Shown: positions 1 to 64,000 of the stretch, piece by piece
Layout: every line of letters starts with the position of its first letter
Position numbering within the stretch: position 1 is the stretch's first letter
NCBI RefSeq assembly: GCF_014646815.1
Contig: NZ_BMNZ01000002.1
Location: 434,001-498,000 of the forward strand
Origin: Terrabacter tumescens
GTDB lineage: Bacteria; Actinomycetota; Actinomycetes; Actinomycetales; Dermatophilaceae
Reading direction: 5' to 3'
DNA: 64,000 nt
Translations under genes and position numbers: made by a program
The notes under the pieces: generated by a model
Seen by the model: the letters and a program-made list of their open reading frames with translations, nothing else
What the model was told of the DNA's origin: nothing
Database searches by the model: none

Positions 1-1
1 G

Positions 2-169
2 GACTTCGAGACGAGGTCGTCCTACAGCGTGTGCGTGCGGGTCACCGACAGCGGCGCACCGGCCCAGTCGTTCGACGCGCTCCTCACCGTCACGGTGGGC
101 GACGTCAAGGAGGCTGCCCCGGGCGGCGGCAGCCCGACGCCACCGGCGACACGCTCGCCCGTGAGGTGA
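2..169 (+). CDS. C-terminal end of a cadherin-like surface protein (partial)
   Basis: Only the last 55 codons are inside the window; the frame is open from the first base to TGA at 167-169. Residues about 3-36 read as the last strands of a cadherin-type beta-sandwich: a 'Y-S-V-C-V-R-V-T-D-S-G' strand and loop, then 'L-L-T-V-T-V-G-D-V'. Cadherin and dystroglycan-like repeats end in this way. The final 20 residues are Pro/Gly/Thr-rich, with no LPXTG motif or transmembrane helix visible. Such domains usually belong to long secreted or surface proteins. Domain order and function are upstream of the window. Confidence 0.6.
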   Translation, partial: DFETRSSYSVCVRVTDSGAPAQSFDALLTVTVGDVKEAAPGGGSPTPPATRSPVR

Positions 170-268
170 CGACCGGCGCCGCCGACAGGACGCCGGCAGC
201 GCGTATCAAGGACCGACCATGAGGCGGCACACGGAGGGAGGTCCGTGTGCCGCCTCGTGGCGGAGCCT

Positions 269-721
269 CTAGCTGTCCAGGGTCGCGTCGACGACGGTGA
301 GGGCCCAGGCCTGTCCCGAGGCGGCCTGGACGGTGAGGGAGTCCGCGTGCCCGTCGGTGAGGTAGCGCAGCCGGGAGGCGTAGCCCGTGCACGGCACCGG
401 AGTGTCGGACTTCGAGGCGGTGGAGACGACGACGACCTCCTCACCGCCGCGGCACACGAGGTAGGCGGTGTAGCTGCCGTCGGTCGTGATGTCGCGGGCG
501 CTCCGCGAGCTCCCCTGTCCCGTGAGGCTGGCGATGACCGACTCACCGGCCGGTGCCGCGGGCGGCGTGACCGAGATGCCCGCCGAGATGCCCGCCTGGA
601 TGCCCGCCTGGGTGGCAGGTGTGGAGGGCGCGGTCGCCGAGGTCGGTGACGAGCCCCCGGCGCAGCCGGTCAGGAGGGCGGCGCACGTGGCCACGAGGAC
701 GGAGGAGATCACGGGGCGCAT
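269..721 (-). CDS. Small predicted lipoprotein
   Basis: 150 residues. A type II signal peptide is clear: MRPVIS, a hydrophobic core, and lipobox L-L-T-G-C with Cys at residue 19. A Ser/Thr/Ala/Pro-rich linker containing a short GIQAGISAGIS repeat follows. The C-terminal ~90 residues have one pair of cysteines and no family I recognise. The start lies 10 bp after the stop of the secreted protein gene at 732-1259, so the two probably form one operon and may act together at the cell surface. GAGG lies about 8 nt before ATG. Function unknown. Confidence 0.7.
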   Translation of the reverse strand: MRPVISSVLVATCAALLTGCAGGSSPTSATAPSTPATQAGIQAGISAGISVTPPAAPAGESVIASLTGQGSSRSARDITTDGSYTAYLVCRGGEEVVVVSTASKSDTPVPCTGYASRLRYLTDGHADSLTVQAASGQAWALTVVDATLDS

Positions 722-731
722 CGGGCTGACC

Positions 732-1259
732 TCAGCGCAGACGCCAGGCGAGGACCGCCGGGGCGGTGACGTAGAAGGTGTAGTTGGGGAGCTGGTTCAT
801 GCCGCTCGCACCGGTCCGCAGCACCGTGCCCTTGTAGAGGTAGCTGCCGCGGTCGCAGTAGCGGGTCGTGTTGGGCGGCACCGCGACGGTCGTCGACGAG
901 CCGATGGACGTCGTCACGGAGTTGGTCACGGTCGCCGAGACCGAGGCGTCGACCGAGGCGACGAGGAAGGCCTTGACGGAGGCGCTGACGGAGGCCGTGG
1001 CGCTCGACGTGTAGGTGCTCGAGCTGTCGACCCTGCAGGTCAGGCTCGCGGTGCTGCTCGTCGTGTTGATGACCATGTCAGTGAACAGGGTCTTGAAGCC
1101 GGAGCCGGCGGTGCTCGTGACCTGGTAGCAGTAGGTCGTCGTGCCGCTGGACTCGCACTTGGCGGTGGCGGCGCTCGCGGGGGCTGCGGCTCCGGCGCCG
1201 ATGGCGGCGACGGTGACGGCGACAGCGGCGCCCTTGGTGAGCAGCTTCGAGAACGACAT
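732..1259 (-). CDS. Secreted Ser/Thr-rich protein of unknown function
   Basis: 175 residues with a classical Sec signal peptide (MSFSKLLTKG, hydrophobic Ala/Val core, likely AxA cleavage near residue 31). The mature part has four cysteines, possibly two disulfides. Its central region (about 85-125) is rich in Ser, Thr, Val and Ala with a repeating S-V-S-A-S-V pattern, suggesting beta-strands or a beta-solenoid. AGAAGGAG lies 8 nt before ATG, a near-perfect ribosome binding site that suggests strong expression. It is the first gene of a probable two-gene operon with the lipoprotein downstream. No enzymatic motif is visible. Confidence 0.7.
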   Translation of the reverse strand: MSFSKLLTKGAAVAVTVAAIGAGAAAPASAATAKCESSGTTTYCYQVTSTAGSGFKTLFTDMVINTTSSTASLTCRVDSSSTYTSSATASVSASVKAFLVASVDASVSATVTNSVTTSIGSSTTVAVPPNTTRYCDRGSYLYKGTVLRTGASGMNQLPNYTFYVTAPAVLAWRLR

Positions 1260-1352
1260 GGTGGATCTCCTTCTGTGAGGGGGTGGCCGAGATGGCCGAG
1301 TGAGGTGGTGCAGGAAACTCGGGTGGTGCGGATCAGGTGGATCGAGCGCGTC

Positions 1353-1631
1353 TCAGGGTCGGCCGGCCGGGTCGGGGACCCACCACGGAGGGTCGCCACC
1401 CAGGGCGTCCACCGCTGAGTGCAGCGCGACCAGCCGGGCGAGGGCGTGGGCCGGGTCCTTGGCCGTGACGAAGACACCGATGTCGATGCGGTCGGCGCGG
1501 GCCTGGGCCCTCGCGTGCTCGACGAACGGCATCCTTGTGATGGCTGCGGTCAGCAGCTCGCCGGCCTCCGCCGCGGACGTCTCCGGCGAGGCGAGCGGCC
1601 CCGGTCGGAGCGTCAGGGGCAGGAGGTACAT
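1353..1631 (-). CDS. Small hypothetical protein coupled to a secreted peptide gene
   Basis: 92 residues, not recognised. The ATG at 1631 follows the upstream gene's TGA by one base (TGAGATG), so translation is probably coupled. There is no signal peptide or membrane helix. The middle is Ala/Arg-rich and likely helical, and the C-terminus ends in a W-W-V-P-D-P segment. It sits with 1633-1872 in a minus-strand pair divergent from the broken regulator at 2052-3022, which may have controlled it. Coding status rests on the coupling and codon use. Confidence 0.5.
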   Translation of the reverse strand: MYLLPLTLRPGPLASPETSAAEAGELLTAAITRMPFVEHARAQARADRIDIGVFVTAKDPAHALARLVALHSAVDALGGDPPWWVPDPAGRP

Positions 1632-1632
1632 C

Positions 1633-1872
1633 TCATCGGCTCCGGTTCGAGCCCCACTCGAAGCCGCCGGCGACGACGACCCCCGAGCCCTGGTCGGCGG
1701 AGGCGGTGAGGGCCGCGTGGGTGGACGAGACGTGGGCCGGGCCCGCGATGGGAGCAGTGGCGCCGAGGGCCGCGGCGAGGCAGAGGCCGGCGGCGACGGC
1801 CAGGCCGGTGAAGGCGGTGGAGACAGTGGCGGAGAGGGAGGTGGTGGTGGTCGGAGCGGGCGACTTCTTCAT
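1633..1872 (-). CDS. Small secreted or membrane-anchored peptide
   Basis: 79 residues from the ATG at 1872 (MKKSPAP...). That start gives a typical basic n-region followed by a hydrophobic stretch (about residues 12-40, Ala/Leu/Val/Gly). An in-frame ATG at 1887 adds five residues, but its GAGG directly abuts the codon. The mature part is about 40 residues ending G-F-E-W-G-S-N. It is the first gene of a two-gene unit divergent from a TrmB/LuxR-type regulator. Small exported peptides next to such regulators can be signals or surface modifiers, but nothing here proves either. Confidence 0.5.
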   Translation of the reverse strand: MKKSPAPTTTTSLSATVSTAFTGLAVAAGLCLAAALGATAPIAGPAHVSSTHAALTASADQGSGVVVAGGFEWGSNRSR

Positions 1873-2051
1873 GGTCTGCGTTCCCATCCTCGGGGGGTCT
1901 TCTGCTGAGGTGAACGTTGCTCCTGAGCGGGAACGCCGGGAAGGGATATGCTCTGGCCGCAACGGGCCTGTCCGCTTGCGGACACGACCGGGCGGGGCGG
2001 CCGAACGGGGGTCCGCAACCGTCGCGGTCACGGCCCAGACAGGGGTGGGGC

Positions 2052-3022
2052 ATGGACCTCGACGACGATGCGGCCGCGGTCTACCGCGCCATGCTCGACG
2101 ACCACACGCAGACCGTTGCAGATCTGGCAATTGCCTTGTCGCTCAGTCGTCCTCGGGTGCGTAAGGCGCTCGACACGCTCGCCGACACTGCCCTGCTCCA
2201 GCCAGCCGGCTCCGACCCGCTGGTCCTCGTCCCGTCGCCGCCGCGCGTCGGCATGGCGAGGCTCGTCGCCGAGGCCGAGGTGGCGCTGGCTGCCCAGGCC
2301 CGACGCGTCGCGGCCGTGCGCGCGCTCATGGAGACGATGGCGGCCGATCACGACGCCCACCTGCACCGCGAGGCGCTCGTGCACCACCGCACCGTCGAGG
2401 GCGTGCGCGACCGGCTCCAGGAGCTGGCGCTCGAGGCCCGCACCGAGTGCGTCTCGCTCAACCCGGGCCGCGCGCACAAGCCCGACGCGATGGCCGCGAG
2501 CAAGCCGCTCAACCAGCTCGCCCTCGAGCGCGGCGTCGCGATCCGCGCCGTCTACCAGGACAGCTTCCGCCACGACCCGGCCACGCTCGACTACGCCCGG
2601 TGGCTCACCGACATGGGTGGGCAGGCGCGGACCATGCCCGAGTGCCGATGCTCCTCGTCGTCGTCCGCGAGGTCGCGCTGCTGCCGCGCGTCGTCGGCGA
2701 CCCGTCGCAGGGCGCGATCGAGGTGCGGTCACCGGCGCTCGTCGCGGCCCTCGTGGACCACGTCGAGATGGTGTGGCTGCTGGCCGAGCCCTTCGGCGAG
2801 GCGCGCCGGCGCGAGGCGCCGCTGACGAGCGCCACGAGCCGGCAGCTGCTGCAGATGCTCGCCTCGGGCGCCACCGACGAGTCCGCGGCGCGGCGCCTCG
2901 GCCTGTCCACCCGGACGGTCCGGCGGCTGATGAGCGACTTCATGGCGCAGACGGGGGCGACGAGCCGATTCCAGGCCGGGGTCGAGGCGGCCCGCCGCGG
3001 CCTGCTCGATGCCCGAGACTGA
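2052..3022 (+). pseudogene. TrmB/LuxR-type two-HTH regulator, broken by a -1 frameshift
   Basis: Two overlapping open frames together encode one recognisable regulator. Codons 1-197 (2052-2642) hold an N-terminal winged HTH (about residues 8-50, V-A-D-L-A-I-A-L-S-L-S-R-P-R-V) and an effector-type middle domain. The second frame (2642-3022) continues with the rest of that domain and a C-terminal LuxR-type HTH with L-G-L-S-T-R-T-V-R-R-L-M. The join is at G-A-G|T-G-C-C-G; one extra G there restores a continuous protein of about 322 residues. The site is not a slippery heptamer, so programmed shifting is unlikely. It is either a true mutation or a sequencing error. Gene 1633-1872 diverges from it across a 180-bp gap. 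Confidence 0.75.
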
Positions 3023-3099
3023 CGAGGGCGGCTCCGGCGCCGGCCCAGGGGGCGCGCCACACGGCATACGCGATCATCGCGCGGGAGGGGACGGAGGCG

Positions 3100-3141
3100 C
3101 CGGGCCGGGGGCACCCGCTTCTTGAGCGCCTCCCGGCCCGG
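3100..3141. terminator. GC-rich hairpin between convergent genes
   Basis: Perfect 10-bp stem (CCGGGCCGGG / CCCGGCCCGG) with a 22-nt loop, lying between the convergent regulator and the MpaB-family gene. No T-run follows. This is typical of GC-rich actinobacterial bidirectional terminators, so function is inferred from position. Confidence 0.5.
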
Positions 3142-3155
3142 TCAAAGATGGCCGC

Positions 3156-4103
3156 TCAGCTGGCGGCCTGGACCCCGACGAGTTCATCCGGCTCGTCGGG
3201 GGGTCTGTGGGTGTCGTCCGGCGGGACGTCGGACGGTCGGCGCTCGGCGAGGCCGGCCATGCCCCAGCGCACCGCGGCCGTGCCGAGGTGGCCGAGCGGA
3301 CGCGCCACGAGACTCGAGACGACCCCGGGCAGCGGGATGCCGAGCATCTCGCGCGCCCACCCGGGTAGCAGCGAGACACCGCCGGAAGCGAGGGTGCCGT
3401 AGCCGGGGCGGGCGTAGTAGGGCAGCGGCGGGTCGAGCAGGAGGAAGCGCGCGGCCTCGCGGGCAGCGGGGCTCGTCTCGAGCTCGGGGCGGTAGGACTG
3501 CAGGACCGCTCGCAGCTCGGCCACCGACGTCGGCGGGTCGATGACCCCGAGCCGTGCGGCGGGGATGCCGGCCTGCGCGACGTAGACGTCGGCCTCGTCG
3601 TCGGTCAGGGGCGTGTCGCCGAAGGTCTGGTAGCCGCGCAGGAACGAGTCGATCTCGGCGACGTGCACCCACCTGAGCAGGTGCGGGTCGCCAGCGCGGT
3701 ACGGCCGGCCGAGGTGGTCCTTGCCGCGGACCCGCTCGTGGATCGAGCGGACCATGGCGATGGCCTCCTCGGCGTGCTCGATCGTGCCGAAGGTCGTCGT
3801 GGCGAGGTAGTGGCTGGTGCGCTGGAGCCGGCCCCACGGGTCGCTCTTGTAGCCGCTGTGGCCCGCAACCCCCGCCATTGCCATGGGGTGGAGCATCTGG
3901 AGCAGGAGCGAGGTGACGCCGGCGGGGAACATCGAGGCGTCGGCATGGACTCGCCACACCGGGTCGTCCGGCGTGAACCACCGCTCTCCCTGGGCACCCC
4001 AGATCCGCTGCGCACGGGCCGGCGCGTCGTCGCCCGCGACCTTGCTGCGCAGCATCTTGCCGAGCTGGCGCTGGACCAGCCGGGTGCCTGCGGTGGGACT
4101 CAT
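3156..4103 (-). CDS. Oxygenase MpaB family (DUF2236) protein
   Basis: 315 residues. The protein matches the MpaB/latex-clearing-protein-like DUF2236 family, haem-dependent or haem-like oxygenases common in actinobacteria. Family signs are W-R-V-H-A-D after the N-terminus, H-P-M-A-M-A-G-V-A-G-H-S, a G-T-x-E-x-A segment, the W-V-H-V-A-E helix that can supply a haem ligand His, and 'S-F-L-R-G-Y-Q-x-F'. The substrate is unknown. ATG at 4103 is preferred over 4115 because a TATGTT box ends 7 nt before it, indicating a leaderless transcript. The C-terminal ~25 residues are Pro/Asp-rich and probably disordered. Confidence 0.8.
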   Translation of the reverse strand: MSPTAGTRLVQRQLGKMLRSKVAGDDAPARAQRIWGAQGERWFTPDDPVWRVHADASMFPAGVTSLLLQMLHPMAMAGVAGHSGYKSDPWGRLQRTSHYLATTTFGTIEHAEEAIAMVRSIHERVRGKDHLGRPYRAGDPHLLRWVHVAEIDSFLRGYQTFGDTPLTDDEADVYVAQAGIPAARLGVIDPPTSVAELRAVLQSYRPELETSPAAREAARFLLLDPPLPYYARPGYGTLASGGVSLLPGWAREMLGIPLPGVVSSLVARPLGHLGTAAVRWGMAGLAERRPSDVPPDDTHRPPDEPDELVGVQAAS

Positions 4104-4116
4104 GACTGCCAACATA
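4104..4116 (-). promoter_or_regulatory. Leaderless promoter -10 (TATGTT)
   Basis: On the minus strand TATGTT is followed by 7 nt and then the ATG at 4103. This fits TANNNT placement for transcription starting at the start codon, and it decides between two possible starts. Confidence 0.55.
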
Positions 4117-4227
4117 ACCGCAGGTCAGGGGATGGGCGAAACGGTCTGTCCAAGCTTTGTCCGAACTTACGAACACGTGTCCGAACTGCGCCGTCGCGCG
4201 GGTGCTCGGTCGCGCCCGGGCCGACGC

Positions 4228-4632
4228 TCAGCCGAGGGTGATCCTGATGCCCGCCCGCGGCGTACGGGGGCGGATGCGGTCGGTGACGACGGCGAGCGCG
4301 TCACCGAGCCGCGCCATGACGTACTTGCGGCCCAGGGCTCGCTTGACGGCGGCGACGCCCTCGGGCGTGCGGTCGACGACGGCCGTGCCGGCATACGTCG
4401 GCGCCCCCTCGGGCACCCGGCCGCGGAGGTCGCACGGACGCAGCTCGACCCGCGAGGTGTGCGCGAGCCGCTTGAGCTTGCCGCTCGGGTCGACGGTGAC
4501 GACGACGAGCTCGCCGCCGTCGAGCGCGACCCACACCGGCGTCGACACCGGCTCGCCCGACCGGCGGAAGGTCGTCAGCGACACGTAGCGGTTGGCGTTG
4601 ACGACGTCGAGGTCGCTCGGCATGGGGCTCAC
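4228..4632 (-). CDS. PPOX-class (F420/flavin split-barrel) oxidoreductase
   Basis: 134 residues, the size of single-domain pyridoxamine-5'-phosphate-oxidase-like split barrels. It shows the family pattern N-R-Y-V-S-L-T-T-F-R-R-S-G-E-P-V-S-T-P-V-W-V, then 'G-K-L-K-R-L' and 'V-x-L-R-P-C-D-x-R-G'. Many actinobacterial members bind F420. The protein at 24559-24960 is a paralogue with the same blocks. GTG at 4632 is chosen because TACGCT ends 7 nt before it; ATG 4623 is the alternative. It is divergent from the 2H phosphoesterase gene. Confidence 0.8.
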   Translation of the reverse strand: MSPMPSDLDVVNANRYVSLTTFRRSGEPVSTPVWVALDGGELVVVTVDPSGKLKRLAHTSRVELRPCDLRGRVPEGAPTYAGTAVVDRTPEGVAAVKRALGRKYVMARLGDALAVVTDRIRPRTPRAGIRITLG

Positions 4633-4645
4633 CGGGCCAAGCGTA
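4633..4645 (-). promoter_or_regulatory. Leaderless promoter -10 (TACGCT)
   Basis: TACGCT plus a 7-nt spacer precede the GTG at 4632 on the minus strand. The spacing matches the other leaderless candidates in the window. Confidence 0.5.
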
Positions 4646-4673
4646 GGCGTCGCCGGCGTGACCACAATGGGCC

Positions 4674-5198
4674 ATGGCGCTCGCGCTGTGTCTGCTGCTC
4701 GACCCCCGGTCCGACCGGCTCGTCCGCACGCTGTGGCGGGCGCTCGAGGACGAGGGCGTCCCGACGCTGCTCACGCACACCCACGGCCGCCACGTGCCCC
4801 ACCTGTCGTATGCCGTCCTGCTGGCCTGCGACCCCGGCGCGGTGCGTGCCGCCGTGGACGGGTTGCGCGACGCCGGTCCCGTCGAGGTCGCCGTGCAGGG
4901 GACCGTGGTCTTCCCGCGTGGCCGGGCGGCGCTCGCCGGCTCGACGTCGGCCGGGCTCGCCGTCCGTCAGGCCACGGCCGTCGAGGCGTTGCGTGCGACC
5001 GGTGCCACGATCCACCGCCACTACGAGCCCGGGCACTGGCTGCCGCACGTGTCGGCCACGACCGGTGTCGCCGGGTCGCGGATGCCGGCCGTCGTCGAGG
5101 CCGTCTCGGACCGGCTGCCGCTCACCCTCCGGTGCGACCGGGCCGCCCTCATCGACACGACCGACGGGACCACGTGGCTGCTGCCGGTCGTGCCGTGA
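4674..5198 (+). CDS. 2'-5' RNA ligase-like (2H phosphoesterase) protein
   Basis: 174 residues. Two H-x-S motifs spaced as in 2H phosphoesterases are visible: H-V-P-H-L-S-Y near residue 45 and H-W-L-P-H-V-S-A near 123, each in the family's P-H-h-[ST] context. The family includes RNA ligases and cyclic phosphodiesterases acting on 2',3'-cyclic or 2'-5' linked nucleotides. The natural substrate here cannot be inferred. A weak CACAAT box lies 5 nt before ATG, so transcription may be near-leaderless. The short gap to the PPOX gene acts as a bidirectional promoter region. Confidence 0.75.
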   Translation: MALALCLLLDPRSDRLVRTLWRALEDEGVPTLLTHTHGRHVPHLSYAVLLACDPGAVRAAVDGLRDAGPVEVAVQGTVVFPRGRAALAGSTSAGLAVRQATAVEALRATGATIHRHYEPGHWLPHVSATTGVAGSRMPAVVEAVSDRLPLTLRCDRAALIDTTDGTTWLLPVVP

Positions 5199-5482
5199 TC
5201 CGACTCTGACTAGTCACCGATGGTCCGTTTGTGTCATCTTGCGTCATTTCCAGGAACTGCGCCGGGACCGGCGTGTCACTCTGGCGTGGTCGTCCTGGAG
5301 CGGGACACTCGTTCCCAGGAAGACCAAGACTTCGGCGGTTGGCCCGTTGTGGTACGTGAACCGTCACTGGTGGCCCGGACTCGCGAGCGCGAGCCGGGCT
5401 CCATCTTCTTCAGGGGCGCCCCGTCCGCTTCCGGCGGATCTTGTCTCTGGCGGATCGCCCCGTGCGGCAACGGGATCCGGAC
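5199..5482. other. Gene-free stretch with lower G+C
   Basis: About 280 bp between the 2H phosphoesterase and the SRPBCC gene. G+C is visibly lower than in flanking genes. Open frames here lack the usual third-position bias. Apart from the leaderless -10 box at its right edge I see no hairpin or repeat. It could be a decayed gene or an old insertion. Confidence 0.4.
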
Positions 5483-5495
5483 TACCGTGGTGAGC
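5483..5495 (+). promoter_or_regulatory. Leaderless promoter -10 (TACCGT)
   Basis: TACCGT at 5483-5488 and a 7-nt spacer precede ATG 5496. There is no Shine-Dalgarno-like sequence in between. This supports the internal ATG rather than the far-upstream open frame. Confidence 0.55.
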
Positions 5496-6140
5496 ATGAG
5501 GCGAGTCCTCGCACCGCTGGTCGTGGGCGGCGCCGCGCTGTCCGTCGTGACGCTGCGGTGGTCCGCGCTGCACTGGGGCGCCACCACCGAGGAGACCCGC
5601 GAGCTGCTCCCCGGTGACGAGATCCTGCGCGATCCCGGCCTCGTCGCCACGCGCGCCATCACGATCGAGGCGCCGCCGGAGGAGGTCTGGCGCTGGGTCG
5701 TGCAGATGGGGTCCGACCGAGGCGGCTTCTACAGCTACGACGGGCTCGAGAACCGCGCCGGCTGCCACCTGCACAGCGCCGACACCGTCGTCGACGCCTG
5801 GCAGCACCTCGAGCCCGGCGACCTCGTGCGCCTCCACCCGAGGGTCGCGCTCACGGTCGCAGCCGTCGATCCCGGCCACTCCCTTGTGCTGCACGCGGCC
5901 CCAGCCATGGCCGTAGCAGGCGCCGGCGTGCCGGACGCCGCCCCCTACGACTTCACGTGGTCGTTCGTGCTGCGCCGACACCCGCACCGCGCGACCCGGC
6001 TCATCACGCGCGAGCGTTTCTCCTACACCCACCGCTGGTCGCCGCTGCTCGTCGAACCAGTCTCTGCCGCAAGCTCGCTCATGAGCCAGAAGATGCTGCG
6101 CGGCATCCGTGACCGGGCCGAGCGGGCAGACCGGACGTAG
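5496..6140 (+). CDS. SRPBCC/START-like protein with N-terminal membrane anchor
   Basis: 214 residues. The N-terminus (MRRVLAPLVVGGAALSVVTL) is a probable membrane anchor or uncleaved signal. Residues about 50-205 look like a polyketide-cyclase/SRPBCC fold: 'I-T-I-E-A-P-P-E-E-V-W-R-W-V-V-Q-M-G' is the usual first strand and helix, 'F-Y-S-Y-D-G-L-E-N' follows, and a terminal helix carries S-S-L-M-S-Q-K-M-L-R-G-I. Such folds bind hydrophobic ligands. Ligand and role are unknown. A terminator-like hairpin follows. Confidence 0.7.
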   Translation: MRRVLAPLVVGGAALSVVTLRWSALHWGATTEETRELLPGDEILRDPGLVATRAITIEAPPEEVWRWVVQMGSDRGGFYSYDGLENRAGCHLHSADTVVDAWQHLEPGDLVRLHPRVALTVAAVDPGHSLVLHAAPAMAVAGAGVPDAAPYDFTWSFVLRRHPHRATRLITRERFSYTHRWSPLLVEPVSAASSLMSQKMLRGIRDRAERADRT

Positions 6141-6147
6141 GCCTGCG

Positions 6148-6173
6148 CGCTCGGCCCGGTGGGCGGCCGAGCG
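6148..6173. terminator. Hairpin between convergent genes
   Basis: Perfect 9-bp stem CGCTCGGCC/GGCCGAGCG with an 8-nt loop, immediately after the SRPBCC gene and before the end of the convergent Hcp-like gene. No T-run follows. Probably a bidirectional terminator. Confidence 0.5.
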
Positions 6174-6190
6174 ACGTGGTTCAGCTCGGT

Positions 6191-6844
6191 TCAGGTCACC
6201 GTGCTGGTGCCGGAGGCCGTGCGTACGTTCCAGGTGGCGCTGATGGTCTGACCGGGACCGCCGGTGTCGGACTGCAGGAAGATCGTGTACCTGATGCTCG
6301 CGAAGGCGAGGGAGAAGGAGTCCGTGGGCAGCCCACCGCCATCGGAGGCTGCCGACTGGTAGGACGCTACGGCGACGTCCTTCAGCTCGATCTCGACGAA
6401 CTTCCTCGGGTCGGTCCCGGCCGTCATGCCTTCGAGCAACGCAGTGCTCAGGTGCTTGCCGTTCATGGCACGGAGGAACAGCAGTGGGCTGGCGGACCCG
6501 AAGCTCGACACGAAGGACAGGTTGCTGAGGCTGGGCTTGCTGGAGGACCATCCGGAGCCGGACACCGTCGAGGAGTTCGAGGCGCCCCAGGAGTAGCTCA
6601 GCGTCTCGATCCACCCCGCATGTCGCGCATCGGTGCTGTCGCCCGGGATCGAGTCGAGCTGGAGGAAGTAGCGGCCGGCCGTGATCCCGGCCAGGGCCGC
6701 AACCGTGGCCATGGACGGCGGCTCGGCGGCCGAGGCGTGTCCGCTGCCGAGCGCCATGGCGCCGGTGAGCCCGCCGAGGCCGAGCGCCCCGGTCTTCAGG
6801 GCCCCGCGCCGGGTGGTGGTGGGTGTTTCGCTTCCGTCGACCAT
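6191..6844 (-). CDS. Tat-exported Hcp-like (type VI tube protein family) protein
   Basis: 217 residues. A Tat signal is visible at residues 8-42: T-T-R-R-G-A-L-K, a hydrophobic Gly/Ala/Leu core and an A-S-A-A-E cleavage site. The mature domain carries the Hcp1/EvpC pattern: 'F-L-Q-L-D-S-I-P-G-D-S', 'H-A-G-W-I-E-T-L-S-Y-S-W-G', 'S-N-L-S-F-V-S-S', 'L-F-L-R-A-M-N-G-K-H', 'V-E-I-E-L-K-D-V' and 'D-S-F-S-L-A-F-A-S-I-R-Y-T'. Proteobacterial Hcp hexamers form the T6SS tube and lack Tat signals. No other T6SS gene is near, so a stand-alone secreted ring protein is more likely. ATG 6844 is chosen for the GAGGGG site ahead of it. Confidence 0.8.
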   Translation of the reverse strand: MVDGSETPTTTRRGALKTGALGLGGLTGAMALGSGHASAAEPPSMATVAALAGITAGRYFLQLDSIPGDSTDARHAGWIETLSYSWGASNSSTVSGSGWSSSKPSLSNLSFVSSFGSASPLLFLRAMNGKHLSTALLEGMTAGTDPRKFVEIELKDVAVASYQSAASDGGGLPTDSFSLAFASIRYTIFLQSDTGGPGQTISATWNVRTASGTSTVT

Positions 6845-7001
6845 GTGTGACCCCTCAGGGCTGTGGTGGCTGGAGCTGCCACGGGATCTCATCGTGGCGC
6901 GAAACACTCTGTGGCGTCGGGGGATCCGTCAAGACTGACACGATGACAAGAGGCGCTTGTCAAGCTATCTGGGGCGATGTCAGGACAATGTCAGGACGCT
7001 C

Positions 7002-7244
7002 TCAGGACAGGGGCTGCTCCGGTGCGATCCGTCGTCCCCGGGTGAAGTAGGCGATCGGCCCGACCCAGTTGATCGCGATGATCGCCGCCCACTTGGCTTT
7101 GCTCCCGGCCACCTCCTCAGCCGGACGACGGGCCAGGTCGGTCCACGCCGCCGCGGCGAGCGACAGTTGCACGCAGCCGACCACGATGACCGCGGTCCGC
7201 TGGCCGCTCGTCAGGTCCGACCACTTCTTCTTCTTCTGTGCCAT
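7002..7244 (-). CDS. Small membrane protein with PLDc_N-type domain
   Basis: 80 residues. A basic N-terminus (MAQKKKKW) precedes two transmembrane segments, about residues 18-38 and 52-68. The second reads W-A-A-I-I-A-I-N-W-V-G-P-I-A-Y-F. W-x-x-x-I-x-x-x-x-G-P-I-x-Y-F is the signature of the phospholipase-D-nuclease N-terminal (PLDc_N) membrane domain, which often stands alone in actinobacteria with unknown function. GGAGGAGG lies 6 nt before ATG. Confidence 0.75.
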   Translation of the reverse strand: MAQKKKKWSDLTSGQRTAVIVVGCVQLSLAAAAWTDLARRPAEEVAGSKAKWAAIIAINWVGPIAYFTRGRRIAPEQPLS

Positions 7245-7302
7245 GACCCCTCCTCCGGGGTGTGGAGATCTCGGTGCACGTGCACGAGCGCTGCATCCAC
7301 GA

Positions 7303-8556
7303 TCAGTGCAGGATCGCGGCGAAGGCGTCGAGCAGGATCTGGATCTCGACCTCGCCGACGACGAGCGGCGGAGCAAGGCGCACCGTCGAGCCGTGCGTGT
7401 CCTTGACGAGGACGCCGCGCTCGAGCAGCCGGTGCGAGGCCTCGCGCCCGGTCATGAGCCGCGGGTCGAGGTCGACGCCGGCCCACAGGCCACGGCAGCG
7501 GACCGCGTCGACACCGTGCCCGACGAGCTCGCGCAGCCCGCTGTCGAGCAGCGCCCCCAGCTGCCGCGCGCGCTGCTGGAACTCGCCGGTGGCGAGCAGC
7601 CCGACGACCGCCTGGCCGACGGCGGCGGCGAGCGGGTTGCCCCCGAAGGTCGACCCGTGGCTGCCCGGCGTGATGACGCCGAGCACGTCGCGGTCGGCGA
7701 CGATCGCCGACACCGGGACGATGCCGCCTCCGAGCGCCTTGCCGAGCACGTAGACGTCGGGCACGACGCCGTCGAGGTCGCACGCGAAGGTCGTGCCGGT
7801 GCGGCCGAGGCCCGACTGGATCTCGTCGGCGACCATGAGCACGCCCCGCCTCCGGGTCAGCTCGCGCACGTCGCGCAGCCAGCCGTCGGGGGGCAGGATG
7901 ACGCCGCCCTCGCCCTGGATCGGCTCGAGCAGCACGGCGACGGTGTCGTCGGTGATGGCCGCCTCGAGCGCCTCGATGTCACCGAAGGGCACGGTGTCGA
8001 AACCGGGCGTGTAGGGGCCGTAGTGGTCGTGCGCGACGGGGTCGTCCGAGAAGCTGATGATCGTCGTCGTACGGCCGTGGAAGTTGCCGGCCATGACGAC
8101 GATGCGCGCCCGGCCGTCCGGCACGCCCTTGACCTCGTAGCCCCAGCGCCGCACCGTCTTGATCGCCGTCTCGACGGCCTCGGCGCCGGTGTTCATCGGC
8201 AGCACGAGCTCCTTGCCGGCGAGCGCCGCGAGGTCCCGGCAGAACGGCCCGAGCCGGTCGCTGTGGAAGGCGCGGCTCGTCAGGGTCAGCCGCTCGAGCT
8301 GCGCCCTCGCCACCCCGACGAGACCTGGGTGCAGGTGCCCGAAGTTGAGGGCGGAGTAGCCGGCCAGCGCGTCGAGGTAGCGCCGCCCCTCGACGTCCGT
8401 GACCCAGGCCCCCTCGGCGTGCGAGATGACGACGGGCAGCGGGCTGTAGTTGCTCGCCACCCAGTCCTCGGCGAGGGAGACGTGCTCGTGCGTGGGGGTG
8501 CCGGGGATCGGGCCGCGGTGCTCGCGGGCCCCGGGTCGTGCGGCCGTGTCGCTCAC
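7303..8556 (-). CDS. rocD: Ornithine aminotransferase
   Basis: 417 residues, the usual length of the PLP fold-type I class III enzyme that converts ornithine and 2-oxoglutarate into glutamate-5-semialdehyde and glutamate. Visible motifs: 'N-Y-S-P-L-P-V-V' at the N-terminus, 'M-N-T-G-A-E-A-V-E-T-A-I-K' phosphate-binding region, 'G-N-F-H-G-R-T', 'E-P-I-Q-G-E-G-G-V', 'V-A-D-E-I-Q-S-G-L-G-R-T-G', and the PLP lysine in V-L-G-K-A-L-G-G-G. These match RocD better than acetylornithine or GABA aminotransferases. Start is GTG at 8556. No partner arginine-degradation gene lies beside it. Confidence 0.92.
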   Translation of the reverse strand: MSDTAARPGAREHRGPIPGTPTHEHVSLAEDWVASNYSPLPVVISHAEGAWVTDVEGRRYLDALAGYSALNFGHLHPGLVGVARAQLERLTLTSRAFHSDRLGPFCRDLAALAGKELVLPMNTGAEAVETAIKTVRRWGYEVKGVPDGRARIVVMAGNFHGRTTTIISFSDDPVAHDHYGPYTPGFDTVPFGDIEALEAAITDDTVAVLLEPIQGEGGVILPPDGWLRDVRELTRRRGVLMVADEIQSGLGRTGTTFACDLDGVVPDVYVLGKALGGGIVPVSAIVADRDVLGVITPGSHGSTFGGNPLAAAVGQAVVGLLATGEFQQRARQLGALLDSGLRELVGHGVDAVRCRGLWAGVDLDPRLMTGREASHRLLERGVLVKDTHGSTVRLAPPLVVGEVEIQILLDAFAAILH

Positions 8557-8743
8557 CCCTCGATCGTGGCACCGTGCCTCGTCGTCGTCGCTGGAAAGTG
8601 ACGGGAAACGTGGGGTGATCCCGCTCTCGGACGGGCGCCGCCCGGACGCCCCGGTGGGACAGTTGAAGAGGCGGGTCCCGCAGCCAGGACTACCCGCAAG
8701 AGGGTGTGTCGGTCACGTCGGCGTCCCAGCCGCGGAGATGGCC

Positions 8744-10168
8744 ATGAGCACGTCCACGACCAGCACGACGAGCACGAGCACCGCCCCCGTCCATCGCACC
8801 CGCGTCGTCATCCTCGGCGCGGCCGGACGCGACTTCCACGACTTCAACGTCGTGTTCCGCGACGACCCGACCTACGAGGTCGTCGCCTTCACCGCGACCC
8901 AGATCCCCGACATCGAGGGCCGTCGCTACCCGCCCGAGCTCGCGGGATCGCTGTATCCGCAGGGCATCCCGATCGTGGCCGAGTCGGAGCTGACCGACGT
9001 CGTCGAGCGCGAGGGCGTCGACGTCGTCGTCTTCGCCTACTCCGACGTGCGGCACGAGCACGTCATGCACCTGGCCGAGCGCTGCGTCGCCGCCGGCGCC
9101 GACTTCCGGCTGCACTCTGCGCGACACACGATGGTGCGCAGCAGCCGCCCTGTCGTCGCCGTGACCGCGGTGCGCACGGGCGTCGGCAAGAGCCAGACGA
9201 CCCGCTACCTCGCCCGGATGCTCCTCGACCTCGGCCTGCGCGTCGTCGCGATCCGGCACCCCATGCCCTACGGCGACCTCGCCGCGCAGGCGTGCCAGCG
9301 ATTCGCGACGTATGCCGACCTCGACCGGCACGACTGCACCATCGAGGAGCGCGAGGAGTACGAGCCGCACCTCGACGCGGGCGTCGTCGTCTACGCCGGC
9401 GTCGACTACGAGCGGATCCTGCGCGAGGCCGAGCAGGAGGCCGACGTCATCCTCTGGGACGGCGGCAACAACGACCTGCCCTTCTACGTCCCCGACCTGC
9501 ACGTCGTGCTCGCGGACCCGCTGCGCCCGGGCGACGAGACGGCATACCACCCCGGCGAGGCAAACGTCCGGATGGCCGACGTCGTCGTCATCGCCAAGTG
9601 CGACTCGGCGCGCACGGCCGACGTCGAGGCCGTCGAGGCGTCGGTGCGCGTGCTCAACCCGCGCGCGACGGTGCTCCGCGCGGACAGCCCTGTCACCGTT
9701 GACGATCCGAGCGCCGTCGAGGGACGCCGCGTCATCGTCGTCGAGGACGGGCCGACCCTGACCCACGGCTCGATGACCTACGGTGCCGGCGTCGTCGGCG
9801 CCCGCGCGGCCGGTGCCGCGCAGATCGTCGACCCGACCCCGTATGCCGTGGGGTCGATCGCCGCGACCTACGCGAAGTACCCGAACGCGCGAGGTGTCCT
9901 GCCCGCCATGGGCTACGGCGCCGAGCAGGTGCGCGACCTCGAGGCGACGATGCGCGCCGCCGTCGAGGCGGGGGAGTGCGAGGCCGTCGTCAGCGGCACC
10001 CCCATCGACCTGACTCGTGTCCTCTCCGTGCCCGCGCCCCTCGTGCGGGCCCGCTACGAGCTGCGCGAGGTCGTGCCCGGCGGCCTGGCTGCCGCGGTGC
10101 GGTCCGCGCTGCCCCTCCCGATCCTCGGCGCCCACTCCGGCGCCACGTCAGTTGGAAGTGCATCATGA
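8744..10168 (+). CDS. Cyclic 2,3-diphosphoglycerate synthetase-like GTPase family protein
   Basis: 474 residues. The N-terminal ~120 residues form a Rossmann-like domain (V-V-I-L-G-A-A-G-R-D-F-H-D-F). A P-loop follows: 'V-A-V-T-A-V-R-T-G-V-G-K-S-Q-T-T-R' at about 140-156, with 'R-H-P-M-P-Y-G-D-L' and 'L-W-D-G-G-N-N-D' later. This architecture matches the cyclic 2,3-bisphosphoglycerate synthetase family, first characterised in methanogens. The metabolite has no known bacterial role, so substrate is uncertain. ATG 8744 has GGAG 6 nt upstream; the ATG at 8738 directly abuts it. The stop overlaps the next gene's start (ATGA at 10165-10168). Confidence 0.8.
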   Translation: MSTSTTSTTSTSTAPVHRTRVVILGAAGRDFHDFNVVFRDDPTYEVVAFTATQIPDIEGRRYPPELAGSLYPQGIPIVAESELTDVVEREGVDVVVFAYSDVRHEHVMHLAERCVAAGADFRLHSARHTMVRSSRPVVAVTAVRTGVGKSQTTRYLARMLLDLGLRVVAIRHPMPYGDLAAQACQRFATYADLDRHDCTIEEREEYEPHLDAGVVVYAGVDYERILREAEQEADVILWDGGNNDLPFYVPDLHVVLADPLRPGDETAYHPGEANVRMADVVVIAKCDSARTADVEAVEASVRVLNPRATVLRADSPVTVDDPSAVEGRRVIVVEDGPTLTHGSMTYGAGVVGARAAGAAQIVDPTPYAVGSIAATYAKYPNARGVLPAMGYGAEQVRDLEATMRAAVEAGECEAVVSGTPIDLTRVLSVPAPLVRARYELREVVPGGLAAAVRSALPLPILGAHSGATSVGSAS

Positions 10169-10713
10169 TGTCCATTCCGGGTCAGTACCCGACCCACCTC
10201 CCGACCGAGGAGCCCCCCGAGCGCCTGACCGAGCCGCTGAGCGAGCACCGTCTCTCCGACTCGCGTGACCACCGTTCCGGGCAACCCCTCGAGCCCGACG
10301 ACCGACCCGCGCCCCCGAGCCGGCGCGGCGGCTACGTCGGGTCCATCCTCGTCAACCTCGTCCTGCTCTGGCTCATCAACGGCTGGCCGGGGTGGGAGGC
10401 GGTGCCGTTCCTGACGGGCCGCACCGCTCTCGTCATCGGCATCGTCAACGCCTCGATCATCGCTCGAGTCGTCGCCGACGCCGTCAACGTCGTCCTCGAC
10501 CTGCCTCGACCGCGGGCCCTCGGCGACCTCGTCTCCATCGGCTTCGGCCTCGCTGCCCTGATCGAGATCTGGCAGGTCTTCCCGCTCGACGTCATCGGCA
10601 CCGCATGGGAGGTCGTCGCACGCGTGCTGCTCGTGCTCGGCTTCGTCGGCGGCGGCGTCGGGATCCTCGACTCGCTCGGCCGGCTCGTCCGCGGCCGCTT
10701 CCCCAGGACGTGA
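10165..10713 (+). CDS. Four-helix membrane protein of unknown function
   Basis: 182 residues. Residues 1-58 are a hydrophilic Pro/Glu/Arg-rich cytoplasmic tail. Four hydrophobic segments follow (about 60-75, 88-110, 120-140, 150-170), including 'S-I-L-V-N-L-V-L-L-W-L-I-N' and 'V-L-L-V-L-G-F-V-G-G-G-V-G-I'. The start ATG overlaps the upstream stop by 4 bp, and the next gene begins 4 bp after its TGA. The three genes are therefore an operon, and this protein may act with the DUF4389 membrane protein. No catalytic motif seen. Confidence 0.7.
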   Translation: MMSIPGQYPTHLPTEEPPERLTEPLSEHRLSDSRDHRSGQPLEPDDRPAPPSRRGGYVGSILVNLVLLWLINGWPGWEAVPFLTGRTALVIGIVNASIIARVVADAVNVVLDLPRPRALGDLVSIGFGLAALIEIWQVFPLDVIGTAWEVVARVLLVLGFVGGGVGILDSLGRLVRGRFPRT

Positions 10714-10717
10714 TCAC

Positions 10718-12409
10718 ATGACATCCACGAACGACCCCTTCAGCGACGTCAGCTTCACCAGCAACCCCTCGCCGGTGCCGGCGACCACCGCTCCACCGGG
10801 GACGGGGACGTCGCATCCCGGCGGCGGTCATCTCGCCGCGCTCATCATCGGCTGCCTGCTCATCCTCCCGGGGTTGGGCCTGCTCCTCGGCGGGGCGGGC
10901 CTCGGCATCACGTATGCCGTCGCCCGCGACAGCGCGGGCTACCTGACCTTCTCGATGCCCGACCTGTCGAGCTCGTCGCCCGCGCTGACGACGGCGGACG
11001 CCGTCGTCGCCACGAGCTCCGACGTGCCCTCGTGGGTGCTCGACCGGCTCGAGTTCGACGTGCGCCTGACCGCCCGGCCGGTCGAGCCGGGCAAGACGGT
11101 CTTCCTCGGCATCGCGCCCGCGGGCAGCCTGTCGACCTACCTGACCGGGGTCGCCCACGACCAGGTCGTCGGCATCACCGACCCACGCTCCGGCGGGCAG
11201 CGCAGCGCCGTGCTGCGGGCCACCCCGGGCGCCGCCACCGCTCCGGCACCGACGAGCCAGACCTTCTGGGCCGCCTCGGCGACCGGCCCCGGGCAGCAGC
11301 AGCTGACCTGGCGGGTCACCGGTGGACAGTGGGCCGCGGTGATCATGAACGCCGACGGCAGCAGCGGCGTCGCCGTCGCGTCGTCGATCGGCGTGCGTGC
11401 CGGCTTCCTGCTGCCGATGGCCTTCATCATGCTCGGCCTCGGGCTCGTCGTCTCCGGCGTGGCGGTGGCGCTCATCATCGCCGGCGCGTCCGGCAGCCGA
11501 CCGTCCAGCTACACCCGGCCGCCGGGGGTACCCACCCCGGCGTCCGCTGCTGCCGGAGGTCCGGGCCAGCCGGTGACGATGTCGATGGCGACGCCGACCG
11601 GCGCCCCGATGCAGGCACCGCCCCCGACCGGTCAGCCGGTCGCGTGGTCCTCGCACCCGCGCGCGATGAGCCCGGTGGCGCTGGACGCCCGGCTCGACGA
11701 GCCGCTGTCGCGCTGGCTGTGGCTCGTCAAGTGGTTCCTCGCGATCCCGCACTTCATCGTGCTCGGATTCCTGTGGATCGCCTTCTCGGTGGTCAGCGTC
11801 GTCGCCTTCTTCGCGATCCTCTTCACGGGCAGCTACCCGCGGGGCCTGTTCGCCTTCAACGTCGGCGTCCTGCAGTGGTCCTGGCGCGTGTCGTACTACT
11901 GCGGCAACGGCGGACTCGGCACCGACCGGTACCCGCCGTTCAGCCTGGGCCCTGAGCCCGACTACCCGGCCCGGCTCGACATCGCCTACCCCGAGCGGCT
12001 CTCGCGCGGCCTCGTGCTCGTGAAGTGGTGGCTGCTGGCCATCCCGCACTACATCATCCTCGGCCTGCTCCTCGGCGGCGGCGGATGGGTGTGGGGCCGC
12101 ACGACCAACAGCGGCGCCCGGGTCGAGACCTGGGGCTGGGGCGTCCTCGGGCTGCTCGTGGCGATCGCAGGGTTCTCGCTCCTGTTCACCGGGCGCTACC
12201 CGCGGGCGCTGTTCGACCTCGTCATCGGCCTCAACCGCTGGGTCTACCGCGTCGTCGCGTATGCCGCCCTGATGACCGACGTCTACCCGCCGTTCCAGCT
12301 CGACGAGGGAGGCTCGGAGGTCCCGCTCGCCCCGCTCGCCCCGCCGTCGCAGCTGGCACCGGTGGTGCCGGCCGACCGGATCGAGCCGCCGCGGCAGGTG
12401 GACGGCTGA
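10718..12409 (+). CDS. DUF4389-domain membrane protein
   Basis: 563 residues. The N-terminus has a transmembrane hairpin (about 38-72), an extracellular beta-rich segment (about 105-220) and another helix (about 225-255). Two DUF4389 copies follow (about 325-420 and 425-540). Each has 'L-S-R-x-L-x-L-V-K-W-x-L-x-I-P-H-x-I-x-L-G' and an aromatic 'F-T-G-x-Y-P-R-x-L-F' block. The duplicated domain is typical of actinobacterial members. Function is unknown; duplicated K-W-x-L-x-I-P-H helices suggest an envelope scaffold or transport role. Third gene of the operon begun at 8744. Confidence 0.8.
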   Translation: MTSTNDPFSDVSFTSNPSPVPATTAPPGTGTSHPGGGHLAALIIGCLLILPGLGLLLGGAGLGITYAVARDSAGYLTFSMPDLSSSSPALTTADAVVATSSDVPSWVLDRLEFDVRLTARPVEPGKTVFLGIAPAGSLSTYLTGVAHDQVVGITDPRSGGQRSAVLRATPGAATAPAPTSQTFWAASATGPGQQQLTWRVTGGQWAAVIMNADGSSGVAVASSIGVRAGFLLPMAFIMLGLGLVVSGVAVALIIAGASGSRPSSYTRPPGVPTPASAAAGGPGQPVTMSMATPTGAPMQAPPPTGQPVAWSSHPRAMSPVALDARLDEPLSRWLWLVKWFLAIPHFIVLGFLWIAFSVVSVVAFFAILFTGSYPRGLFAFNVGVLQWSWRVSYYCGNGGLGTDRYPPFSLGPEPDYPARLDIAYPERLSRGLVLVKWWLLAIPHYIILGLLLGGGGWVWGRTTNSGARVETWGWGVLGLLVAIAGFSLLFTGRYPRALFDLVIGLNRWVYRVVAYAALMTDVYPPFQLDEGGSEVPLAPLAPPSQLAPVVPADRIEPPRQVDG

Positions 12410-12445
12410 CCGCGGGCGCTCGGCTCGCCGGACCCGGCGTCGGCC

Positions 12446-12634
12446 TCAGGGACGACGTCGGGTTCCGGAGAGCGCGAGCGCCACACCGGCGACGGCCACG
12501 ACCGGGCCGATGATCGCCCACAGGGTGACGCCCGACATCACGCTCCCGCCGACGTAGCCGAGACCCTGCAGCAGCCACAGCACCCCGACGAGGACGAGCA
12601 GGACGCCGACGATGACGCGGACGGGGTGGGTCAT
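12446..12634 (-). CDS. Small two-helix membrane protein
   Basis: 62 residues from ATG 12634 (MTHPVRV). Two hydrophobic segments (about 5-23 and 33-52) are separated by a short Gly-rich turn, and the tail is basic (G-T-R-R-R-P). A longer open frame upstream has no membrane or codon signature and is not used. It converges on the DUF4389 gene with a 36-bp gap. The length and layout fit the many DUF-type bitopic or hairpin membrane proteins of actinobacteria. Function unknown. Confidence 0.55.
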   Translation of the reverse strand: MTHPVRVIVGVLLVLVGVLWLLQGLGYVGGSVMSGVTLWAIIGPVVAVAGVALALSGTRRRP

Positions 12635-12801
12635 GACGGGCCACGCAGCCGGGTGCTCATGTCCCGACGCTACGTCAGGGACCCTCGTCGCGGGAGGTGT
12701 CGCGGGGCAGGTGTCGTGGGAGACGGCGCCGACCACGGGAGGTCACCCAGTCGCCGGACGTCCGTCCACGCATACGCCACCTGAGCGTCACCGCGCGGGC
12801 A

Positions 12802-12814
12802 TAGCCTCGCGACC
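12802..12814 (+). promoter_or_regulatory. Leaderless promoter -10 (TAGCCT)
   Basis: TAGCCT at 12802-12807 and a 7-nt spacer precede the ATG of the PhoD-like gene, with no ribosome binding site. Confidence 0.55.
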
Positions 12815-14599
12815 ATGACAACGCCGTCCCTCGACCGGCGCACCCTCCTCAAAGGTGTCGCCGCGGCCACCGCCGCACTCGCCGTCCCTCGCGTCTTCGA
12901 CCCGGCCGCCGCTGCGGCGCCGGCCGGCAAGGGCATCTTCGGCTACGGGATCGCCAGTGGCGACCCGACCGCCGACTCCGTCATCATCTGGACCCGCGCG
13001 ACGCCGCCGGCCCGCCCCGGCGAGCCTCTCGCCACCCCGGGCAGCGGCCTCGGCCGCCCGATCCCGGTGCGGTGGCAGGTCGCTCGCGACAGCCGGTTCA
13101 CGCGCGTCGCCGCGCACGGCACCGTGATGACCTCGCCCGACAGCGACCACACGGTCAAGGTCGACGTCACCGGGCTCGACCCCTACACGCGCTACTACTA
13201 CCGCTTCTCGTCGCTCGGCGAGTTCAGCGACGTCGGGCGCACGCAGACTGCCGGCGACATCGCGGGCGAGACGCACGCGCTCCGGCTGGCCCTCGTCAGC
13301 TGCAGCAACTACACCGGCGGCTACTTCACGGCCTATCGCGCCATTGCCGCCTGCGACGACCTCGACTTCGTGCTCCACGTCGGCGACTACATCTACGAGT
13401 ACGGCAACGGCGCCGACCGCTACGGCCCCGCCGCCCTCGCCGGTGTCCGCGACAACCAGCCGCCGACCGAGACCATCGACCTGCTCGGCTACCGCCTGCG
13501 GCACGCCCTGCACAAGGCCGACCCGGACTGCCGGGCCGCGCACCAGGCGCTGCCGTGGATCACGATCTTCGACGACCACGAGGTCGCCAACAACGCCTGG
13601 GCCGGAGGCGCGCAGAACCACCAGGCCGACGAGGGTCCCTACCTCGAGCGCCGCGCGCAGGCCATGCAGGCCTACCTCGAGTGGATGCCGTTCCGCATGC
13701 CCGACCAGACGGTGCCGCACCAGGGCACGCGCTTCTTCAAGCGGTTCACCTTCGGTGACCTCGGCGACCTGTCGATCCTCGAGACGCGGCAGAACCGCAG
13801 CGCCCAGGTCACGGCGCCCGGCGTGCCCTTCGACGGCTTCGTCCCGATCGGGGTCAGCCCGCTCATCGACGGCGCGATCGCCTCGCCGGCCCGCCACCTG
13901 CCCGAGCCCGAGCAGCTGGCCTGGCTCAAGGACGGCCTCGCCCAGCAGGGGCGGCAGTGGCACCTGCTCGGCAACCAGGTCATGGTCGCGCCCGTGCTCT
14001 ACCCGGGCGCGGCGCTCGGGGCGCCCGGCTACACCTTCGTCAACGCCGACCAGTGGGACGGCTACACCGCTGATCGCACGAGCCTGCTCACGCACCTCGC
14101 GGCGCAGCCCGCAGCGGCCGGCGACGCCGTGGTGCTGACCGGCGACATCCACGCCTCCTTCTCCTGCGACCTGCCGGTCTCCTCGTCGCCCGGGCAGTCG
14201 TCCTACGCCTCGGCCGGTGTCGAGTTCGTCTGCCCGTCGGTGACGAGCGACGGCTTCTACGAGGTGCTCGGCACTACGGCGCAGCTCAAGGGGCAGCCGC
14301 CCGAGGTCGTCGTCGGCGCCACCCGCCAGGCCATCGGCGCCGCTCAGCAGCTCAACCCGTGGCTGCGCTACATCGACGGCGTCAGCCACGGCTTCGTCGT
14401 CATCGACGTGACGCCCGAGCGTGTGCAGGCGGACTACCACCACACGCCCGTGCCGACGAGTGCGCAGCCTGACCCACGCGTCGTCCCGACGGTGCTGCCG
14501 GGCTACACCCGCAGCCTCCAGACGCTGGCCGGCACCCGCCGACTCTCGCCCGCGACCGGACCCGTCGGGCCCCGCTCCGACGAGCCACGCGGCGGCTGA
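12815..14599 (+). CDS. phoD: PhoD-type alkaline phosphatase/phosphodiesterase, Tat-exported
   Basis: 594 residues. Tat signal at the N-terminus (D-R-R-T-L-L-K-G, Ala-rich core, A-A-A-A-P near 38). The PhoD_N fibronectin-like domain (about 43-145) carries 'G-I-A-S-G-D-P-T-A-D-S-V-I-I-W-T-R'. The metallophosphatase domain (about 155-545) has 'S-C-S-N-Y', 'H-V-G-D-Y-I-Y-E-Y', 'F-D-D-H-E-V-A-N-N', 'L-G-N-Q-V-M' and 'L-T-G-D-I-H', matching the PhoD metal-binding set. PhoD enzymes hydrolyse phosphate mono- and diesters outside the membrane, classically for phosphate scavenging. No Pho box recognised. A leaderless -10 box lies ahead. Confidence 0.9.
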   Translation: MTTPSLDRRTLLKGVAAATAALAVPRVFDPAAAAAPAGKGIFGYGIASGDPTADSVIIWTRATPPARPGEPLATPGSGLGRPIPVRWQVARDSRFTRVAAHGTVMTSPDSDHTVKVDVTGLDPYTRYYYRFSSLGEFSDVGRTQTAGDIAGETHALRLALVSCSNYTGGYFTAYRAIAACDDLDFVLHVGDYIYEYGNGADRYGPAALAGVRDNQPPTETIDLLGYRLRHALHKADPDCRAAHQALPWITIFDDHEVANNAWAGGAQNHQADEGPYLERRAQAMQAYLEWMPFRMPDQTVPHQGTRFFKRFTFGDLGDLSILETRQNRSAQVTAPGVPFDGFVPIGVSPLIDGAIASPARHLPEPEQLAWLKDGLAQQGRQWHLLGNQVMVAPVLYPGAALGAPGYTFVNADQWDGYTADRTSLLTHLAAQPAAAGDAVVLTGDIHASFSCDLPVSSSPGQSSYASAGVEFVCPSVTSDGFYEVLGTTAQLKGQPPEVVVGATRQAIGAAQQLNPWLRYIDGVSHGFVVIDVTPERVQADYHHTPVPTSAQPDPRVVPTVLPGYTRSLQTLAGTRRLSPATGPVGPRSDEPRGG

Positions 14600-14613
14600 C
14601 GGTCCGACGGGAT

Positions 14614-14720
14614 GGGCACTCGACGAGGTGAACGTCGAGTGCCCAGCTCCCGACGTGAATGGACCCGTCGAGTGCTCAGTTCTCGACGGGACTGACTCGT
14701 CGAGTGCTCAGTTCCCGACG
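14614..14720. repeat. Palindromic 23-bp intergenic repeats (three units)
   Basis: GGGCACTCGACG (14614-14625) faces CGTCGAGTGCCC (14633-14644), a perfect 12-bp stem with a 7-nt loop. Three 23-bp direct units, beginning CGTCGAGTGC and ending CGACG, lie at 14633-14655, 14666-14688 and 14698-14720. The last unit reaches into the end of the hydrolase gene. Reversed, the unit matches the 49.7-kb array with about one mismatch. It sits between two convergent genes and may also act as a terminator. Confidence 0.8.
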
Positions 14721-15646
14721 GCGTCCGCGGGGGTGAGGTGGGCGTCGAGCCAGTCGACGATCTCGACCTCGACCTCGTCGCGGTTGGTCTCGTTGAGGAT
14801 CTCGTGCCGCGCGTCGGGCCACAGCGTCATCGTCACGTCGCGCACCCCGAGCCGGCGCAGCTGGTCGGCGACCCGGCGCACACCCTTGCCGTTGGCCCCG
14901 ACCGGGTCCTTGTCGCCCGAGGCGAGGTGGACCGGCAGGTCCTTGGGCACGCGGGCGGCGGACGCATCGGTGTTGACGGTCTCGAGCCCGCGGAGCAGGT
15001 CGGCGAACCCGCCTGCGCTGAAGACGAACCCGCAGTCGGGGTCGTTGATGTACTTGTCGACCTCGGCCGGGTCGCGCGAGAGCCAGTCGAAGTCGGTGCG
15101 GGTCGGCTTGAAGGCCTTGTTGTACTGCCCGAAGCTCAGCGTGTTCATCAGGCCGCTCGTGTGGGCGTGGCCGCGGAGCCGGGCCTGGGTCGAGGCGAGG
15201 AAGATGCCCACCTTGCCGATCGCGCCGGCCCCACCCGCGGTGCCCGAGAGCACGAGGCCGGCGAGCTCGGAACCGTACGACGCGGCATACCCCCTCGAGA
15301 TGAACGAGCCCATGCTGTGGCCGAGGAGGAAGACGGGCAGGCCGGGCTGCTCCTCACGTGCCCGTTCGGTCACGGCGTGCAGGTCGTCGATGACGGTCTG
15401 CCAGCCGTTGCGATCCGCGAAGAAGCCGCGGGCGCTCGACGTCTTGCCGTGGCCGCGATGGTCGGAGGCGTAGACGGCGTAGCCGTGGTCGGTGAGGCGC
15501 TGGGCGAAACGGGCGTAGCGGCTGGAGTGCTCGGCGAGCCCGTGCGCGATCTGCACGACGGCCTTGGGCGCCCCGTCGGGGAGCCAACGGTTGACGAAGA
15601 CCTCGGTGCCGTCGGGCGTGGTGAGGCTGAAGGTGGCGCTCTGCAT
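14708..15646 (-). CDS. Alpha/beta hydrolase, monoacylglycerol lipase-like
   Basis: 312 residues. Serine hydrolase lid-type fold: 'Q-I-A-H-G-L-A-E-H-S-S-R-Y' (oxyanion HG, typical of monoacylglycerol lipases), 'D-H-R-G-H-G-K-T' and nucleophile elbow 'G-H-S-M-G-S'. The acid is likely in 'S-G-D-K-D-P-V' and the His in 'D-A-R-H-E-I-L-N-E'. The HGxxEH motif separates lysophospholipase/MAG lipases from other alpha/beta hydrolases. ATG 15646 is chosen because TACAGT lies 6 nt before it. Cytosolic; probably cleaves monoacylglycerols. Confidence 0.82.
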   Translation of the reverse strand: MQSATFSLTTPDGTEVFVNRWLPDGAPKAVVQIAHGLAEHSSRYARFAQRLTDHGYAVYASDHRGHGKTSSARGFFADRNGWQTVIDDLHAVTERAREEQPGLPVFLLGHSMGSFISRGYAASYGSELAGLVLSGTAGGAGAIGKVGIFLASTQARLRGHAHTSGLMNTLSFGQYNKAFKPTRTDFDWLSRDPAEVDKYINDPDCGFVFSAGGFADLLRGLETVNTDASAARVPKDLPVHLASGDKDPVGANGKGVRRVADQLRRLGVRDVTMTLWPDARHEILNETNRDEVEVEIVDWLDAHLTPADAVGN

Positions 15647-15658
15647 GGCCGAACTGTA
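15647..15658 (-). promoter_or_regulatory. Leaderless promoter -10 (TACAGT)
   Basis: TACAGT and a 6-nt spacer precede the minus-strand ATG at 15646. The box overlaps a copy of the widespread GTATGCCG word. Confidence 0.5.
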
Positions 15659-15849
15659 TGCCGCGGGGTCGCCGCCGCGCGGGCGTCCGGGCGCCAATCT
15701 CGGTGTCCGTTTGAGTCCAGTGCTGCCCGATCCCACAAAAACGGGTGACCGAATCTATTTACATGGGACCGATCCAGTGGTTTCCTAGATCCACCGGCCC
15801 GATGGGGGACCGGGTGACGACGGTCAAGACACGAGGACGAGGGAGTCCG

Positions 15850-16611
15850 ATGTACGCAGCGGAGCGGCAGCAGCGGATCATCGCGGAGGCACGTCGTGCC
15901 GGCCGCGTCGAGGTCACCGCGCTCGCCGACTCCCTCGGGGTCGCCGCCGAGACCGTCCGCCGCGACCTCACCGCCCTCGAGCGCCGCGGCTCCCTGCGCC
16001 GGGTCCACGGCGGCGCGATCCCCGTCGAGCGCCTCGAGGTCGAGCCCACCCTCGCCACCCGCTCCGGCCGGCTCGCCGACGTCAAGCGCCGCATCGCCGC
16101 CCGCGCCCTCGACGAGCTCCCGAGCGGCGGCAGCATCATCCTCGACGCCGGCTCGACCACCCTGGCCGTCGCCGAGATGCTCCCGCCCGACCTCGACCTC
16201 ACGGTCCTGACCAACAGCCTCGCGGCCGCGACCGTCCTGTCGACGCACCCGGGCATCAAGCTCTACCTCCTCGGCGGACGCGTCCGCGGGACGACCGGCG
16301 CCGCCGTCGGCGACTGGGCCACGGGCGCCCTCGCCGACGTCGTCGTCGACGTGGCGATCATCGGCACCAACGGCCTCTCCGTCGCCCGCGGCCTGACGAC
16401 GCCCGACCAGTCCGAGTCCCTCGTCAAGCGCGCCATGGTCGGCGCCGCCCGCAAGTGCGTGGTCCTCACCGACTCGAGCAAGGCCGGTGACGACCACCTC
16501 CACCGATTCGCCCAGCTCGCCGACGTCGACGTCGTCATCACCGACACCGACCTCGACGACGACGTCGCCGCCGAGATCCGTGCGGCCGGACCGGAAGTGG
16601 TGACCGCATGA
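15850..16611 (+). CDS. fruR: DeoR-family fructose operon regulator
   Basis: 253 residues. N-terminal DeoR winged HTH (about 3-55): 'R-Q-Q-R-I-I-A-E-A', 'V-T-A-L-A-D-S-L-G-V-A-A-E-T-V-R-R-D-L' and 'L-x-R-V-H-G-G-A'. The C-terminal DeoR sensor domain (about 75-235) is of the ribose-5-phosphate-isomerase-like fold with 'I-L-D-A-G-S-T-T', 'L-L-G-G-R-V-R' and 'A-I-I-G-T-N-G-L-S'. It probably represses the fru genes and is relieved by fructose 1-phosphate. GAGGGAG precedes ATG. ATGA overlap with fruK shows co-translation. The 200-bp upstream gap holds an A/T-rich stretch near 15755-15770 and two similar GACCGAATC/GACCGATCC words that could be operator halves. Confidence 0.87.
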   Translation: MYAAERQQRIIAEARRAGRVEVTALADSLGVAAETVRRDLTALERRGSLRRVHGGAIPVERLEVEPTLATRSGRLADVKRRIAARALDELPSGGSIILDAGSTTLAVAEMLPPDLDLTVLTNSLAAATVLSTHPGIKLYLLGGRVRGTTGAAVGDWATGALADVVVDVAIIGTNGLSVARGLTTPDQSESLVKRAMVGAARKCVVLTDSSKAGDDHLHRFAQLADVDVVITDTDLDDDVAAEIRAAGPEVVTA

Positions 16612-17552
16612 TCGTGACGCTCACGCCCAACCCGAGCATCGACCGAGCCGTCCTCATCGACGCGCTGCGCCGGGGCGAGGTTCACCGGGCCAGCAGCAGC
16701 CGGATCGACCCGGGCGGCAAGGGGGTCAACGTCTCCCGGGCCCTCGCGGCCCAAGGTGCGGCGACCACCGCCGTCCTGCCGAGCGGGGGACCCGAGGGCC
16801 ACCTGCTCGAGGAGCTCCTCGACGCGGCCGGTGTCTCCTACGCCTCCGTCCCGGTCCGCGGCTCCGTGCGGATGAACATCAGCGTCCTCGAGCCCGATGG
16901 CACGACGACCAAGCTCAACGAGCCCGGCCCCGACCTGTCGCCGGACGAGGTCGAGGCGCTCGTCGCCACCACGCTCGAGCGTGCCGAGGGCGCCCAGTGG
17001 GTCGTCGGCTGCGGCAGCCTCCCGCCCGGCGCGCCGACCGACCTGTATGCCGTCCTCGTCACGAGGGTTCGCGAGCGCGGCGGACGCATCGCCATCGACT
17101 CCTCCGGCGCACCGTTCGCGGCCGCAGTCGCCGCCCGCCCGCACCTCATCAAGCCCAACCACGAGGAGCTCGCCGAGCTCGTCGGCCACGACCTGCCGAC
17201 GCTCGGGCACGTGCGTGACGCCGCCGAGGAACTCGTCGCCGCCGGCATCGACGTCGTGGCTGTCAGCCTCGGCGGTGACGGCGCCCTGCTCGTGACGGGC
17301 GACGGGTGCTCGCACGCCCGCGCCACGATCACGGCCCCCCTGTCCACCGTGGGCGCCGGCGACTGCATGCTCGCCGGCCTGCTCCACGGCCTGTCCACCG
17401 GCCTCGACCCGGCGGACGCGCTCCTCACCGGGGTGACGTGGGGCGCGGCGGCGGTCACCCTCCCGGGGAGCCGAGTGCCCTCACCCGACGACCTCGACGG
17501 CATACGCGCAGTGCTGACCCGCGAGCCCGACTTCGACCGCGTCCTCTCGTGA
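16608..17552 (+). CDS. fruK: 1-phosphofructokinase
   Basis: 314 residues, the standard length. PfkB-fold sugar kinase that phosphorylates fructose 1-phosphate to fructose 1,6-bisphosphate with ATP. 'T-x-N-P-S-I-D-R' at the N-terminus and 'R-I-D-P-G-G-K-G-V-N-V-S-R-A-L' are the substrate-binding motifs. 'K-P-N-H-E-E-L' and the C-terminal 'T-V-G-A-G-D-C-M-L-A-G' supply the anion hole and catalytic Asp. It overlaps fruR by 4 bp and is followed 55 bp later by fruA, the usual fruRKA order. Confidence 0.93.
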   Translation: MIVTLTPNPSIDRAVLIDALRRGEVHRASSSRIDPGGKGVNVSRALAAQGAATTAVLPSGGPEGHLLEELLDAAGVSYASVPVRGSVRMNISVLEPDGTTTKLNEPGPDLSPDEVEALVATTLERAEGAQWVVGCGSLPPGAPTDLYAVLVTRVRERGGRIAIDSSGAPFAAAVAARPHLIKPNHEELAELVGHDLPTLGHVRDAAEELVAAGIDVVAVSLGGDGALLVTGDGCSHARATITAPLSTVGAGDCMLAGLLHGLSTGLDPADALLTGVTWGAAAVTLPGSRVPSPDDLDGIRAVLTREPDFDRVLS

Positions 17553-17607
17553 CGCGGCCCCAGACGCCGAACACCTCGATCGTCTCGATCCTCCGAAAGG
17601 AAATGTC

Positions 17608-19677
17608 ATGTCCCTGATCACCGAAGACCAGGTCGTCCTCGACCTCACCGGTGCCGATCGCCACGAGGCGACCCGGAGGCTCGGCGAGCGACTCGTCGCC
17701 ACGGGCCGCTGCACCGATCTCGACCAGTTCCTCGCCGACGTGCGCAAGCGCGAGGAGACGATGGCGACCGGCCTGCCCGGCGGCATCGGCATCCCGCACG
17801 CCCGCAGCACCGCGATCACCGAGCCGTCGCTCGTCTTCGGGCGCACCGATGGCATCGACTGGGGCGCCAAGGACGGCCCGGCCACCCTCGTCTTCCTCAT
17901 CGCGGCCCCCGAGGGCGGCGGCGACGCGCACATGCAGATGCTCCCCAAGCTCGCCCGCGCACTCATGAAGAAGGACTTCAAGGCGGCGCTCGCCGCGGCC
18001 ACGACCGAGGCCGAGGTCGTCCGGATCGTCAGCGCCGAGGTCGAGCTCGACCAGCCCGCCGGTGCTGCTGCTGGCGCTGCTGCCGGTGCCGGTGCTGCTG
18101 CCGCCGACAGGACCGGCGCCGCGGCCCCGGCCGCGAAGCGCGTGCTCAACCTCGTCGGCGTCACCTCGTGCCCGACCGGCATCGCCCACACCTACATGGC
18201 GGCCGAAGGCCTCGAGAACGCCGCCAAGGCCGCCGGCCACACGATGCTCGTCGAGACTCAGGGCTCGGCCGGCTCCAAGCCGCTCAGCGCGGCCCAGATC
18301 GCCGCCGCCGACGCCGTCATCTTCGCCCACGACCTGCCCGTCAAGGACGCCCGCCGCTTCGCCGGCAAGCCCCTCGTCGACGTCGGCGTCAAGAAGGGCA
18401 TCTCCGACGGCCCCGCGCTCGTCTCCCAGGCGGAGCAGCTCGTCGCCGAGTGGGACGCCGACCCGAGCAAGCGCGAGGCGGCCGCCGCCGCTGCCGCTGC
18501 CGCGGGCCCGGCCGGTGGCCTCGTCTCGAAGGTCGAGGACGGCGCGAGCACCGGCACCAAGATCCGCCAGTGGCTCATGACCGGCGTGTCCTACATGATC
18601 CCGTTCGTCGCGGCCGGCGGCATCCTCATCGCCCTGTCCTTCATGCTGGCCCAGGTCGCGCTCGGCAAGACGGGCGCCATCGAGATCGTGAAGTACAACC
18701 TCACGTCGGCCGACCAGTACAACATCGCCCAGAACTTCAGCGCCGGGAGCCTCACCTCGTGGGCCGCCCTGCTGTTCGTCATCGGCGGCGCGTCGTTCGG
18801 CTTCCTCGTGCCGATCCTCTCCGGCTTCATCGCCTTCGCCATCGCCGACCGCCCAGGCCTCGTCCCCGGCATCGTCGGCGGCTCGGTCGCCGCGACGATG
18901 GGTGCCGGCTTCCTCGGCGGTCTCGTCACCGGTCTGCTCGGTGGCTTCGTCGCCCGGTGGGTCTCCGGCTGGAACGTCGCCAAGGGTGTCCGGGGCGTCA
19001 TGCCCGTGGTCGTCATCCCGCTGCTCAGCTCGCTCATCACGGTCGGCCTGTTCATCACCGTCCTGGGCCGCCCGATCAAGGGCCTCACCGACGGCCTCAA
19101 CAGCTGGCTCACCGGCATGAACGGTGCGAGCGCCGTCATCCTCGGCGTCATCCTCGGCGCCATGATGGGCTTCGACCTCGGTGGCCCGATCAACAAGGTC
19201 GCCTACGCGTTCGCCACGACCGGTCTCGCCGCCGCTGGTGCAGCCACCGACGCGCCGCAGCTGAAGATCATGGCCGCCGTCATGGCCGCCGGCATGGTCG
19301 CCCCGCTCGCCATGGCCCTCGCCACGACCGTCCGCCCGCACCTCTTCTCCGAGCCCGAGCGCGAGAACGGCAAGGCGGCCTGGCTGCTCGGCCTGTCGTT
19401 CATCTCGGAGGGCGCGATCCCGTTCGCGGCGGCCGACCCGGTGCGCGTCATCGCCAGCTCGGTCGTCGGCTCGGCCGCCACCGGTGCCTTCGCGATGGCC
19501 TTCGGCACGACGCTGCGCGCCCCGCACGGAGGCATCTGGGTGCTGCCGCTCATCGGCAACTTCCTGCTCTTCATCGTGGCACTCGCCATCGGCGTCGCCA
19601 TCACGACGACACTCGTCGTCTTCCTGAAGTCCCGTGAGCGCAACCTTGCGGAGATCGACGCGACCGCTACGGTCTGA
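17608..19677 (+). CDS. fruA: Fructose PTS transporter EIIABC
   Basis: 689 residues fused as IIA-IIB-IIC. IIA (about 1-150) has the phospho-His in 'G-I-G-I-P-H-A-R'. IIB (about 175-270) has the phospho-Cys in 'T-S-C-P-T-G-I-A-H-T'. IIC (about 308-685) has around ten membrane segments, with 'F-D-L-G-G-P-I-N-K-V-A' typical of fructose permeases. Two Ala/Gly-rich linkers (about 150-172 and 288-300) join the domains. It imports fructose as fructose 1-phosphate, the substrate of FruK. An AAAGGA site lies 7 nt before ATG. Confidence 0.94.
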   Translation: MSLITEDQVVLDLTGADRHEATRRLGERLVATGRCTDLDQFLADVRKREETMATGLPGGIGIPHARSTAITEPSLVFGRTDGIDWGAKDGPATLVFLIAAPEGGGDAHMQMLPKLARALMKKDFKAALAAATTEAEVVRIVSAEVELDQPAGAAAGAAAGAGAAAADRTGAAAPAAKRVLNLVGVTSCPTGIAHTYMAAEGLENAAKAAGHTMLVETQGSAGSKPLSAAQIAAADAVIFAHDLPVKDARRFAGKPLVDVGVKKGISDGPALVSQAEQLVAEWDADPSKREAAAAAAAAAGPAGGLVSKVEDGASTGTKIRQWLMTGVSYMIPFVAAGGILIALSFMLAQVALGKTGAIEIVKYNLTSADQYNIAQNFSAGSLTSWAALLFVIGGASFGFLVPILSGFIAFAIADRPGLVPGIVGGSVAATMGAGFLGGLVTGLLGGFVARWVSGWNVAKGVRGVMPVVVIPLLSSLITVGLFITVLGRPIKGLTDGLNSWLTGMNGASAVILGVILGAMMGFDLGGPINKVAYAFATTGLAAAGAATDAPQLKIMAAVMAAGMVAPLAMALATTVRPHLFSEPERENGKAAWLLGLSFISEGAIPFAAADPVRVIASSVVGSAATGAFAMAFGTTLRAPHGGIWVLPLIGNFLLFIVALAIGVAITTTLVVFLKSRERNLAEIDATATV

Positions 19678-19754
19678 AGCAGGGCGTGATCGCGATCGCC
19701 GTCTGATCCTCACCGTCAGAACGACCACCCGTTTCCACACAAAGGAGCACGTCC

Positions 19755-20024
19755 ATGGCAACCCGCACCGTCACCATCGCCTCCTCGGTGGGCCTGCACG
19801 CCCGCCCGGCAGCCCTCTTCGTCGAGGCGGCCAGCGCCTCGGGCCTCGACGTCGAGATCGCCAAGCCGGGGGAGGACCCGGTCGACGCGACGAGCATCCT
19901 CGGTGTCATGGCCCTCGGGGCCAGGCACGGCGAGGAGGTCGTCCTGACCGCGGACGGCGACGGCGCCGACGAGACGCTCGACTCGCTCGTCGCGCTCCTC
20001 TCGCGCGACCTCGACGCGGAGTAA
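19755..20024 (+). CDS. ptsH: Phosphocarrier protein HPr
   Basis: 89 residues. The active-site His lies in 'G-L-H-A-R-P-A' near residue 15. 'A-T-S-I-L-G-V-M-A-L-G' near 45-55 contains the position of the regulatory serine found in Firmicutes HPr. It carries phosphate from Enzyme I to FruA. AAAGGAG lies 7 nt before ATG. Placing HPr and Enzyme I right after fruA means general PTS proteins are expressed with fructose uptake here. Confidence 0.94.
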   Translation: MATRTVTIASSVGLHARPAALFVEAASASGLDVEIAKPGEDPVDATSILGVMALGARHGEEVVLTADGDGADETLDSLVALLSRDLDAE

Positions 20025-20029
20025 CGAGC

Positions 20030-21784
20030 ATGGCCGACTCGGAGACCCAGCCGCAGACCCAGCCGCAGACCCACCCGCAGACCCAGCCGGAGACCCAGCC
20101 GGAGACCCAGGCGGAGACGCGGCACGGCATCGGCGTGAGCCCGGGCACGGCATACGGACCGGTGGTGCAGGTCGCACCACCGGTCCGGCCGCCGGCCGGC
20201 GAGGGCGCGGTCGAAGACCAGGAGGCGGCGCTCGCCGACGTGCGCGCGGCCTTCGAGTCGGTCGCCGTCTCGCTCGAGGAGCGGGCCACGCGGGTCGACG
20301 ACACGGCCCAGCAGATCCTCAAGGCGACGGCCCTCATCGCGCGCGACAAGGGCCTCGTCAAGGCGGCCGCCAAGGAGCTCGCCGCCGGGCACGGGCGGGC
20401 CCACTCCATCGACAACGCGGTGGAGACGTATGCCGCGCAGTTCGAGGCGCTCGGCGGCTACTTCGCCGAGCGGGTGGCCGACCTGCGTGACGTCGGATCC
20501 CGCGCTGTCGCAGCGGTGCTCGGGGTCCCGGCCCCCGGCGTGCCCTCCTTCTCCGAGCCGAGCGTCATCGTCGCCGAGGACCTCGCGCCCGCCGAGACGG
20601 CCACGCTCGACCGGCGCCTCGTCGTCGGGATCGTCACCGAGGCCGGCGGCCGCACCAGCCACACCGCGATCCTTGCCGCCCAGATGGGCATCCCGGCGGT
20701 CGTGCAGCTCGCCGGCGCGACCGAGATCCCGGCCGGCACCCCGGTCGCGCTCGACGGCGACACCGGCGAGGTGACGATCGCCCCCGACCCGGAGCTCGTC
20801 GCCGCCCAGCGCGAGCGCGCCGCTCGTCGGGCCGACGCGCTCGCCCACCTCTCAGGCCCCGGGCGCACGTCCGACGGCGCCGAGATCGCCCTGCTCGCCA
20901 ACATCGGCGGCGTCGAGGACGCGGTCGCGGCCGGGGCCCAGGACCTCGAGGGGGTCGGGCTCTTCCGCACCGAGTTCGTCTACCTGTCGGCGACGAAGGC
21001 GCCGACGGTCGAGGAGCAGACCGAGATCTACCGCGGCGTCTTCGCGCCCTTCGAGGGCCGCCGCGTCGTCGTGCGCACCCTCGACGCCGGCGCCGACAAG
21101 CCGCTGAAGTTCGCCGACCTCGGGCCGGAGGAGAACCCGGCCCTCGGGCGCCGCGGCCTGCGCCTGTCGGCCGAGCGGCCCGACCTGCTCGACGCCCAGC
21201 TCGAGGCGCTCGCCATCGCGGCCCGCGAGACCGGCGCCGACGTGCGCGTCATGGCGCCGATGGTCGCGACCGCCGAGGAGGCGGCCTGGTTCGCGCGGCG
21301 CGTCCGCGAGAACGGCCTGCCCAAGGCGGGCGTCATGATCGAGGTGCCCGGTGCGGCCCTCCGGGCGCACGACGTGCTCGGCGAGGTCGACTTCGGCTCG
21401 CTCGGCACCAACGACCTCGCGCAGTACACGATGGCCGCCGACCGCATGCAGGGCGCGCTGTCCGACCTGCTCGACCCGTGGCAGCCCGGCGTGCTCGACG
21501 TCGTCGGCCTCGCCTGCGAGGGCGCCGCCCGGGCCGACCGGCCGATCGGGGTCTGCGGCGAGTCGGCGGGCGACCCGCTGCTCGCGCTCGTCCTCGTCGG
21601 GCTCGGCGTCTCGTCGCTCTCGATGGCGCCGAGCAAGGTGCCGGTCGTGCGGCTCGCCCTCTCGCTGCACTCCGTGGCCGAGTGCCAGGCGATCGCCGAG
21701 GCCGCCCGAGGCTCGCGCACCGCCGTCGACGCCCTGCATGCCGTCCGTGAGGCAGCCCGCTCGGAACTCACCGACCTGCTCTGA
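20030..21784 (+). CDS. ptsI: PTS Enzyme I with an unusual N-terminal repeat tail
   Basis: 584 residues. After residue ~30 it is a normal Enzyme I: 'G-I-G-V-S-P-G-T-A' start of the domain, phospho-His in 'G-G-R-T-S-H-T-A-I' and the PEP-binding 'F-R-T-E-F'. 'L-x-T-N-D-L-A-Q-Y' and the Cys in 'G-V-C-G-E-S-A' complete the signature. It takes phosphate from PEP and passes it to HPr. Ahead of this are six near-identical T-Q-P-Q/E tetrapeptides, encoded by 12-bp DNA repeats, absent from ordinary Enzyme I. GGAG precedes ATG 20030, five bases after ptsH. A start inside the repeat is not supported. Confidence 0.93.
   Translation: MADSETQPQTQPQTHPQTQPETQPETQAETRHGIGVSPGTAYGPVVQVAPPVRPPAGEGAVEDQEAALADVRAAFESVAVSLEERATRVDDTAQQILKATALIARDKGLVKAAAKELAAGHGRAHSIDNAVETYAAQFEALGGYFAERVADLRDVGSRAVAAVLGVPAPGVPSFSEPSVIVAEDLAPAETATLDRRLVVGIVTEAGGRTSHTAILAAQMGIPAVVQLAGATEIPAGTPVALDGDTGEVTIAPDPELVAAQRERAARRADALAHLSGPGRTSDGAEIALLANIGGVEDAVAAGAQDLEGVGLFRTEFVYLSATKAPTVEEQTEIYRGVFAPFEGRRVVVRTLDAGADKPLKFADLGPEENPALGRRGLRLSAERPDLLDAQLEALAIAARETGADVRVMAPMVATAEEAAWFARRVRENGLPKAGVMIEVPGAALRAHDVLGEVDFGSLGTNDLAQYTMAADRMQGALSDLLDPWQPGVLDVVGLACEGAARADRPIGVCGESAGDPLLALVLVGLGVSSLSMAPSKVPVVRLALSLHSVAECQAIAEAARGSRTAVDALHAVREAARSELTDLL
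20042..20113 (+). repeat. Six 12-bp tandem repeats inside ptsI
   Basis: Six in-phase copies of a unit like GAGACCCAGCCG (third-codon variants CAG/GAG and CCG/CAC) encode a Thr-Gln-Pro-Gln/Glu array. Copy number may change by slippage without shifting the frame. Confidence 0.85.
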
Positions 21785-21854
21785 CGGGCCGGACGGCATA
21801 CGTCGTCCGGCGAAGCCGCGCACGGCGTGAGCACTCTCATAGGTGCCAAGGACG

Positions 21855-21881
21855 TTGCTCGGCAGGGCTGCTCGATAGACT
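21855..21881 (+). promoter_or_regulatory. Possible sigma-A-type promoter
   Basis: TTGCTC at 21855-21860 and TAGACT at 21876-21881, with a 15-bp spacer that is slightly short, lie about 50 bp before the start of the HPF/RaiA-like gene. The gene also has an AAAGGAG ribosome binding site, so a leader is expected. Confidence 0.4.
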
Positions 21882-21929
21882 CGAAACGGACGTCGAGAGA
21901 ACGGCGCCCACGCGGCAAAGGAGCTCGAC

Positions 21930-22271
21930 ATGAGCACAGCCAGCCTCTACATGGACCGGGTCCGACTCGAGGACGGGTACCACGAGGACGACCTCCCCTT
22001 CATCGAGCACGCGCTGACGCAGCTGTTCAACCAGCTCGAGCGCTTCGACCCCTCGATGGTCCACATCGGGCTGCGGGTCAAGGACCGCGGGCAACCGGGC
22101 ATGCACACCTCCGTCGAGGTCTGCATCAGCGGTCTGCCGACCGTCATCGGCGTGTCGAGCCTGACCGACACCAAGGACGCGCTCAAGGACGCGGAGGCCA
22201 AGGTCGTCGCGCAGCTGCGCGAGGCCGCCGACCGCCATCACGACCGCCGGCCCCGCCAGGCCCGCCACTGA
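21930..22271 (+). CDS. HPF/RaiA-like ribosome-associated protein (tentative)
   Basis: 113 residues. The layout of an amphipathic helix ('I-E-H-A-L-T-Q-L-F-N-Q-L-E-R-F'), a beta-strand with charged faces ('V-H-I-G-L-R-V-K-D'), 'H-T-S-V-E-V-C-I-S' and a final helix ('D-A-E-A-K-V-V-A-Q-L-R-E-A') resembles the single-domain HPF/RaiA (sigma-54 modulation) fold. That fold dimerises or inactivates ribosomes in stationary phase. A basic His/Arg tail could bind RNA. Similarity is by layout rather than a unique motif. A clean AAAGGAG site is present. Confidence 0.5.
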   Translation: MSTASLYMDRVRLEDGYHEDDLPFIEHALTQLFNQLERFDPSMVHIGLRVKDRGQPGMHTSVEVCISGLPTVIGVSSLTDTKDALKDAEAKVVAQLREAADRHHDRRPRQARH

Positions 22272-22290
22272 GCGTCAGCCGGGCTGACGC
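22272..22290. terminator. Hairpin between convergent genes
   Basis: GCGTCAGC/GCTGACGC, a perfect 8-bp stem with a 3-nt loop. It lies directly after the HPF/RaiA-like stop and covers the last codons of ligD. Position suggests a bidirectional terminator. Confidence 0.5.
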
Positions 22291-24482
22291 GACTGCGCCG
22301 ACAGCACGTCGGCGAGGTCGTAGCTGACCGGCTCGTCGAGCTGCTCGTAGGTGCACGACTCGGGCGTGCGGTCCTCGCGCCACCGGACGAACTGGGCCGT
22401 GTGCCGGAACCGGGCGCCCTCCATGTGGTCGTAACGCACCTCGACGACCCGCTCGGGTCGCAGCGGCACGAAGGACAGGTCCTTGCCGTTGTTCCATCGG
22501 GAGTACTCCGACGAGCGCGGCGTGCGCAGGCTGCCGTCGTCGGTGGGCTGGCCCCAGTTCCAAGGGTGCTCGTCCCACTCGGCGACGAGCGGCTGGAGCT
22601 CCTCGAAGAGCTCCTTGCGGCGGGCCATCGGGAAGGCGCCGATGACGCCGACCGAGGCGAGCTGCCCGTCGTCGCCGTAGAGCCCGAGCAGGAGCGAGCC
22701 GATCGCGTCGGGCCCGCTCTTGTGCACGCGGTAGCCGGCCACGACGCAGTCGGCGGTGCGCTCGTGCTTGATCTTGAACATCAGACGCTTGTCGGGCTCG
22801 TAGGCGAGCTCGACCGGCTTGGCGATGACGCCGTCGAGCCCGGCGCCCTCGAACTGGGTGAACCAGCCCTTGGCGACGTCGCGGTCGGCGGTGGCCGCAG
22901 TCAGGTGGATCGGGGCCTCGGCGCCGGCCAGCGCCTTCTCGAGGGCGGCCCGTCGCTCGGCGAACGGCTTGTCCAGGTAGGACTCCTCGCCCAGGGCGAG
23001 CAGGTCGAAGGCGACGAACGAGGCGGGCGTCTCGGCGGCGAGCTTCTTGACGCGCGAGGCCGCCGGGTGGATGCGCTGCTGGAGCAGGTCGAAGTCGAGC
23101 CGGTCGCCGGACGACGGTGACACGAGGACGATCTCGCCGTCGATGACGCACTTCTCCGGGAAGTTCGCGAGGACGGCCTGGACGACGTCGGGGAAGTAGC
23201 GCGTCATCGGCTTCTCGTTGCGCGACCCGATCTCCACGAGGTCGCCGGACCGGAAGATGATCGAGCGGAACCCGTCCCACTTCGGCTCGTAGAGCACGTC
23301 GACCTTGACGGCCGAGAAGTCCTTGACCGGCTTGGCGAGCATCGGTGACACGGGCGGCACGACCGGCATGCCCCACGTCGTGCGCAGGTCGGCGTCGCGC
23401 TCGGCCTTGGGCGCCATGTACTCGCCGTCGGCCTTGTCGGTGCGCCGCTTGCTCGGCTGTACGCGCGGCGGCTCTCCCGGCATCTTCGGGTAGTCGGGCG
23501 GGAAGTTGAGCTCGCCGAGGCCTCGCTCGTGGACGTCTTTGTCCCACAACCCGATTGCGGCTGCGACGTCGCCGACCTCGTCGTCGATACCGGCCCACGC
23601 GTCACCGCGGTCGGCGACGAGAGTCGGCACGGTGCGTACGGTCAGCTCCGTGGGGTCGACCGAGCCGAGCTCGTCCCACGTGACCGGGGTCGAGACCGGC
23701 GCCCACGCGAGCGGGCGGGGAGAGTAGGCCGACGCGATGGTGCGGTCGCGGCAGGCCTGGTTGAAGTCGACGAAGACCTTCTCGCCGCGCTCCTCCTTCC
23801 ACCACGAGGTCGTGACGAGGTCGGGGAGTCGGCGCTCGAGCTCGCGGGCGATGCCGATGACGCCGTGGCGCACGTCGAGGAACTCGTGCGTCGGCGCGAC
23901 GCGCGCATAGACGTGGACGCCGCGGTTCCCGGACGTCTTGGCCCACGCGGTGAGCCCGATCTCGGCCATCACCTCACGGAGGGCGTATGCCGCCTCGACC
24001 GCGTCCGTGAAGCCGCGGCCGGGTTGTGGGTCGAGGTCGATGCGCAGCTCGTCGGGCTTGTCGACGTCGGCGGTGCGCACCGGCCACGGGTGGAAGGTGA
24101 TGGTGTTCATCTGCGCCGCCCACACGGCATCGGCGATCTCGTCGATGACGAGCTGCGGGTGCCGCCGCCCTGACGGATAGGTGCACATGACGGTGCGCGT
24201 GTGCTCGGGCACGCCCTTGGGCGGGTTCTTGGAGAAGAACTCCTCGCCCTCGATGCCCTCGGGGAAGCGCTGGAGCGTCACCGGTCGGTCGCCGAGCGCC
24301 CGCAGCATGGGGTCGGCGACGGCGACGAGGTACTCGGCGAGGTCGAGCTTCGTGACCGGCCGGCCGTCGGCCATCCCGGCCGCGGGCCACAGCACCCGGT
24401 CGGGGCTCGAGACGCGCACCTCCCGCACCCCGTCAGGGCTCGACGAACTGGGCGCTGCGACGACGGCGGGCTTGGCGCTCAC
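22275..24482 (-). CDS. ligD: NHEJ polymerase-ligase LigD (lacking a 3'-phosphoesterase domain)
   Basis: 735 residues in the order polymerase then ligase. The primase-type polymerase (about 15-300) has 'R-I-D-L-D-P-Q-P-G' with the catalytic D-x-D and 'K-T-S-G-N-R-G-V-H-V-Y'. The ATP-dependent ligase (about 395-720) has the adenylated lysine in 'E-P-K-W-D-G-F-R', plus 'I-D-G-E-I-V' and 'F-K-I-K-H'. It fills and seals broken ends in non-homologous end joining, usually with Ku. No Ku gene or phosphoesterase domain is in the window. GTG 24482 is preferred because TACGAT lies 6 nt upstream. Confidence 0.9.
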   Translation of the reverse strand: MSAKPAVVAAPSSSSPDGVREVRVSSPDRVLWPAAGMADGRPVTKLDLAEYLVAVADPMLRALGDRPVTLQRFPEGIEGEEFFSKNPPKGVPEHTRTVMCTYPSGRRHPQLVIDEIADAVWAAQMNTITFHPWPVRTADVDKPDELRIDLDPQPGRGFTDAVEAAYALREVMAEIGLTAWAKTSGNRGVHVYARVAPTHEFLDVRHGVIGIARELERRLPDLVTTSWWKEERGEKVFVDFNQACRDRTIASAYSPRPLAWAPVSTPVTWDELGSVDPTELTVRTVPTLVADRGDAWAGIDDEVGDVAAAIGLWDKDVHERGLGELNFPPDYPKMPGEPPRVQPSKRRTDKADGEYMAPKAERDADLRTTWGMPVVPPVSPMLAKPVKDFSAVKVDVLYEPKWDGFRSIIFRSGDLVEIGSRNEKPMTRYFPDVVQAVLANFPEKCVIDGEIVLVSPSSGDRLDFDLLQQRIHPAASRVKKLAAETPASFVAFDLLALGEESYLDKPFAERRAALEKALAGAEAPIHLTAATADRDVAKGWFTQFEGAGLDGVIAKPVELAYEPDKRLMFKIKHERTADCVVAGYRVHKSGPDAIGSLLLGLYGDDGQLASVGVIGAFPMARRKELFEELQPLVAEWDEHPWNWGQPTDDGSLRTPRSSEYSRWNNGKDLSFVPLRPERVVEVRYDHMEGARFRHTAQFVRWREDRTPESCTYEQLDEPVSYDLADVLSAQSRQPG

Positions 24483-24494
24483 CCGCCGATCGTA
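24483..24494 (-). promoter_or_regulatory. Leaderless promoter -10 (TACGAT)
   Basis: TACGAT plus 6 nt precede the minus-strand GTG at 24482, so ligD is probably transcribed without a leader. Confidence 0.55.
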
Positions 24495-24558
24495 GCCACG
24501 GGGTCCGACGGCGGCGCCGAAGCGAGGTCGATGAACGGTCAACGGGTATGTCTCCGCC

Positions 24559-24960
24559 GTGACCCAGGCGCCCACGCTCCACAACCTCGGCGGCGAACGC
24601 TTCGTGCTGCTGACGACCTACCGCCGCTCCGGCGAGCCGGTCCCGACCCCCGTGTGGGTGCTCCCCGACGCCGGGGCCGCGATCGTGAGCACGCCCGAGG
24701 GCGCCGGCAAGCTCAAGCGTCTGCGCAACGACCCGCGCGTCACGATCCAGCCGTGCGACCGCCGCGGCAACGTCGAGGAGGGCGCCCCGGTCGTCGAGGG
24801 CCGCGCCGAGATCATCACCGACTCCGCCGCGTCTGACGCCGTGAACCGCCGGCTCTCGCGCAAGTACGGCGTCGAGTTCCGCATCTTCATGGCCATCGAG
24901 TGGGTCGTGCGCCGCGGCAACAGCAACCGCGTCGTCGTGCGGATCACCCCGACCGCCTGA
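24559..24960 (+). CDS. PPOX-class (F420/flavin split-barrel) oxidoreductase
   Basis: 133 residues with GTG start. It shares 'L-L-T-T-Y-R-R-S-G-E-P-V-x-T-P-V-W-V', 'G-K-L-K-R-L-R-N-D-P-R' and 'I-Q-P-C-D-R-R-G-N' with the paralogue at 4228-4632. The family reduces small molecules with F420 or flavin. A TATGTC box lies 6 nt before GTG, a weaker leaderless candidate. Divergent from ligD, with only 76 bp between the starts. Confidence 0.8.
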   Translation: MTQAPTLHNLGGERFVLLTTYRRSGEPVPTPVWVLPDAGAAIVSTPEGAGKLKRLRNDPRVTIQPCDRRGNVEEGAPVVEGRAEIITDSAASDAVNRRLSRKYGVEFRIFMAIEWVVRRGNSNRVVVRITPTA

Positions 24961-25035
24961 CCGCACCGACGAGGGCTCGTAGGCCTTTCTGCGCGATCCC
25001 GACCGGGCGGGTGGTTGCGCTGGTTTCATGGGGGA

Positions 25036-27090
25036 ATGCGGCCCTCCGGCGTCGCCGAATCGCCTGACCCCTCGCTCAACCCCGCGGACGCGATCGTCGT
25101 CCGGGGACGCGACCCCGCGCTCCTGGCCGCCGCGGTGCGCCGCCTGCTGCCGTCCACGACTCTGTCAGGGCGGGCGGTCGTCCTCGCTCGGCTCTCACCT
25201 CCGACGCCGGCGTCCGCATCGGTGGTGCACGTCGTCGTCGACGCGCTCGTCGAGGCCGGGTGCGAGGTGTCCGTCGCGGGCCAGCTCGCAAGTCGGGACC
25301 GCGACCGCGGGCACCGCTCCGTCGGGGCGCTCGCGCACGCGGCGGGGCTCACCGACCGCACGGAACGGGGGAGGCCGTATGCCGTCCTCGACCTCGCCGA
25401 CGACCTCGTGCCCTCCCCGGGCCCCGCGACGAGCGTCCTCGCCGGGCTGCCGGTGCCGCGGGCGTGGCTCACGGCGGACACCCGCGTCGTCGTGGGGCGT
25501 GCCGTCACCGACCTCGTCGAGACGTATGCCGGGTGCCTCGACACGCTGCTCCGGGCCGTCCCGGAGGTGGCGGGGTGTGAGCCCGCGGACCTCGCCGCCG
25601 AGGTGGCGCGGCACCTCGGCCCGCACCTCGTGGTGCTCGACGCCCTCGACACGAGCGGTGGCGCCGACGGTGGGCGGCTCCCGCAGGTCACCGAGACGGA
25701 CACCGTCGTCGTCGCGAGAGACCCCGTGCTCGCGGACGTCACGCTCGCCGGTCTGCTCGGCGTGGACCGGTCGAGCTCGTCGCTGGTCGAGCGAGCCGTG
25801 ATGCTCCTCGGGGAGCCTGTCGGCCGCGTCGAGGGCGATCTGCAGCCCTTCGCCCCAGTCGCCCACGCCCATCCCCTCGCGGTGAGAGCCGCCCGTCGGT
25901 GTGCCCGCGACGTCCGCCTGGCGCGGGTCCTCAGCGCCGCGACCGGCGGCCCCGACGCCGGATCGGTCACCGCAGACCCCGTGCTCGCCGCCCTGCGACC
26001 GCTCGTGACCGAGGCCGTCCGGGCCGCCGCCGACCCCGTCGGACAGGCGGGACTCGTGGCCTTGCTCGGGCTGGCGTCGACGCTCTCGGCCGGCGGGGAG
26101 GCCTGGGCCGCGACGATGGACAAGTCCAAGGTCGACCGACGGGTGGTCTCCCTGGGCTTCGACCCCGGCGACCACCCGGACGCCGACTACGACGCGCTCC
26201 CCGCCCAGCTCGCCGCCATCGACGCGGTCGTCGACCGGCTGCCGAGGACCAACGACCCGGACGCCCTGCGGTGGTGTCTCGTCGACGGCGCGACCGTCTT
26301 CGAGGTCCGTCGGGTCGTCGCGGCCGACTTCGACGCGTGGGTCGAGCGCGTCGACGTCGCCGAGGGCATCAGCGTCATGGCCGACTACATCGGCGGCCGG
26401 AGGGTGCTCGTCGGCGAGCCCAGTCCCAGTGAGAACCCGGGCGGCTCACGGCAGCGGCAGGCCGAGCGCAACCTCTACCTGCCCCAGCCGAACTACCTGG
26501 CCGCGTGGGGCGGCGAGCCGATCGACGTCTGCAAGATCGAGCTCGTCGAGCGCGGGCCGGACCGCCACCGGCTGCTCTGGCGCACCGTCTCGAGCCCCAA
26601 CGGCTCCGCCACCCACGACGACGGCACCCTCACCTTCGAGCGGACCGGTGACGGTGCCACGCTCGTGACGATCCGCGGCCGTCAGCTGTTCACGCTGCCC
26701 CCGGTGCTCGACGCGGCCGACCTGCCGTCGGTGCCGGAGCTGCACGGCCCCCTCCTGGAGGAGGCCTACCGGCGCTTCTTCACCGCCACCTTCGACAACC
26801 TCGAGGCCTGTTTCGAGGGCCGCGAGCACCGCATCGGCCGTCCTCCGCCGGACCCGTCGGAGCCGCTGCTCACCGAGTCGGTGCGGATGCTCGTCGACGC
26901 CCTCACCTCTCGCCTCGGGGTGGGGGACCAGCAACGTGAGCACGGGACGCCGGCCGCACGGGATGGCGCGCCCGACCCGGCCCTCGACGTGCACGGGTTC
27001 CGGCACGTCCCCGGCCCGCGCAGCCGTGACACCGGCCCGGCAGCTGCGCGTGCCGACGCTGGCTCGATCGACGAGGGGGCGACCTCATGA
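25036..27090 (+). CDS. DUF362-like and SRPBCC fusion protein
   Basis: 684 residues. The N-terminal ~330 residues look like a DUF362 domain: an opening 'A-I-V-V-R-G-R-D', then 'H-V-V-V-D-A-L-V-E-A-G-C-E-V-S-V-A' and internal 'D-T-V-V-V-A-R-D-P-V-L-A-D-V'. The canonical cysteine cluster of ferredoxin-type DUF362 proteins is missing. After a helical linker, residues about 425-605 resemble a START/SRPBCC lipid-binding domain ('D-A-W-V-E-R-V-D-V' to 'Y-R-R-F-F-T-A-T-F-D-N-L-E'). The last ~60 residues are low complexity. ATG 25036 is used. It overlaps the SDR gene by 4 bp. A role in handling a hydrophobic product is an inference. Confidence 0.6.
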   Translation: MRPSGVAESPDPSLNPADAIVVRGRDPALLAAAVRRLLPSTTLSGRAVVLARLSPPTPASASVVHVVVDALVEAGCEVSVAGQLASRDRDRGHRSVGALAHAAGLTDRTERGRPYAVLDLADDLVPSPGPATSVLAGLPVPRAWLTADTRVVVGRAVTDLVETYAGCLDTLLRAVPEVAGCEPADLAAEVARHLGPHLVVLDALDTSGGADGGRLPQVTETDTVVVARDPVLADVTLAGLLGVDRSSSSLVERAVMLLGEPVGRVEGDLQPFAPVAHAHPLAVRAARRCARDVRLARVLSAATGGPDAGSVTADPVLAALRPLVTEAVRAAADPVGQAGLVALLGLASTLSAGGEAWAATMDKSKVDRRVVSLGFDPGDHPDADYDALPAQLAAIDAVVDRLPRTNDPDALRWCLVDGATVFEVRRVVAADFDAWVERVDVAEGISVMADYIGGRRVLVGEPSPSENPGGSRQRQAERNLYLPQPNYLAAWGGEPIDVCKIELVERGPDRHRLLWRTVSSPNGSATHDDGTLTFERTGDGATLVTIRGRQLFTLPPVLDAADLPSVPELHGPLLEEAYRRFFTATFDNLEACFEGREHRIGRPPPDPSEPLLTESVRMLVDALTSRLGVGDQQREHGTPAARDGAPDPALDVHGFRHVPGPRSRDTGPAAARADAGSIDEGATS

Positions 27091-28292
27091 GGGTCGCGGT
27101 CACCGGATCGACGGGGCTGGTCGGCCACCACGTCGTCGCGGCAGCCCTGACCGGCGGCCACGAGGTGGTCGCCGTGACCCGCCCCGGACGCCGGCTGCCC
27201 CAGCGGCTGCTCGCGCTGGGTGAGGTCGGTCAGGCGCGCGCGAGCCTGACCGACCGGGTCTCCCTCGCGCGCGCCTTCGAGGGGGTCGACGCACTGGTGC
27301 ACTGCGCGGCCGTCTACTCCTACGACGCCGCGGCCACCGCGGAGCTCGCCGACGTCAACGTCGCCGGGACCCGCGCCGTGCTCGAGGCGGTTGCCGCAGC
27401 CGGCGTCACCCGCGCCGTCGTCACGAGCTCGGCGGTGACCCGCGGCTCGAGCCTGCAGCCGCTGCCGCGCGACGAGCGCCACCACCTCGGCACCGAGCCC
27501 GCACCGGCGTACTACGCGAGCAAGGTGCGCCAGGAGCAGGCGGCCCTCGACGTCGCCGAGAGCACCGGGCTCGAGGTCGTGCTCGCGCTGCCGACCGTCG
27601 TGCTCGGAGGACCCTACGACCGACTGGGCCCGAGCAACGCCATCGTGCTGCGATACCTCCTCGACCCCACCCGCAGCACGTACCCCGGAGGCTGCAACGT
27701 CGTCGACGCCCGCGACGTGGGTGCGGGTCACGTCACCCTCCTCGAGCGCGGCGAGCCGGGGGAGCGCTACCTCCTCGGCGGCGAGGACGTCTCGTGGCGC
27801 ACGCTGCACGGCCTCGTCGCCGACCTGGCCGGCGTCGGTCAGCCGGTGCTCGAGCTCCCGGCAGGGGCAGCGTGGCTGGCCGCCGGCGCGGCGGAGGCGT
27901 GGGCGCGACTGACGTCGTCATCGCCCTTGTCGACCCGCGAGGAGGCCTCGACCGTCGGGCGCTACTACTGGTACGCCTCCGACCGTGCCCTCGGGATCGG
28001 GTATGCCGCCCGCCCGGCCCGCGAGGCCGTGGCCGCCTCTCTCGCGTGGCTGGCCATCGGGCCGGACCTGCCGCGGTTCGTGCGCGAGTCGCTGCGCCTC
28101 GCCCCGGCGGTGCGGGCCGCCCGTCCGCTCGAGCCCCGGGCCCTCCCCGGTCCCGTGGGTGGCGGGACGGGTTCGGCACCGGGTTCCGAGACCGGGGCCG
28201 AGGGTGGTGACCCGAGCTCCGGCCGGCCGCTCACTCCTCGACGACGACCGCCACGTCCAGCTCCGCCTCGACGCCGCCCGTCACGAGGATGA
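27087..28292 (+). CDS. NAD(P)-dependent epimerase/dehydratase-type SDR
   Basis: 401 residues. Extended SDR: Rossmann 'V-T-G-S-T-G-L-V-G-H-H' near residue 8, 'C-A-A-V-Y-S-Y' and 'V-T-S-S-A-V-T-R', and catalytic Y-x-x-x-K in 'P-A-Y-Y-A-S-K'. Overall it resembles dihydroflavonol-reductase/3-beta-HSD-like members that reduce or oxidise hydroxyl groups on hydrophobic substrates. Coupled to the DUF362-SRPBCC gene by a 4-bp overlap. Its Pro/Arg-rich tail overlaps the convergent phasin-like gene by 62 bp, so an earlier natural stop in relatives should be checked. Confidence 0.75.
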   Translation: MRVAVTGSTGLVGHHVVAAALTGGHEVVAVTRPGRRLPQRLLALGEVGQARASLTDRVSLARAFEGVDALVHCAAVYSYDAAATAELADVNVAGTRAVLEAVAAAGVTRAVVTSSAVTRGSSLQPLPRDERHHLGTEPAPAYYASKVRQEQAALDVAESTGLEVVLALPTVVLGGPYDRLGPSNAIVLRYLLDPTRSTYPGGCNVVDARDVGAGHVTLLERGEPGERYLLGGEDVSWRTLHGLVADLAGVGQPVLELPAGAAWLAAGAAEAWARLTSSSPLSTREEASTVGRYYWYASDRALGIGYAARPAREAVAASLAWLAIGPDLPRFVRESLRLAPAVRAARPLEPRALPGPVGGGTGSAPGSETGAEGGDPSSGRPLTPRRRPPRPAPPRRRPSRG

Positions 28293-29106
28293 CCCCCTCG
28301 TAGCGCTCACCGGGACGCACCACGTCGGACTTGAGGTCCACCTCGAGCAGGACGTCGTGCTCGGAGCCGGCCGGGATGGTGACGCCGTCGGGGTCCAGCC
28401 GCAGCTCGAGCTCGACATGACGCCCCGAGTCGGGTTGCAGCCGTCCGGCCGAGAGCAGCACCTTGCGGGCGCGCGGGTGGGCGTTCGACAGCGTGACCCG
28501 GCCCGTCGCCGTGTCTCCCGGACGCCCGTGCAGGGTCACGGCTGCTCTGCCCGCGACGGCGCCGGTGTCCGCGTGCGCTTCGGCTGCGCCCGATTCCGCT
28601 GCAGGCCTGGTGATGACGACGTCCGACTGCTCGTCGGCATCGCCAGGATCACCGAGGTCGCCGGCATCGCCGGCACCGTGACGGTCACCGTCCCGGTGTG
28701 CAGCGTGCGATGGCGGCCCAGGTGCAGGCCCGCGCCCCGTCCCGGCTCGCGTCCCGGTCCGAGTTTCGGCGCGAGTCCCGGCTTGCGTCCCTGCCCGGGC
28801 CCCGGACCGCGTCGCAGAACGGGTGTCTGCGATGACCCGGGCCATGCTGCGGCTGCCGATGGCGACGAGGCTGCCGGCCACGTCGAGCCCGAGCTCACCG
28901 ACGTCCTTCCAGTAGCGGGCGCCCTCGCGGCTGACCGCCTCGACCCAGGCCCGCCCCGCCGTGGTCGGGTCCACCTCGGAGGTCAGCGTGGCCCGACCCA
29001 GCTCGATCGACTGCCGCGCGAAGTCCGCCTGCGCCGACCAGGCGTCGCGCGCCAGCTCGGTGATGCGGGCGAGCATCTCGTCCTGGCCCCTCGCGTTCGA
29101 CGACAT
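28231..29106 (-). CDS. Phasin-like protein with C-terminal Ig-like domain
   Basis: 291 residues. The N-terminal ~92 residues are amphipathic helices like a phasin coat protein: 'R-I-T-E-L-A-R-D-A-W-S-A-Q-A-D-F-A-R-Q-S' then 'L-V-A-I-G-S-R-S-M'. Residues 95-130 are a Gly-Thr-Arg-Ala repeat and 130-185 a His/Asp-rich spacer. Residues about 186-291 form a beta-sandwich ('L-H-G-R-P-G-D-T-A-T-G-R-V-T-L-S-N'). This is the alpha-galactosidase-NEW3/COG1470 type seen in the next two proteins. It is the last gene of the five-gene operon, 11 bp downstream of 29118. I infer a role coating a granule or membrane. Confidence 0.55.
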   Translation of the reverse strand: MSSNARGQDEMLARITELARDAWSAQADFARQSIELGRATLTSEVDPTTAGRAWVEAVSREGARYWKDVGELGLDVAGSLVAIGSRSMARVIADTRSATRSGARAGTQAGTRAETRTGTRAGTGRGPAPGPPSHAAHRDGDRHGAGDAGDLGDPGDADEQSDVVITRPAAESGAAEAHADTGAVAGRAAVTLHGRPGDTATGRVTLSNAHPRARKVLLSAGRLQPDSGRHVELELRLDPDGVTIPAGSEHDVLLEVDLKSDVVRPGERYEGVILVTGGVEAELDVAVVVEE

Positions 29107-29117
29107 CACATGCCTCC

Positions 29118-30116
29118 TCAGCAGCAGCCGCAGTCGCAGCCGGCCTGCACCGGGTCGCACCGCGACGGACTCACGACGACAGCCACGCGCAGCGGCCGCG
29201 AGCACCCCTCGAAGCGCACGTCGGCGTAGGCGCACGCGCACGCGTCGAGGTCGCCCGGCAGACGGCCCTGACCCATCCCCACATGGGTGTCGAGCGCGAC
29301 GTCGGAGCCCTCCTTCTCGTCCGGACCGGCGGCATCGGATCCCTTGCCGCCACCTTGGCCACCTTCGCCACCTTGCCCGTCTCCGCCGTCACCGCCCTGG
29401 CCGGCGGTGGTCGTGACGCCGATGACGAGCCGCACGATGCGGTCCTCGCACGGCGCGAGGGTGACTTGCTCCTCCTCGAGCACCGCGACGACGGCGAGGT
29501 CGGTGTCGGTGCCCACGTGCCAGGGGCCCACCGCCAGCGTGACCGGGCGCTCGCGGCGCCAGGCGTTGTGCAGGGCCAGCGGGATGATCCGCCGCTCGCC
29601 GACGCGCGTGCGGACGACGACGTCCGCGTCGGGCACGCAGCAGTCGCAGGCGTCCCGGCAGCCGCACGCCGAGCCGTGGTGGCCGTGGCGCTCGTGATCG
29701 TGATGGTCGTGACCTTCATGCTCGTGAGCGTGGTCGTGGTGGTCGTGATGGTCGTGTCCCTGGTCGCCGCACCCGCACCCGCACCCGCATCCGCCACCAC
29801 AGCCACCGTCACAGCCGTGCCGGTCGGCCCCGCAGCCACAGTCGTCAGGTCCGGTGTGGCGGCCGTGGTCATGGTGTTCGTGGTGGTGTTCGTGGTCGTG
29901 GTGATGGTCGTGGTGATGGGCTCCGTGGTCGTGGGCGGGGCGGGAGCGCTGCTGCCCCCACGCCGGCCACGGGGAACTGGGGCCCGCGCTGCTGCCGCCC
30001 ATGAAGGGCGCGGTCATCTCGTCCCAGAGCGACTGCGAGGCGTCGGTCCACTGCTGGACGGCGTCGACCCAGCCGGTCCGCAACGAGGTGAACAGGTCTG
30101 GCGTGGAGGTGCTCAT
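29118..30116 (-). CDS. His/Cys-rich metal-binding protein
   Basis: 332 residues. Residues 1-40 form a phasin-like amphipathic helix ('G-W-V-D-A-V-Q-Q-W-T'). Then come a His/Asp tract (62-87), a Cys/Gly tract (93-117), a second His tract (120-147) and C-x-C pairs (151-160). A beta-sandwich follows ('I-I-P-L-A-L-H-N-A-W-R-R'). After a Gly/Glu linker a second Cys-rich end is found (D-A-C-A-C-A ... D-C-G-C-C). This composition predicts binding of Zn, Ni, Cu or Fe. Its start overlaps the stop of the next gene upstream by 4 bp (ATGA). Not a known metallothionein or HypB/UreE. Function unknown. Confidence 0.6.
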   Translation of the reverse strand: MSTSTPDLFTSLRTGWVDAVQQWTDASQSLWDEMTAPFMGGSSAGPSSPWPAWGQQRSRPAHDHGAHHHDHHHDHEHHHEHHDHGRHTGPDDCGCGADRHGCDGGCGGGCGCGCGCGDQGHDHHDHHDHAHEHEGHDHHDHERHGHHGSACGCRDACDCCVPDADVVVRTRVGERRIIPLALHNAWRRERPVTLAVGPWHVGTDTDLAVVAVLEEEQVTLAPCEDRIVRLVIGVTTTAGQGGDGGDGQGGEGGQGGGKGSDAAGPDEKEGSDVALDTHVGMGQGRLPGDLDACACAYADVRFEGCSRPLRVAVVVSPSRCDPVQAGCDCGCC

Positions 30117-30823
30117 GACTTCGACTCCGATCGGTCTCGCGGAAGGATGACGACGTCCAGGTCGGCGACGCCGACGGGGACGGACGCGGTGTGTCGCCGG
30201 GCGGGGTCGAGGCCGGGCGGGACCTCGAGCCGGGCGGCGAGGGTGACGGTCTGGCCGGGCTCGACGACCCCGGGGGCGTCGAGCGCGAGGACGACGTCGG
30301 GGCCGGGATCCGGGCCACCGTCGTCGGTGCGGGCCTTCGTGAGTGCAGCAAGCGGCATACGCACGTTGCCCGTGTTGGTGACGACGAGGGTCACGTCCTG
30401 GCTGCCCTCGACGGCGAGGACGCGGCGGGGGCTCAGGTCGAGCGCGAGGTGGGGTGCCACGTCGACGACGACGGGTCGGCGCACCCCGCCGAGCTCCATC
30501 TCGGCCTCATGCCGACCCGGTGGGGTGCGGGCGGGGAGGGGCACGACGACCGGGACCTCGACCGTGTGGCCCCGCGGGATGATGGCGCTCGCCGCGCCCG
30601 TGACCACCTCACCGCCGAGGTGCAGGGTCGGGCGTCGGACGACGAGCCGGTCCGCCGAGACGTTCTCGACGGTCACGGTGGTCGTGAGCCGCCCCGGAGG
30701 CCCTGCGAGCACGATCGCGTCGTCCGGCTCCGCCGCGGGTGGTCGCCGGCGGGAGGGGCGGGACGGGCGGGCGGGTGACGAGGCGGCCTTCGTGGTGGCC
30801 GGCTTGCGTCGTGGGGTCGGCAT
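30113..30823 (-). CDS. Two-domain Ig-like (COG1470/NEW3-type) protein
   Basis: 236 residues. The first 32 residues are Lys/Arg/Pro/Ala-rich and disordered, with no signal peptide. Two beta-sandwich domains follow (about 38-125 and 128-228), each with the 'T-V-x-N-V/T' strand and 'V-x-x-P-x-x-L-x-P-G-x-H' or 'V-E-P-G-Q-T-V-T-L' edge that marks NEW3/CARDB-like domains. Without a signal peptide it probably works inside the cell, which is unusual for this fold. It overlaps the His/Cys-rich gene by 4 bp and starts 11 bp after the 'xDSTSKL' gene stop. Confidence 0.6.
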   Translation of the reverse strand: MPTPRRKPATTKAASSPARPSRPSRRRPPAAEPDDAIVLAGPPGRLTTTVTVENVSADRLVVRRPTLHLGGEVVTGAASAIIPRGHTVEVPVVVPLPARTPPGRHEAEMELGGVRRPVVVDVAPHLALDLSPRRVLAVEGSQDVTLVVTNTGNVRMPLAALTKARTDDGGPDPGPDVVLALDAPGVVEPGQTVTLAARLEVPPGLDPARRHTASVPVGVADLDVVILPRDRSESKS

Positions 30824-30834
30824 GGCGGCGTCCT

Positions 30835-31293
30835 CTACAGGTCGATGACGACGGGGCCGCTGGGGACGGGGCGCACGTGAGTCGACGTGCGGCCGCGTAC
30901 CGTGACGGCGAAGACCTCGAGGCCGAGCACCGACCAGCTCCACTGCTGCTCGTAGGGCGTCGACACCTCCGTCGGCGGCGGTGGGGCGAGCTCGAGACGC
31001 ACGCACGAGTCGAGGGCGACGGGTCTCAGGTCGACGACCGACGCCGAGTCGATCTTCGAGGTAGTGTCGACGGCCGAGGTCGAGTCCAGCTTGGCGGTCG
31101 AGTCGAGCTTCGAGGTCGAGTCGACGGTCGTCGTCACCGGCGCGAGCGCGACCTTCGAGTCGGTGTGCACCGTGTTGTCGCCAGCGAGGGTCAGCTTCAT
31201 GTCGTCGAGACCGGCGAGCTGGCTCGTGACGTCGGCCGTGACGTCGCTGTTGACGCTGCCGCTCAGCGCGGTGTCGATCGAGTAGGTGGCCAT
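30835..31293 (-). CDS. Short repeat protein ('xDSTSKL' repeats, DSCV-LELAP motif)
   Basis: 152 residues. The N-terminal half alternates Val/Asp/Thr with short repeats such as V-D-S-T-S-K-L, D-S-T-A-K-L, V-D-T-T-S-K-I, which could form a beta-solenoid. The C-terminal half has D-S-C-V-R-L-E-L-A-P-P-P-P-T, then 'Y-E-Q-Q-W-S-W-S-V-L-G-L-E-V-F-A-V-T'. I know no characterised family with these features. TGATG joins its start to the propeller gene stop, so translation is coupled. It has no signal peptide or membrane helix. Confidence 0.55.
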   Translation of the reverse strand: MATYSIDTALSGSVNSDVTADVTSQLAGLDDMKLTLAGDNTVHTDSKVALAPVTTTVDSTSKLDSTAKLDSTSAVDTTSKIDSASVVDLRPVALDSCVRLELAPPPPTEVSTPYEQQWSWSVLGLEVFAVTVRGRTSTHVRPVPSGPVVIDL

Positions 31294-32576
31294 CAGTGCT
31301 CTCCTGACTGGGCGGTGCGCGGTGGGTCGGGCGGTGGGCCGGGCGGTGTTGCGAGAGGTGCCTCGGGGCTGACGAGGTAGGAGTGGTGGAAGCCGAGCCG
31401 GGGGTCGGCCCAGTCCGACAGGCCGGGGTCGATCTCCCCGAGCTCCGGCATGACGATGCGGTCGCGCAGCTCCAGCGACGGGTAGTCGTAGACGCTGATG
31501 TGGTTCTGCCCCCGGTTGGCCGTGAAGAGCAGCGTCTGGTCGGCCGAGAGCTGGCACGCGTAGATGCCGTCGATGAGCGAGCCGCGGCTCACCCGGAACG
31601 ACTCGGCGAAGAGGTTGGCGTTGCCGACGACGTTGGCCCGCATGAAGGACTCGGCAAGCGTGTTGAGCGACTGTCGCGGGTAGGCCCACGACTCGAGGGC
31701 TCCCGGGTGCTCGTCGACGAGACGGTGGTGGGTCATCGTCTCGAGGTCGACGAGGACGACCGTGTGGCTGCCCCCGGTGCAGAAGATGAGCTCGCTGTCC
31801 GAGATCGTCACGTCCGAGTTGATGTGCGCGGGCACGTCGCGGTCGGCGACCCAGTGGCGCAGGACCTGGCCGTGCTCGGCGTCGATCTCGAACGCATACT
31901 GCCTCAGCCACGCCATGCCCCAGTGCGCGTAGTCCGTCCGGTCGGCGGGGTGCACCCGGAAGGACACGGCATAGAAGACGTCGAGCACCGGGTGGCACAC
32001 GACGTGCCAGCACGTCGTCGGCAGCGTCACCGTGCGCACCTCGCCCGAGACGGTGTCGAGGATGCCGACCTCGCGGGCCTCGCTGCGCGATGGGTGGTCC
32101 ATGCCCCCGTAGACGACGTAGCGGCCCGACGCGGTGCGCTTCATCGCGTGCGGCACCTTGAGCCCGTGCGGGGCCAGGACCTCGGCCTTGGTGAGGCGGT
32201 TGACGTCGAAGCTCCACAGGTGCTCGCCGATCGCGGTGACGAACGTCGTGTCGTCGAGCCACACGAGGTGGGTGCTGCCCTTGATGGTCGTGTCGGGCAC
32301 CTCGAAGCGCAGCGTCGAGACCCGGTCGACCTCCTCGAGGGTGGCGAGGTCGTAGAAGAGCAGATGCTGACCGGTGTTGCCCAGGAAGCCGATCCGCCGG
32401 CTCGGGTCGACGCTCGGGGCGTGGCCGCCGGACGCACCGTGGAAGTAGCTGACCTTGTAGGAGTGGTCGCCGGTCACGGGGTCGTAGCGGAACAGGCACA
32501 CGCCGGCCCTACCCTCGAGGCCGTTCAGCCCGTTCCCGTCGAGGGCGACGTGGAACGCGTAGGGGTAGTCACGCAT
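31293..32576 (-). CDS. Beta-propeller-like protein, first gene of the five-gene operon
   Basis: 427 residues. Repeating strand patterns (V-S-Y-F-H-G-A..., L-L-F-Y-D-L-A-T-L-E-E-V, V-V-L-V-D-L-E-T-M, I-S-V-Y-D-Y-P-S-L-E) occur roughly every 45-60 residues. A W-x-V-H/F-C-T-G-G pattern and many His/Asp loops fit a six- or seven-bladed propeller. No signal peptide. Enzymes with this fold often bind metals or lipidic substrates, but no catalytic set is identified. It diverges from the UbiA gene across 123 bp, so both clusters could share control. It is the first gene of the transcript to 28231. Confidence 0.55.
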   Translation of the reverse strand: MRDYPYAFHVALDGNGLNGLEGRAGVCLFRYDPVTGDHSYKVSYFHGASGGHAPSVDPSRRIGFLGNTGQHLLFYDLATLEEVDRVSTLRFEVPDTTIKGSTHLVWLDDTTFVTAIGEHLWSFDVNRLTKAEVLAPHGLKVPHAMKRTASGRYVVYGGMDHPSRSEAREVGILDTVSGEVRTVTLPTTCWHVVCHPVLDVFYAVSFRVHPADRTDYAHWGMAWLRQYAFEIDAEHGQVLRHWVADRDVPAHINSDVTISDSELIFCTGGSHTVVLVDLETMTHHRLVDEHPGALESWAYPRQSLNTLAESFMRANVVGNANLFAESFRVSRGSLIDGIYACQLSADQTLLFTANRGQNHISVYDYPSLELRDRIVMPELGEIDPGLSDWADPRLGFHHSYLVSPEAPLATPPGPPPDPPRTAQSGEH

Positions 32577-32687
32577 CGGCAGCCCCGACTGCTTCGGTTC
32601 CGCGGATCCGGCGCACGGTCGTCACGCCGACTCCTCAGGCTAGCGCCGGGCCGTAGGGGCCTGTCGGGAAACGGGGGATCCGCGCCG

Positions 32688-32699
32688 TAGGCTCGGCGC
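32688..32699 (+). promoter_or_regulatory. Leaderless promoter -10 (TAGGCT)
   Basis: TAGGCT at 32688-32693 and a 6-nt spacer precede the GTG start of the UbiA gene. Confidence 0.55.
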
Positions 32700-33515
32700 G
32701 TGCCGGTCGGGCGAGGGAGAGCGACGCTGCAGGGTCTGGCGCTCGCGTGCCATCCCGGCCCCACCGTCGCCGTCACCGTCCTCACGGGGCTGCTCGCGGC
32801 GTCGACCGGGCACACAGCTGCACGCGGGCTGCTCGTGACCGCAGCGGTGCTCACGGGCCAGCTGTCCATCGGCTGGAGCAACGACCTGCTCGACGCCTCC
32901 CGGGACCGGGCCGTCGGGCGCGCCGACAAGCCGATCGCGCGGGGCGCCGTGCCCGAGCGGACGGTGCGGGCCGCCACGGCGGCTGCCCTCGTCGCCACCA
33001 CCGTCCTGTCGCTGGCGTGCGGCCTGGCCTCCGGCCTCGTCCACCTCCTGCTCGGCGTCGCGTCGGGCTGGGCCTACAACGTGTGGTTCAAGCGGTCCGT
33101 GCTCTCCCCGCTGCCGTATGCCGTCGCCTTCGCCGCGCTGCCCGCGGTCGTCACGCTCGCGCTGCCGGAGCCGGTGTGGCCAGCACCCTGGGTCATGGTG
33201 ACCGGGGCGCTCCTCGGGGTCGGCGCCCACCTGCTCAACGCCCTGCCCGACCTCGCCGACGACGAGGCCACCGGCGTCCACGGCCTGCCGCAGCGGCTGG
33301 GTGGCCGGACCGTGCGGTGGCTCGCGCCCGCCGTGCTGCTCGCCGGGACCGTTGTGGCCGCGACCGGGCCCGGCATCGACGCGGCGGGGGTGCTGCTCCT
33401 CGGGGCCTGCACGGTGCTGGCCGCCGTGGCGGTGCTGGAGCGGGGACGGCTCCCGTTCGTGGCGGCGGTCGGCATCGCGCTCGTCAACGTCGTGGCCCTC
33501 GTCGTCCGCCGCTGA
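32700..33515 (+). CDS. UbiA-family prenyltransferase
   Basis: 271 residues with GTG start. The first Asp-rich motif is N-D-L-L-D-A-S-R-D followed by 'D-K-P-I-A-R-G'; the second is 'D-L-A-D-D-E-A-T'. Eight to nine hydrophobic helices span the protein. UbiA enzymes transfer a prenyl diphosphate chain to an aromatic acceptor in the membrane, as in quinone biosynthesis. Sitting beside a type III PKS and an IPP isomerase, it may prenylate the PKS product. Acceptor and chain length are unknown. Confidence 0.85.
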
Positions 33516-33584
33516 GCCGAGCGACGGCCGTGACAGGTGGCGAAGGGTGTCCAGCGTCATGACGTCACCCCGCCACGATCGGCC

Positions 33585-33597
33585 TAGGGTGGGCAGG
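33585..33597 (+). promoter_or_regulatory. Leaderless promoter -10 (TAGGGT)
   Basis: TAGGGT at 33585-33590 plus 7 nt precede GTG 33598. This favours GTG 33598 over the ATG at 33559 that would add 13 residues. Confidence 0.55.
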
Positions 33598-34668
33598 GTG
33601 AGCCACCTTGCGGCCGTCCGGGGAGTCCTCCCAGAGCACACCTACGCCCAGGCCGACGTCACGGCGGCCTTCGCCGACGTGCTCGGCTCGGTCGGGTCCG
33701 ACCGCGCGCTGCTCGAGCGCTTCCACGCCAACGCCGGCGTCAGCCAGCGACACCTCGCCCTCCCGCTCGAGCGCTACTGGCAGCTCGAGGACTTCGGCGC
33801 TGCCAACGACGAGTTCATCCGCGTCGCCACCGAGCTCGGCTCGCACGCCGTCACCAAGGCGCTCGCGGCCGCGGGTCTCACTCCGCGGGACGTCGATCTC
33901 ATCATGTCGACGACGATCACCGGGCTCGCCGTCCCCTCGATCGAGGCGCGGGTCGCGGCCGAGATCGGGCTGCGCGACGACGTGAAGCGCATCCCGCTCG
34001 TCGGGCTGGGCTGCGTCGCGGGTGCTGCCGGCGTCGCGCGGGTCCACGACTACCTGCTCGGCCACCCCGACGACGTCGCCGTGCTGCTCTCGGTCGAGCT
34101 GTGCAGCCTCACCGTCCAGCGCGACGACCGGTCGGTCGCCAACCTCGTGGCCAGCGGGCTCTTCGGCGACGGCGCCGCGGCCGTCGTCATGGTCGGCGCC
34201 GACCGCGCCGCAGCCCTCGCGCCAGGCCAGCCCCGCGTCGTCGCCACCCGCAGCCGCCTCTACCCGGAGACCGAGCGCGCCATGGGCTGGGACGTCGGCG
34301 CCACCGGCCTGCGGATCGTCCTCGGCGCCGAGGTGCCCGACCTCGTGCGCGCCAACGTGCGCGGCGACGTCGACGGCTTTCTCGCCGACCAGGGCCTGAC
34401 CCGGGCCGACATCGGCTGGTGGGTCGCCCACCCCGGGGGTCCCAAGGTGCTCGAAGCCATGGAGGAGGCCCTCGAGGTCGACCGCGAGGCGCTCGGTGTC
34501 ACGTGGCGCTCGCTCGACCGCATCGGCAACCTCAGCTCCGCGTCGGTGCTCCACGTGCTCGCCGACACCCTCGCCGACCACACGCCCGAGCCCGGCTCGT
34601 GGGGCGTGCTCATGGCGATGGGCCCCGGCTTCTGCCTCGAGCTCGTCCTGCTCCGCGCGGCCGACTGA
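33598..34668 (+). CDS. Type III polyketide synthase (chalcone-synthase family)
   Basis: 356 residues. The catalytic triad is readable: Cys139 in '[11 protein letters not shown]', His278 in 'V-A-H-P-G-G-P-K-V' and Asn311 in 'G-N-L-S-S-A-S-V'. 'M-G-P-G-F' near the C-terminus is the family signature. These enzymes extend acyl-CoA with malonyl-CoA and cyclise the product, giving alkylresorcinols, pyrones or naphthalenes. The neighbours (ICMT-type methyltransferase and flavin monooxygenase) mirror the srsABC phenolic-lipid operon of Streptomyces griseus, so an alkylresorcinol-derived quinone is the best guess. Product not proven. Confidence 0.9.
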
Positions 34669-34675
34669 GGCGCCC

Positions 34676-35227
34676 ATGCTCTCCCAGTGGCTCTTCACCG
34701 GACTCGTCCTGCTCGTCGGTCTCGAGCGCGTCGCCGAGCTCGTCGTGTCCAAACGTCATGCGGCGTGGGCTTTCTCGCGCGGCGGGGTGGAGCGAGGGCA
34801 GTCGCACTACCCCGTCATGGTCGTGCTCCACACGGGGCTGCTCGTCGGCGCCGTCGCGGAGGTGTGGCTGGCCGACCGACCCTTCGTGCCCGCAGTCGGC
34901 TGGCTCATGCTCGCGCTCGTCGTCGCCAGCCAGGCGCTGCGCTGGTGGTGCATCACGACCCTCGGCAACCAGTGGAACACCCGCGTCATCGTCGTGCCCG
35001 GCATCTCCCTCGTGCGCCGCGGCCCCTACGGCGTCATCCCGCACCCGAACTACGTCGCCGTCGTCGTCGAGGGCCTCGCCCTGCCGCTCGTGCACGACGC
35101 GTGGGTGACGGCGCTCGTCTTCACCGTCGCCAACGCCGTGCTGCTCACCGTGCGCATCCGGGTCGAGAACGCCGCTCTTCGCGAGATCGCTTCTCCCGCA
35201 GGCACGCCCATCCAGGCAGCCTCGTGA
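34676..35227 (+). CDS. ICMT-family methyltransferase (SrsB-like)
   Basis: 183 residues. Four hydrophobic helices and the isoprenylcysteine-carboxyl-methyltransferase signature 'R-G-P-Y-G-V-I-P-H-P-N-Y' in the C-terminal third, which binds S-adenosylmethionine. In phenolic-lipid clusters such membrane enzymes O-methylate the resorcinol ring rather than prenylated cysteine. Begins 8 bp after the PKS stop and overlaps the next gene (GTGA). Assignment as SrsB-like rests on context. Confidence 0.8.
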   Translation: MLSQWLFTGLVLLVGLERVAELVVSKRHAAWAFSRGGVERGQSHYPVMVVLHTGLLVGAVAEVWLADRPFVPAVGWLMLALVVASQALRWWCITTLGNQWNTRVIVVPGISLVRRGPYGVIPHPNYVAVVVEGLALPLVHDAWVTALVFTVANAVLLTVRIRVENAALREIASPAGTPIQAAS

Positions 35228-36294
35228 GCACCGACGTCATCGTCATCGGCGGAGGTCCCGTGGGGCTCGCCACGGCGTTGTATGCCGTGCGCTCGGGCCT
35301 GTCTCCCGTCGTCCTCGAGCCGCGGGCCGGGACGATCGACAAGGCGTGCGGCGAGGGGCTCATGCCCGGTGGCCTCCTGGCGCTCACCGACCTCGGAATC
35401 GACCCGCCCGGCCACGACCTGCGCGGCATCCGCTACCTCGCCCGGGGACGCCAGGCCGAGGCGGACTTCACCGGCGGGCCGGGGCGGGGTGTCCGGCGGA
35501 CGACCCTCCACGACGCCCTGGCCCGAGCCGTGGGCGACGCCGGCGTCGAGGTGGTGCCGTTCGGTGCGTCCGAGGTCACGCAGGACGACGACGGCGTCAC
35601 GGTGCGCACCGGCGGACCGGCCGGCGCCGGACCGACACTGACAGCTCCCTGGGTGGTCGCCGCCGACGGGCTCCACTCGCCGACGCGCACGTCGCTGGGG
35701 CTCGACCGCGACCACGCCGCCACCACGCGCCCGCTGCGCCGCTACGGACTGCGCCAGCACTACGGCATACGCCCGTGGAGCGACCACGTCGAGGTGCACT
35801 GGGCCGCCCACGGGGAGGCCTACGTGACACCCGTGGCCGACGACCTCGTCGGCGTCGCCGTGCTGAGCAAGCAGCGGATCCCGTTGTCGGAGAGCCTCGC
35901 CGAGTTCCCGCAGCTGAGGGAGCGGCTCGACGGGGCACCCGTCGTCACGTCGGTGCGCGGCGCGGGGCCGCTGCGGCAGCGGACGACGCACCGCGTCGCG
36001 GGGCGGGTCCTGCTCGCCGGCGACGCGAGCGGCTACGTCGATGCGCTGACGGGGGAGGGCATCTCCCTCGGGCTCGCCCACGCCCGGGCGGCGGTCACGG
36101 CCGTCGCAGCCGACGACCCGCAGTCCTACGAGCGGTCGTGGCGCGCCGCCACCCGGCGCTACTCGCTGCTGACGCACGGGCTCGTCCAGGTCACACGCCC
36201 GGCGTGGTCCCGTCGGCTGCTCGTCCCGGCCGCGGCCACACTCCCGCCGGTCTTCCGCAGCGCCGTCAACGAGCTCGCGAGGCCCGGGCGATGA
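35224..36294 (+). CDS. FAD-dependent monooxygenase (SrsC-like)
   Basis: 356 residues with GTG start. FAD-binding 'V-I-G-G-G-P-V-G-L-A-T-A' at residue 6, 'D-K-A-C-G-E-G-L-M-P-G-G' near 40, and the second FAD motif 'V-L-L-A-G-D-A-S-G-Y-V-D-A-L-T-G-E-G-I' near 265. The C-G-E-G-L-M-P segment is shared by flavin hydroxylases of type III PKS clusters and geranylgeranyl reductases. Here ring hydroxylation to a hydroquinone or quinone fits best. Overlaps the methyltransferase and IDI genes by 4 bp each. Confidence 0.8.
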   Translation: MSTDVIVIGGGPVGLATALYAVRSGLSPVVLEPRAGTIDKACGEGLMPGGLLALTDLGIDPPGHDLRGIRYLARGRQAEADFTGGPGRGVRRTTLHDALARAVGDAGVEVVPFGASEVTQDDDGVTVRTGGPAGAGPTLTAPWVVAADGLHSPTRTSLGLDRDHAATTRPLRRYGLRQHYGIRPWSDHVEVHWAAHGEAYVTPVADDLVGVAVLSKQRIPLSESLAEFPQLRERLDGAPVVTSVRGAGPLRQRTTHRVAGRVLLAGDASGYVDALTGEGISLGLAHARAAVTAVAADDPQSYERSWRAATRRYSLLTHGLVQVTRPAWSRRLLVPAAATLPPVFRSAVNELARPGR

Positions 36295-36974
36295 CCGGCG
36301 GTGCGGAGGCGGGTGCGGAGGTGGCTCTGGGCGCCGACACCGGCGCTGGCACCGGGCAGGACGAGGAGCTCGTCGTCCTCGTCTCGGCAGACGGAGAGGC
36401 CGTGGGCACGGCGCCCAAGGCGACGGTGCACGGCCCCGACACCCCGCTCCACCTCGCCTTCTCCGTCTACCTCTTCGACGACGAGGGATCCCTGCTCGTG
36501 ACCCAGCGTGCCCTCGGCAAGGCCACCTTCCCGGGAGTGTGGACCAACTCGGCGTGCGGGCACCCGGCGCCCGGCGAGGCGGTCGAGGACGCGGTACGCC
36601 GTCGGGCCCGTGACGAGCTCGGCCTGGACGTGCACGACCTGCGGCTCGTCCTGCCCCGCTTCTCCTACCGGGCCGAGATGGACGGCGTCGTCGAGTGGGA
36701 GCTGTGCCCCGTGCTCACGGGCCGGGTCACGGGGTCCGCGCCGGCGCCCGGCCCCGACCCGACCGAGGTCGAGGACGCCCGGTGGTTGCCGTGGGAGCCG
36801 TTCGCCGCCGACGTGCTCGCGGGACGGCGACAGGTGTCGACGTGGTGCCGCGAGCAGGTGGCCGAGCTGACCGCGCTCGGCGCCGACCCGGCACGCTGGC
36901 CGGCCGCCGACCCCGCCGACCTCCCGGCCGCCATGACCACCGAGTCGAGTGGGCGCCCCGCCCCGGTCGACTGA
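36291..36974 (+). CDS. idi: Isopentenyl-diphosphate isomerase, type 1
   Basis: 227 residues; 45 N-terminal residues beyond the core are Ala/Gly-rich. Nudix-like type 1 Idi: 'H-L-A-F-S-V-Y-L-F', catalytic Cys in 'T-F-P-G-V-W-T-N-S-A-C-G-H-P' and the catalytic Glu in 'V-E-W-E-L-C-P-V'. It interconverts IPP and DMAPP, the starters for prenyl chains. Ending the operon with it ties the cluster to a prenylated product through UbiA. Its last codons lie inside a 22-bp tandem repeat. Confidence 0.9.
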   Translation: MTGGAEAGAEVALGADTGAGTGQDEELVVLVSADGEAVGTAPKATVHGPDTPLHLAFSVYLFDDEGSLLVTQRALGKATFPGVWTNSACGHPAPGEAVEDAVRRRARDELGLDVHDLRLVLPRFSYRAEMDGVVEWELCPVLTGRVTGSAPAPGPDPTEVEDARWLPWEPFAADVLAGRRQVSTWCREQVAELTALGADPARWPAADPADLPAAMTTESSGRPAPVD

Positions 36975-37009
36975 GCGCCCCGCCCCAGTCGAGTGAGCGC
37001 CCCGCCCCA
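36944..37009. repeat. Three 22-bp tandem repeats across the idi 3' end
   Basis: Units at 36944-36965, 36966-36987 and 36988-37009 share GTCGA(G/C)TG(G/A)GCGCCCC followed by GCCCC(G/A). The first covers the last codons of idi; the TGA at 36972 is in the second. A related half-unit, GGTCGACCGAGG, follows. The leading GTCGAGTG matches the core word of the 23-bp repeat family at 14.6 and 49.7 kb. Confidence 0.8.
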
Positions 37010-37090
37010 CGCCGGTCGACCGAGGAAAGCATCCCGGCGGGCCGCCCTCGACGAGTGCTGGTTCCGCCGTCCGATGGGTAGGTGGGAGGG

Positions 37091-37855
37091 GTGACCAGCT
37101 CTTCCACCGCGCGTCCGGCCGCTGCCCGTCCGGCCGCCCCGCATCTGCCCCTCCCGCCGGCCCGGGTTGCCGGCGTCGCGCTCGCGTCGGGGCTCGGGCT
37201 CGTCGCCTGGCTGACCGGACGCAAACCGCTCCATGCCGTCGGGCGCACCTGGTCCGCAGACCTGCGCATCGACGCCCCGCACCCCGGCCTCGGGGTACCG
37301 CTCCTGCATGACCGGGGCGTCCACGCGTGCACGGTCCGCGTGTCCCGCGCCGTGGGCACGCCGACCGGCTGGTGGGACATCGGTGGACTGGCCCTCCGCC
37401 TGCCCGGCGCCGGCAACCAGGGTCGGCCCGCCGACCTGCTCTTCGCGACCACCGGCACGGGTCGGGTCACCCGTCACCTGCTGCGCCCGGTGCGCCGGTC
37501 TGCAGGACGGTCCCTGACCACCTTGCTGCCGACGAGGGCCGGGGCGCACACCCTCGCGCTGCTCGTGCGACCGGTCGACGACGAACCCGAGCCGCAGGAG
37601 TTCGAGCTGGCCGTGGCCGTGGACCACGGCGGCTGGGACGTCGTGGGCCTGCTGCAGCTGCGCCAGGAGCGGTTCGACGCCGCGATGCGGTTCGACCCGA
37701 TCGTCGACGAGCTCGACGGCACCACCGCGCCCGCCTGGGTCGTGGCGCTGCGTGAGCCCGCCTACCGCTGGTCACGCCGGCTGACGCGCCTCACGCGCCA
37801 CTCCGACCAGCGCGAACCGACCACGGCGGAGCCGCAGAGGGCTGCAGCCGGCTGA
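37091..37855 (+). CDS. Catalase-fold-like hypothetical protein
   Basis: 254 residues, GTG start, with TAGGTG-type box 6 nt upstream. A hydrophobic segment (about 27-42) could anchor it. The core 'H-A-V-G-R-T-W-S-A-D-L' and 'V-R-V-S-R-A-V-G-T-P-T-G-W-W-D-I-G-G-L-A-L-R-L-P' resembles a catalase-like beta-barrel family found in actinobacteria and often annotated as phosphodiesterase. The haem-ligating Tyr of true catalases is not evident. Converges on the 37869 gene with a 13-bp gap. Function uncertain. Confidence 0.5.
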   Translation: MTSSSTARPAAARPAAPHLPLPPARVAGVALASGLGLVAWLTGRKPLHAVGRTWSADLRIDAPHPGLGVPLLHDRGVHACTVRVSRAVGTPTGWWDIGGLALRLPGAGNQGRPADLLFATTGTGRVTRHLLRPVRRSAGRSLTTLLPTRAGAHTLALLVRPVDDEPEPQEFELAVAVDHGGWDVVGLLQLRQERFDAAMRFDPIVDELDGTTAPAWVVALREPAYRWSRRLTRLTRHSDQREPTTAEPQRAAAG

Positions 37856-37868
37856 CCTGCCGCGGTGG

Positions 37869-38318
37869 TCAGAAGATCTGGTCGGCGAGCTCCTCGAGAG
37901 TCCTGCCGTCGCAGCCGGCCGCCAAGGCCTCGTACGTCGCGCCACGCGCCGCATCGCGCGCGTCCGGTGACAGCGCCGCGATGACAGCGGCGACGGCCCT
38001 GGCCTCGACGCACTCCGAGGGCTGCTGCAGGTTCTCGAGCGACGGTGCGTACAGGTCCGAGGAGGCGGCTTCGAGCTCGCGCTCGCAGGCGGCGTCGAGC
38101 TCCCGCTCGAGGTCCCACAGCTGCACGAGCTCGTCGATCTCGGGATAGCGCTGCAGGCCACCGCGGGCCACCTCGAGGGCGTTGGCATCCTGGACGTTCG
38201 TCACGGCGCACGCGAGACGCGCGGCGCGGAAGGCGAACGTGCGGGCACGACCCGGCTCGGCACCCGCGATCCGCGCGGCGAGCCCGGGCGCCACCGCCTC
38301 GACCGGGTGCAGCTCCAC
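37869..38318 (-). CDS. Hypothetical acidic helical protein
   Basis: 149 residues, GTG start, with AGGAGAG 5 nt before it. Strongly acidic and alpha-helical by composition (repeated A-E-L-A, E-L-D-A-A-C-E-R-E-L-E-A-A). It has no signal peptide or membrane helix and no motif I recognise. It stands alone between convergent and same-strand genes. Its acidity could suit a protein-binding or antitoxin-like role, but there is no toxin partner beside it. Confidence 0.55.
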   Translation of the reverse strand: MELHPVEAVAPGLAARIAGAEPGRARTFAFRAARLACAVTNVQDANALEVARGGLQRYPEIDELVQLWDLERELDAACERELEAASSDLYAPSLENLQQPSECVEARAVAAVIAALSPDARDAARGATYEALAAGCDGRTLEELADQIF

Positions 38319-38480
38319 GGGCTCTCCTCATGATCAAACGGTCGGCACTGCAAGAACAGCCCACGGAGCCATACCCGTTGCGCCTCGCGCCCTCCCGGTG
38401 ACCGGGCGTGTCGTGTGGCCCGGACACACCCGGACACACCCGGACCGCCACGAACCCGCCGAAATCGGCGGGCCTCCGGC
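38319..38480. other. Intergenic stretch with a short direct repeat
   Basis: 162 bp. A CCCGGACACAC repeat occurs two to three times at about 38418-38448, next to the end of the YciI gene. No promoter recognised. Confidence 0.4.
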
Positions 38481-38822
38481 TCACTCCTCCTGCAGCGCTC
38501 GCACCTCGACCGGCCCGTGGCAGGCGGCCGAGCCCTCGTGGGCCAGGGCGAGCGCGGCGTCGAGGTCGGCCGCCTCGATGATCCAGAAGCCGCCGAGCCA
38601 CTCGCGGGCCTCGCTGAACGGCCCGTCCGTGACCGCGCCGGCCGACGCGTCCACGACCTTGGCCTGGCTGACGTCGGTGAGGCCGCCGGCGAGGACCCAC
38701 GCGCCGGTCTGCTGGAGCTTGGTGTTGAAGGCGTCGACGGAGGTGTACATCTGCTGCATCTCGTCGACCGACGGCATCGCGTCGCCCTCGCGGTGGTGGA
38801 CGGAGAGAAGGAACTGCGTCAT
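38481..38822 (-). CDS. YciI-like (YCII-related) protein
   Basis: 113 residues, ferredoxin-like dimeric alpha+beta barrel. 'T-Q-F-L-L-S-V-H-H' opens the domain, 'W-V-L-A-G-G-L' and 'V-T-D-G-P-F-S-E-A-R-E-W-L-G-G-F-W-I-I-E-A' match the PhnB/YCII-type proteins often found beside SigJ-like ECF sigma factors. The P-F-x-E-x-x-E/W-x-x-G-G-F motif is clear. The catalytic role is unknown in the family. AGGAG site before ATG. A SigJ-like factor is present at 56.3 kb but not adjacent. Confidence 0.8.
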   Translation of the reverse strand: MTQFLLSVHHREGDAMPSVDEMQQMYTSVDAFNTKLQQTGAWVLAGGLTDVSQAKVVDASAGAVTDGPFSEAREWLGGFWIIEAADLDAALALAHEGSAACHGPVEVRALQEE

Positions 38823-38933
38823 GGGAGTGCTCCTGGTTCGAGAGGGTGTCGGGCCCGGCGTGGTGCCGTTCCACCCCCACGTCGATCGGTCCGGGGCCGG
38901 CTCGACAGGGACGGGTGAAGAACCTTCGAAAGC

Positions 38934-39653
38934 TCAGGCGACGGGCAGCCGCTCGCGCAGGAACTGGGCGGTCGTCGACCAGGCGAGGGTCGAGGAGGCC
39001 GGGTCGTGCCACGGCATGTCGTCGTTGTCGAACGCGTGGTCGGCGCCGGCATACGTCTCCACGACGGTCGCCGGCTGCCGGGTCAGCGACGCCTCGATCC
39101 GGCGCACCGTCTCGGTGTCGATGAAGGAGTCGGCGAGCCCGAAGTGGTGCAGGCTCGGGGCGGTCACGGTGAGGTCCTCGTGGAGGCCGGGCAGCGCCGA
39201 GCCGTAGTAGCTGACGAGCGCGTCGAGTGGCGCGGTGTCGTCAGCGTCGCCTGACTCGAGGTGGGCCGCGACGGCGTAGCCGAGGCCACCGCCGAAGCAG
39301 AAGCCCAGGACGCCGACGCCCGCCGTCACCTCGTCGCGATCGCGGAGCCACTGCACGGTCGCGGCGGCGTCGCCGACGGCGGCGTCCCAGTCGAGGCGCT
39401 GGACCAGGCCCATGCCCTGCTGGAGCGCGTCGTCGCCCTCGACCGGCGAGGTGACCCCGAGGCGCCAGAAGATCTCGGGCGCGACGACGACGTAGCCCTG
39501 CTCGGCGAGCTGGGCGGCGCGGCGCTGGACGTAGTCGCTGACCCCGAAGATCTCCTGCAGCACGACGATCCCCGGCCCGTGACCGGTCGGAGGGAGCCAG
39601 AGGTGGGCGGGCATCTCGCCGGCGTCGGTCGTGATCGTCACGTGTTGGGTCAT
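38934..39653 (-). CDS. Dienelactone hydrolase family protein
   Basis: 239 residues. Alpha/beta hydrolase with Cys nucleophile in 'L-G-F-C-F-G-G-G', which replaces the Ser elbow; acid in 'A-D-S-F-I-D' and His in 'G-A-D-H-A-F-D'. 'V-L-Q-E-I-F-G-V' holds the Glu that activates the Cys in carboxymethylenebutenolidases. The family opens dienelactones in aromatic degradation, but many members act on other esters. No aromatic-degradation genes lie nearby. Confidence 0.87.
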   Translation of the reverse strand: MTQHVTITTDAGEMPAHLWLPPTGHGPGIVVLQEIFGVSDYVQRRAAQLAEQGYVVVAPEIFWRLGVTSPVEGDDALQQGMGLVQRLDWDAAVGDAAATVQWLRDRDEVTAGVGVLGFCFGGGLGYAVAAHLESGDADDTAPLDALVSYYGSALPGLHEDLTVTAPSLHHFGLADSFIDTETVRRIEASLTRQPATVVETYAGADHAFDNDDMPWHDPASSTLAWSTTAQFLRERLPVA

Positions 39654-39775
39654 GTCGCCAGTATGTCGAGACGGCCGGGACCGCGACCGCGTGAGCGCGG
39701 CGTGTCCCGGCCGTCGTCGACCGATGGCGTATGCCGTGTGCCCGGGGTGGGTGCCGGTGCAACGGCCCTGCGTGG

Positions 39776-40219
39776 TCAGCGTCGCGGACGCAGCTCGAGC
39801 AGGCGCGCGTCGTACATCCGCACCCGCTCGGCGAGGACGTCGTGCTCGCGCTCGTGGCTGCGCAGCACCGCGACGAGGGAGACGATCGCGACGACGGCCA
39901 GGGCGCCGAGGGTGGCGAGCGTGACGACCCCCGACCGGGTGTCGGCGCGGCCCGTGGCGAGGAGGAAGAGGGCGGCGGCGAAGAGCAGTGCGACGACGGC
40001 GCCGAGCCCCCCGATGCGGCGCGTGGCGGTCCGGTCGACAGCGTCGAGCGCGTCCTGGGCGAGGGCCCGCTCCTCGCGGGCGACGCTGCGGCACAGGTAG
40101 GTTGCGGCTGGGAAGCGGTGCGGCTCGCCGCGGCGGCCCCGGACGTGCGGCCGGTAGTCGGTCGGGACGTCGACGAGGTGCGGGCCCGGCGCGATCGGCC
40201 GGACGGTCAGCGTGGTCAT
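39776..40219 (-). CDS. Two-helix membrane protein of unknown function
   Basis: 147 residues. A soluble N-terminal part (about 1-65, with D-Y-R-P-H-V-R-G-R-R-G-E and the helix 'V-A-R-E-E-R-A-L-A-Q-D-A-L') precedes two transmembrane segments (about 73-93 and 100-118). A charged C-terminal helix follows. AAGGAG is 5 nt before ATG. A single gene between the dienelactone hydrolase and DoxX genes. Function unknown. Confidence 0.6.
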   Translation of the reverse strand: MTTLTVRPIAPGPHLVDVPTDYRPHVRGRRGEPHRFPAATYLCRSVAREERALAQDALDAVDRTATRRIGGLGAVVALLFAAALFLLATGRADTRSGVVTLATLGALAVVAIVSLVAVLRSHEREHDVLAERVRMYDARLLELRPRR

Positions 40220-40270
40220 CGGCTGACTCCTTCTCTTGCTCGGTCTGGGTGGTGAGGTGACCGGACGGAC

Positions 40271-40317
40271 AGCGCCGCTGGGTGCCCCGTCACTCTCAGG
40301 GTGCACCCAGCGGCGCT
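40271..40317 (-). terminator. 15-bp stem terminator after the DoxX gene
   Basis: AGCGCCGCTGGGTGC (40271-40285) pairs exactly with 40303-40317, leaving a 17-nt loop. It lies 18 bp past the DoxX stop in the direction of transcription. No T-run, as common in GC-rich actinobacteria. Confidence 0.6.
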
Positions 40318-40334
40318 CGCCGGGAGGTGTTTGC

Positions 40335-40883
40335 TCAGTCGTCGGAGCCGGTGTGCAGCCGGGCGCCGAGGGCGTAGGCGGCGACGACCAGGGCCGACGC
40401 GGCGAGGACGATGTCCTTGAGGACGTACTGGCCCATCAGGGTCGGGCCGTGCGGGAAGAGCTCGGCCGTGAAGAGCGCGAGCGGCGACATGATCCCGATG
40501 AGGGCGCCGCCGAGGACGACGATGCCGACGCGCAGGAACTTGCCGGTGACGAGCGTCAGGCCGATGACGGTCTCGGTGACGGCCGTGAGCAGCACCGCCG
40601 TGTGACCCGAGACGAGCCCGAAGGTGAGCCGGTCGATGGTCGCGGAGGCGATGGCCTCGGCCGGGCTGAGGCCCGGGACGAACTTGATGACGCCGAAGCC
40701 GAGGAAGACGAGGCCGAGGCAGACCCGCAGGACCTGGAGGCTGTAGGCGACGAGGAACGCCTGGAGGCGGTCGACGGCGCCGGTGAGCGACCGGGTCGCG
40801 GTGTGGCGCAGACCCGTGGTGCCGCCGGTCGAGGACTGACGGTCGGTCTGCTGGCCGGGGTGGTCGATGACGAGCTGGGACAT
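40335..40883 (-). CDS. DoxX-family membrane protein
   Basis: 182 residues with four membrane helices. The first core helix reads 'L-R-V-C-L-G-L-V-F-L-G-F-G-V-I-K-F-V-P-G', matching the DoxX/DoxD signature, and 'T-E-T-V-I-G-L-T-L-V-T-G' follows in helix two. A 38-residue Ser/Thr/Arg-rich cytoplasmic tail leads the helices. DoxX proteins take part in quinone-linked thiol or thiosulfate oxidation or form redox complexes; the partner here is unknown. AAGGAG lies before ATG. A 7-bp inverted repeat (TGAGGTC/GACCTCA) at 40898-40920 may be an operator. Confidence 0.8.
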   Translation of the reverse strand: MSQLVIDHPGQQTDRQSSTGGTTGLRHTATRSLTGAVDRLQAFLVAYSLQVLRVCLGLVFLGFGVIKFVPGLSPAEAIASATIDRLTFGLVSGHTAVLLTAVTETVIGLTLVTGKFLRVGIVVLGGALIGIMSPLALFTAELFPHGPTLMGQYVLKDIVLAASALVVAAYALGARLHTGSDD

Positions 40884-41115
40884 GGTGGTTGCTCCTTGAG
40901 GTCGAACTGTCGAGACCTCAGAAGCAGGATGACCCCCGGAAATACCCCTGGCTACCGAGTTTGAGTCGTCCTACCTAGACCAAACGCCGACCTACGTGGG
41001 CAAATCCGGCATGATTGCTCAGTCCATCAATTCGCTTGACAGGAAAGCTGATTCACGAGACGGACAGGTCGTGACATTGCGAGTGCGGGGCAGCGGGCGA
41101 CCCGGGCCCGGGCAG

Positions 41116-41149
41116 CCGTATGCCGCCGAGGGGGGTCGGCGGCATACGG
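41116..41149 (-). terminator. Hairpin built from two GTATGCCG words
   Basis: CCGTATGCCGCCGA (41116-41129) pairs exactly with TCGGCGGCATACGG (41136-41149) around a G-rich 6-nt loop. It follows the MT0933-like gene on the minus strand. Both arms are copies of the window-wide 8-mer. Confidence 0.6.
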
Positions 41150-41166
41150 TCCTCGAGGGTGCCGGC

Positions 41167-41538
41167 TCAGGTGGGGTTGCCGGCGGGGGATTCCTCGTCG
41201 AAGGCACTGTGCTTGTCGTCGGGCACGGCAGAGGCGGCGGAGGTGGGAGGAGCCGCCTTGCTGCTGCTGTTCTGCTCGACGAGCTTGTCGATGCCCTTGT
41301 CGACCGAGGAACGAACCTTGGTCACGGTGTCGGCGTGCTTGCCGCCGGTCTTCTCCTCGATCTTGGCCTCGGCCTTGTCGAGAGCGCCGTCGACCTTGCC
41401 CCGGTTCTCCTGGGCGTAGCCGGCAGCGGCGGACATGACGGTCTTGGCCATCTCGACGACGGCGTCACCGAAGTCCTTGGCCTTCTCCTGGAAGTGGACC
41501 TCGTCCGCCTTGTGCTTCAGCTGCTCACCGAATGACAC
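41167..41538 (-). CDS. Rv0909/MT0933-like antitoxin-type protein
   Basis: 123 residues, GTG start with AGGAGAC 5 nt upstream. It is a single long amphipathic helix: 'L-K-H-K-A-D-E-V', 'A-K-D-F-G-D-A-V-V-E-M-A-K', repeated K-V-D-G-A-L-D-K-A-E-A-K-I-E-E-K-T-G-G-K. The D-K-A-x-x-x-I-D-E-K-T-G-G-K/x-H motif is the Rv0909/MT0933 antitoxin family signature (Rv0909-Rv0910 pair of M. tuberculosis). No Rv0910-like SRPBCC toxin is next to it, so an antitoxin role is doubtful. The tail is low complexity. Confidence 0.75.
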   Translation of the reverse strand: MSFGEQLKHKADEVHFQEKAKDFGDAVVEMAKTVMSAAAGYAQENRGKVDGALDKAEAKIEEKTGGKHADTVTKVRSSVDKGIDKLVEQNSSSKAAPPTSAASAVPDDKHSAFDEESPAGNPT

Positions 41539-41851
41539 GGTGTCTCCTCGTCTCGCACTGGCCCGACCCATGTCGGGCTCACTGCTTCCACAGTCATACC
41601 CGGTGCCTTCTTGCCGCAACCGGGGTCGACCCCGATATCGACCCCGAACGACCCTGAGCAGAGGCCTTGCACGGCCGCCGTGAGCCGAGATGTCCAGGAT
41701 GTCCCGGGGTGCGTGCGGGTCGTGTCGCGGCCGTGTCTGGTGCGTCACGTCGGGCTCACTGTGACCTGAAGGACTGCGGTGGAGGTGCGATCGGACCAGA
41801 CTGGAGGTGGATGCAAAAGCGCTGGCCCACAACTGAACTGGAGTGATCACC
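41539..41851. other. 313-bp intergenic region
   Basis: Contains promoters for both divergent genes. A TGTCGGGCTCACTG word appears at about 41573-41584 and again near 41749-41760. GGGGTCGACCCCGATATCGACCCCG near 41629-41648 holds overlapping palindromes that could be operator sites. No RNA gene recognised. Confidence 0.4.
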
Positions 41852-42604
41852 ATGAAGCGGCTCGAAGGACGGGTGGCGCTCGTGACGGGCGCGGCGAGTG
41901 GCATCGGCAAGGCCACGGCACGCCGGCTCGCCGAGGAGGGGGCGGCGGTACTGCTGACCGACGTCAACGAGTCGCTGGGGGCGACGACGACCGAGGAGCT
42001 GCGGGCCGCGGACGCCCGCGTCGACTTCCTCCGGCACGACGTGACGAGCGAGGCGGACTGGGAGGCGGCGGTCGCCAAGGCGGTCGAGGAGTTCGGCTCG
42101 CTCGACATCCTCGTCAACAACGCCGGCATGGGTGACCTCGCCCCGATCGAGGACACGAGCCTCGCCGACTGGGAGCGCACCGTCGCGATCGACCAGACCG
42201 GTGTCTTCCTCGGCATGAAGACCGCTGCGGTGCACCTCAAGGCCTCGGGCCACGGCGCGGTCGTCAACATCAGCTCGATCTTCGGCACGAGCGGCGGCTT
42301 CGGCACCTCGCCCGCCTACCACGCGGCCAAGGGCGCGGTCCGGACCCTGACGAAGAACGTCGCCCTGCACTGGGCGACCGACGGCGTGCGGGTCAACTCG
42401 GTCCACCCCGGGTTCATCGACACCCCCATCCTCGACGGGGCCCGTGGCACGCCGTTCGAGCAGACGATGATCGACCTCACCCCGATGGGGCGCCTGGGCC
42501 GCCCCGAGGAGATCGCGGCGGGCGTCGCCTACCTCGTGAGCGACGACGCGGCCTTCGTCACCGGTCTCGAGCTCTACATCGACGGTGGCTACATCGCGCG
42601 CTGA
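41852..42604 (+). CDS. Classical short-chain dehydrogenase/reductase
   Basis: 250 residues. 'V-T-G-A-A-S-G-I-G-K-A' NAD(P)-binding loop, 'N-N-A-G-M' near 90, catalytic Ser in 'N-I-S-S-I-F' and Y-x-x-x-K in 'P-A-Y-H-A-A-K'. 'P-M-G-R-L-G-R-P-E-E-I-A' and 'D-G-G-Y' end the protein. It resembles glucose 1-dehydrogenase or 3-alpha/20-beta-hydroxysteroid dehydrogenase-like members. Asp in 'T-D-V-N-E' after the second strand suggests NAD rather than NADP. Substrate unknown. CTGGAG precedes ATG 41852. Confidence 0.9.
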   Translation: MKRLEGRVALVTGAASGIGKATARRLAEEGAAVLLTDVNESLGATTTEELRAADARVDFLRHDVTSEADWEAAVAKAVEEFGSLDILVNNAGMGDLAPIEDTSLADWERTVAIDQTGVFLGMKTAAVHLKASGHGAVVNISSIFGTSGGFGTSPAYHAAKGAVRTLTKNVALHWATDGVRVNSVHPGFIDTPILDGARGTPFEQTMIDLTPMGRLGRPEEIAAGVAYLVSDDAAFVTGLELYIDGGYIAR

Positions 42605-42670
42605 CCCTGGGCGCCCCCGCCCGGTCGCGGCGGTGTGACGTGACCGGGCCCGGGGAAGGACCGCCTGCGG

Positions 42671-43702
42671 CTACCGGCCGCGGGCGGTCGACCACACCCA
42701 GTCGAGGACCGACCGGTGACGGGCCCACGTCGGGTCGCCGACCGACGGCGCCTGCGGGTCGCCGTCGAGCGCCGCGCCGTCCGGGGCCCCGTCGCCGGCC
42801 CGGGTCGTGGCGAGCGAGCGCGACACGGCCTCGCCCACCGCGAGCCGCCCGCCCGGGGGCTCCCCGAGCACGTCGGCCGCGTCGCGGTCGCCGACCATGT
42901 CATGGCCCAGGCTCGGGATCAGCGACTGCACCGTGCCGCTCGGCACGTCGACGAGTGCGCCGGCCACGCGCGCGACCGTCTCGACGGGCGCCAGCCACAC
43001 GGGCAGCTGCACGCGCAGCAGGCGGGCGCGGGCGGCATACGTCCTCAGCAGCGAGACGTAGCTGAGCCGGTCCGGTCCCACGACGTCGAGGTGTCCCGTC
43101 ACGTCGGGCCGCTCGAGCGCCTCGGCGAGGAACCACACGGCGTCGGCGACGGCGACCGGCTGGATGACCGAGCTGCCCATCCACGCCGGGACCGTCTGCA
43201 CGACGCCGAGGCGCGTGGACATCTGGCGCATCACCTCGAAGCTCGTCGACCCGGCGCCGACGACCATCGACGCGCGCAGCGTCAGCACCGAGCAGTCCGC
43301 CGTCGCGAGGATCTCCTCGACCTCGAGCCGGGAGAGCAGGTGGTCCGACAGCTCGTCGTCGGGAAGGTCGGGCACGATGCCCGAGAAGTAGACGAGCCGC
43401 GACGCGCCCACGATGCCCGCGGCATACGCGACGTTGTCGGCCGCCTGGCGGTCGAGCCGCATGAAGTCCGCGTCGTCGAGCCCGTGCACGAGGTAGCAGA
43501 TCGCGTCGACGCCCTGCAGCGCCTCGAGGACGCGCTCCTCGTCCTGCACGTCGACGCGTCGCCACTCGACGTCGCCGGACCAGGGGTATGCCGTCGACGG
43601 GCTCCGATGGTGGGTGGCCACGACCTCGTGGCCGCGTCGGAGCAGCTCCGGCACGAGCCGCGACCCGACGTAGCCGCTCGCACCGACGACTGCGACCCTC
43701 AT
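42671..43702 (-). CDS. NAD(P)H-binding atypical SDR
   Basis: 343 residues. 'V-V-G-A-S-G-Y-V-G-S-R-L' opens a Rossmann fold of the NmrA/complex-I-assembly-like type; 'Y-L-V-H-G-L-D' and 'V-Y-F-S-G-I-V' follow. 'L-R-A-S-M-V-V-G-A-G-S' and 'Q-P-V-A-V-A-D-A-V' match the family that often carries a C-terminal DUF2867, here only partly kept. The active-site Tyr-Lys pair is not obvious, so it may bind rather than reduce. ATG overlaps the stop of the upstream CoxG-like gene by 4 bp. Confidence 0.75.
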   Translation of the reverse strand: MRVAVVGASGYVGSRLVPELLRRGHEVVATHHRSPSTAYPWSGDVEWRRVDVQDEERVLEALQGVDAICYLVHGLDDADFMRLDRQAADNVAYAAGIVGASRLVYFSGIVPDLPDDELSDHLLSRLEVEEILATADCSVLTLRASMVVGAGSTSFEVMRQMSTRLGVVQTVPAWMGSSVIQPVAVADAVWFLAEALERPDVTGHLDVVGPDRLSYVSLLRTYAARARLLRVQLPVWLAPVETVARVAGALVDVPSGTVQSLIPSLGHDMVGDRDAADVLGEPPGGRLAVGEAVSRSLATTRAGDGAPDGAALDGDPQAPSVGDPTWARHRSVLDWVWSTARGR

Positions 43703-44250
43703 CGTCGTTTGCGCTCGCGGCGGTCGCGCCGGAAGGAGCCGAACAGGTCGGTGGCGGACCGGATGAGGTCGAGCGAGCCGTCGTCGTCCGCCGCCGCGTC
43801 CGGGACCGGCCCCGGCACGGCCATCAGCGTGAGGAAGCGCTCGATGAGCGGGTCGGAGGCGCGCTGGACGAGGCCCGTGCCGAAGTCCATCGGGAAGCCG
43901 AGGAAGACGAGGTCGGTCACGAGGTGGGCGCGGGTGCGCTCGTCCTTCGCGACCGGGTGCAGCGTCAGGGTGATGTCGATGGTGGCCCGGCCGAGGCCGT
44001 GACGCTCCTGGCCCGTGGCCGTGAGGCGCGCCCGGCCCCGGTCCTGGTCGCGCTCGACCATCGAGCCGGTGCCGTCGAAGTACATCGACAGCGGCCCGAG
44101 CTTGGCCTTGATCTCGCCGACGAAGTCGTCACCGTGGACCTCGGTCACCTTGGCCCCGGGGAAGGAGCGGCCGATCCGGTGCAGGTCCATGAAGTTGGCC
44201 CAGACCACGCCCTGCGGTGCGTCGAGCTCCTGCTCGTGACCGAGTCTCAT
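43699..44250 (-). CDS. CoxG/SRPBCC-like protein
   Basis: 183 residues. 'A-P-Q-G-V-V-W-A-N-F-M-D-L-H-R-I-G-R-S-F-P-G-A' resembles the CoxG (carbon monoxide dehydrogenase subunit G) family opening, 'G-E-I-K-A-K-L-G-P' the second block. Members bind hydrophobic ligands or membranes; no CODH genes are here, so that enzyme link is unlikely. The last ~30 residues are Arg/Lys-rich (R-R-D-R-R-E-R-K-R-R), suggesting RNA or membrane contact. GGAAGGAC precedes ATG. First gene of a pair with 42671. Confidence 0.75.
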   Translation of the reverse strand: MRLGHEQELDAPQGVVWANFMDLHRIGRSFPGAKVTEVHGDDFVGEIKAKLGPLSMYFDGTGSMVERDQDRGRARLTATGQERHGLGRATIDITLTLHPVAKDERTRAHLVTDLVFLGFPMDFGTGLVQRASDPLIERFLTLMAVPGPVPDAAADDDGSLDLIRSATDLFGSFRRDRRERKRR

Positions 44251-44364
44251 CGCGTGTCCTTCCGTCGGCGCGCCGCCCGGTCGGTGACGGGCGGCGCCTG
44301 GTTCAACGGTGGCATACCCGGACGGGTGCCGACAGGGGCGCCCCGGCCGGTCGCGTCGGCCGCG

Positions 44365-45573
44365 TCAGTCGGTCGCGCCCGGCGGCAGGAGCTCCCAATG
44401 CAGGCCGTCGCCCCAGCCACCACCGGGCAGGCGGTCGACGGCGTGCTCGCGCCCGAACGAGGTGAAGCCGACCGAGCGCAGCACGGCGTTGCTCGCCTCG
44501 TTGTCGGCCGCGGTCTCCGCGACGAGGCGCCGCACCCCGAGGCCGCCCTCGGCCACCGGCGCCAGCGCGTGGGCGACGGCGAGGCGGGCCGCCTCCTTGG
44601 CGGCCCCGCGGCCACGAGCGCTCGGGAAGAACTGGTAGCCCAGCTCCGCCGCGTCGCCGATGGGGCCACCCCGGCTGAAGAGGGTCACGCTGCCGAGGGC
44701 GCGGTCGGTCCCGAGGTCGGCCACGCACCAGTCGAGGGCCGTCCCCTCCGACATCCGCTCCTGCCGCGTCAGCAGCCAGGCCGGGAAGGTCTCGCGGCGC
44801 AGGATGGAGCGCGCCGGCATCCAGTTGTCCGGGTCGTCGCGCGGCTCGATGGCGTCGACGTCGTCGGGTCGCCACGGCCGCAGGCGCACCTGCTCGCCGA
44901 TGATCTCGGTCGGCGCGAGCCACGGCGTCCGCGCCGTCAGCGGGTCGCCCGGCGTGATGCTGCCGGTCCACGTGTCGAGGGCCTGGGGACCGCCCTCCGG
45001 GTCGGGGTGGCTGCCCGGGACCGTGCCGTGGAAGGTGAAGCCGGCCGCCCACACCGCCCGGCGCGAGCCCCAGTTGCCGACGACGGCGCGCCAGTGGACG
45101 CGGCCGACGGGCGCGCCCCAGACGGTGTTGGCGAAGGCGTAACCGACGACGAGCCGGACGGCGCGCGACATCAGGCCGCGGCCGCGGGCGTCCGGGTGCA
45201 GCCCGAAGCCGAGCTCGCCGACCGACGGCGCTGCGCCGGGGCGCAGGTCGATGGTGCCGCCGTAGCGGGAGGCGCCCGTGTCGTCCGTCCACTCGATGGC
45301 CCACGAGCGCGTGGCGCCTGGCTCGCCCCAGGCGGCGAGGTTGTGCTCGACCCAGCCCAGCGCGTCGTCGCGGCCGTAGGGCCGCGGGACCGTCGTCCAG
45401 CGCAGGCTGTCCGGGTCGGTGCTCTGCTCGACGATCGCGTCGGCGTCCTCGACCGAGTGCGCCCGGAGGGTCACGACCCCGTCGGTAAGCACGGGCACGT
45501 CGGGCTTCACGTCGGGCTTCACGGCGGGTGCGACATCGGGTGTCACGGCGGGCGGCTGGGAGGTGGCGGTCAC
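44365..45573 (-). CDS. Tandem GNAT N-acetyltransferase
   Basis: 402 residues in two RimJ-like GNAT domains (about 28-200 and 215-400). Each opens with 'V-x-L-R-x-x-x-x-x-D' and has an acetyl-CoA loop, 'G-x-G-L-M-S' in the first and 'R-G-R-G-A-A-K-E-A' in the second. The second reads as the better kept (A-E-T-A-A-D-N-E-A-S-N-A-V-L). They probably acetylate a protein N-terminus or amino sugar. Start could also be GTG 45609; no clear ribosome site separates them. A short V-K-P-D-V repeat lies near the N-terminus. Confidence 0.8.
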   Translation of the reverse strand: MTATSQPPAVTPDVAPAVKPDVKPDVPVLTDGVVTLRAHSVEDADAIVEQSTDPDSLRWTTVPRPYGRDDALGWVEHNLAAWGEPGATRSWAIEWTDDTGASRYGGTIDLRPGAAPSVGELGFGLHPDARGRGLMSRAVRLVVGYAFANTVWGAPVGRVHWRAVVGNWGSRRAVWAAGFTFHGTVPGSHPDPEGGPQALDTWTGSITPGDPLTARTPWLAPTEIIGEQVRLRPWRPDDVDAIEPRDDPDNWMPARSILRRETFPAWLLTRQERMSEGTALDWCVADLGTDRALGSVTLFSRGGPIGDAAELGYQFFPSARGRGAAKEAARLAVAHALAPVAEGGLGVRRLVAETAADNEASNAVLRSVGFTSFGREHAVDRLPGGGWGDGLHWELLPPGATD

Positions 45574-45657
45574 GGCGTCAGCCTGCCAGCCGGCATACGC
45601 CCTCGTCACCGCGGTTTGTCCGCTCCGGCGCGGCCAGAAGGGGCCTGCGCAAAGGAG

Positions 45658-45694
45658 AAGGACCGGGAGCCAACATGTGGCTCCCGGTCCTTTT
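45658..45694 (+). terminator. Rho-independent terminator-like hairpin
   Basis: AAGGACCGGGAGCC pairs exactly with GGCTCCCGGTCCTT around a 7-nt loop (AACATGT), and TTTT closes the run. This is the most orthodox intrinsic terminator in the window. Oddly, no plus-strand gene precedes it; a transcript antisense to the GNAT gene, or a short RNA, would be needed. Confidence 0.65.
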
Positions 45695-45912
45695 GGCCCG
45701 CTTCCCCTCCACAGGCTGCGTTCCGAGCCCTACCGTACCCAATGGGTCGACGCGACGAACATCTGTTGCGCACCGGCTCGACGGACGCAACTCGGGGGAG
45801 GGTGCGGACCGCGCGGCAGACGCCGCCGGCCGCGTGAAGGGGGCTGCGGTGAGGTCGCTGACAGGGGTCGCACAGGCGTGCGAGCGGGCCTGGAGCACAG
45901 GGCTGCCAGAGC

Positions 45913-45949
45913 GGGACGGGAGCCTCCCCCTGGCGCCGGCTCCCGTCCC
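45913..45949. other. Strong 12-bp hairpin upstream of the HTH gene
   Basis: GGGACGGGAGCC (45913-45924) pairs with GGCTCCCGTCCC (45938-45949) around a 13-nt loop. It has no T-run, so it may be a leader element or part of an RNA. Confidence 0.5.
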
Positions 45950-46081
45950 TGAGCATCGGGCTCGGAGCCACCCTATGAAGGTCGTATGCCGTGTCTGCCC
46001 CGGGTTGCGCACCTTCGTTCCGCGCGCAACACGTCGCCGGACATCCCGCGCGCTCGCTCTCTGCAACCGGGGGAGCGCGTC

Positions 46082-47659
46082 GTGCTGAGCGACGAGGTGC
46101 AGTGGGTGCTGCGCAACGCCCGGCTGCACGCCGCCGACCCGGCCCTGCGCAGCGCGGCGGGCTTCGCGCAGGGTGCGGGGCGGGCCGCACCGGTGCACCG
46201 CGCGCAGGTCGGCCGCTGGGAGAACGGCGGCGTCGAGGTGACCCGCGCGCTCGTGCGTCGCTACGAGTCGGTGCTCGAGCTGCCCGAGGGCCAGCTGCTC
46301 GCGGCCGTCGACTTCTTCGCCCGGTCGCGGCACCCGGTCCGGCCCGCGGCCGCGCTGCCGCCGCGGACCGACCCGGACGTCGACGCGACCCTGGCGCTGC
46401 TCGAGCGGGCCCTCGGCGACGAGCGGATGTCCGGCCTCGACTGGGACCGCCTCTCCGACAGCCTCGGCCGGATGCCGCACGTCCTCGTCCGCACGTCCGA
46501 CTGGGAGCGGCTCTTCCGGCGGCTGCTCCAGGAGCTCGGCCTCGGCCTCCAGCTCGACTACGCCCAGCGCGCCGAGGCCCTCGCCCGCCTCGCGGGGCAC
46601 CCCCGCAGCGGCGCCGTCGTCGCCCGCCTGGCTGCCGAGGTCGTGGCCCGTCCGGACGCGCAGTTCTACAACGACACCCTCAGCCTGCTGCAGTTCACCC
46701 GGGACCCGGAGGCGCTCTCGGTCCTCTTCGACCAGCTGCGCGCCCCGACCAACGCGAGCTCGCTCCGGGCCTGCCTCATCGTCCTGACGACTCTCGTGCG
46801 CGGTGCCCGCCTCGAGCCCGAGACGAGGCTCGAGGCCATCCGTCTCGCCGTGCAGCACCTGCGCGACCCGGACCAGCCCTACCTCGTGCACCGCGGCGCC
46901 GCGAACCTCGTGCGCACCCTCGGCCCGGCCGGCAGCCACCGGGTCGCGGCCGTCCTCACCGCGGAGGACCGGCGCGTCGCGGCCTCGATCATCCGCGACG
47001 GACGGGCCATCACCTCGCAGGCGATCCGCGAGGCCCACCAGCGCATCCGGGCGGTGCTCGAGGCGGGCGAGGGACGGGCCGCCGCTGGTGAGCCCGTGCT
47101 CGGTGGCCTCCTCCAGACGGCGCTCGGTGAGACGAACGAGGAGGACCGCTCCAACGCCCTCTGCATCCTCATGCTGTCGCCGCAGGCCTCGATCATCGGC
47201 ACCGTGCACGCCTCCGCCTTCGCCGACGCGATGGCCCGGGGCGACCACGTCGCCGCCCACGAGAGCGCGACCGTCCTGACCTGGATGGGGCAGCTCGAGG
47301 ACCTCGACCTCTTCGAGCGGGTCGCGCTGTCCCCGGCCACCCCGCCCACGGTCGCCATGGAGGCCGGCTACGTCGTCGGCAACGTCGTCGAGCCGCCGGG
47401 CCGTCGGCGTGACGAGCGCGAGGCGTCCTTCGCCCGGCGCGTCGCCGAGGTCATCGCGACCGGTGCCGGCGACCCGCACGCCGAGCTGCTGCGCGGGCTC
47501 GTCTACGTCCTCGGCATGCGGCGACGGCGCGACCTGCTGACGGCCCTCGCCGATGCGCTGCCGGAGCCCGGGCCGGACCCGCGGGCCATGCCGGAGATCG
47601 CGCGCGGCGTCCTCGGCTGGTGGCTCGCCGTCCCCGAGCACCTGCACCCGGAGCGGTGA
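46082..47659 (+). CDS. HTH protein with alpha-helical repeat domain
   Basis: 525 residues, GTG start with GGGGGAG 7 nt upstream. The N-terminus (about 1-65) looks like an XRE-type HTH: 'L-R-N-A-R-L-H', 'V-H-R-A-Q-V-G-R-W-E-N-G-G-V-E-V'. Residues about 85-510 are alpha-helical with HEAT/TPR-like spacing (Leu/Ala heptads; 'R-A-E-A-L-A-R-L-A-G-H-P-R-S-G-A-V-V-A-R-L'). The long sensor-like region may bind a peptide or protein signal, but no ligand motif is seen. It stands alone; the IMPase gene downstream has its own promoter. Confidence 0.7.
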   Translation: MLSDEVQWVLRNARLHAADPALRSAAGFAQGAGRAAPVHRAQVGRWENGGVEVTRALVRRYESVLELPEGQLLAAVDFFARSRHPVRPAAALPPRTDPDVDATLALLERALGDERMSGLDWDRLSDSLGRMPHVLVRTSDWERLFRRLLQELGLGLQLDYAQRAEALARLAGHPRSGAVVARLAAEVVARPDAQFYNDTLSLLQFTRDPEALSVLFDQLRAPTNASSLRACLIVLTTLVRGARLEPETRLEAIRLAVQHLRDPDQPYLVHRGAANLVRTLGPAGSHRVAAVLTAEDRRVAASIIRDGRAITSQAIREAHQRIRAVLEAGEGRAAAGEPVLGGLLQTALGETNEEDRSNALCILMLSPQASIIGTVHASAFADAMARGDHVAAHESATVLTWMGQLEDLDLFERVALSPATPPTVAMEAGYVVGNVVEPPGRRRDEREASFARRVAEVIATGAGDPHAELLRGLVYVLGMRRRRDLLTALADALPEPGPDPRAMPEIARGVLGWWLAVPEHLHPER

Positions 47660-47670
47660 GCCCGAGTCGC

Positions 47671-47683
47671 TAGGTTGGAGCCC
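47671..47683 (+). promoter_or_regulatory. Leaderless promoter -10 (TAGGTT)
   Basis: TAGGTT at 47671-47676 and 7 nt precede GTG 47684. Confidence 0.55.
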
Positions 47684-48484
47684 GTGCAGACGGACGAGGT
47701 GCTGAGCCTCCTGAAGGACGTGGCCGAGCAGGTCATCAACCCCCGCTTCCGGGCGCTCGCCGACGGCGAGATCCACGAGAAGCGGCCGGGCGACCTCGTC
47801 ACCGACGCCGACCGCGAGGCCGAGGTGCTCATCACCGCCGCCCTCGTCGCCGCCTACCCCCACGCCGTCGTGCTCGGCGAGGAGACCTTCGCGGGGGACC
47901 CGGCGCTCATGGAGCGCTATGCCGCCGCCGACCACGCGTTCACCGTCGACCCCGTCGACGGCACGAAGAACTTCGTCCACGGCTCCAAGGACCACGCCGT
48001 CATGGTGAGCGAGACGGTGGACGGCGAGGCCGTGCGGGCCTGGATCTGGCAGCCGCAGCACGAGGTCGGCTACGTCGCCGAGCGCGGCAGCGGCACGTGG
48101 CGTCACGACGCCGCCGGGTCGGCGCGCCTGACGGTGCCCGAACGTTCGGACGAGACGCTGCGTGGCCGCACGTCGCGTCGGGCCTGGATCGGGCAGGCCC
48201 TCGCCGGCCTCCAGCCGATGACGCTGACGTGGGTGTCGTGCGGAATCGACTACCCCAAGCTCGTCGAGGGCGAGGCCGACTACATCCTCTACGCGTCCGC
48301 CGCGCCGTGGGACCACGTGCCCGGCTCGCTCCTGCTCGCCGAGGCCGGTGGCCTGCTCGGCACGACCGAGGGCGTCACGTACTCACCGCGCGACACCGCG
48401 CCCCCGGGCCTGGTCGCCGCCGGCAGCCCCACGGCATACGACCACGTATGCCGTGCGCTCGCCTCGAGCGCCCACCTGCCCTGA
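47684..48484 (+). CDS. Inositol-monophosphatase family phosphatase
   Basis: 266 residues with GTG start. Mg-dependent phosphatase motifs: 'G-E-E-T-F' (metal-binding Glu near residue 67) and 'D-P-V-D-G-T-K-N-F-V' (DPxDGT near 91). The C-terminal Asp motif is 'A-A-P-W-D-H-V-P-G'. The D-G-T-K-N-F variation suggests histidinol-phosphate or inositol monophosphatase families; the substrate is not resolved. A pair of GTATGCCG words near the 3' end forms an 11-bp inverted repeat inside the gene. Confidence 0.87.
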   Translation: MQTDEVLSLLKDVAEQVINPRFRALADGEIHEKRPGDLVTDADREAEVLITAALVAAYPHAVVLGEETFAGDPALMERYAAADHAFTVDPVDGTKNFVHGSKDHAVMVSETVDGEAVRAWIWQPQHEVGYVAERGSGTWRHDAAGSARLTVPERSDETLRGRTSRRAWIGQALAGLQPMTLTWVSCGIDYPKLVEGEADYILYASAAPWDHVPGSLLLAEAGGLLGTTEGVTYSPRDTAPPGLVAAGSPTAYDHVCRALASSAHLP

Positions 48485-48491
48485 GGTCCCG

Positions 48492-49688
48492 GTGACCTCA
48501 CGTTCCGGTTCCACGGGCTCGAGGGGCTCGACCGGGCACGCCGTGCTGGCGGGCGTCGTGTGCGGGCTCGTCGGCTTCACGAGCTCGTTCGCCGTCGTCC
48601 TGACCGGGCTGCGGGCGGTCGGCGCGAGTCCGGAGCAGGCTGCGTCGGGCCTGCTCGTGCTGTGCGTGACGATGGGCCTGGGCTGCGTGCTCTTCTCGTG
48701 GCGGCTGCGCATGCCGATCACGATGGCGTGGTCGACGCCGGGCGCCGCGCTGCTCGCTGCGGCGACGGTTCCGGCCGGTGGGTTCGCCTCTGCCGTGGGC
48801 GCTTTCGTCGTGTGTGGGGTGCTGCTCGCGCTGTGCGGGCTGGTGCGCCCGCTCGAGCGGCTCGTTGAGCGCATCCCGACCCCGCTCGCGAGCGCGATGC
48901 TCGCGGGCGTGCTGCTGACGCTGTGCGTCGCGCCCTTCCGGGCGGTCGTCGCCTCACCGGCGGCGATCGCACCGGTCATGCTGACGTGGCTCGTCCTCGT
49001 CGCGGTCGCGCGGCGCTGGGCCGTCATCGGCGCCCTCGTCGCGGCGCTCGTCGTCATGGCGGTTCAGGGCGTCTTCGGCCGGCTCGACCTCGCCACGGCC
49101 GCCCCGTCGCTCGTCGTCGTCGCGCCGACCTGGGACGCGACCACCCTTCTCGCCGTGGCGGTCCCGCTCTTCATCGTCACGATGACGAGCCAGAACATCC
49201 CCGGCACCGCGGTGCTCGCCTCGTTCGGCTACCGCCCGGGCATGCGCGGGCCGCTGCTCTACACCGGTGGCGCGACCGCGGTCGGCGCCCTCGGCGGCGC
49301 GCACGCCATCAACCTCGCCGCCATCTCGGCGGCCCTCGCGGCCGGACCCGAGGCGCACCCGGACCGCAGCCGCCGGTGGGTCGCAGGCGTCGCCTGCGGC
49401 TTCACCTACCTCGCCTTCGGACCGCTCGCGGGAATCGTCACGGCCGCAGCGCGATCCGCGCCGACGGGGCTGATCGAGACGATCGCCGGGCTCGCGCTGC
49501 TCGGCACCTTCGCGGGCGCCGCGGCCTCCGCACTCGGGGACGCGTCGTCGCGGGAGGCGGGCGCCGTGACGCTCGTCGTCGCGGCATCAGGCGTCACGAT
49601 CGCCGGGATCGGAGCGGCGTTCTGGGGCCTCGTCACCGGGGTGCTCGTCCTCGTCGCCCTGCGCCTCGACCACCGCCGCCGCGCCTGA
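48492..49688 (+). CDS. benE: BenE-family benzoate/H+ symporter-like transporter
   Basis: 398 residues, GTG start 7 bp after the IMPase stop, so co-transcription is likely. About twelve membrane helices. 'G-F-T-S-S-F-A-V-V-L-T-G-L', 'W-S-T-P-G-A-A-L-L-A' and 'T-M-T-S-Q-N-I-P-G' are BenE signatures; 'A-H-A-I-N-L-A-A-I-S-A-A-L' is the second repeat. It imports benzoate or another aromatic anion with protons; no benzoate catabolism genes are nearby, so the substrate is unproven. Confidence 0.87.
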   Translation: MTSRSGSTGSRGSTGHAVLAGVVCGLVGFTSSFAVVLTGLRAVGASPEQAASGLLVLCVTMGLGCVLFSWRLRMPITMAWSTPGAALLAAATVPAGGFASAVGAFVVCGVLLALCGLVRPLERLVERIPTPLASAMLAGVLLTLCVAPFRAVVASPAAIAPVMLTWLVLVAVARRWAVIGALVAALVVMAVQGVFGRLDLATAAPSLVVVAPTWDATTLLAVAVPLFIVTMTSQNIPGTAVLASFGYRPGMRGPLLYTGGATAVGALGGAHAINLAAISAALAAGPEAHPDRSRRWVAGVACGFTYLAFGPLAGIVTAAARSAPTGLIETIAGLALLGTFAGAAASALGDASSREAGAVTLVVAASGVTIAGIGAAFWGLVTGVLVLVALRLDHRRRA

Positions 49689-49696
49689 CCTCGCCA

Positions 49697-49878
49697 TCGA
49701 GTGCTCACGACTCGCGTAGGGAACTGGGCACTCGAGGTGACCGTCCAGTCGAGTGCTCACGAACTCGCGTCGGGAACTGGGCACTCGACGTGTCCCCGAA
49801 GTCGAGTGCCCACGAACTCGCGTCGGGAACTGGGCACTCGACGTGTCCCCGGGCCCGCTCGACGGTCGAGTGGGCACT
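49697..49878. repeat. Array of three ~52-bp palindromic repeats
   Basis: Units start with TCGAGTG at 49697, 49749 and 49802, with a remnant at 49866, so the period is 52-53 bp. Each unit has TCGAGTGC(T/C)CA facing TGGGCACTCGA (11-bp stem in the third) and contains CGTCGGGAACTGGGCACTCG, the 23-bp core also found reversed at 14.6 kb. It lies between the BenE and hemerythrin genes, which converge here. Terminator function or spread as a mobile repeat are both possible. Confidence 0.85.
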
Positions 49879-49886
49879 TCGGCGGG

Positions 49887-50519
49887 CTACTCCTCGGAGG
49901 CGCCGGCGGAGGCCTTCTTGGACTTCGCCGCCCGCGCGGGAGCCGTCTTCGCGGCCTGCTTCGCGTCGCGGGCCGCCTTCTTGGCGGTGGCCGAGGGCTT
50001 GCTCGTCTTCTTCGCCGCCACGTAGCGCTCGGGGTCCTTGTCCTTCGGCGTGATCCCCTCGGCCCAGCGCACCGCCTCGTAGCGCAGGAACTGGACCGCG
50101 ATCTCGTGGCGCAGCTCGAGGCTGGCGCGCTGCCGGAAGTCGGCGAGGTCCTGGCGCTCCTCCTCACCCATGTGGTCGCTGTTGTGCACGTTGGCGTCGA
50201 CGACGGCGGTCCACCACGCGTCCGACCCGGTGCGGCAGCGCCCGACCTTGCGCACCGACGTGCGGATGTCGTTGTGGTCCTTGACGGCGTCCTCGACCTC
50301 CTCGTCGACGGACTCGGCGTCGGCGCCACCCGTGCCGATGCGCAGCAGCTCCGGGTAGAAGTAGAGCTCCTCGGCCTCGGCGTGGGTCTCGAGGAGGATC
50401 TCGAGGCGCTTCCAGATCGCGGCGAGGCCCTCGTGGTCGTCGCGCGGCCACTCCTCGAGCATGGCGAACATCCGTCGCTGCTCGTCGTGCTGGCGGAGGA
50501 TGACGTCGGTGATGTCCAC
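49887..50519 (-). CDS. Hemerythrin-domain protein with histone-like basic tail
   Basis: 210 residues, GTG start. Residues about 1-150 form an HHE hemerythrin bundle. Di-iron ligands are plausible in 'L-R-Q-H-D-E-Q', 'H-A-E-A-E-E', 'E-D-A-V-K-D-H-N-D', and 'R-H-E'. Residues about 162-210 are Lys/Ala/Ser/Thr-rich ('A-A-K-K-T-S-K-P', 'K-K-A-A-R-D-A-K-Q-A-A-K-T'), like histone H1 tails. It may sense O2 or NO and bind DNA or RNA. A longer ATG start at 50573 is possible. It precedes the repeat array. Confidence 0.8.
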   Translation of the reverse strand: MDITDVILRQHDEQRRMFAMLEEWPRDDHEGLAAIWKRLEILLETHAEAEELYFYPELLRIGTGGADAESVDEEVEDAVKDHNDIRTSVRKVGRCRTGSDAWWTAVVDANVHNSDHMGEEERQDLADFRQRASLELRHEIAVQFLRYEAVRWAEGITPKDKDPERYVAAKKTSKPSATAKKAARDAKQAAKTAPARAAKSKKASAGASEE

Positions 50520-50701
50520 GAAGGGGGCCTTTCTGTCGTCCGGAGGCTTCCGGATCCACTGTGCCGCATCCATACCCGATGTACGCGTAGGGCCGGGTTG
50601 CGCCCGGCTTCGTCGTTTCGCGTATCACCGCGCCCCGGTGGTGCCACCGTTGGTCGGGAGAGTTCACCGACACGTCACCAACGCAGGATGGGTGGTTCGC
50701 G

Positions 50702-52126
50702 ATGACGAGCAACGACCTGGTCGTGGTGCTTCCGGGCATCACCGGCAGCACCCTCGGGGTCCGCGGCGACGACGGATCACCCGCGAGCGAGAACCTCATC
50801 TGGGCCCCGAGCGCTGGAGCGGTCTGGAAGCTGCTGATCGGCGGCCGGTCGATCCTCAAGAAGGCGTTGCCCGAGGGCATCGGTGACGGGCACCCCGACG
50901 ACGGCGTCGAGCCGGTCGGGCTGATGCCGGACGTCCACGTGCTGCCGGGCATCTGGACGCCGATCCGCGGCTACGACGTGCTCGTCGACGCGCTGGAGCA
51001 ACAGGGCTACCAGCGCGGGACCGGCGGCAAGCCGGCCACGCTCATCCCGTTCGCCTACGACTGGCGCCTGTCCAACCGCTACAACGGCGAGCGGCTGGGG
51101 ACCGTCGTCGAGCCCGCGCTCGAGCGGCTGCGGGCGCAGGGCGGGGCGTATGCCGACGCCAAGGTCGTCTTCATCTGCCACTCCATGGGTGGCCTCGTCG
51201 CCCGCTGGTACATCGAGAAGTGCGGTGGCGCCGAGGTGACGCGCAAGCTGATCACCCTCGGCACGCCCTGGCGCGGCGCGACCGATGCGCTGGAGCAGCT
51301 CGTCAACGGCGTCAAGAAGGGGATCGGCCCGCTGTCGATCGACCTGACCGCGTTCTCCCGGAGCATGCCCTCGCTCTTCCAGCTCCTCCCGGAGTACGCG
51401 TGCATCTCCGACGGGGCCGGGGGCTGGTCCAAGACGACCGAGGTGTCGGTGCCCAACGTGAGCACCGCGATGGTCACCGACGCGATGACCTTCCACACCG
51501 ACCTGCAGGCCGCCGAGGTGGCGCGACCGGCGAGCCGCACGATGACCCACATGGTCGTGGGGATCCGCCAGCCGAGCCAGACCACGGTCACCTTCCAGGA
51601 CGGTCACGCGGTGACGTCGCAGACCTTCGGGAGCGACAACGACTACGGCGACGGCACGGTCTCGCTCACCGGGGCCGTCGGGCTGGGGGAGGCGCTGGAC
51701 ACCAACCTCGCGGTGCGCGTGCCCGAGCAGCACACCAACCTCCAGTGCAACCAGTTCGTCCTCGACCAGGTGCAGGAGATCCTCACGGCCCAGCCGGTGC
51801 GCCGCCGCGAGATCGCCGACACGAGCGTGCGCGCCGTCGTGCCCGACCTCGTCACGGCCGGGCAGCCGCTCAAGGTGGCCTTCGACCTCGAGTCGGACGA
51901 CCCAGGCGCCGACCCGCCGCACAAGGCCGTGGCCGTGACGGTGCGCAACGCCAAGGGGAAGGTGCTGGCCACGGCGGAGCCGACGCTGCGCCACGGGCAC
52001 GGCGTCGCGACCTTCGCCGACCTGCCCGCCGGCACGCACTCGGTCACCCTCGCCGGGTCGGGACCCACCTCGACGGTCCGCCCCGTCACCTCGACGACCC
52101 TCGTGTGGCCCGAGCCGCCCCGCTGA
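50702..52126 (+). CDS. LCAT/lipase-class-like alpha/beta hydrolase with C-terminal beta domain
   Basis: 474 residues. 'V-V-L-P-G-I-T-G-S-T-L' opens an LCAT-like hydrolase: 'P-F-A-Y-D-W-R-L-S-N' and nucleophile 'C-H-S-M-G-G' near residue 160 follow, with acid in 'D-N-D-Y-G-D-G-T-V' and His in 'V-P-E-Q-H-T-N'. The LCAT family transfers or hydrolyses acyl chains of lipids. Residues about 375-470 form a beta-sandwich (V-V-P-D-L-V-T-A-G-Q-P-L...), possibly for substrate binding. No signal peptide, so it acts in the cytoplasm. Separated from the hemerythrin gene by a 182-bp divergent promoter region. Confidence 0.8.
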   Translation: MTSNDLVVVLPGITGSTLGVRGDDGSPASENLIWAPSAGAVWKLLIGGRSILKKALPEGIGDGHPDDGVEPVGLMPDVHVLPGIWTPIRGYDVLVDALEQQGYQRGTGGKPATLIPFAYDWRLSNRYNGERLGTVVEPALERLRAQGGAYADAKVVFICHSMGGLVARWYIEKCGGAEVTRKLITLGTPWRGATDALEQLVNGVKKGIGPLSIDLTAFSRSMPSLFQLLPEYACISDGAGGWSKTTEVSVPNVSTAMVTDAMTFHTDLQAAEVARPASRTMTHMVVGIRQPSQTTVTFQDGHAVTSQTFGSDNDYGDGTVSLTGAVGLGEALDTNLAVRVPEQHTNLQCNQFVLDQVQEILTAQPVRRREIADTSVRAVVPDLVTAGQPLKVAFDLESDDPGADPPHKAVAVTVRNAKGKVLATAEPTLRHGHGVATFADLPAGTHSVTLAGSGPTSTVRPVTSTTLVWPEPPR

Positions 52127-52149
52127 ACCCGGTCCGCGCCCGGCCATCG

Positions 52150-52330
52150 CGCTCGTGATCCTGCGCCGGATCACGCGTCCGCTGCGCCACAGCGACACCT
52201 CTGGCGCGATCTCCCGCGCGATCTCCGGCGCGATCTCCGGCGCGACGCCCCGCTCGTGATCCTGCGCCGGATCGCGCGCCTGCTGCGCCACAGCGACACC
52301 TCCGGCGCGATCTCCCGCACAATCTGCCGC
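52150..52330. repeat. Two ~75-bp direct copies (period 101 bp) plus 12-bp repeats
   Basis: A block starting CGCTCGTGATCCTGCGCCGG occurs at 52150 and at 52251, with only a few differences for about 75 bp. It contains GATCC/GGATC arms facing each other. Between the copies a GGCGCGATCTCC-like 12-mer repeats about three and a half times (52203-52246). It separates the lipase and a VOC protein gene; no reading frame is convincing. It does not share the GTCGAGTG core of the other arrays. Confidence 0.85.
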
Positions 52331-52367
52331 TTGACGTGGTGTCTGCGGCTGGTGGTTGGGTCGGAGC

Positions 52368-52775
52368 ATGACTACTGAGACCTCTGCACCGAAGATCGGC
52401 TGGGACTGTGTCGCGCTCGACTGCGCCGACGCGGCCGGCGTCGCGCAGTTCTACGCCGACCTGCTCGGCGGCACGGTCGACGCAGACCCCGACGGCGACT
52501 GGTTCAACGTGCTGTGGGACGGCCCGCGCATCGCCACGCAGGTCGCGCCCGACCAGACGTCGCCCGACTGGCCCCGGGGCCAGCAGCAGGCGCACCTCGA
52601 CTTCGTCGTCACCGACATCGCGGCGGCGCACGAGCGGGTGCTCGCCCTCGGCGGCACGGCGCTCGACCCGGTCGACCCGCCGGAGCCCGGCCCCGAGCGC
52701 GGTTTCCGCGTCTATGCCGACCCGGCCGGTCACCCCTTCTGCCTGTGTCGCCCGACGAAGGACGCGTGGGGCTGA
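52368..52775 (+). CDS. VOC-family (glyoxalase-like) protein
   Basis: 135 residues. Vicinal oxygen chelate fold with 'D-C-A-D-A-A-G-V-A-Q-F-Y-A-D-L-L-G-G' and 'H-L-D-F-V-V-T-D-I-A-A-A-H-E-R-V' halves and 'R-V-Y-A-D-P-A-G-H-P-F-C' ending. His and Glu are present at VOC metal positions only in part. Such proteins often confer resistance or modify small molecules; function unknown. The TTGGGT box 6 nt before ATG is a weak leaderless candidate. Confidence 0.85.
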   Translation: MTTETSAPKIGWDCVALDCADAAGVAQFYADLLGGTVDADPDGDWFNVLWDGPRIATQVAPDQTSPDWPRGQQQAHLDFVVTDIAAAHERVLALGGTALDPVDPPEPGPERGFRVYADPAGHPFCLCRPTKDAWG

Positions 52776-52779
52776 GGTC

Positions 52780-53571
52780 TCAGCGCAGGACGAGGCCGAA
52801 GTGCTCGGCCAGCGCGGCCGTGACCGCGTCCTCGCCGGCGAGCACGGTCTCCTCGCGGCGGCCGTGGGTCGTCGTGATGAGCCGGTCGCCGCTCAGGGTG
52901 ATGCGCCCCGTCGGCGTCAGCATCGAGGCCAGTCGCGAGCGTGTGAAGTGGCTCCCCGGCGACGTCTGCTGCCAGACGTTGCGCTCCTCGAAGTCCGCGA
53001 GCGGGTGCGGGGTGGCCGTGAAGACGAACCGGTCGCGCCAGCCCTCGCCCGCCTCGCGCTCGCGGTAGGCCCACGCACCCGCACGCTGCTCGAGCCCCAC
53101 CTCGTGGTCGCGCTCGCGCCGCCCGAGGTCCTCGCGCAGCGGCAGCGGCTCGATGAACCCGGCGCCGAAGCCGACGTCGGCGAGCACGGACTCGTCCAGG
53201 CTGCCGCCTGACACGACGAGCGCGACGTGGTCGAACTCGTCGGTGAGCCCGCCGTCCACGGTGGCCACGCGCGCCGAGACGAGGTCGACGGCATACCCGA
53301 GGCTGCGCAGCAGCAGGGCGAAGAGACCGTTGAGCTCGTAGCAGTAGCCGCCGCGCCGCGCACCGACGACCTTGTCCAGCAACGAGATCCGGTCGAGACG
53401 GATCGGTCGACCGATCGTCACGTCGAGGTTCTCGAACGGCACGCTCAGCAGGTGCGCGCGGTGCAGCGACGCCAGCGCCGCGAGGGTCGGTGCCTCCGGG
53501 GCCGTCACGCCGATCCGGGCGAGGTAGGCGCCGGCCTCGGTGGTGGTCAGGGCGTCCGTCGTGGGAGTCAC
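52780..53571 (-). CDS. nat: Arylamine N-acetyltransferase
   Basis: 263 residues, GTG start. The catalytic Cys-His-Asp triad is visible: Cys in 'R-R-G-G-Y-C-Y-E-L-N-G' near 77, His in 'F-D-H-V-A-L' and Asp in 'A-D-V-G-F-G'. 'P-F-E-N-L-D-V' is the N-terminal family mark. It acetylates arylamines and hydrazines with acetyl-CoA; mycobacterial homologues acetylate isoniazid and affect cell-wall lipids. It converges on the VOC gene with four bases between stops. Confidence 0.92.
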   Translation of the reverse strand: MTPTTDALTTTEAGAYLARIGVTAPEAPTLAALASLHRAHLLSVPFENLDVTIGRPIRLDRISLLDKVVGARRGGYCYELNGLFALLLRSLGYAVDLVSARVATVDGGLTDEFDHVALVVSGGSLDESVLADVGFGAGFIEPLPLREDLGRRERDHEVGLEQRAGAWAYREREAGEGWRDRFVFTATPHPLADFEERNVWQQTSPGSHFTRSRLASMLTPTGRITLSGDRLITTTHGRREETVLAGEDAVTAALAEHFGLVLR

Positions 53572-53604
53572 GCCCTCATGCTGCGACCTCGAGCCCCCTT
53601 GAGG

Positions 53605-54627
53605 TCAAGCGGGAGCGGGGAGCGACAGCGTCACCCCGACCAGGGTCACGCCGCGCCCGTCGCTCTCGTATGCCGTCCGCTCCAGCAGGTGCCCGGCCGC
53701 GGCCCGCAGGGTGGCGGGGTCGAGGGTCGGGTCCTCGAGCGGTCCGCGCTCGAGCACCTGGGCGCCGTCGTCGTAGCGGACGAGCACCTCGAGCCGGCTC
53801 GGCAGCCGAGGCGGGTCGTCGAGACCGTGCACGCGGGTGACGGCACGGTCGACGCACTCGTCGAGGACGGCGACCACCTTGGAGCGGGTCCGGGTGGCGG
53901 CGAAGGACCGGCTCGTGCTCACCGACCGTCGTGGCTGCGGCAGGCGGATCGTGGCGTCGTCGGTGCCGCGCGCGATGGAGACGAGGCGCCGGGCCATCGC
54001 TGTGGTGACGATGCGCTTGAGGTCGTCCTCGTCGAGACCGTCGAGGTCCGAGACGACGAAAAGGCCTGCGGCGTGGAGCTTCTCGTAGGTGGCCGCCCCG
54101 ACGCCCCAGAGCTCGTCGAGGCGCAGCCGGGGTCGCACGCGCGCCTCGAGCTCGGCGTCGACGACGACGAGACCGTCGGGCTTGGCGCGGCGGCTCGCGA
54201 GCTTGGCCATGAGCTTGGTGCGCCCGACCCCGACCGACACGGGCAGCCCCACCTCGGCGCGGGCGGCCGCGCGCAGGGCGACCGCCAGCCCGCGCGGGTC
54301 GCCGCGGTCGCGTCCCGTGACGTCGAGGAAGGCCTCCTCGACCGAGCCGGGCTCGACGAGCGGGGTGAAGCGGCGGAAGATCTCGAACAGCCGTGCCGAG
54401 GCCTCCTCGTAGGCCTCGGTGCGGTAGCCGGTCACCAGCACGTGCGGCCACCGGCGCTGGACCTGGCGCACCGGCATACCGGCGTGGATGCCGAGGGCAC
54501 GGGCCTCGTAGGACGGGCAGGCGACGACCTCGTGGGCGACGACGATCGGCCGACCGCGCAACGTCGGGTCGTCGCGCTGCTCGACGGAGGCGAGGAAGGC
54601 GTCGGCGTCGGCGTGCAGGAGGACCAC
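53605..54627 (-). CDS. dinB: Y-family DNA polymerase IV-like, steric-gate Leu
   Basis: 340 residues, GTG start. DinB layout of palm/fingers (about 1-165), thumb (about 166-230) and little finger (about 235-335). 'H-A-D-A-D-A-F-L-A-S-V-E' carries the first metal Asp (D7). The position of the usual Phe/Tyr steric gate is Leu12, as reported for mycobacterial DinB2. The second carboxylate pair is 'S-V-E-E-A-F' (E97-E98), where DinB normally has D-E. Leu would weaken discrimination against ribonucleotides. A bypass or rNTP-using polymerase is inferred. ~30 bp separate it from nat. Confidence 0.88.
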   Translation of the reverse strand: MVLLHADADAFLASVEQRDDPTLRGRPIVVAHEVVACPSYEARALGIHAGMPVRQVQRRWPHVLVTGYRTEAYEEASARLFEIFRRFTPLVEPGSVEEAFLDVTGRDRGDPRGLAVALRAAARAEVGLPVSVGVGRTKLMAKLASRRAKPDGLVVVDAELEARVRPRLRLDELWGVGAATYEKLHAAGLFVVSDLDGLDEDDLKRIVTTAMARRLVSIARGTDDATIRLPQPRRSVSTSRSFAATRTRSKVVAVLDECVDRAVTRVHGLDDPPRLPSRLEVLVRYDDGAQVLERGPLEDPTLDPATLRAAAGHLLERTAYESDGRGVTLVGVTLSLPAPA

Positions 54628-54766
54628 GCGTCCAGTCTCGGCCCCGGCACCGACAGCCGGCCAGCGCGGATCTGCCGTTCCGCGGGTCTCGGGGGCGTGC
54701 CCGGAGCACACTGGGGCGAGATCGTGCGGGTCTGCTGCTGGTGCGGGAACGGACGGAGGTGGGGAC

Positions 54767-55246
54767 GTGGAGGTCTCACGGCGAGGGGCGGCTCTGGTCA
54801 CCGTGTGCCTGGTGGCGCTGACGCCCACTGCGTGCGGGGCGGTCGACGACGTCGGTCGGGTCCTGGCACAGCACGCCGAGGACCTGACGGTGCTGGCCCG
54901 GACGAGGTGGGCGGCATCCTCGACCCTGCCGAGGGTGGTGACCGTCAGCCGAGAAGCGGTCGAGGCCAAGGCTGCTGCTCTGGCCGCGGCGGTGCGCGAC
55001 GTGCCGGCCGAGGACCGGTGGGAGGTCGTGTCGGCCGGATGCGAGCTCTGGTCGCTCCAAGAGGTGGGCAACGACCCCGACAAGGCCGTGAGCTACGTCC
55101 GGGACAAGTTCCGCAACGCCTGGGTCTACGAGCAGCAGGTGAGGGATCTCGCGGAAGAGCTTCGAAAGACGCACGGCACCCGGGACCAGAGCGTCATCCT
55201 CGGTCGGGCGCTGGTCTGCACCGCGGCGGATGCGCAGAACACCTGA
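54767..55246 (+). CDS. Predicted lipoprotein
   Basis: 159 residues with GTG start and GGAGGTG ahead. Lipobox 'L-T-P-T-A-C' puts the lipidated Cys at about 23. The mature protein is helical with 'H-A-E-D-L-T-V-L-A-R-T-R' and 'Y-V-R-D-K-F-R-N-A-W-V-Y-E', and has two further cysteines. I recognise no family. It converges on the patatin gene with 3 bp between stops. Probably anchored outside the membrane. Confidence 0.65.
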   Translation: MEVSRRGAALVTVCLVALTPTACGAVDDVGRVLAQHAEDLTVLARTRWAASSTLPRVVTVSREAVEAKAAALAAAVRDVPAEDRWEVVSAGCELWSLQEVGNDPDKAVSYVRDKFRNAWVYEQQVRDLAEELRKTHGTRDQSVILGRALVCTAADAQNT

Positions 55247-55249
55247 GCG

Positions 55250-56263
55250 TCAGTAGCCGGCGTGGTCGAGGGCCTCGGTCGTCAGCTGCCGCCCGAGCTC
55301 GATCATCTCCGCGGCGCGGTGGAAGTCGAGCGTGCGCACGGCGTTGGACGGCACGGTGACGAGGACGTCCGGCGGGTTGCTCGCCATCCGGTAGCGCGAG
55401 ATGAGCGCCGACATCGTGTCGAACGACATGTTGAGCAGGTCGAGCAGCCCGACGTCGGCGGACCGGACGACGAGCGCGTCGGCCGGCGCCTGCGGGAGCT
55501 CGTCGAGGGCCTCGGGTGGCAGGGCCGGGGCCTGCGCAGGCTCGGGTTCGAGGTCGCGGGAGTGCCCGCCGAACCGGCTCGTGATGGACCGGAAGCGTTC
55601 GGACTCGAGCACGTCGGCGGCGCTGCGGCGCAGCCGGGTCGTCCACTCCTGGCGCGGGACCGGCTCGGACGACTCCTTGACCGGCGTCGTCGGGCCGCCC
55701 GGGGCGCGCATGCCCGACAGGGAGACGGCGATCGTCAGGTCCGCCGAGGTGGCCGCGGTCGGCTCGATGGGGATGGGGTTGATGAGGCCGCCGTCGACGA
55801 GCACCCGCCCGTTGATGACCGCCGGAGTGATGACGCCGGGGATCGCGATCGACGCCCGGATCGCGTGCTCGACCGGTCCACGCTGGAACCACACCTCGCG
55901 CCGCGCGTTGATGTCCGTCGCGACGGCCGTGTAGGGGATCGGCAGGCCCTCGATCGTCGCGCCGTCGAGGATCTCGCCGACCTTGGCGATGATCCGCTCG
56001 GCCCGGATCGCGCCGTTCGGCGAGGTGATGCTGAGGTCGAGCAGGCGCCACACCTCGCGCTGGGTCAGGCTCCGCGCCCACTCCGTGTAGGGCTCGAGCT
56101 TGCCCGCCGCGGCGACCCCGCCGACGAGGGCGCCCATCGACGTGCCGGCGATCGACACGACCTCGAACCCCCGCTCGTCGAGCACCTCGAGCGCCCCGAT
56201 GTGGGCGTAGCCACGGGCCCCGCCCGATCCGAGCACGACCGCCGCACGCATACCCTCTGCCAC
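55250..56263 (-). CDS. Patatin-like phospholipase
   Basis: 337 residues, GTG start with a TATCGT leaderless box. The oxyanion loop is 'G-S-G-G-A-R-G-Y-A-H-I-G', the Ser nucleophile sits in 'A-G-T-S-M-G-A-L', and the acid is in 'V-D-G-G-L-I-N-P'. This is the RssA/YlbK-type patatin, cytoplasmic or membrane-associated. It hydrolyses acyl esters of lipids. The C-terminal ~110 residues have a D-L-L-N-M-S-F-D-T-M repeat of helices of unknown role. Confidence 0.85.
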   Translation of the reverse strand: MAEGMRAAVVLGSGGARGYAHIGALEVLDERGFEVVSIAGTSMGALVGGVAAAGKLEPYTEWARSLTQREVWRLLDLSITSPNGAIRAERIIAKVGEILDGATIEGLPIPYTAVATDINARREVWFQRGPVEHAIRASIAIPGVITPAVINGRVLVDGGLINPIPIEPTAATSADLTIAVSLSGMRAPGGPTTPVKESSEPVPRQEWTTRLRRSAADVLESERFRSITSRFGGHSRDLEPEPAQAPALPPEALDELPQAPADALVVRSADVGLLDLLNMSFDTMSALISRYRMASNPPDVLVTVPSNAVRTLDFHRAAEMIELGRQLTTEALDHAGY

Positions 56264-56275
56264 ACCCCGACGATA
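56264..56275 (-). promoter_or_regulatory. Leaderless promoter -10 (TATCGT)
   Basis: TATCGT plus 6 nt precede the minus-strand GTG 56263, supporting it over the ATG four codons later. Confidence 0.55.
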
Positions 56276-56330
56276 CGACCCCCCGCAACGGCCCGCGCAC
56301 GGGTCGGCGAGGTCGAGCCGGTCACGTCGG

Positions 56331-57248
56331 TCAGGCCGGCAGGTAGTAGATCTCCATGGTGCGCAGCCTGGCCCGGTCGGCGACCATCTCGATGCCGGTG
56401 ACGACGTCGCCCTCGACGGTGAAGCAGAACGCCACCTGCGGCTCGCCGTGCAGCGTCCACACGGCGCCGACCCCGCCGTCGAAGGCCGCGAGCCGCGCCG
56501 ACTTCGCGCCGCCGTTGAAGCGCTGGGCCACGGCGTCCGGGCCGCGCAGCTGCGCCGGGGCGCCCATCGCCGTGGCGGCCTCGTCGGCCGTGAGCACGAC
56601 GTCGGGGTCGAGCATCTCGAGCAGCGCCGCGAAGTCCCCACCGCGCGCCGCGGCGAGGAAGGCGCTGACCACCTCGCGCTGACGCGTGCGGGCCGGGCTC
56701 GTCTCGGCGGCGTCGGCGGACCGGACGCGTCGCCGCGCGCGGCTCGCGAGCTGGCGGGTGGCGGCGGGGGAGCGGTCGACGATGTCGGCGATCTGCTCGA
56801 ACGGCATGCCGAAGAGGTCGTGGAGCACGAAGGCGAGCCGCTCGGCGGGGGCCAGGGTGTCGAGGACGACGAGCAGGGCCAGTCCGATGCTGTCGGCGAG
56901 CTCGGCCTCGCTCGCCGGGTCGGGCGCGTGGTGGGCCGTGGGGCCGGCCTCGACGCGGGCCTCGCCCGTCCCGACGAGGTCGGCCAGGCCGGCGTCCCAG
57001 CTGTCCTCGCGCCGGGAGCCGCGGGACCGCAGCATGTCGAGGCTGATCCGCCCGACGACGGTCGTGAGCCACCCGGCGAGGTTGTCCACCTCACTCGTGT
57101 CGCTGCGGCTCAGGCGCAGCCACGCCTCCTGTACGGCGTCGTCCGCGTCGGCCGTCGAGCCCAGCACCCGGTAGGCGACGGCGCGCAGCCGCGGTCGCTG
57201 CTGCTCGAAGTCGCGGGCCAGCCACTGCTCGCGGGGGCTGTCGTCCAT
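56331..57248 (-). CDS. ECF sigma factor, SigJ-like, with SnoaL-type C-terminal domain
   Basis: 305 residues. Sigma region 2 'R-V-L-G-S-T-A-D-A-D-D-A-V-Q-E-A-W-L-R' and region 4 'E-R-L-A-F-V-L-H-D-L-F-G-M-P-F-E-Q-I-A-D-I-V-D-R-S' are clear. A SnoaL-like alpha+beta domain (about 200-300) ends with 'Y-Y-L-P-A'. SigJ-type factors (ECF41) lack an anti-sigma factor and use this domain as a built-in regulator. ECF41 targets are often small DGPF/COG2128/oxidoreductase genes; the VOC gene across the promoter region could be one. Confidence 0.9.
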   Translation of the reverse strand: MDDSPREQWLARDFEQQRPRLRAVAYRVLGSTADADDAVQEAWLRLSRSDTSEVDNLAGWLTTVVGRISLDMLRSRGSRREDSWDAGLADLVGTGEARVEAGPTAHHAPDPASEAELADSIGLALLVVLDTLAPAERLAFVLHDLFGMPFEQIADIVDRSPAATRQLASRARRRVRSADAAETSPARTRQREVVSAFLAAARGGDFAALLEMLDPDVVLTADEAATAMGAPAQLRGPDAVAQRFNGGAKSARLAAFDGGVGAVWTLHGEPQVAFCFTVEGDVVTGIEMVADRARLRTMEIYYLPA

Positions 57249-57346
57249 CGTCGTCACATCCTCGGGTCGTGGTCCGTCATAGCACTGACGAGCCGGTGCC
57301 ACCCGATGTGACACCGCGATCACCACCACGATGCAAGGAGAGACCG

Positions 57347-57685
57347 ATGTCCGCCGCAAACACCCTCATCTACCCCGTCGCCGACCTCGACGCCGCCAAG
57401 AAGGTCTTCGGGATCCTGCTCGGTGCTCAGCCGCACACCGACCAGCCCTACTACGTCGGCTACAACGTCGACGGCCAGGAGATCGCCCTCGACCCCAACG
57501 GCCACCGCAAGGGCCTGACGGGCGGCACGCCGTACTGGTCGGTCGACGACCTCGGGGCGACCGTGACGTCCCTCGTCGAGGTCGGCGCCACGGTCAAGCA
57601 GAAGGCCACCGACGTCGGTGGTGGCCGCACCGTCGCGGTCCTCGCCGACGCCGACGGCAACATGATCGGCCTGATGCAGGGATGA
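57347..57685 (+). CDS. VOC/glyoxalase-like protein divergent from the sigma factor
   Basis: 112 residues with AAGGAG 8 nt before ATG. Compact VOC domain: 'L-I-Y-P-V-A-D-L-D-A-A-K-K-V-F' and 'Y-V-G-Y-N-V-D-G-Q-E-I-A-L-D' then 'G-G-G-R-T-V-A-V-L-A-D-A-D-G-N-M-I-G-L'. Metal ligands are incomplete. It is divergent from the SigJ-like gene with a 98-bp gap, and may be the sigma factor's target. Function unknown. Confidence 0.85.
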   Translation: MSAANTLIYPVADLDAAKKVFGILLGAQPHTDQPYYVGYNVDGQEIALDPNGHRKGLTGGTPYWSVDDLGATVTSLVEVGATVKQKATDVGGGRTVAVLADADGNMIGLMQG

Positions 57686-57896
57686 CCTCCGGGGCCGTCC
57701 CGAGCCCACCGATGGCGTATGCCGTCTGCCCGCCGAGGTGCCCGCGTCCCCTGCTCCGCCGCGACCGACGTTGTCGCGCCCAGATCGGCGAGTTCGACTG
57801 TGCAGCAAAGGGTTAGGCGGCAGCGAGTGCAACGGGGCTGACCTGTGGGACGTGCCTGACGGCATACGCCATTGGGTATCGAGTGGGGCGCATGGG

Positions 57897-57939
57897 GAGG
57901 GGCCGGGCGGGGCGTCGACGACACCCCGCCCGGCCCCTC
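57897..57939. terminator. 16-bp GC hairpin before the sugar operon
   Basis: GAGGGGCCGGGCGGGG pairs exactly with 57924-57939 around an 11-nt loop. No T-run. It may insulate the LacI promoter from upstream transcription. Confidence 0.55.
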
Positions 57940-57967
57940 ACCGCTGTCTGTCGACGGCAGACAGGCC

Positions 57968-58021
57968 TTGCGCGTCGCGTCCGACCTGTGCACTATGGGA
58001 GGGCAGATGTAAGCGCTTACA
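57968..58021 (+). promoter_or_regulatory. Promoter and LacI operator of the sugar operon
   Basis: TTGCGC (57968-57973), 17-bp spacer and CACTAT (57991-57996) form a plausible -35/-10 pair. TGTAAGCGCTTACA (58008-58021) is a perfect 14-bp palindrome, with the central CG typical of LacI/GalR operators. It lies just past the expected start of transcription, where bound repressor would block RNA polymerase. It is 72 bp before the lacI-like start, so the operon is probably autoregulated. Confidence 0.7.
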
Positions 58022-58093
58022 CGTTTCTCGGAGCCCCACTCCAGGAGCCGGCGCGACACATCACTCAACGACGAGACGCGAGAGGCGGGACCC

Positions 58094-59146
58094 GTGGCGA
58101 CAGCACGCAAGCACGGCGGTGGATCCTCACCCGCCCCCGTCCAGGCCGCGTCCGTCGGCGCCACGATCTACTCCGTCGCCGAGCGCGCAGGCGTCTCGAT
58201 CGCCACCGTGTCGCGGGTGCTCCAGGGCGCCGGAACGGTCTCGGCGAAGACGACCCAGAAGGTGCTCGACGCCGTCGAGGAGCTCAACTACGTGCCCCTC
58301 GGCGCGGCCCGCAGCCTGGCCGTGCGCCACCACGAGGCCCACGGGCTCGTGCTCCCCGAGCTCACCGGCCCCTACTACTCCGAGCTGCTCATGGGCTTCG
58401 AGTCGCGCGCCGCCGAGCTCGGCCAGAGCGTCACGCTCATGCTCACCGACGGCAAGGCCGACCTCGCCCGCGCCGTCCGCCAGCTCGCCACGCACGTCGA
58501 CGCCATCGCGGTGCTCGGCTCGGCCGCCATGCCGCCTGCCGTCGCCCGCGCCCTCCACGGCCAGAAGCCCGTCGTCATCATCGCCGGCGCGCCGCAGGAG
58601 GGCATCGAGAGCGTCCGCGCCGAGAACGCCCACAGCGCAGAGCAGCTCACCGAGCACGTGCTCGCGCACGGCCGCACCCGACTGGTCTTCGTCGGTGACC
58701 CCGAGGGCGCCCCCGACATCACCGAGCGCCACGCCGGCTTCGTCGCCGCGCACCGCGCCCGCGGGCTCGAGCCCGCCCCGCCGGTCCGCGTCCCGTTCCG
58801 CGAGGGGGAGGGCGAGGCCGTCGCCGAGCGCATCCTCGCCGGAGAGATCGACGCCGACGCCCTCGTCTGCGCCAACGACGAGCTCGCCCTCGCGATCATG
58901 ACCCACCTGCAGGACGCCGGCCGTGACGTCCCCGGCGACATCGCCGTCGTCGGCTGGGACGACGTCATGACCTCCCGCTACGTCCGCCCCGGCCTGACGA
59001 CGGTGCGCCAGCCCGTCCACGAGCTCGGCGTCATCGCCGCCGAGCGCCTCCACCAGCGCGTCTCGGGCGGCCAGCCCGTGCTCGAGCCGCAGATCCTGCC
59101 GACCCAGGTCGTCATCCGCGGCTCCTGCGGCTGCGGCCACCGCTGA
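58094..59146 (+). CDS. LacI-family sugar operon repressor
   Basis: 350 residues, GTG start with GGCGGGA ahead. HTH with 'Y-S-V-A-E-R-A-G-V-S-I-A-T-V-S-R-V-L-Q-G' (about 20-42) and hinge 'V-P-L-G-A-A-R-S-L-A'. The periplasmic-binding-like core (about 80-340) has 'V-V-G-W-D-D' and 'L-T-T-V-R-Q-P'. The C-terminus has 'S-C-G-C-G'. It likely binds the palindrome at 58008-58021 and releases it when the imported sugar is present. First gene of the operon. Confidence 0.93.
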   Translation: MATARKHGGGSSPAPVQAASVGATIYSVAERAGVSIATVSRVLQGAGTVSAKTTQKVLDAVEELNYVPLGAARSLAVRHHEAHGLVLPELTGPYYSELLMGFESRAAELGQSVTLMLTDGKADLARAVRQLATHVDAIAVLGSAAMPPAVARALHGQKPVVIIAGAPQEGIESVRAENAHSAEQLTEHVLAHGRTRLVFVGDPEGAPDITERHAGFVAAHRARGLEPAPPVRVPFREGEGEAVAERILAGEIDADALVCANDELALAIMTHLQDAGRDVPGDIAVVGWDDVMTSRYVRPGLTTVRQPVHELGVIAAERLHQRVSGGQPVLEPQILPTQVVIRGSCGCGHR

Positions 59147-59186
59147 CCCGCGCCCACCCAGCCCACGCCCACTCCCGGCGCCCACC

Positions 59187-59230
59187 ATCCCACCCACACC
59201 CCCCCCACACCCCCCCACACCCCCCGACAC
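59187..59230 (+). repeat. Poly-C/ACACC low-complexity tract
   Basis: C runs of 6-9 split by ACA repeat between the LacI and binding-protein genes (59187-59230). A run like this can slip in replication and weakly terminate transcription, so it may tune expression of downstream transport genes relative to the repressor. Confidence 0.7.
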
Positions 59231-59265
59231 AGCCGTCGGAGAACACCCGAGAAAGCGAGACACCG

Positions 59266-60552
59266 ATGAGACGCACCACAGCCATCACGGTCGCGTGCAT
59301 GACTGCCGCGGCCCTCACCGTGACCGCGTGCGGTCGCACCGCCGAGAACGGAGGCTCCACCGCGGGCCAGACCGGCGCGGCCGTCAGCACCGGCAAGGCG
59401 ACCGGCACCATCACCGTCTGGGCCATGGGTGCCGAGGGTGACAACCTCTCCAAGCTCACCAAGGACTTCGAGACCGCCAACCCCGGCGTCAAGGTCCAGG
59501 TCACGGCCATCCCGTGGGACGCCGCGCACGACAAGTTCACGACCGCCATCACCGCCGGCAAGACGCCGGACGTCGCGATGGTCGGCACGACGTGGATGGG
59601 CGAGTTCGCGAGCAGCGACGCGCTCGACCCGACGCCGGCCCAGATCGACAAGTCCGCCTTCTTCGAGGGCGCGCAGAAGACGACCGAGGTGAACGGCACC
59701 TCCTACGGCATCCCCTGGTACGTCGAGACCCGCGTCCTCTTCTACCGCACCGACCTGGCCAAGAAGGCCGGCTACGACGCCGCGCCCACCGACTGGCAGG
59801 GCCTGCACGACATGGCCAAGGCCATGCAGACCAAGGCCGGCGCGCAGTACGGCATCGGCCTGCAGGCCGGCGGCGAGGGTTCGTGGCAGACGGTCATGCC
59901 GTTCGCGTGGAGCGACGGCGCCGACCTGACCAAGGACGGCGGCAAGGCGTACAACTTCGACAGCCCGCAGCTGCTCAAGGCCACGCAGTACTACCAGTCG
60001 TTCTTCACCGACGGCATCTCCAACAAGAGCGCTCCGGCGACCCCGACGACCGAGCCCGACTTCGCGAGCGGCAAGGTCCCGATGTTCATCTCCGGCCCGT
60101 GGATGATGTCCGCGGTCGAGAAGGTCGGCGGCGCCGGCTTCAAGGACAAGTACAACGTCGCGCCGATCCCCGCCGGCACGGCCGGGTCGTCCTCGTTCGT
60201 CGGTGGATCGAACTTCGTCGTCTTCAAGAACACGAAGAACCGCGACACCGCGTGGAAGTTCGTCAGCTGGCTCGCCGACCCCAAGGTCCAGGCCAAGTGG
60301 TACACCATCTCGACCGACCTTCCCTCGGTCAAGAGCGCGTGGCAGGACCCGGCCCTCGCCTCGGACAAGAAGCTCGCCGTCTTCGGCAAGCAGCTCGAGA
60401 CGGCCAAGGCGCCGCCGTCGTTCCCGACGTGGGAGCAGGCCGTCAAGGGTCTCGACACCGAGATGGAGAAGATCACCAAGACCGGTGAGGACCCGGCCAC
60501 CGGGCTCAAGACGGCCCAGCAGCAGGCCGACTCCATCGGGACGGGTCTGTAG
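59266..60552 (+). CDS. ABC sugar-binding lipoprotein
   Basis: 428 residues. Lipobox 'L-T-V-T-A-C' puts lipid Cys at residue ~22. The family-1 extracellular solute-binding pattern is clear: 'I-T-V-W-A-M-G' strand, 'F-E-x-A-N-P-G-V-K-V-Q-V' and 'T-P-D-V-A-M-V-G-T-T-W-M-G-E' then 'F-I-S-G-P-W-M-M' and 'W-K-F-V-S-W-L'. Membrane-anchored receptor that delivers an oligosaccharide to the two permeases. Rich in Lys, unlike the cytoplasmic genes. GAGAAAGCGAG lies before ATG. Confidence 0.93.
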   Translation: MRRTTAITVACMTAAALTVTACGRTAENGGSTAGQTGAAVSTGKATGTITVWAMGAEGDNLSKLTKDFETANPGVKVQVTAIPWDAAHDKFTTAITAGKTPDVAMVGTTWMGEFASSDALDPTPAQIDKSAFFEGAQKTTEVNGTSYGIPWYVETRVLFYRTDLAKKAGYDAAPTDWQGLHDMAKAMQTKAGAQYGIGLQAGGEGSWQTVMPFAWSDGADLTKDGGKAYNFDSPQLLKATQYYQSFFTDGISNKSAPATPTTEPDFASGKVPMFISGPWMMSAVEKVGGAGFKDKYNVAPIPAGTAGSSSFVGGSNFVVFKNTKNRDTAWKFVSWLADPKVQAKWYTISTDLPSVKSAWQDPALASDKKLAVFGKQLETAKAPPSFPTWEQAVKGLDTEMEKITKTGEDPATGLKTAQQQADSIGTGL

Positions 60553-60556
60553 TCCG

Positions 60557-61567
60557 ATGACCGCCCAGACCGGCACGACCGGGTCCCCCACCGGACCCGT
60601 GACGCCACCTCCGGTCACCGCCCCGGGACGGCCCGACGACGGGTCGTCCCGGGGGGCGGGCGACGGAGGGTCCCGCGGGCAGGCCGGCACGGCCCGCCGG
60701 CGGGAGGGGCGGGCGGCCTGGATCCTCGCGATCCCCTTCTGCCTGCTCTTCCTCGCCTTCACGGCGTGGCCGGTGATCCAGTCGCTCTTCATGAGCATCA
60801 CCGACACCAAGGCGCGCGACCTACGACACCCCTTCAGCGTCAACGTGATCGGGCTGGACAACTTCACCAAGGCGCTGTCGGACCCGACCTTCCGCAAGGC
60901 AGCCGGCAACACCGCATACTTCGTGCTCGTCGGTATGCCGCTGACGCTCGTCGTCGCGCTCGCCGCGGCGGTCGCGCTCGACAAGGGGATCACCCGCTTC
61001 CGCGCGATCTTCCGGCTCGGCTTCTACATGCCGGTCATCACCTCGATCGTCGCGGTGGCCGTCGTGTGGCGCTTCCTCCTGCAGGACCCGGGTGGCCTCA
61101 TCAACACCGCGCTCGGCTGGGTCGGCATCACCGGCCCCAACTGGCTCGGTGACCCGAGCTGGTCGATGCCGTCGCTCATCCTCATGGCGTCCTGGCGCAA
61201 CTTCGGCACGGCGATGATCATCTTCCTCGCCGGCCTGCAGGCCGTGCCCGCCGAGCTGCACGAGGCCGCGGCCATCGACGGCGCCGGCGCGTGGAAGCGG
61301 TTCCGCTTCGTCACGATGCCGTTGCTGCGCCCGACCCTGCTCTTCGTCATGGTCACGACCGCCATCGGCTACCTGCAGTTCTTCGAGGAGCCGTTCGTCA
61401 TGACCAAGGGTGGTCCCCTCAACAGCACGATCTCGCTGTCGATGTACACCTACCAGCAGTTCGGCTTCGGCAACTACGGCCTCGCGTCGGCGATGAGCTA
61501 CCTCATCTTCGTCGTCATCGCGATCGTCACGGCCCTCCAGTTCCGCCTGCTCCGAGAGAGGACCTGA
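60557..61567 (+). CDS. ABC sugar permease, MalF-type
   Basis: 336 residues. After a 50-residue Gly/Pro/Arg-rich tail come six membrane helices. The EAA loop reads 'H-E-A-A-A-I-D-G-A-G-A-W-K-R-F-R', the contact site with the ATPase. Paired with the second permease, it forms the channel. It begins 4 bp after the binding-protein stop. No ATPase gene is in the operon; actinobacterial sugar importers often share the MsiK ATPase encoded elsewhere. Confidence 0.93.
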   Translation: MTAQTGTTGSPTGPVTPPPVTAPGRPDDGSSRGAGDGGSRGQAGTARRREGRAAWILAIPFCLLFLAFTAWPVIQSLFMSITDTKARDLRHPFSVNVIGLDNFTKALSDPTFRKAAGNTAYFVLVGMPLTLVVALAAAVALDKGITRFRAIFRLGFYMPVITSIVAVAVVWRFLLQDPGGLINTALGWVGITGPNWLGDPSWSMPSLILMASWRNFGTAMIIFLAGLQAVPAELHEAAAIDGAGAWKRFRFVTMPLLRPTLLFVMVTTAIGYLQFFEEPFVMTKGGPLNSTISLSMYTYQQFGFGNYGLASAMSYLIFVVIAIVTALQFRLLRERT

Positions 61568-61569
61568 CC

Positions 61570-62478
61570 ATGTCCGTCGACACCGCACCGCGGCCCACCG
61601 GCCCTGCGCCGGCGCCGAAGGCGAGCCCGACCGGACGCACCGGGTCCGGCATGGTCGGCTCGAGCCAGGGCGGCCGCTGGTGGCTCTACCTCGTGCTGAC
61701 CGTCGCGCTCGTCGCCGTCATCGCCCCGTTCGTCTGGATGGTGCTCGGCAGCTTCAAGGGCGAGGGCGAGCTGCGCCAGGTCCCGCCGACGTGGCTGCCC
61801 GAGAGCGCCTCGCTCGACAACTACACGCAGCTGTTCAGCAAGCTGAACTTCGGGCAGTACTTCACCAACTCGATCGTCGTGGCCGTCGTCGTGACGGCGG
61901 GCAACCTGATCTTCTGCTCGATGCTCGGCTATGCGCTCGCGATGCTCGACTTCCGCGGCAAGAAGGTCATCTTCACCGCCGTCATGGGCACGCTCATGAT
62001 CCCCGGCGTCGTGACGTTCGTGCCGCTCTTCGTCCTCGTCGCCAACGCCGGCCTCATCGACACGATCCCGGGCCTGTTCCTGCCGTTCCTCGTCAGCCCG
62101 TTCGGCGTCTTCCTCATGCGCCAGTTCATCCTCGGGCTGCCCAAGGACCTGCTCGACGCGGGCCGCGTCGACGGTGCGGGCGAGCTGCGCATCTTCTTCC
62201 GGATCATCCTGCCGCTGTGCGGTCCCGCCCTCGCGACGCTCGGAATCCTCACGTTCCTCGGCAGCTGGAACAACTTCCTCTGGCCCCTCGTCGTCGCGCA
62301 GTCCGAGGACAGGTACACCCTGCCGGTGGCTCTCGCCCTCTACTCGACCGGCCAGAACAGCACGAACTACGGGCTGCTGCTCGCCGGCGCGACCGTCGTC
62401 ATCATCCCGATCCTCGTCGTCTTCCTCATCTTCCAGAAGCGGTTCATCGAGGGCATCGCCACCACCGGCCTGAAGTAG
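61570..62478 (+). CDS. ABC sugar permease, MalG-type
   Basis: 302 residues with six membrane helices and EAA loop 'D-A-G-R-V-D-G-A-G-E-L-R-I-F-F-R-I-I-L-P', a variant in which the EAA glutamate-alanine pair reads D-A. 'W-N-N-F-L-W-P-L-V-V' near the C-terminus is the MalG signature. Starts 2 bp after the previous stop, so it is translated together. N-terminal 36 residues are Pro/Thr/Gly-rich. Confidence 0.93.
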   Translation: MSVDTAPRPTGPAPAPKASPTGRTGSGMVGSSQGGRWWLYLVLTVALVAVIAPFVWMVLGSFKGEGELRQVPPTWLPESASLDNYTQLFSKLNFGQYFTNSIVVAVVVTAGNLIFCSMLGYALAMLDFRGKKVIFTAVMGTLMIPGVVTFVPLFVLVANAGLIDTIPGLFLPFLVSPFGVFLMRQFILGLPKDLLDAGRVDGAGELRIFFRIILPLCGPALATLGILTFLGSWNNFLWPLVVAQSEDRYTLPVALALYSTGQNSTNYGLLLAGATVVIIPILVVFLIFQKRFIEGIATTGLK

Positions 62479-62510
62479 GCCTCCCCACCCGGAAACAGGA
62501 GCACTGCACC

Positions 62511-64000
62511 ATGTCCGAGAAGAAGCTCTACACCCCCAGCCGCCGCTCGATGCTCGTCGGCGGGGCGGCCTCGATCGCCGCCTTCGCCCTCGCGCCCTCG
62601 GCCTCCGCCTCGACCACCGGCGCGGCCCGGGCGCCCGCCTTCCTGCGCACGGGTGCGTCCGCCGTCCGCCCCCTCGAGGCCGCCACGGTGCGCACCTGGG
62701 CGGCCGACACGTGGCGCAGCCTCGTCGCGATGACCGACCCGAGGACCGGCCTGCCCGCCGACAACATCCCCGAGTCGCTCGCCGCCGGCGACCGCTCCGG
62801 CTACACCTCGCCGACGAACATCGGCGGCTACCTCTGGTCCACGATCGCCGCCCGCGAGCTCGGCATCATCACCCGCGGTGAGGCCTCGGCCCGCCTCATC
62901 CGCACGCTCAAGACGGTCGAGCGCATGGAGCACCACACGCCGAGCGGCATGTACTACAACTGGTACGACGAGGCCACGGCCACGGCGCTGCACACGTGGC
63001 CCGACTCCGGCGACAAGGTCGTCCCGTTCTGCTCGAGCGTCGACAACGGCTGGCTCGGTGCGGCGCTGCTCGTCGTGCAGAGCTCCGACCGGGCGGCCGC
63101 GCCGTGGGCGAAGCGGATCTTCGAGCGCATGCGCTGGGACGCCTTCTACAACGACAACAGCGACCCCGCCCACCAGGTCCGCGCCGGCGGCCTCATCCAC
63201 GGCGGCTTCTACCCCTACGAGGACGGCCGCCCCGGCGGCACCTACCAGGGCACCCACATCGGCGGCGACCCCGTCTGGCTCACGACGCACCACTACGACA
63301 CGACCGTGTCCGAGACCCGCATCACGAGCTACCTCGGCATCATCACCGGCCAGATCCCGGCCAAGCAGTACTTCGCGATGTGGCGCACCTTCCCGGCGAC
63401 GTGCGACTGGTCCTGGCACGAGATGCAGCCGGTCGGCGAGAACCGCACGTACTACGGCCTCGACGTCTACGAGGGCGCCTACACCTACCGCGGCATGCAC
63501 ATCGTGCCCGGCTGGGGCGGCTCGATGTTCGAGGAGCTCATGCCCGACGTCTTCGTCGACGAGGCCGCCTGGGCGCCCCGGTCGTGGGGGCGGAACCACC
63601 CGCTCCACGTCCGGGCCCAGCGCGAGCACGGCCTGCTCGACGCCGGCTACGGCTACTGGGGCTTCAGCCCGTCGAGCAACCCGGCCGGCGGCTACCGCGA
63701 GTACGGCGTCGACGCGCTCGGGCTCAACCCGACGGGCTACATGTCCGACCAGGAGAGCACGAACTACGACCCCGGTTTCGGCGACTGCCGAGCGGCGACC
63801 AACCCGAACCCGACCTACGGCGACGGCGTCGTCACCCCGCACGCCGCGTTCCTCGCGATGATGCACGAGCCGGACGAGGCGTTCACCAACCTCGCCAACC
63901 TCAAGGCCGACTTCGACTCCTACGACCGTGGCGGCTTCTTCGATGCCGTGGCCGTGCGGTCGGGGACCGTCGCCCGCCGCTACCTCTCGCTCGACCAGGC
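62511..64000 (+). CDS. Secreted glycoamylase-type glycosidase (partial at window end)
   Basis: At least 496 residues, open past the window end. Tat signal: 'P-S-R-R-S-M-L-V-G-G-A-A' then A-S-A near 34. The mature part matches the PF10091 glycoamylase / GH144-like alpha/alpha barrel: 'S-V-D-N-G-W-L-G-A-A-L-L-V', 'P-G-W-G-G-S-M-F-E-E-L-M-P', and 'Y-G-Y-W-G-F-S-P-S' with 'T-P-H-A-A-F-L-A'. GH144 enzymes cleave beta-1,2-glucans; actinobacterial members are mostly untested. It probably supplies oligosaccharides to the binding protein encoded upstream. Confidence 0.87.
   Translation, partial: MSEKKLYTPSRRSMLVGGAASIAAFALAPSASASTTGAARAPAFLRTGASAVRPLEAATVRTWAADTWRSLVAMTDPRTGLPADNIPESLAAGDRSGYTSPTNIGGYLWSTIAARELGIITRGEASARLIRTLKTVERMEHHTPSGMYYNWYDEATATALHTWPDSGDKVVPFCSSVDNGWLGAALLVVQSSDRAAAPWAKRIFERMRWDAFYNDNSDPAHQVRAGGLIHGGFYPYEDGRPGGTYQGTHIGGDPVWLTTHHYDTTVSETRITSYLGIITGQIPAKQYFAMWRTFPATCDWSWHEMQPVGENRTYYGLDVYEGAYTYRGMHIVPGWGGSMFEELMPDVFVDEAAWAPRSWGRNHPLHVRAQREHGLLDAGYGYWGFSPSSNPAGGYREYGVDALGLNPTGYMSDQESTNYDPGFGDCRAATNPNPTYGDGVVTPHAAFLAMMHEPDEAFTNLANLKADFDSYDRGGFFDAVAVRSGTVARRYLSLDQ

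Follow-up and report, generated by a model that had tools for sequence, protein, structure and literature searches.

Seven neighbouring genes in Terrabacter tumescens, with a candidate propeller protein and a possible role in handling a hydrophobic compound

Gene layout and coding status

The window considered here is the whole stretch of DNA that was analysed, 64,000 nucleotides long, from the soil bacterium Terrabacter tumescens. Five genes lie almost end to end on its minus strand, as called with a home-made script: P1 (31293-32576, 427 aa); P2 (30835-31293, 152 aa), which overlaps P1 by 1 base in a TGATG; P3 (30113-30823, 236 aa), which starts after an 11-base gap; P4 (29118-30116, 332 aa), which overlaps P3 by 4 bases in an ATGA; and P5 (28231-29106, 291 aa), after another gap of 11 bases. 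Two plus-strand genes are convergent with these, W3 (25036-27090) and W4 (27087-28292); W4 and P5 share 62 bases at their 3' ends.

The original prediction, made from the letters and open reading frames of this stretch, proposed five minus-strand genes so linked, and the coordinates and substitution ratios agree with it. Compared with two Terrabacter relatives, dN/dS is 0.13-0.16 for P1, 0.14-0.15 for P2, 0.22-0.25 for P3 (last 199 residues only), 0.25-0.26 for P4 and 0.25-0.29 for P5; because all these values are low (0.13-0.29), P1-P5 are real genes under purifying selection. The proteins were expected to lack a signal peptide. The mean Kyte-Doolittle value stays at or below 1.72 in every 19-residue stretch of all five; on hydropathy alone, therefore, neither signal peptide nor membrane helix is apparent.

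In profile searches against Pfam and NCBIfam, all five proteins stay below the family cut-offs. Secretion, gas vesicle and encapsulin systems had been named as those that the products might turn out to match. At E<=1 in Pfam and NCBIfam, P1-P5 contain no secretion-system family, no Gvp family and no encapsulin family (thus, by sequence, no HK97-fold shell protein). Nor was any paper recognised as describing this gene set, in a search outside which subscription papers and preprints fell; the claim that no characterised system has this composition stands within that scope.

P1 and its companions

By sequence comparison P1 represents a separate family, one that bears no Pfam name, and it is probably a seven-bladed beta-propeller. 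The propeller assignment, already part of the original prediction, draws on homologues: window P1 has no Pfam match at E<=1, but several propeller families match below threshold among 21 homologues. The seven-bladed Lactonase family (PF10282) matches eight of them (best E 0.0063), its curated cut-off being reached by none of the 21, and Me-amine-dh_H matches two below threshold; PepSY, which is not a propeller, matches 11 (best E 0.0011). The internal-repeat self-alignment score of P1 is 30.0, against a mean of 22.1 (sd 3.7, maximum 33.1) for 30 shuffles, which it does not clearly surpass. Of the known seven-bladed propeller enzymes (Lactonase, methylamine dehydrogenase heavy chain, carotenoid oxygenases), none is matched above cut-off, and the first two are matched below it. 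Identity with a carotenoid oxygenase was rejected: PF03055 is absent from the matches of the 21 homologues at E<=0.5, and hhalign finds no relation to the same genome's own carotenoid oxygenase (probability 0.3).

Eight histidines of P1 (52, 103, 137, 143, 191, 241, 397 and 398) are invariant in 21/21 homologues. Between the window and locus L011, in a genome (G039) outside the family to which T. tumescens belongs, P1 matches at 77-78%, P2 at 50%, P3 at 44%, P4 at 41% over 184 aa and P5 at 33%; in sequence, P1 is conserved far more than its companions. Eight invariant histidines together with such conservation are what would be expected of an active site, and P1 is probably a metal-dependent enzyme. 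Metal propellers have conserved histidines, as P1 does; no known metal propeller matching P1 was found. An enzyme did not figure in the original prediction, yet this candidate is the most conserved part of the set.

P2 has a repeat-rich N-terminal part (Thr/Ser/Asp) and a conserved C-terminal domain (...ELFALTVRG...). A hexapeptide periodicity was considered and dropped, as hydropathy gives no signal at period 6 (p 0.64). P3 has two beta-sandwich-like segments, with subthreshold Ig-like/NEW3 matches; the L008 copy of P3 was misframed in A6 and is excluded from A11. NEW3-type sandwiches were predicted in three proteins; the support for this is weak. P4 and P5 have a beta-sandwich in common (hhalign probability 90, E 1.4e-6) and a relation between P5 and P3 is possible (probability 53, E 1.4e-4), but profile comparison detects none between P4 and P3, and NEW3 itself (NPCBM_assoc) matches P3 alone of P1-P5 in Pfam, at E 0.24.

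In P4, a short amphipathic N-terminal helix precedes a variable His/Cys-rich linker, and the protein carries 11 invariant cysteines as well as the P5-type sandwich. P5 consists of a phasin-like amphipathic helical N-terminal half, a variable linker and an Ig/Fn3-like sandwich in the C-terminal half. Phasin-like helices in two of the proteins were foreseen. The N-terminal segments of P5 (p 0.001) and P4 (p 0.004) have a mean amphipathicity above that of 1000 shuffles; kinship with phasins is weak, Phasin_2 appearing in 3/16 P5 homologues (best E 0.041), and neither window P5 nor window P4 matches it in Pfam at E<=1. There is a likeness here to phasin-coated PHA granules, in which amphipathic helical proteins coat a hydrophobic cytoplasmic body, as is proposed here for P4 and P5; the differences are the sandwiches added in P4 and P5 and the want of PhaC_N (PF07167) in this genome. 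A PHA granule, the polymer version of the original prediction, is rejected as unlikely here because of that absence. Among six P1-bearing genomes tested, PhaC_N is absent from G000 (this genome), G001, G005 and G007 and present in G015 and G039; it occurs in one of four Terrabacter genomes tested that lack P1.

A different account makes the locus a body for metal storage or trafficking, with P4 loading metal through histidine and cysteine and the other proteins forming a shell. Window P4 is indeed rich in both (35 His, 22 Cys), and 11 of its cysteines are invariant in 10/10 rows, a count that sets aside L058, which has 4 of the 11 columns (157, 159, 293 and 305); by sequence, these cysteines are compatible with a bound metal. 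The histidine tract is another matter: from 35 residues in the window it falls to 5 in L011, with a range of 2-35 (the minimum being L046, whose N-terminus is not resolved). Since the tract shrinks while the 11 cysteines stay, metal loading by His tracts, as first proposed, is unsupported. Moreover, Terrabacter sp. MAHUQ-38 keeps P1 and P5 with P4 missing, and the annotated subset of neighbours yielded no recognisable metal transporter or metal regulator; in L070, P1 has a fragment of an E1-E2 ATPase nearby. A metal body is accordingly improbable.

The convergent genes and the distribution of the set

W3 joins a DUF362-like N-terminus to a new domain of ~250 aa, W3C, which in other bacteria is a stand-alone protein adjoining P1. 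The window protein scores 22 bits against DUF362 (PF04015), below the cut-off of 24, which is exceeded by the homologues in L058 (83.8 bits) and L044 (29.1 bits). W3 therefore resembles that family at its N-terminus, but is fused to a domain that has no known family. Pfam places DUF362 and the lactate racemase LarA in one clan, CL0471 (PMC11770544). No PDB chain matches W3C at E<=1, and an SRPBCC fold for it was not borne out (probabilities 0.4 and 7). Two Rheinheimera proteins of ~300 and ~253 aa, considered as separate halves of W3, both align as W3C copies. W4 is an extended short-chain dehydrogenase/epimerase related to three such enzymes of lipid pathways; it matches them all under the equivalog cut-offs: HpnA (TIGR03466) at 192.3 bits (cut-off 367.65), SdmB at 103.6 (600) and OleD at 60.7 (580).

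Across 186 genomes of the family, P1 is present in 18. P2 is found in 16, always adjoining P1 on the same contig (16/16, thus 16/18 P1 genomes); P5 is clear in 17, all with P1, and three further P5 matches at E 7.5e-4 to 9.3e-4 come from genomes without P1. The original prediction that these genes are produced together is upheld, and they are also inherited as a set: a lack of co-occurrence in relatives, which would have spoken against the prediction, did not show. W3 occurs in all 18 P1 genomes and in one other (G096). W3 and W4 both belong to the unit, which has at least seven genes; the five-gene boundary first drawn was too narrow. Over 51 P1 loci, W3 or W3C adjoins P1 in 39 and W4 lies beside it in 25, while 37 are without at least one of P2-P5, some loci being cut by contig ends; the profiles for this count were built partly from loci counted, L069, L070 and L071 not among them.

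Gene order is kept outside the family as well: in G039 (L011; P1-P5), in G741 (L069) and G678 (L070), each with a single block of P2-P3-P4-P5, P1 and F15-W4-W3, and in an Opitutaceae MAG (L058). The 20 kb read around P1 in G039 showed no W3, and the Myxococcales P1 loci are without it. The gene set is inherited together in scattered bacteria.

This patchiness (18/186 in the family, and 4 of 396 genomes in a sample of the phylum) is what would be seen if the locus specified a structure of the surface or of the spore coat, or were a defence island. Against that reading, signal peptides or membrane segments are not apparent in P1-P5; P1 occurs in none of 72,556 plasmid records; and it is not confirmed in viral contigs, where none of nine pattern matches is a relative. 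It is very improbable.

Neighbours and accounts of the gene set

The set has lipid- or isoprenoid-type company: the HpnA-like W4, PAP2 in seven loci, genes of an SRPBCC-type cyclase family and of MMPL type, and, in the single genome of locus L071, a polyprenyl synthetase beside P2-, P3- and P5-like genes. Because genes of lipid or isoprenoid type keep company with the set, the intracellular coat or granule originally proposed gains support in its lipid version, in contrast to its versions with His-tract metal loading or PHA.

The account that we prefer, tentatively and at somewhat less than an even chance, supposes that P1-P5 work with W3-W4 as a single cytoplasmic system for making or modifying a compound that is hydrophobic and probably isoprenoid-like. 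P1 would be a His-rich propeller, probably an enzyme that needs a metal and has its site on the propeller axis; W3, with its DUF362-like part and W3C, and W4, as an HpnA/3beta-HSD-like dehydrogenase or epimerase, would share its substrate, and in some lineages an SRPBCC-like protein would join them. P2-P5 would be non-enzymes that serve this system as its own scaffold or coat: amphipathic helices in P5 and P4 may bind the hydrophobic body, the sandwiches and P2 would build a layer, and the cysteine core of P4 may bind metal or cross-link that layer. Co-occurrence, the adjacency of W3 and W4 to P1, gene order outside the family, the conservation of P1 with its eight histidines, the lipid/isoprenoid neighbours, and the shared P4-P5 sandwich with amphipathic N-termini all argue for this account. 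Against it stand the frequent occurrence of P1 without P2-P4, the P1 loci that lack W3, the want of a family match above cut-off for P1-P5 and of any structural match for W3C, and the isoprenoid link of L071 being confined to one genome.

The locus may instead be an ordinary, uncharacterised biosynthetic gene cluster, with P1, W3 and W4 as tailoring enzymes and P2-P5 as soluble carrier or complex-forming proteins, no coat or granule being made. P1 and two W3C copies do sit in metabolite-type clusters of Rheinheimera, Pseudoalteromonas, Saccharothrix and Crossiella, along with aldehyde dehydrogenase, acyl-CoA dehydrogenase-like, class III aminotransferase, polyketide cyclase and MMPL genes; and the coat or granule of the preferred account is hypothetical. 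This context forms a single clade, spanning two phyla, of the P1 tree (9 rows, support 100/99; partial P1 from L055 and L057 excluded, window row not in the tree). However, those clusters are without P2-P5, and P2-P5 offer amphipathic N-termini and beta-sandwiches, not carrier domains. We regard this explanation as possible, on the doubtful side.

A variant of the preferred reading detaches the coat from the enzymes. Locus L071 has P2-, P3- and P5-like genes without P1, adjoining a polyprenyl synthetase (162.7 bits, cut-off 27); its SCP2-like match is below cut-off. P2-P5 could then be an undescribed protein-coated cytoplasmic body for isoprenoids or related lipids, made of proteins that pair an amphipathic helix with a beta-sandwich, with P4 as a Cys-metal clasp, combinable with different enzyme sets: the propeller pathway here, a polyprenyl synthase pathway in G625. 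We consider this rather unlikely. On plasmids, the P2-like, P4-like and YHDHNWG-like proteins of L071/L058 gave one weak match, for the YHDHNWG protein only, at 11% coverage.

Should the one-system account be true, bacteria of several phyla would possess a pathway for processing lipids or terpenes that has gone unrecognised, centred on a highly conserved His-rich propeller outside the Pfam and NCBIfam families; some would add scaffold proteins of their own, possibly as a new type of lipid body in bacteria. A name and a testable function would then be available for at least seven conserved genes whose role is unknown.

Not all neighbours belong to the core. UbiA, type III PKS, ICMT, FAD and NUDIX genes were considered as members and rejected because they are seen in Terrabacter loci only.

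A linked unit of seven genes

The five minus-strand genes of the original prediction, termed propeller (P1, 31293–32576), repeat protein (P2, 30835–31293), Ig-like (P3, 30113–30823), His/Cys-rich (P4, 29118–30116) and phasin-like (P5, 28231–29106), are indeed tightly joined: one TGATG overlap, two 11-base gaps and one ATGA overlap. All are under purifying selection (dN/dS 0.13–0.29 against two Terrabacter relatives); as predicted, hydropathy reveals no signal peptide in any of them, and no membrane helix either. No protein of the five reaches any cut-off in Pfam or NCBIfam; as far as sequence goes, these are families new to both at their cut-offs.

The unit is larger than this, and includes two convergent genes, W4 (27087–28292) and W3 (25036–27090). 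The W3 profile matches every one of the family's 18 P1 genomes, plus a single further genome, G096. P5 and W4 run into each other tail to tail, sharing 62 bases at their 3' ends (28231–28292); an overlap of 50–62 bases is found in 10 of the 11 Intrasporangiaceae loci with both genes (the window, L012–L019 and L021; the exception is L046). W4 is an extended SDR, nearest to HpnA, SdmB and OleD with scores below their cut-offs. W3 fuses a DUF362-like N-terminal part (22 bits in the window versus a cut-off of 24, passed by homologues in L058 and L044) to W3C, a domain of ~250 aa that belongs to no known family. PMC11770544 places DUF362 and lactate racemase in a common Pfam clan.

Co-occurrence in relatives was borne out: among 186 family genomes, P1 is present in 18 and P2 in 16, every P2 copy adjoining P1 on the same contig. 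P5 is matched in 20 of the 186 at E ≤ 0.001: 17 matches are strong, all in P1 genomes, and three lie at E 7.5e-4 to 9.3e-4. The sole P1 genome of the family without P5 is G165, where the P2 contig appears to stop inside P2 (L023); two others, G001 and G070, have no P2. In the former, Terrabacter sp. MAHUQ-38 (L014 10001–12012; also L009), P1 overlaps P5 directly and P2–P4 are missing; the P1–P5 pair can therefore be retained in the absence of the other three. In the phylum sample of 396 genomes, P1 and P2 occur in four each; three P2 genomes (G000, G184, G741) are shared with or within the P1 genomes, and the fourth, G625, is a weak match without P1. P1 and P2 overlap by one base in 12 of 16 loci holding both, and by 8 bases in L017; they are not neighbours in L058, L069 and L070. 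The linkage within the gene set is firm; the mechanism is not.

P1 and its neighbourhoods

P1 is probably an enzyme. Eight histidines (52, 103, 137, 143, 191, 241, 397 and 398) and many polar residues are invariant among 21 homologues, with identity down to 39%. Propeller families recur as weak matches among the homologues, as does the non-propeller family PepSY (11 of 21). In an internal-repeat test, P1 scored 30.0, within the range of 30 shuffled sequences (mean 22.1, maximum 33.1). We infer a propeller carrying the histidines on inner strands, and a metal site. The window's genome also has a genuine member of the carotenoid oxygenase family (G000:C3:274532-275911, L059; PF03055, 423 bits); hhalign finds no relation between it and P1.

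A scan of named genomes yielded 47 P1 loci, or 51 with the window, L011, L069 and L070; the hosts of the 47 are actinobacteria, an acidobacterial MAG, alpha-, beta- and gammaproteobacteria, a cyanobacterium, Myxococcales and an Opitutaceae MAG. W3 or W3C accompanies P1 in 39 of the 51, W4 in 25, and a P5-like gene in 23; P1–P5 is complete in 14, and seven loci have an additional SRPBCC-type protein (F15). In these counts, several loci end at contig ends and models were built partly from the loci counted. Complete P2–P5 is found outside Intrasporangiaceae in L011, L069, L070 and L058. Partial P1 matches in a Streptomyces genome (L055 9974–10669) and a Saccharothrix genome (L057 10001–10443) are perhaps decaying copies.

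In Rheinheimera, Pseudoalteromonas, Saccharothrix and Crossiella, two W3C copies flank P1 in a cluster that includes genes for aldehyde dehydrogenase, an acyl-CoA dehydrogenase-like protein, class III aminotransferase and polyketide cyclase; MMPL or PAP2 genes lie close by. This metabolite-type cluster (L040 4422–12606; L048 4555–14155) is common to Gammaproteobacteria and Pseudonocardiaceae, and its nine rows in the P1 tree form one clade spanning two phyla, which suggests transfer between them. In five myxococcal loci, P1 is paired instead with a 2-oxoacid-dehydrogenase acyltransferase family protein (F16; Pfam run on one), whose gene precedes P1; in L049 (9132–11203), P1 overlaps a gene with the acyltransferase catalytic domain.

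Proposed scaffold, metal and isoprenoid roles

P2–P5 are probably a scaffold. The beta-sandwich first ascribed to three proteins is shared by P4 and P5, and perhaps by P5 and P3; between P4 and P3 it is not detectable. P5 and P4 both have an amphipathic N-terminus, as proposed, and 3 of 16 P5 homologues match Phasin_2 weakly. P1 is followed in Streptomyces and Nonomuraea loci by a helical protein (114–138 aa) that lacks the sandwich. The metal-loaded body originally proposed now seems improbable. Eleven cysteines of P4 are kept in 10 of 10 rows, whereas the His tract varies. P4/P5-like proteins from distant phyla (L058 15890–16609; L071 8374–8955) have a common H/Q-W-x-DHF-x-C-x-x-PC motif, absent from Terrabacter P4.

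The reading favoured, tentatively and at somewhat short of even chances, is a system in the cytoplasm that processes lipids or isoprenoids and has a scaffold or coat of its own; analogues are known for its probable working principle. A plain biosynthetic cluster is somewhat less likely. The main pointer to isoprenoids, a hint from a single genome, is G625 (L071). Without P1, it carries P2-like (5.8e-8), P3-like (4.5e-13) and three P5-like genes (4.4e-19, 3.5e-6 and 2.1e-9), of which P3 and P5 alone pass a stricter count; the same row also contains genes for a polyprenyl synthetase, a methyltransferase and a protein with a subthreshold SCP2-like match.

In the window, a plus-strand run (32700–36974) encodes a UbiA prenyltransferase, a type III polyketide synthase-like protein, an ICMT-like methyltransferase, an FAD oxidoreductase and a NUDIX protein. 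It begins divergently from P1, is seen in Terrabacter loci only, and is possibly an isoprenoid-quinone-type cluster.
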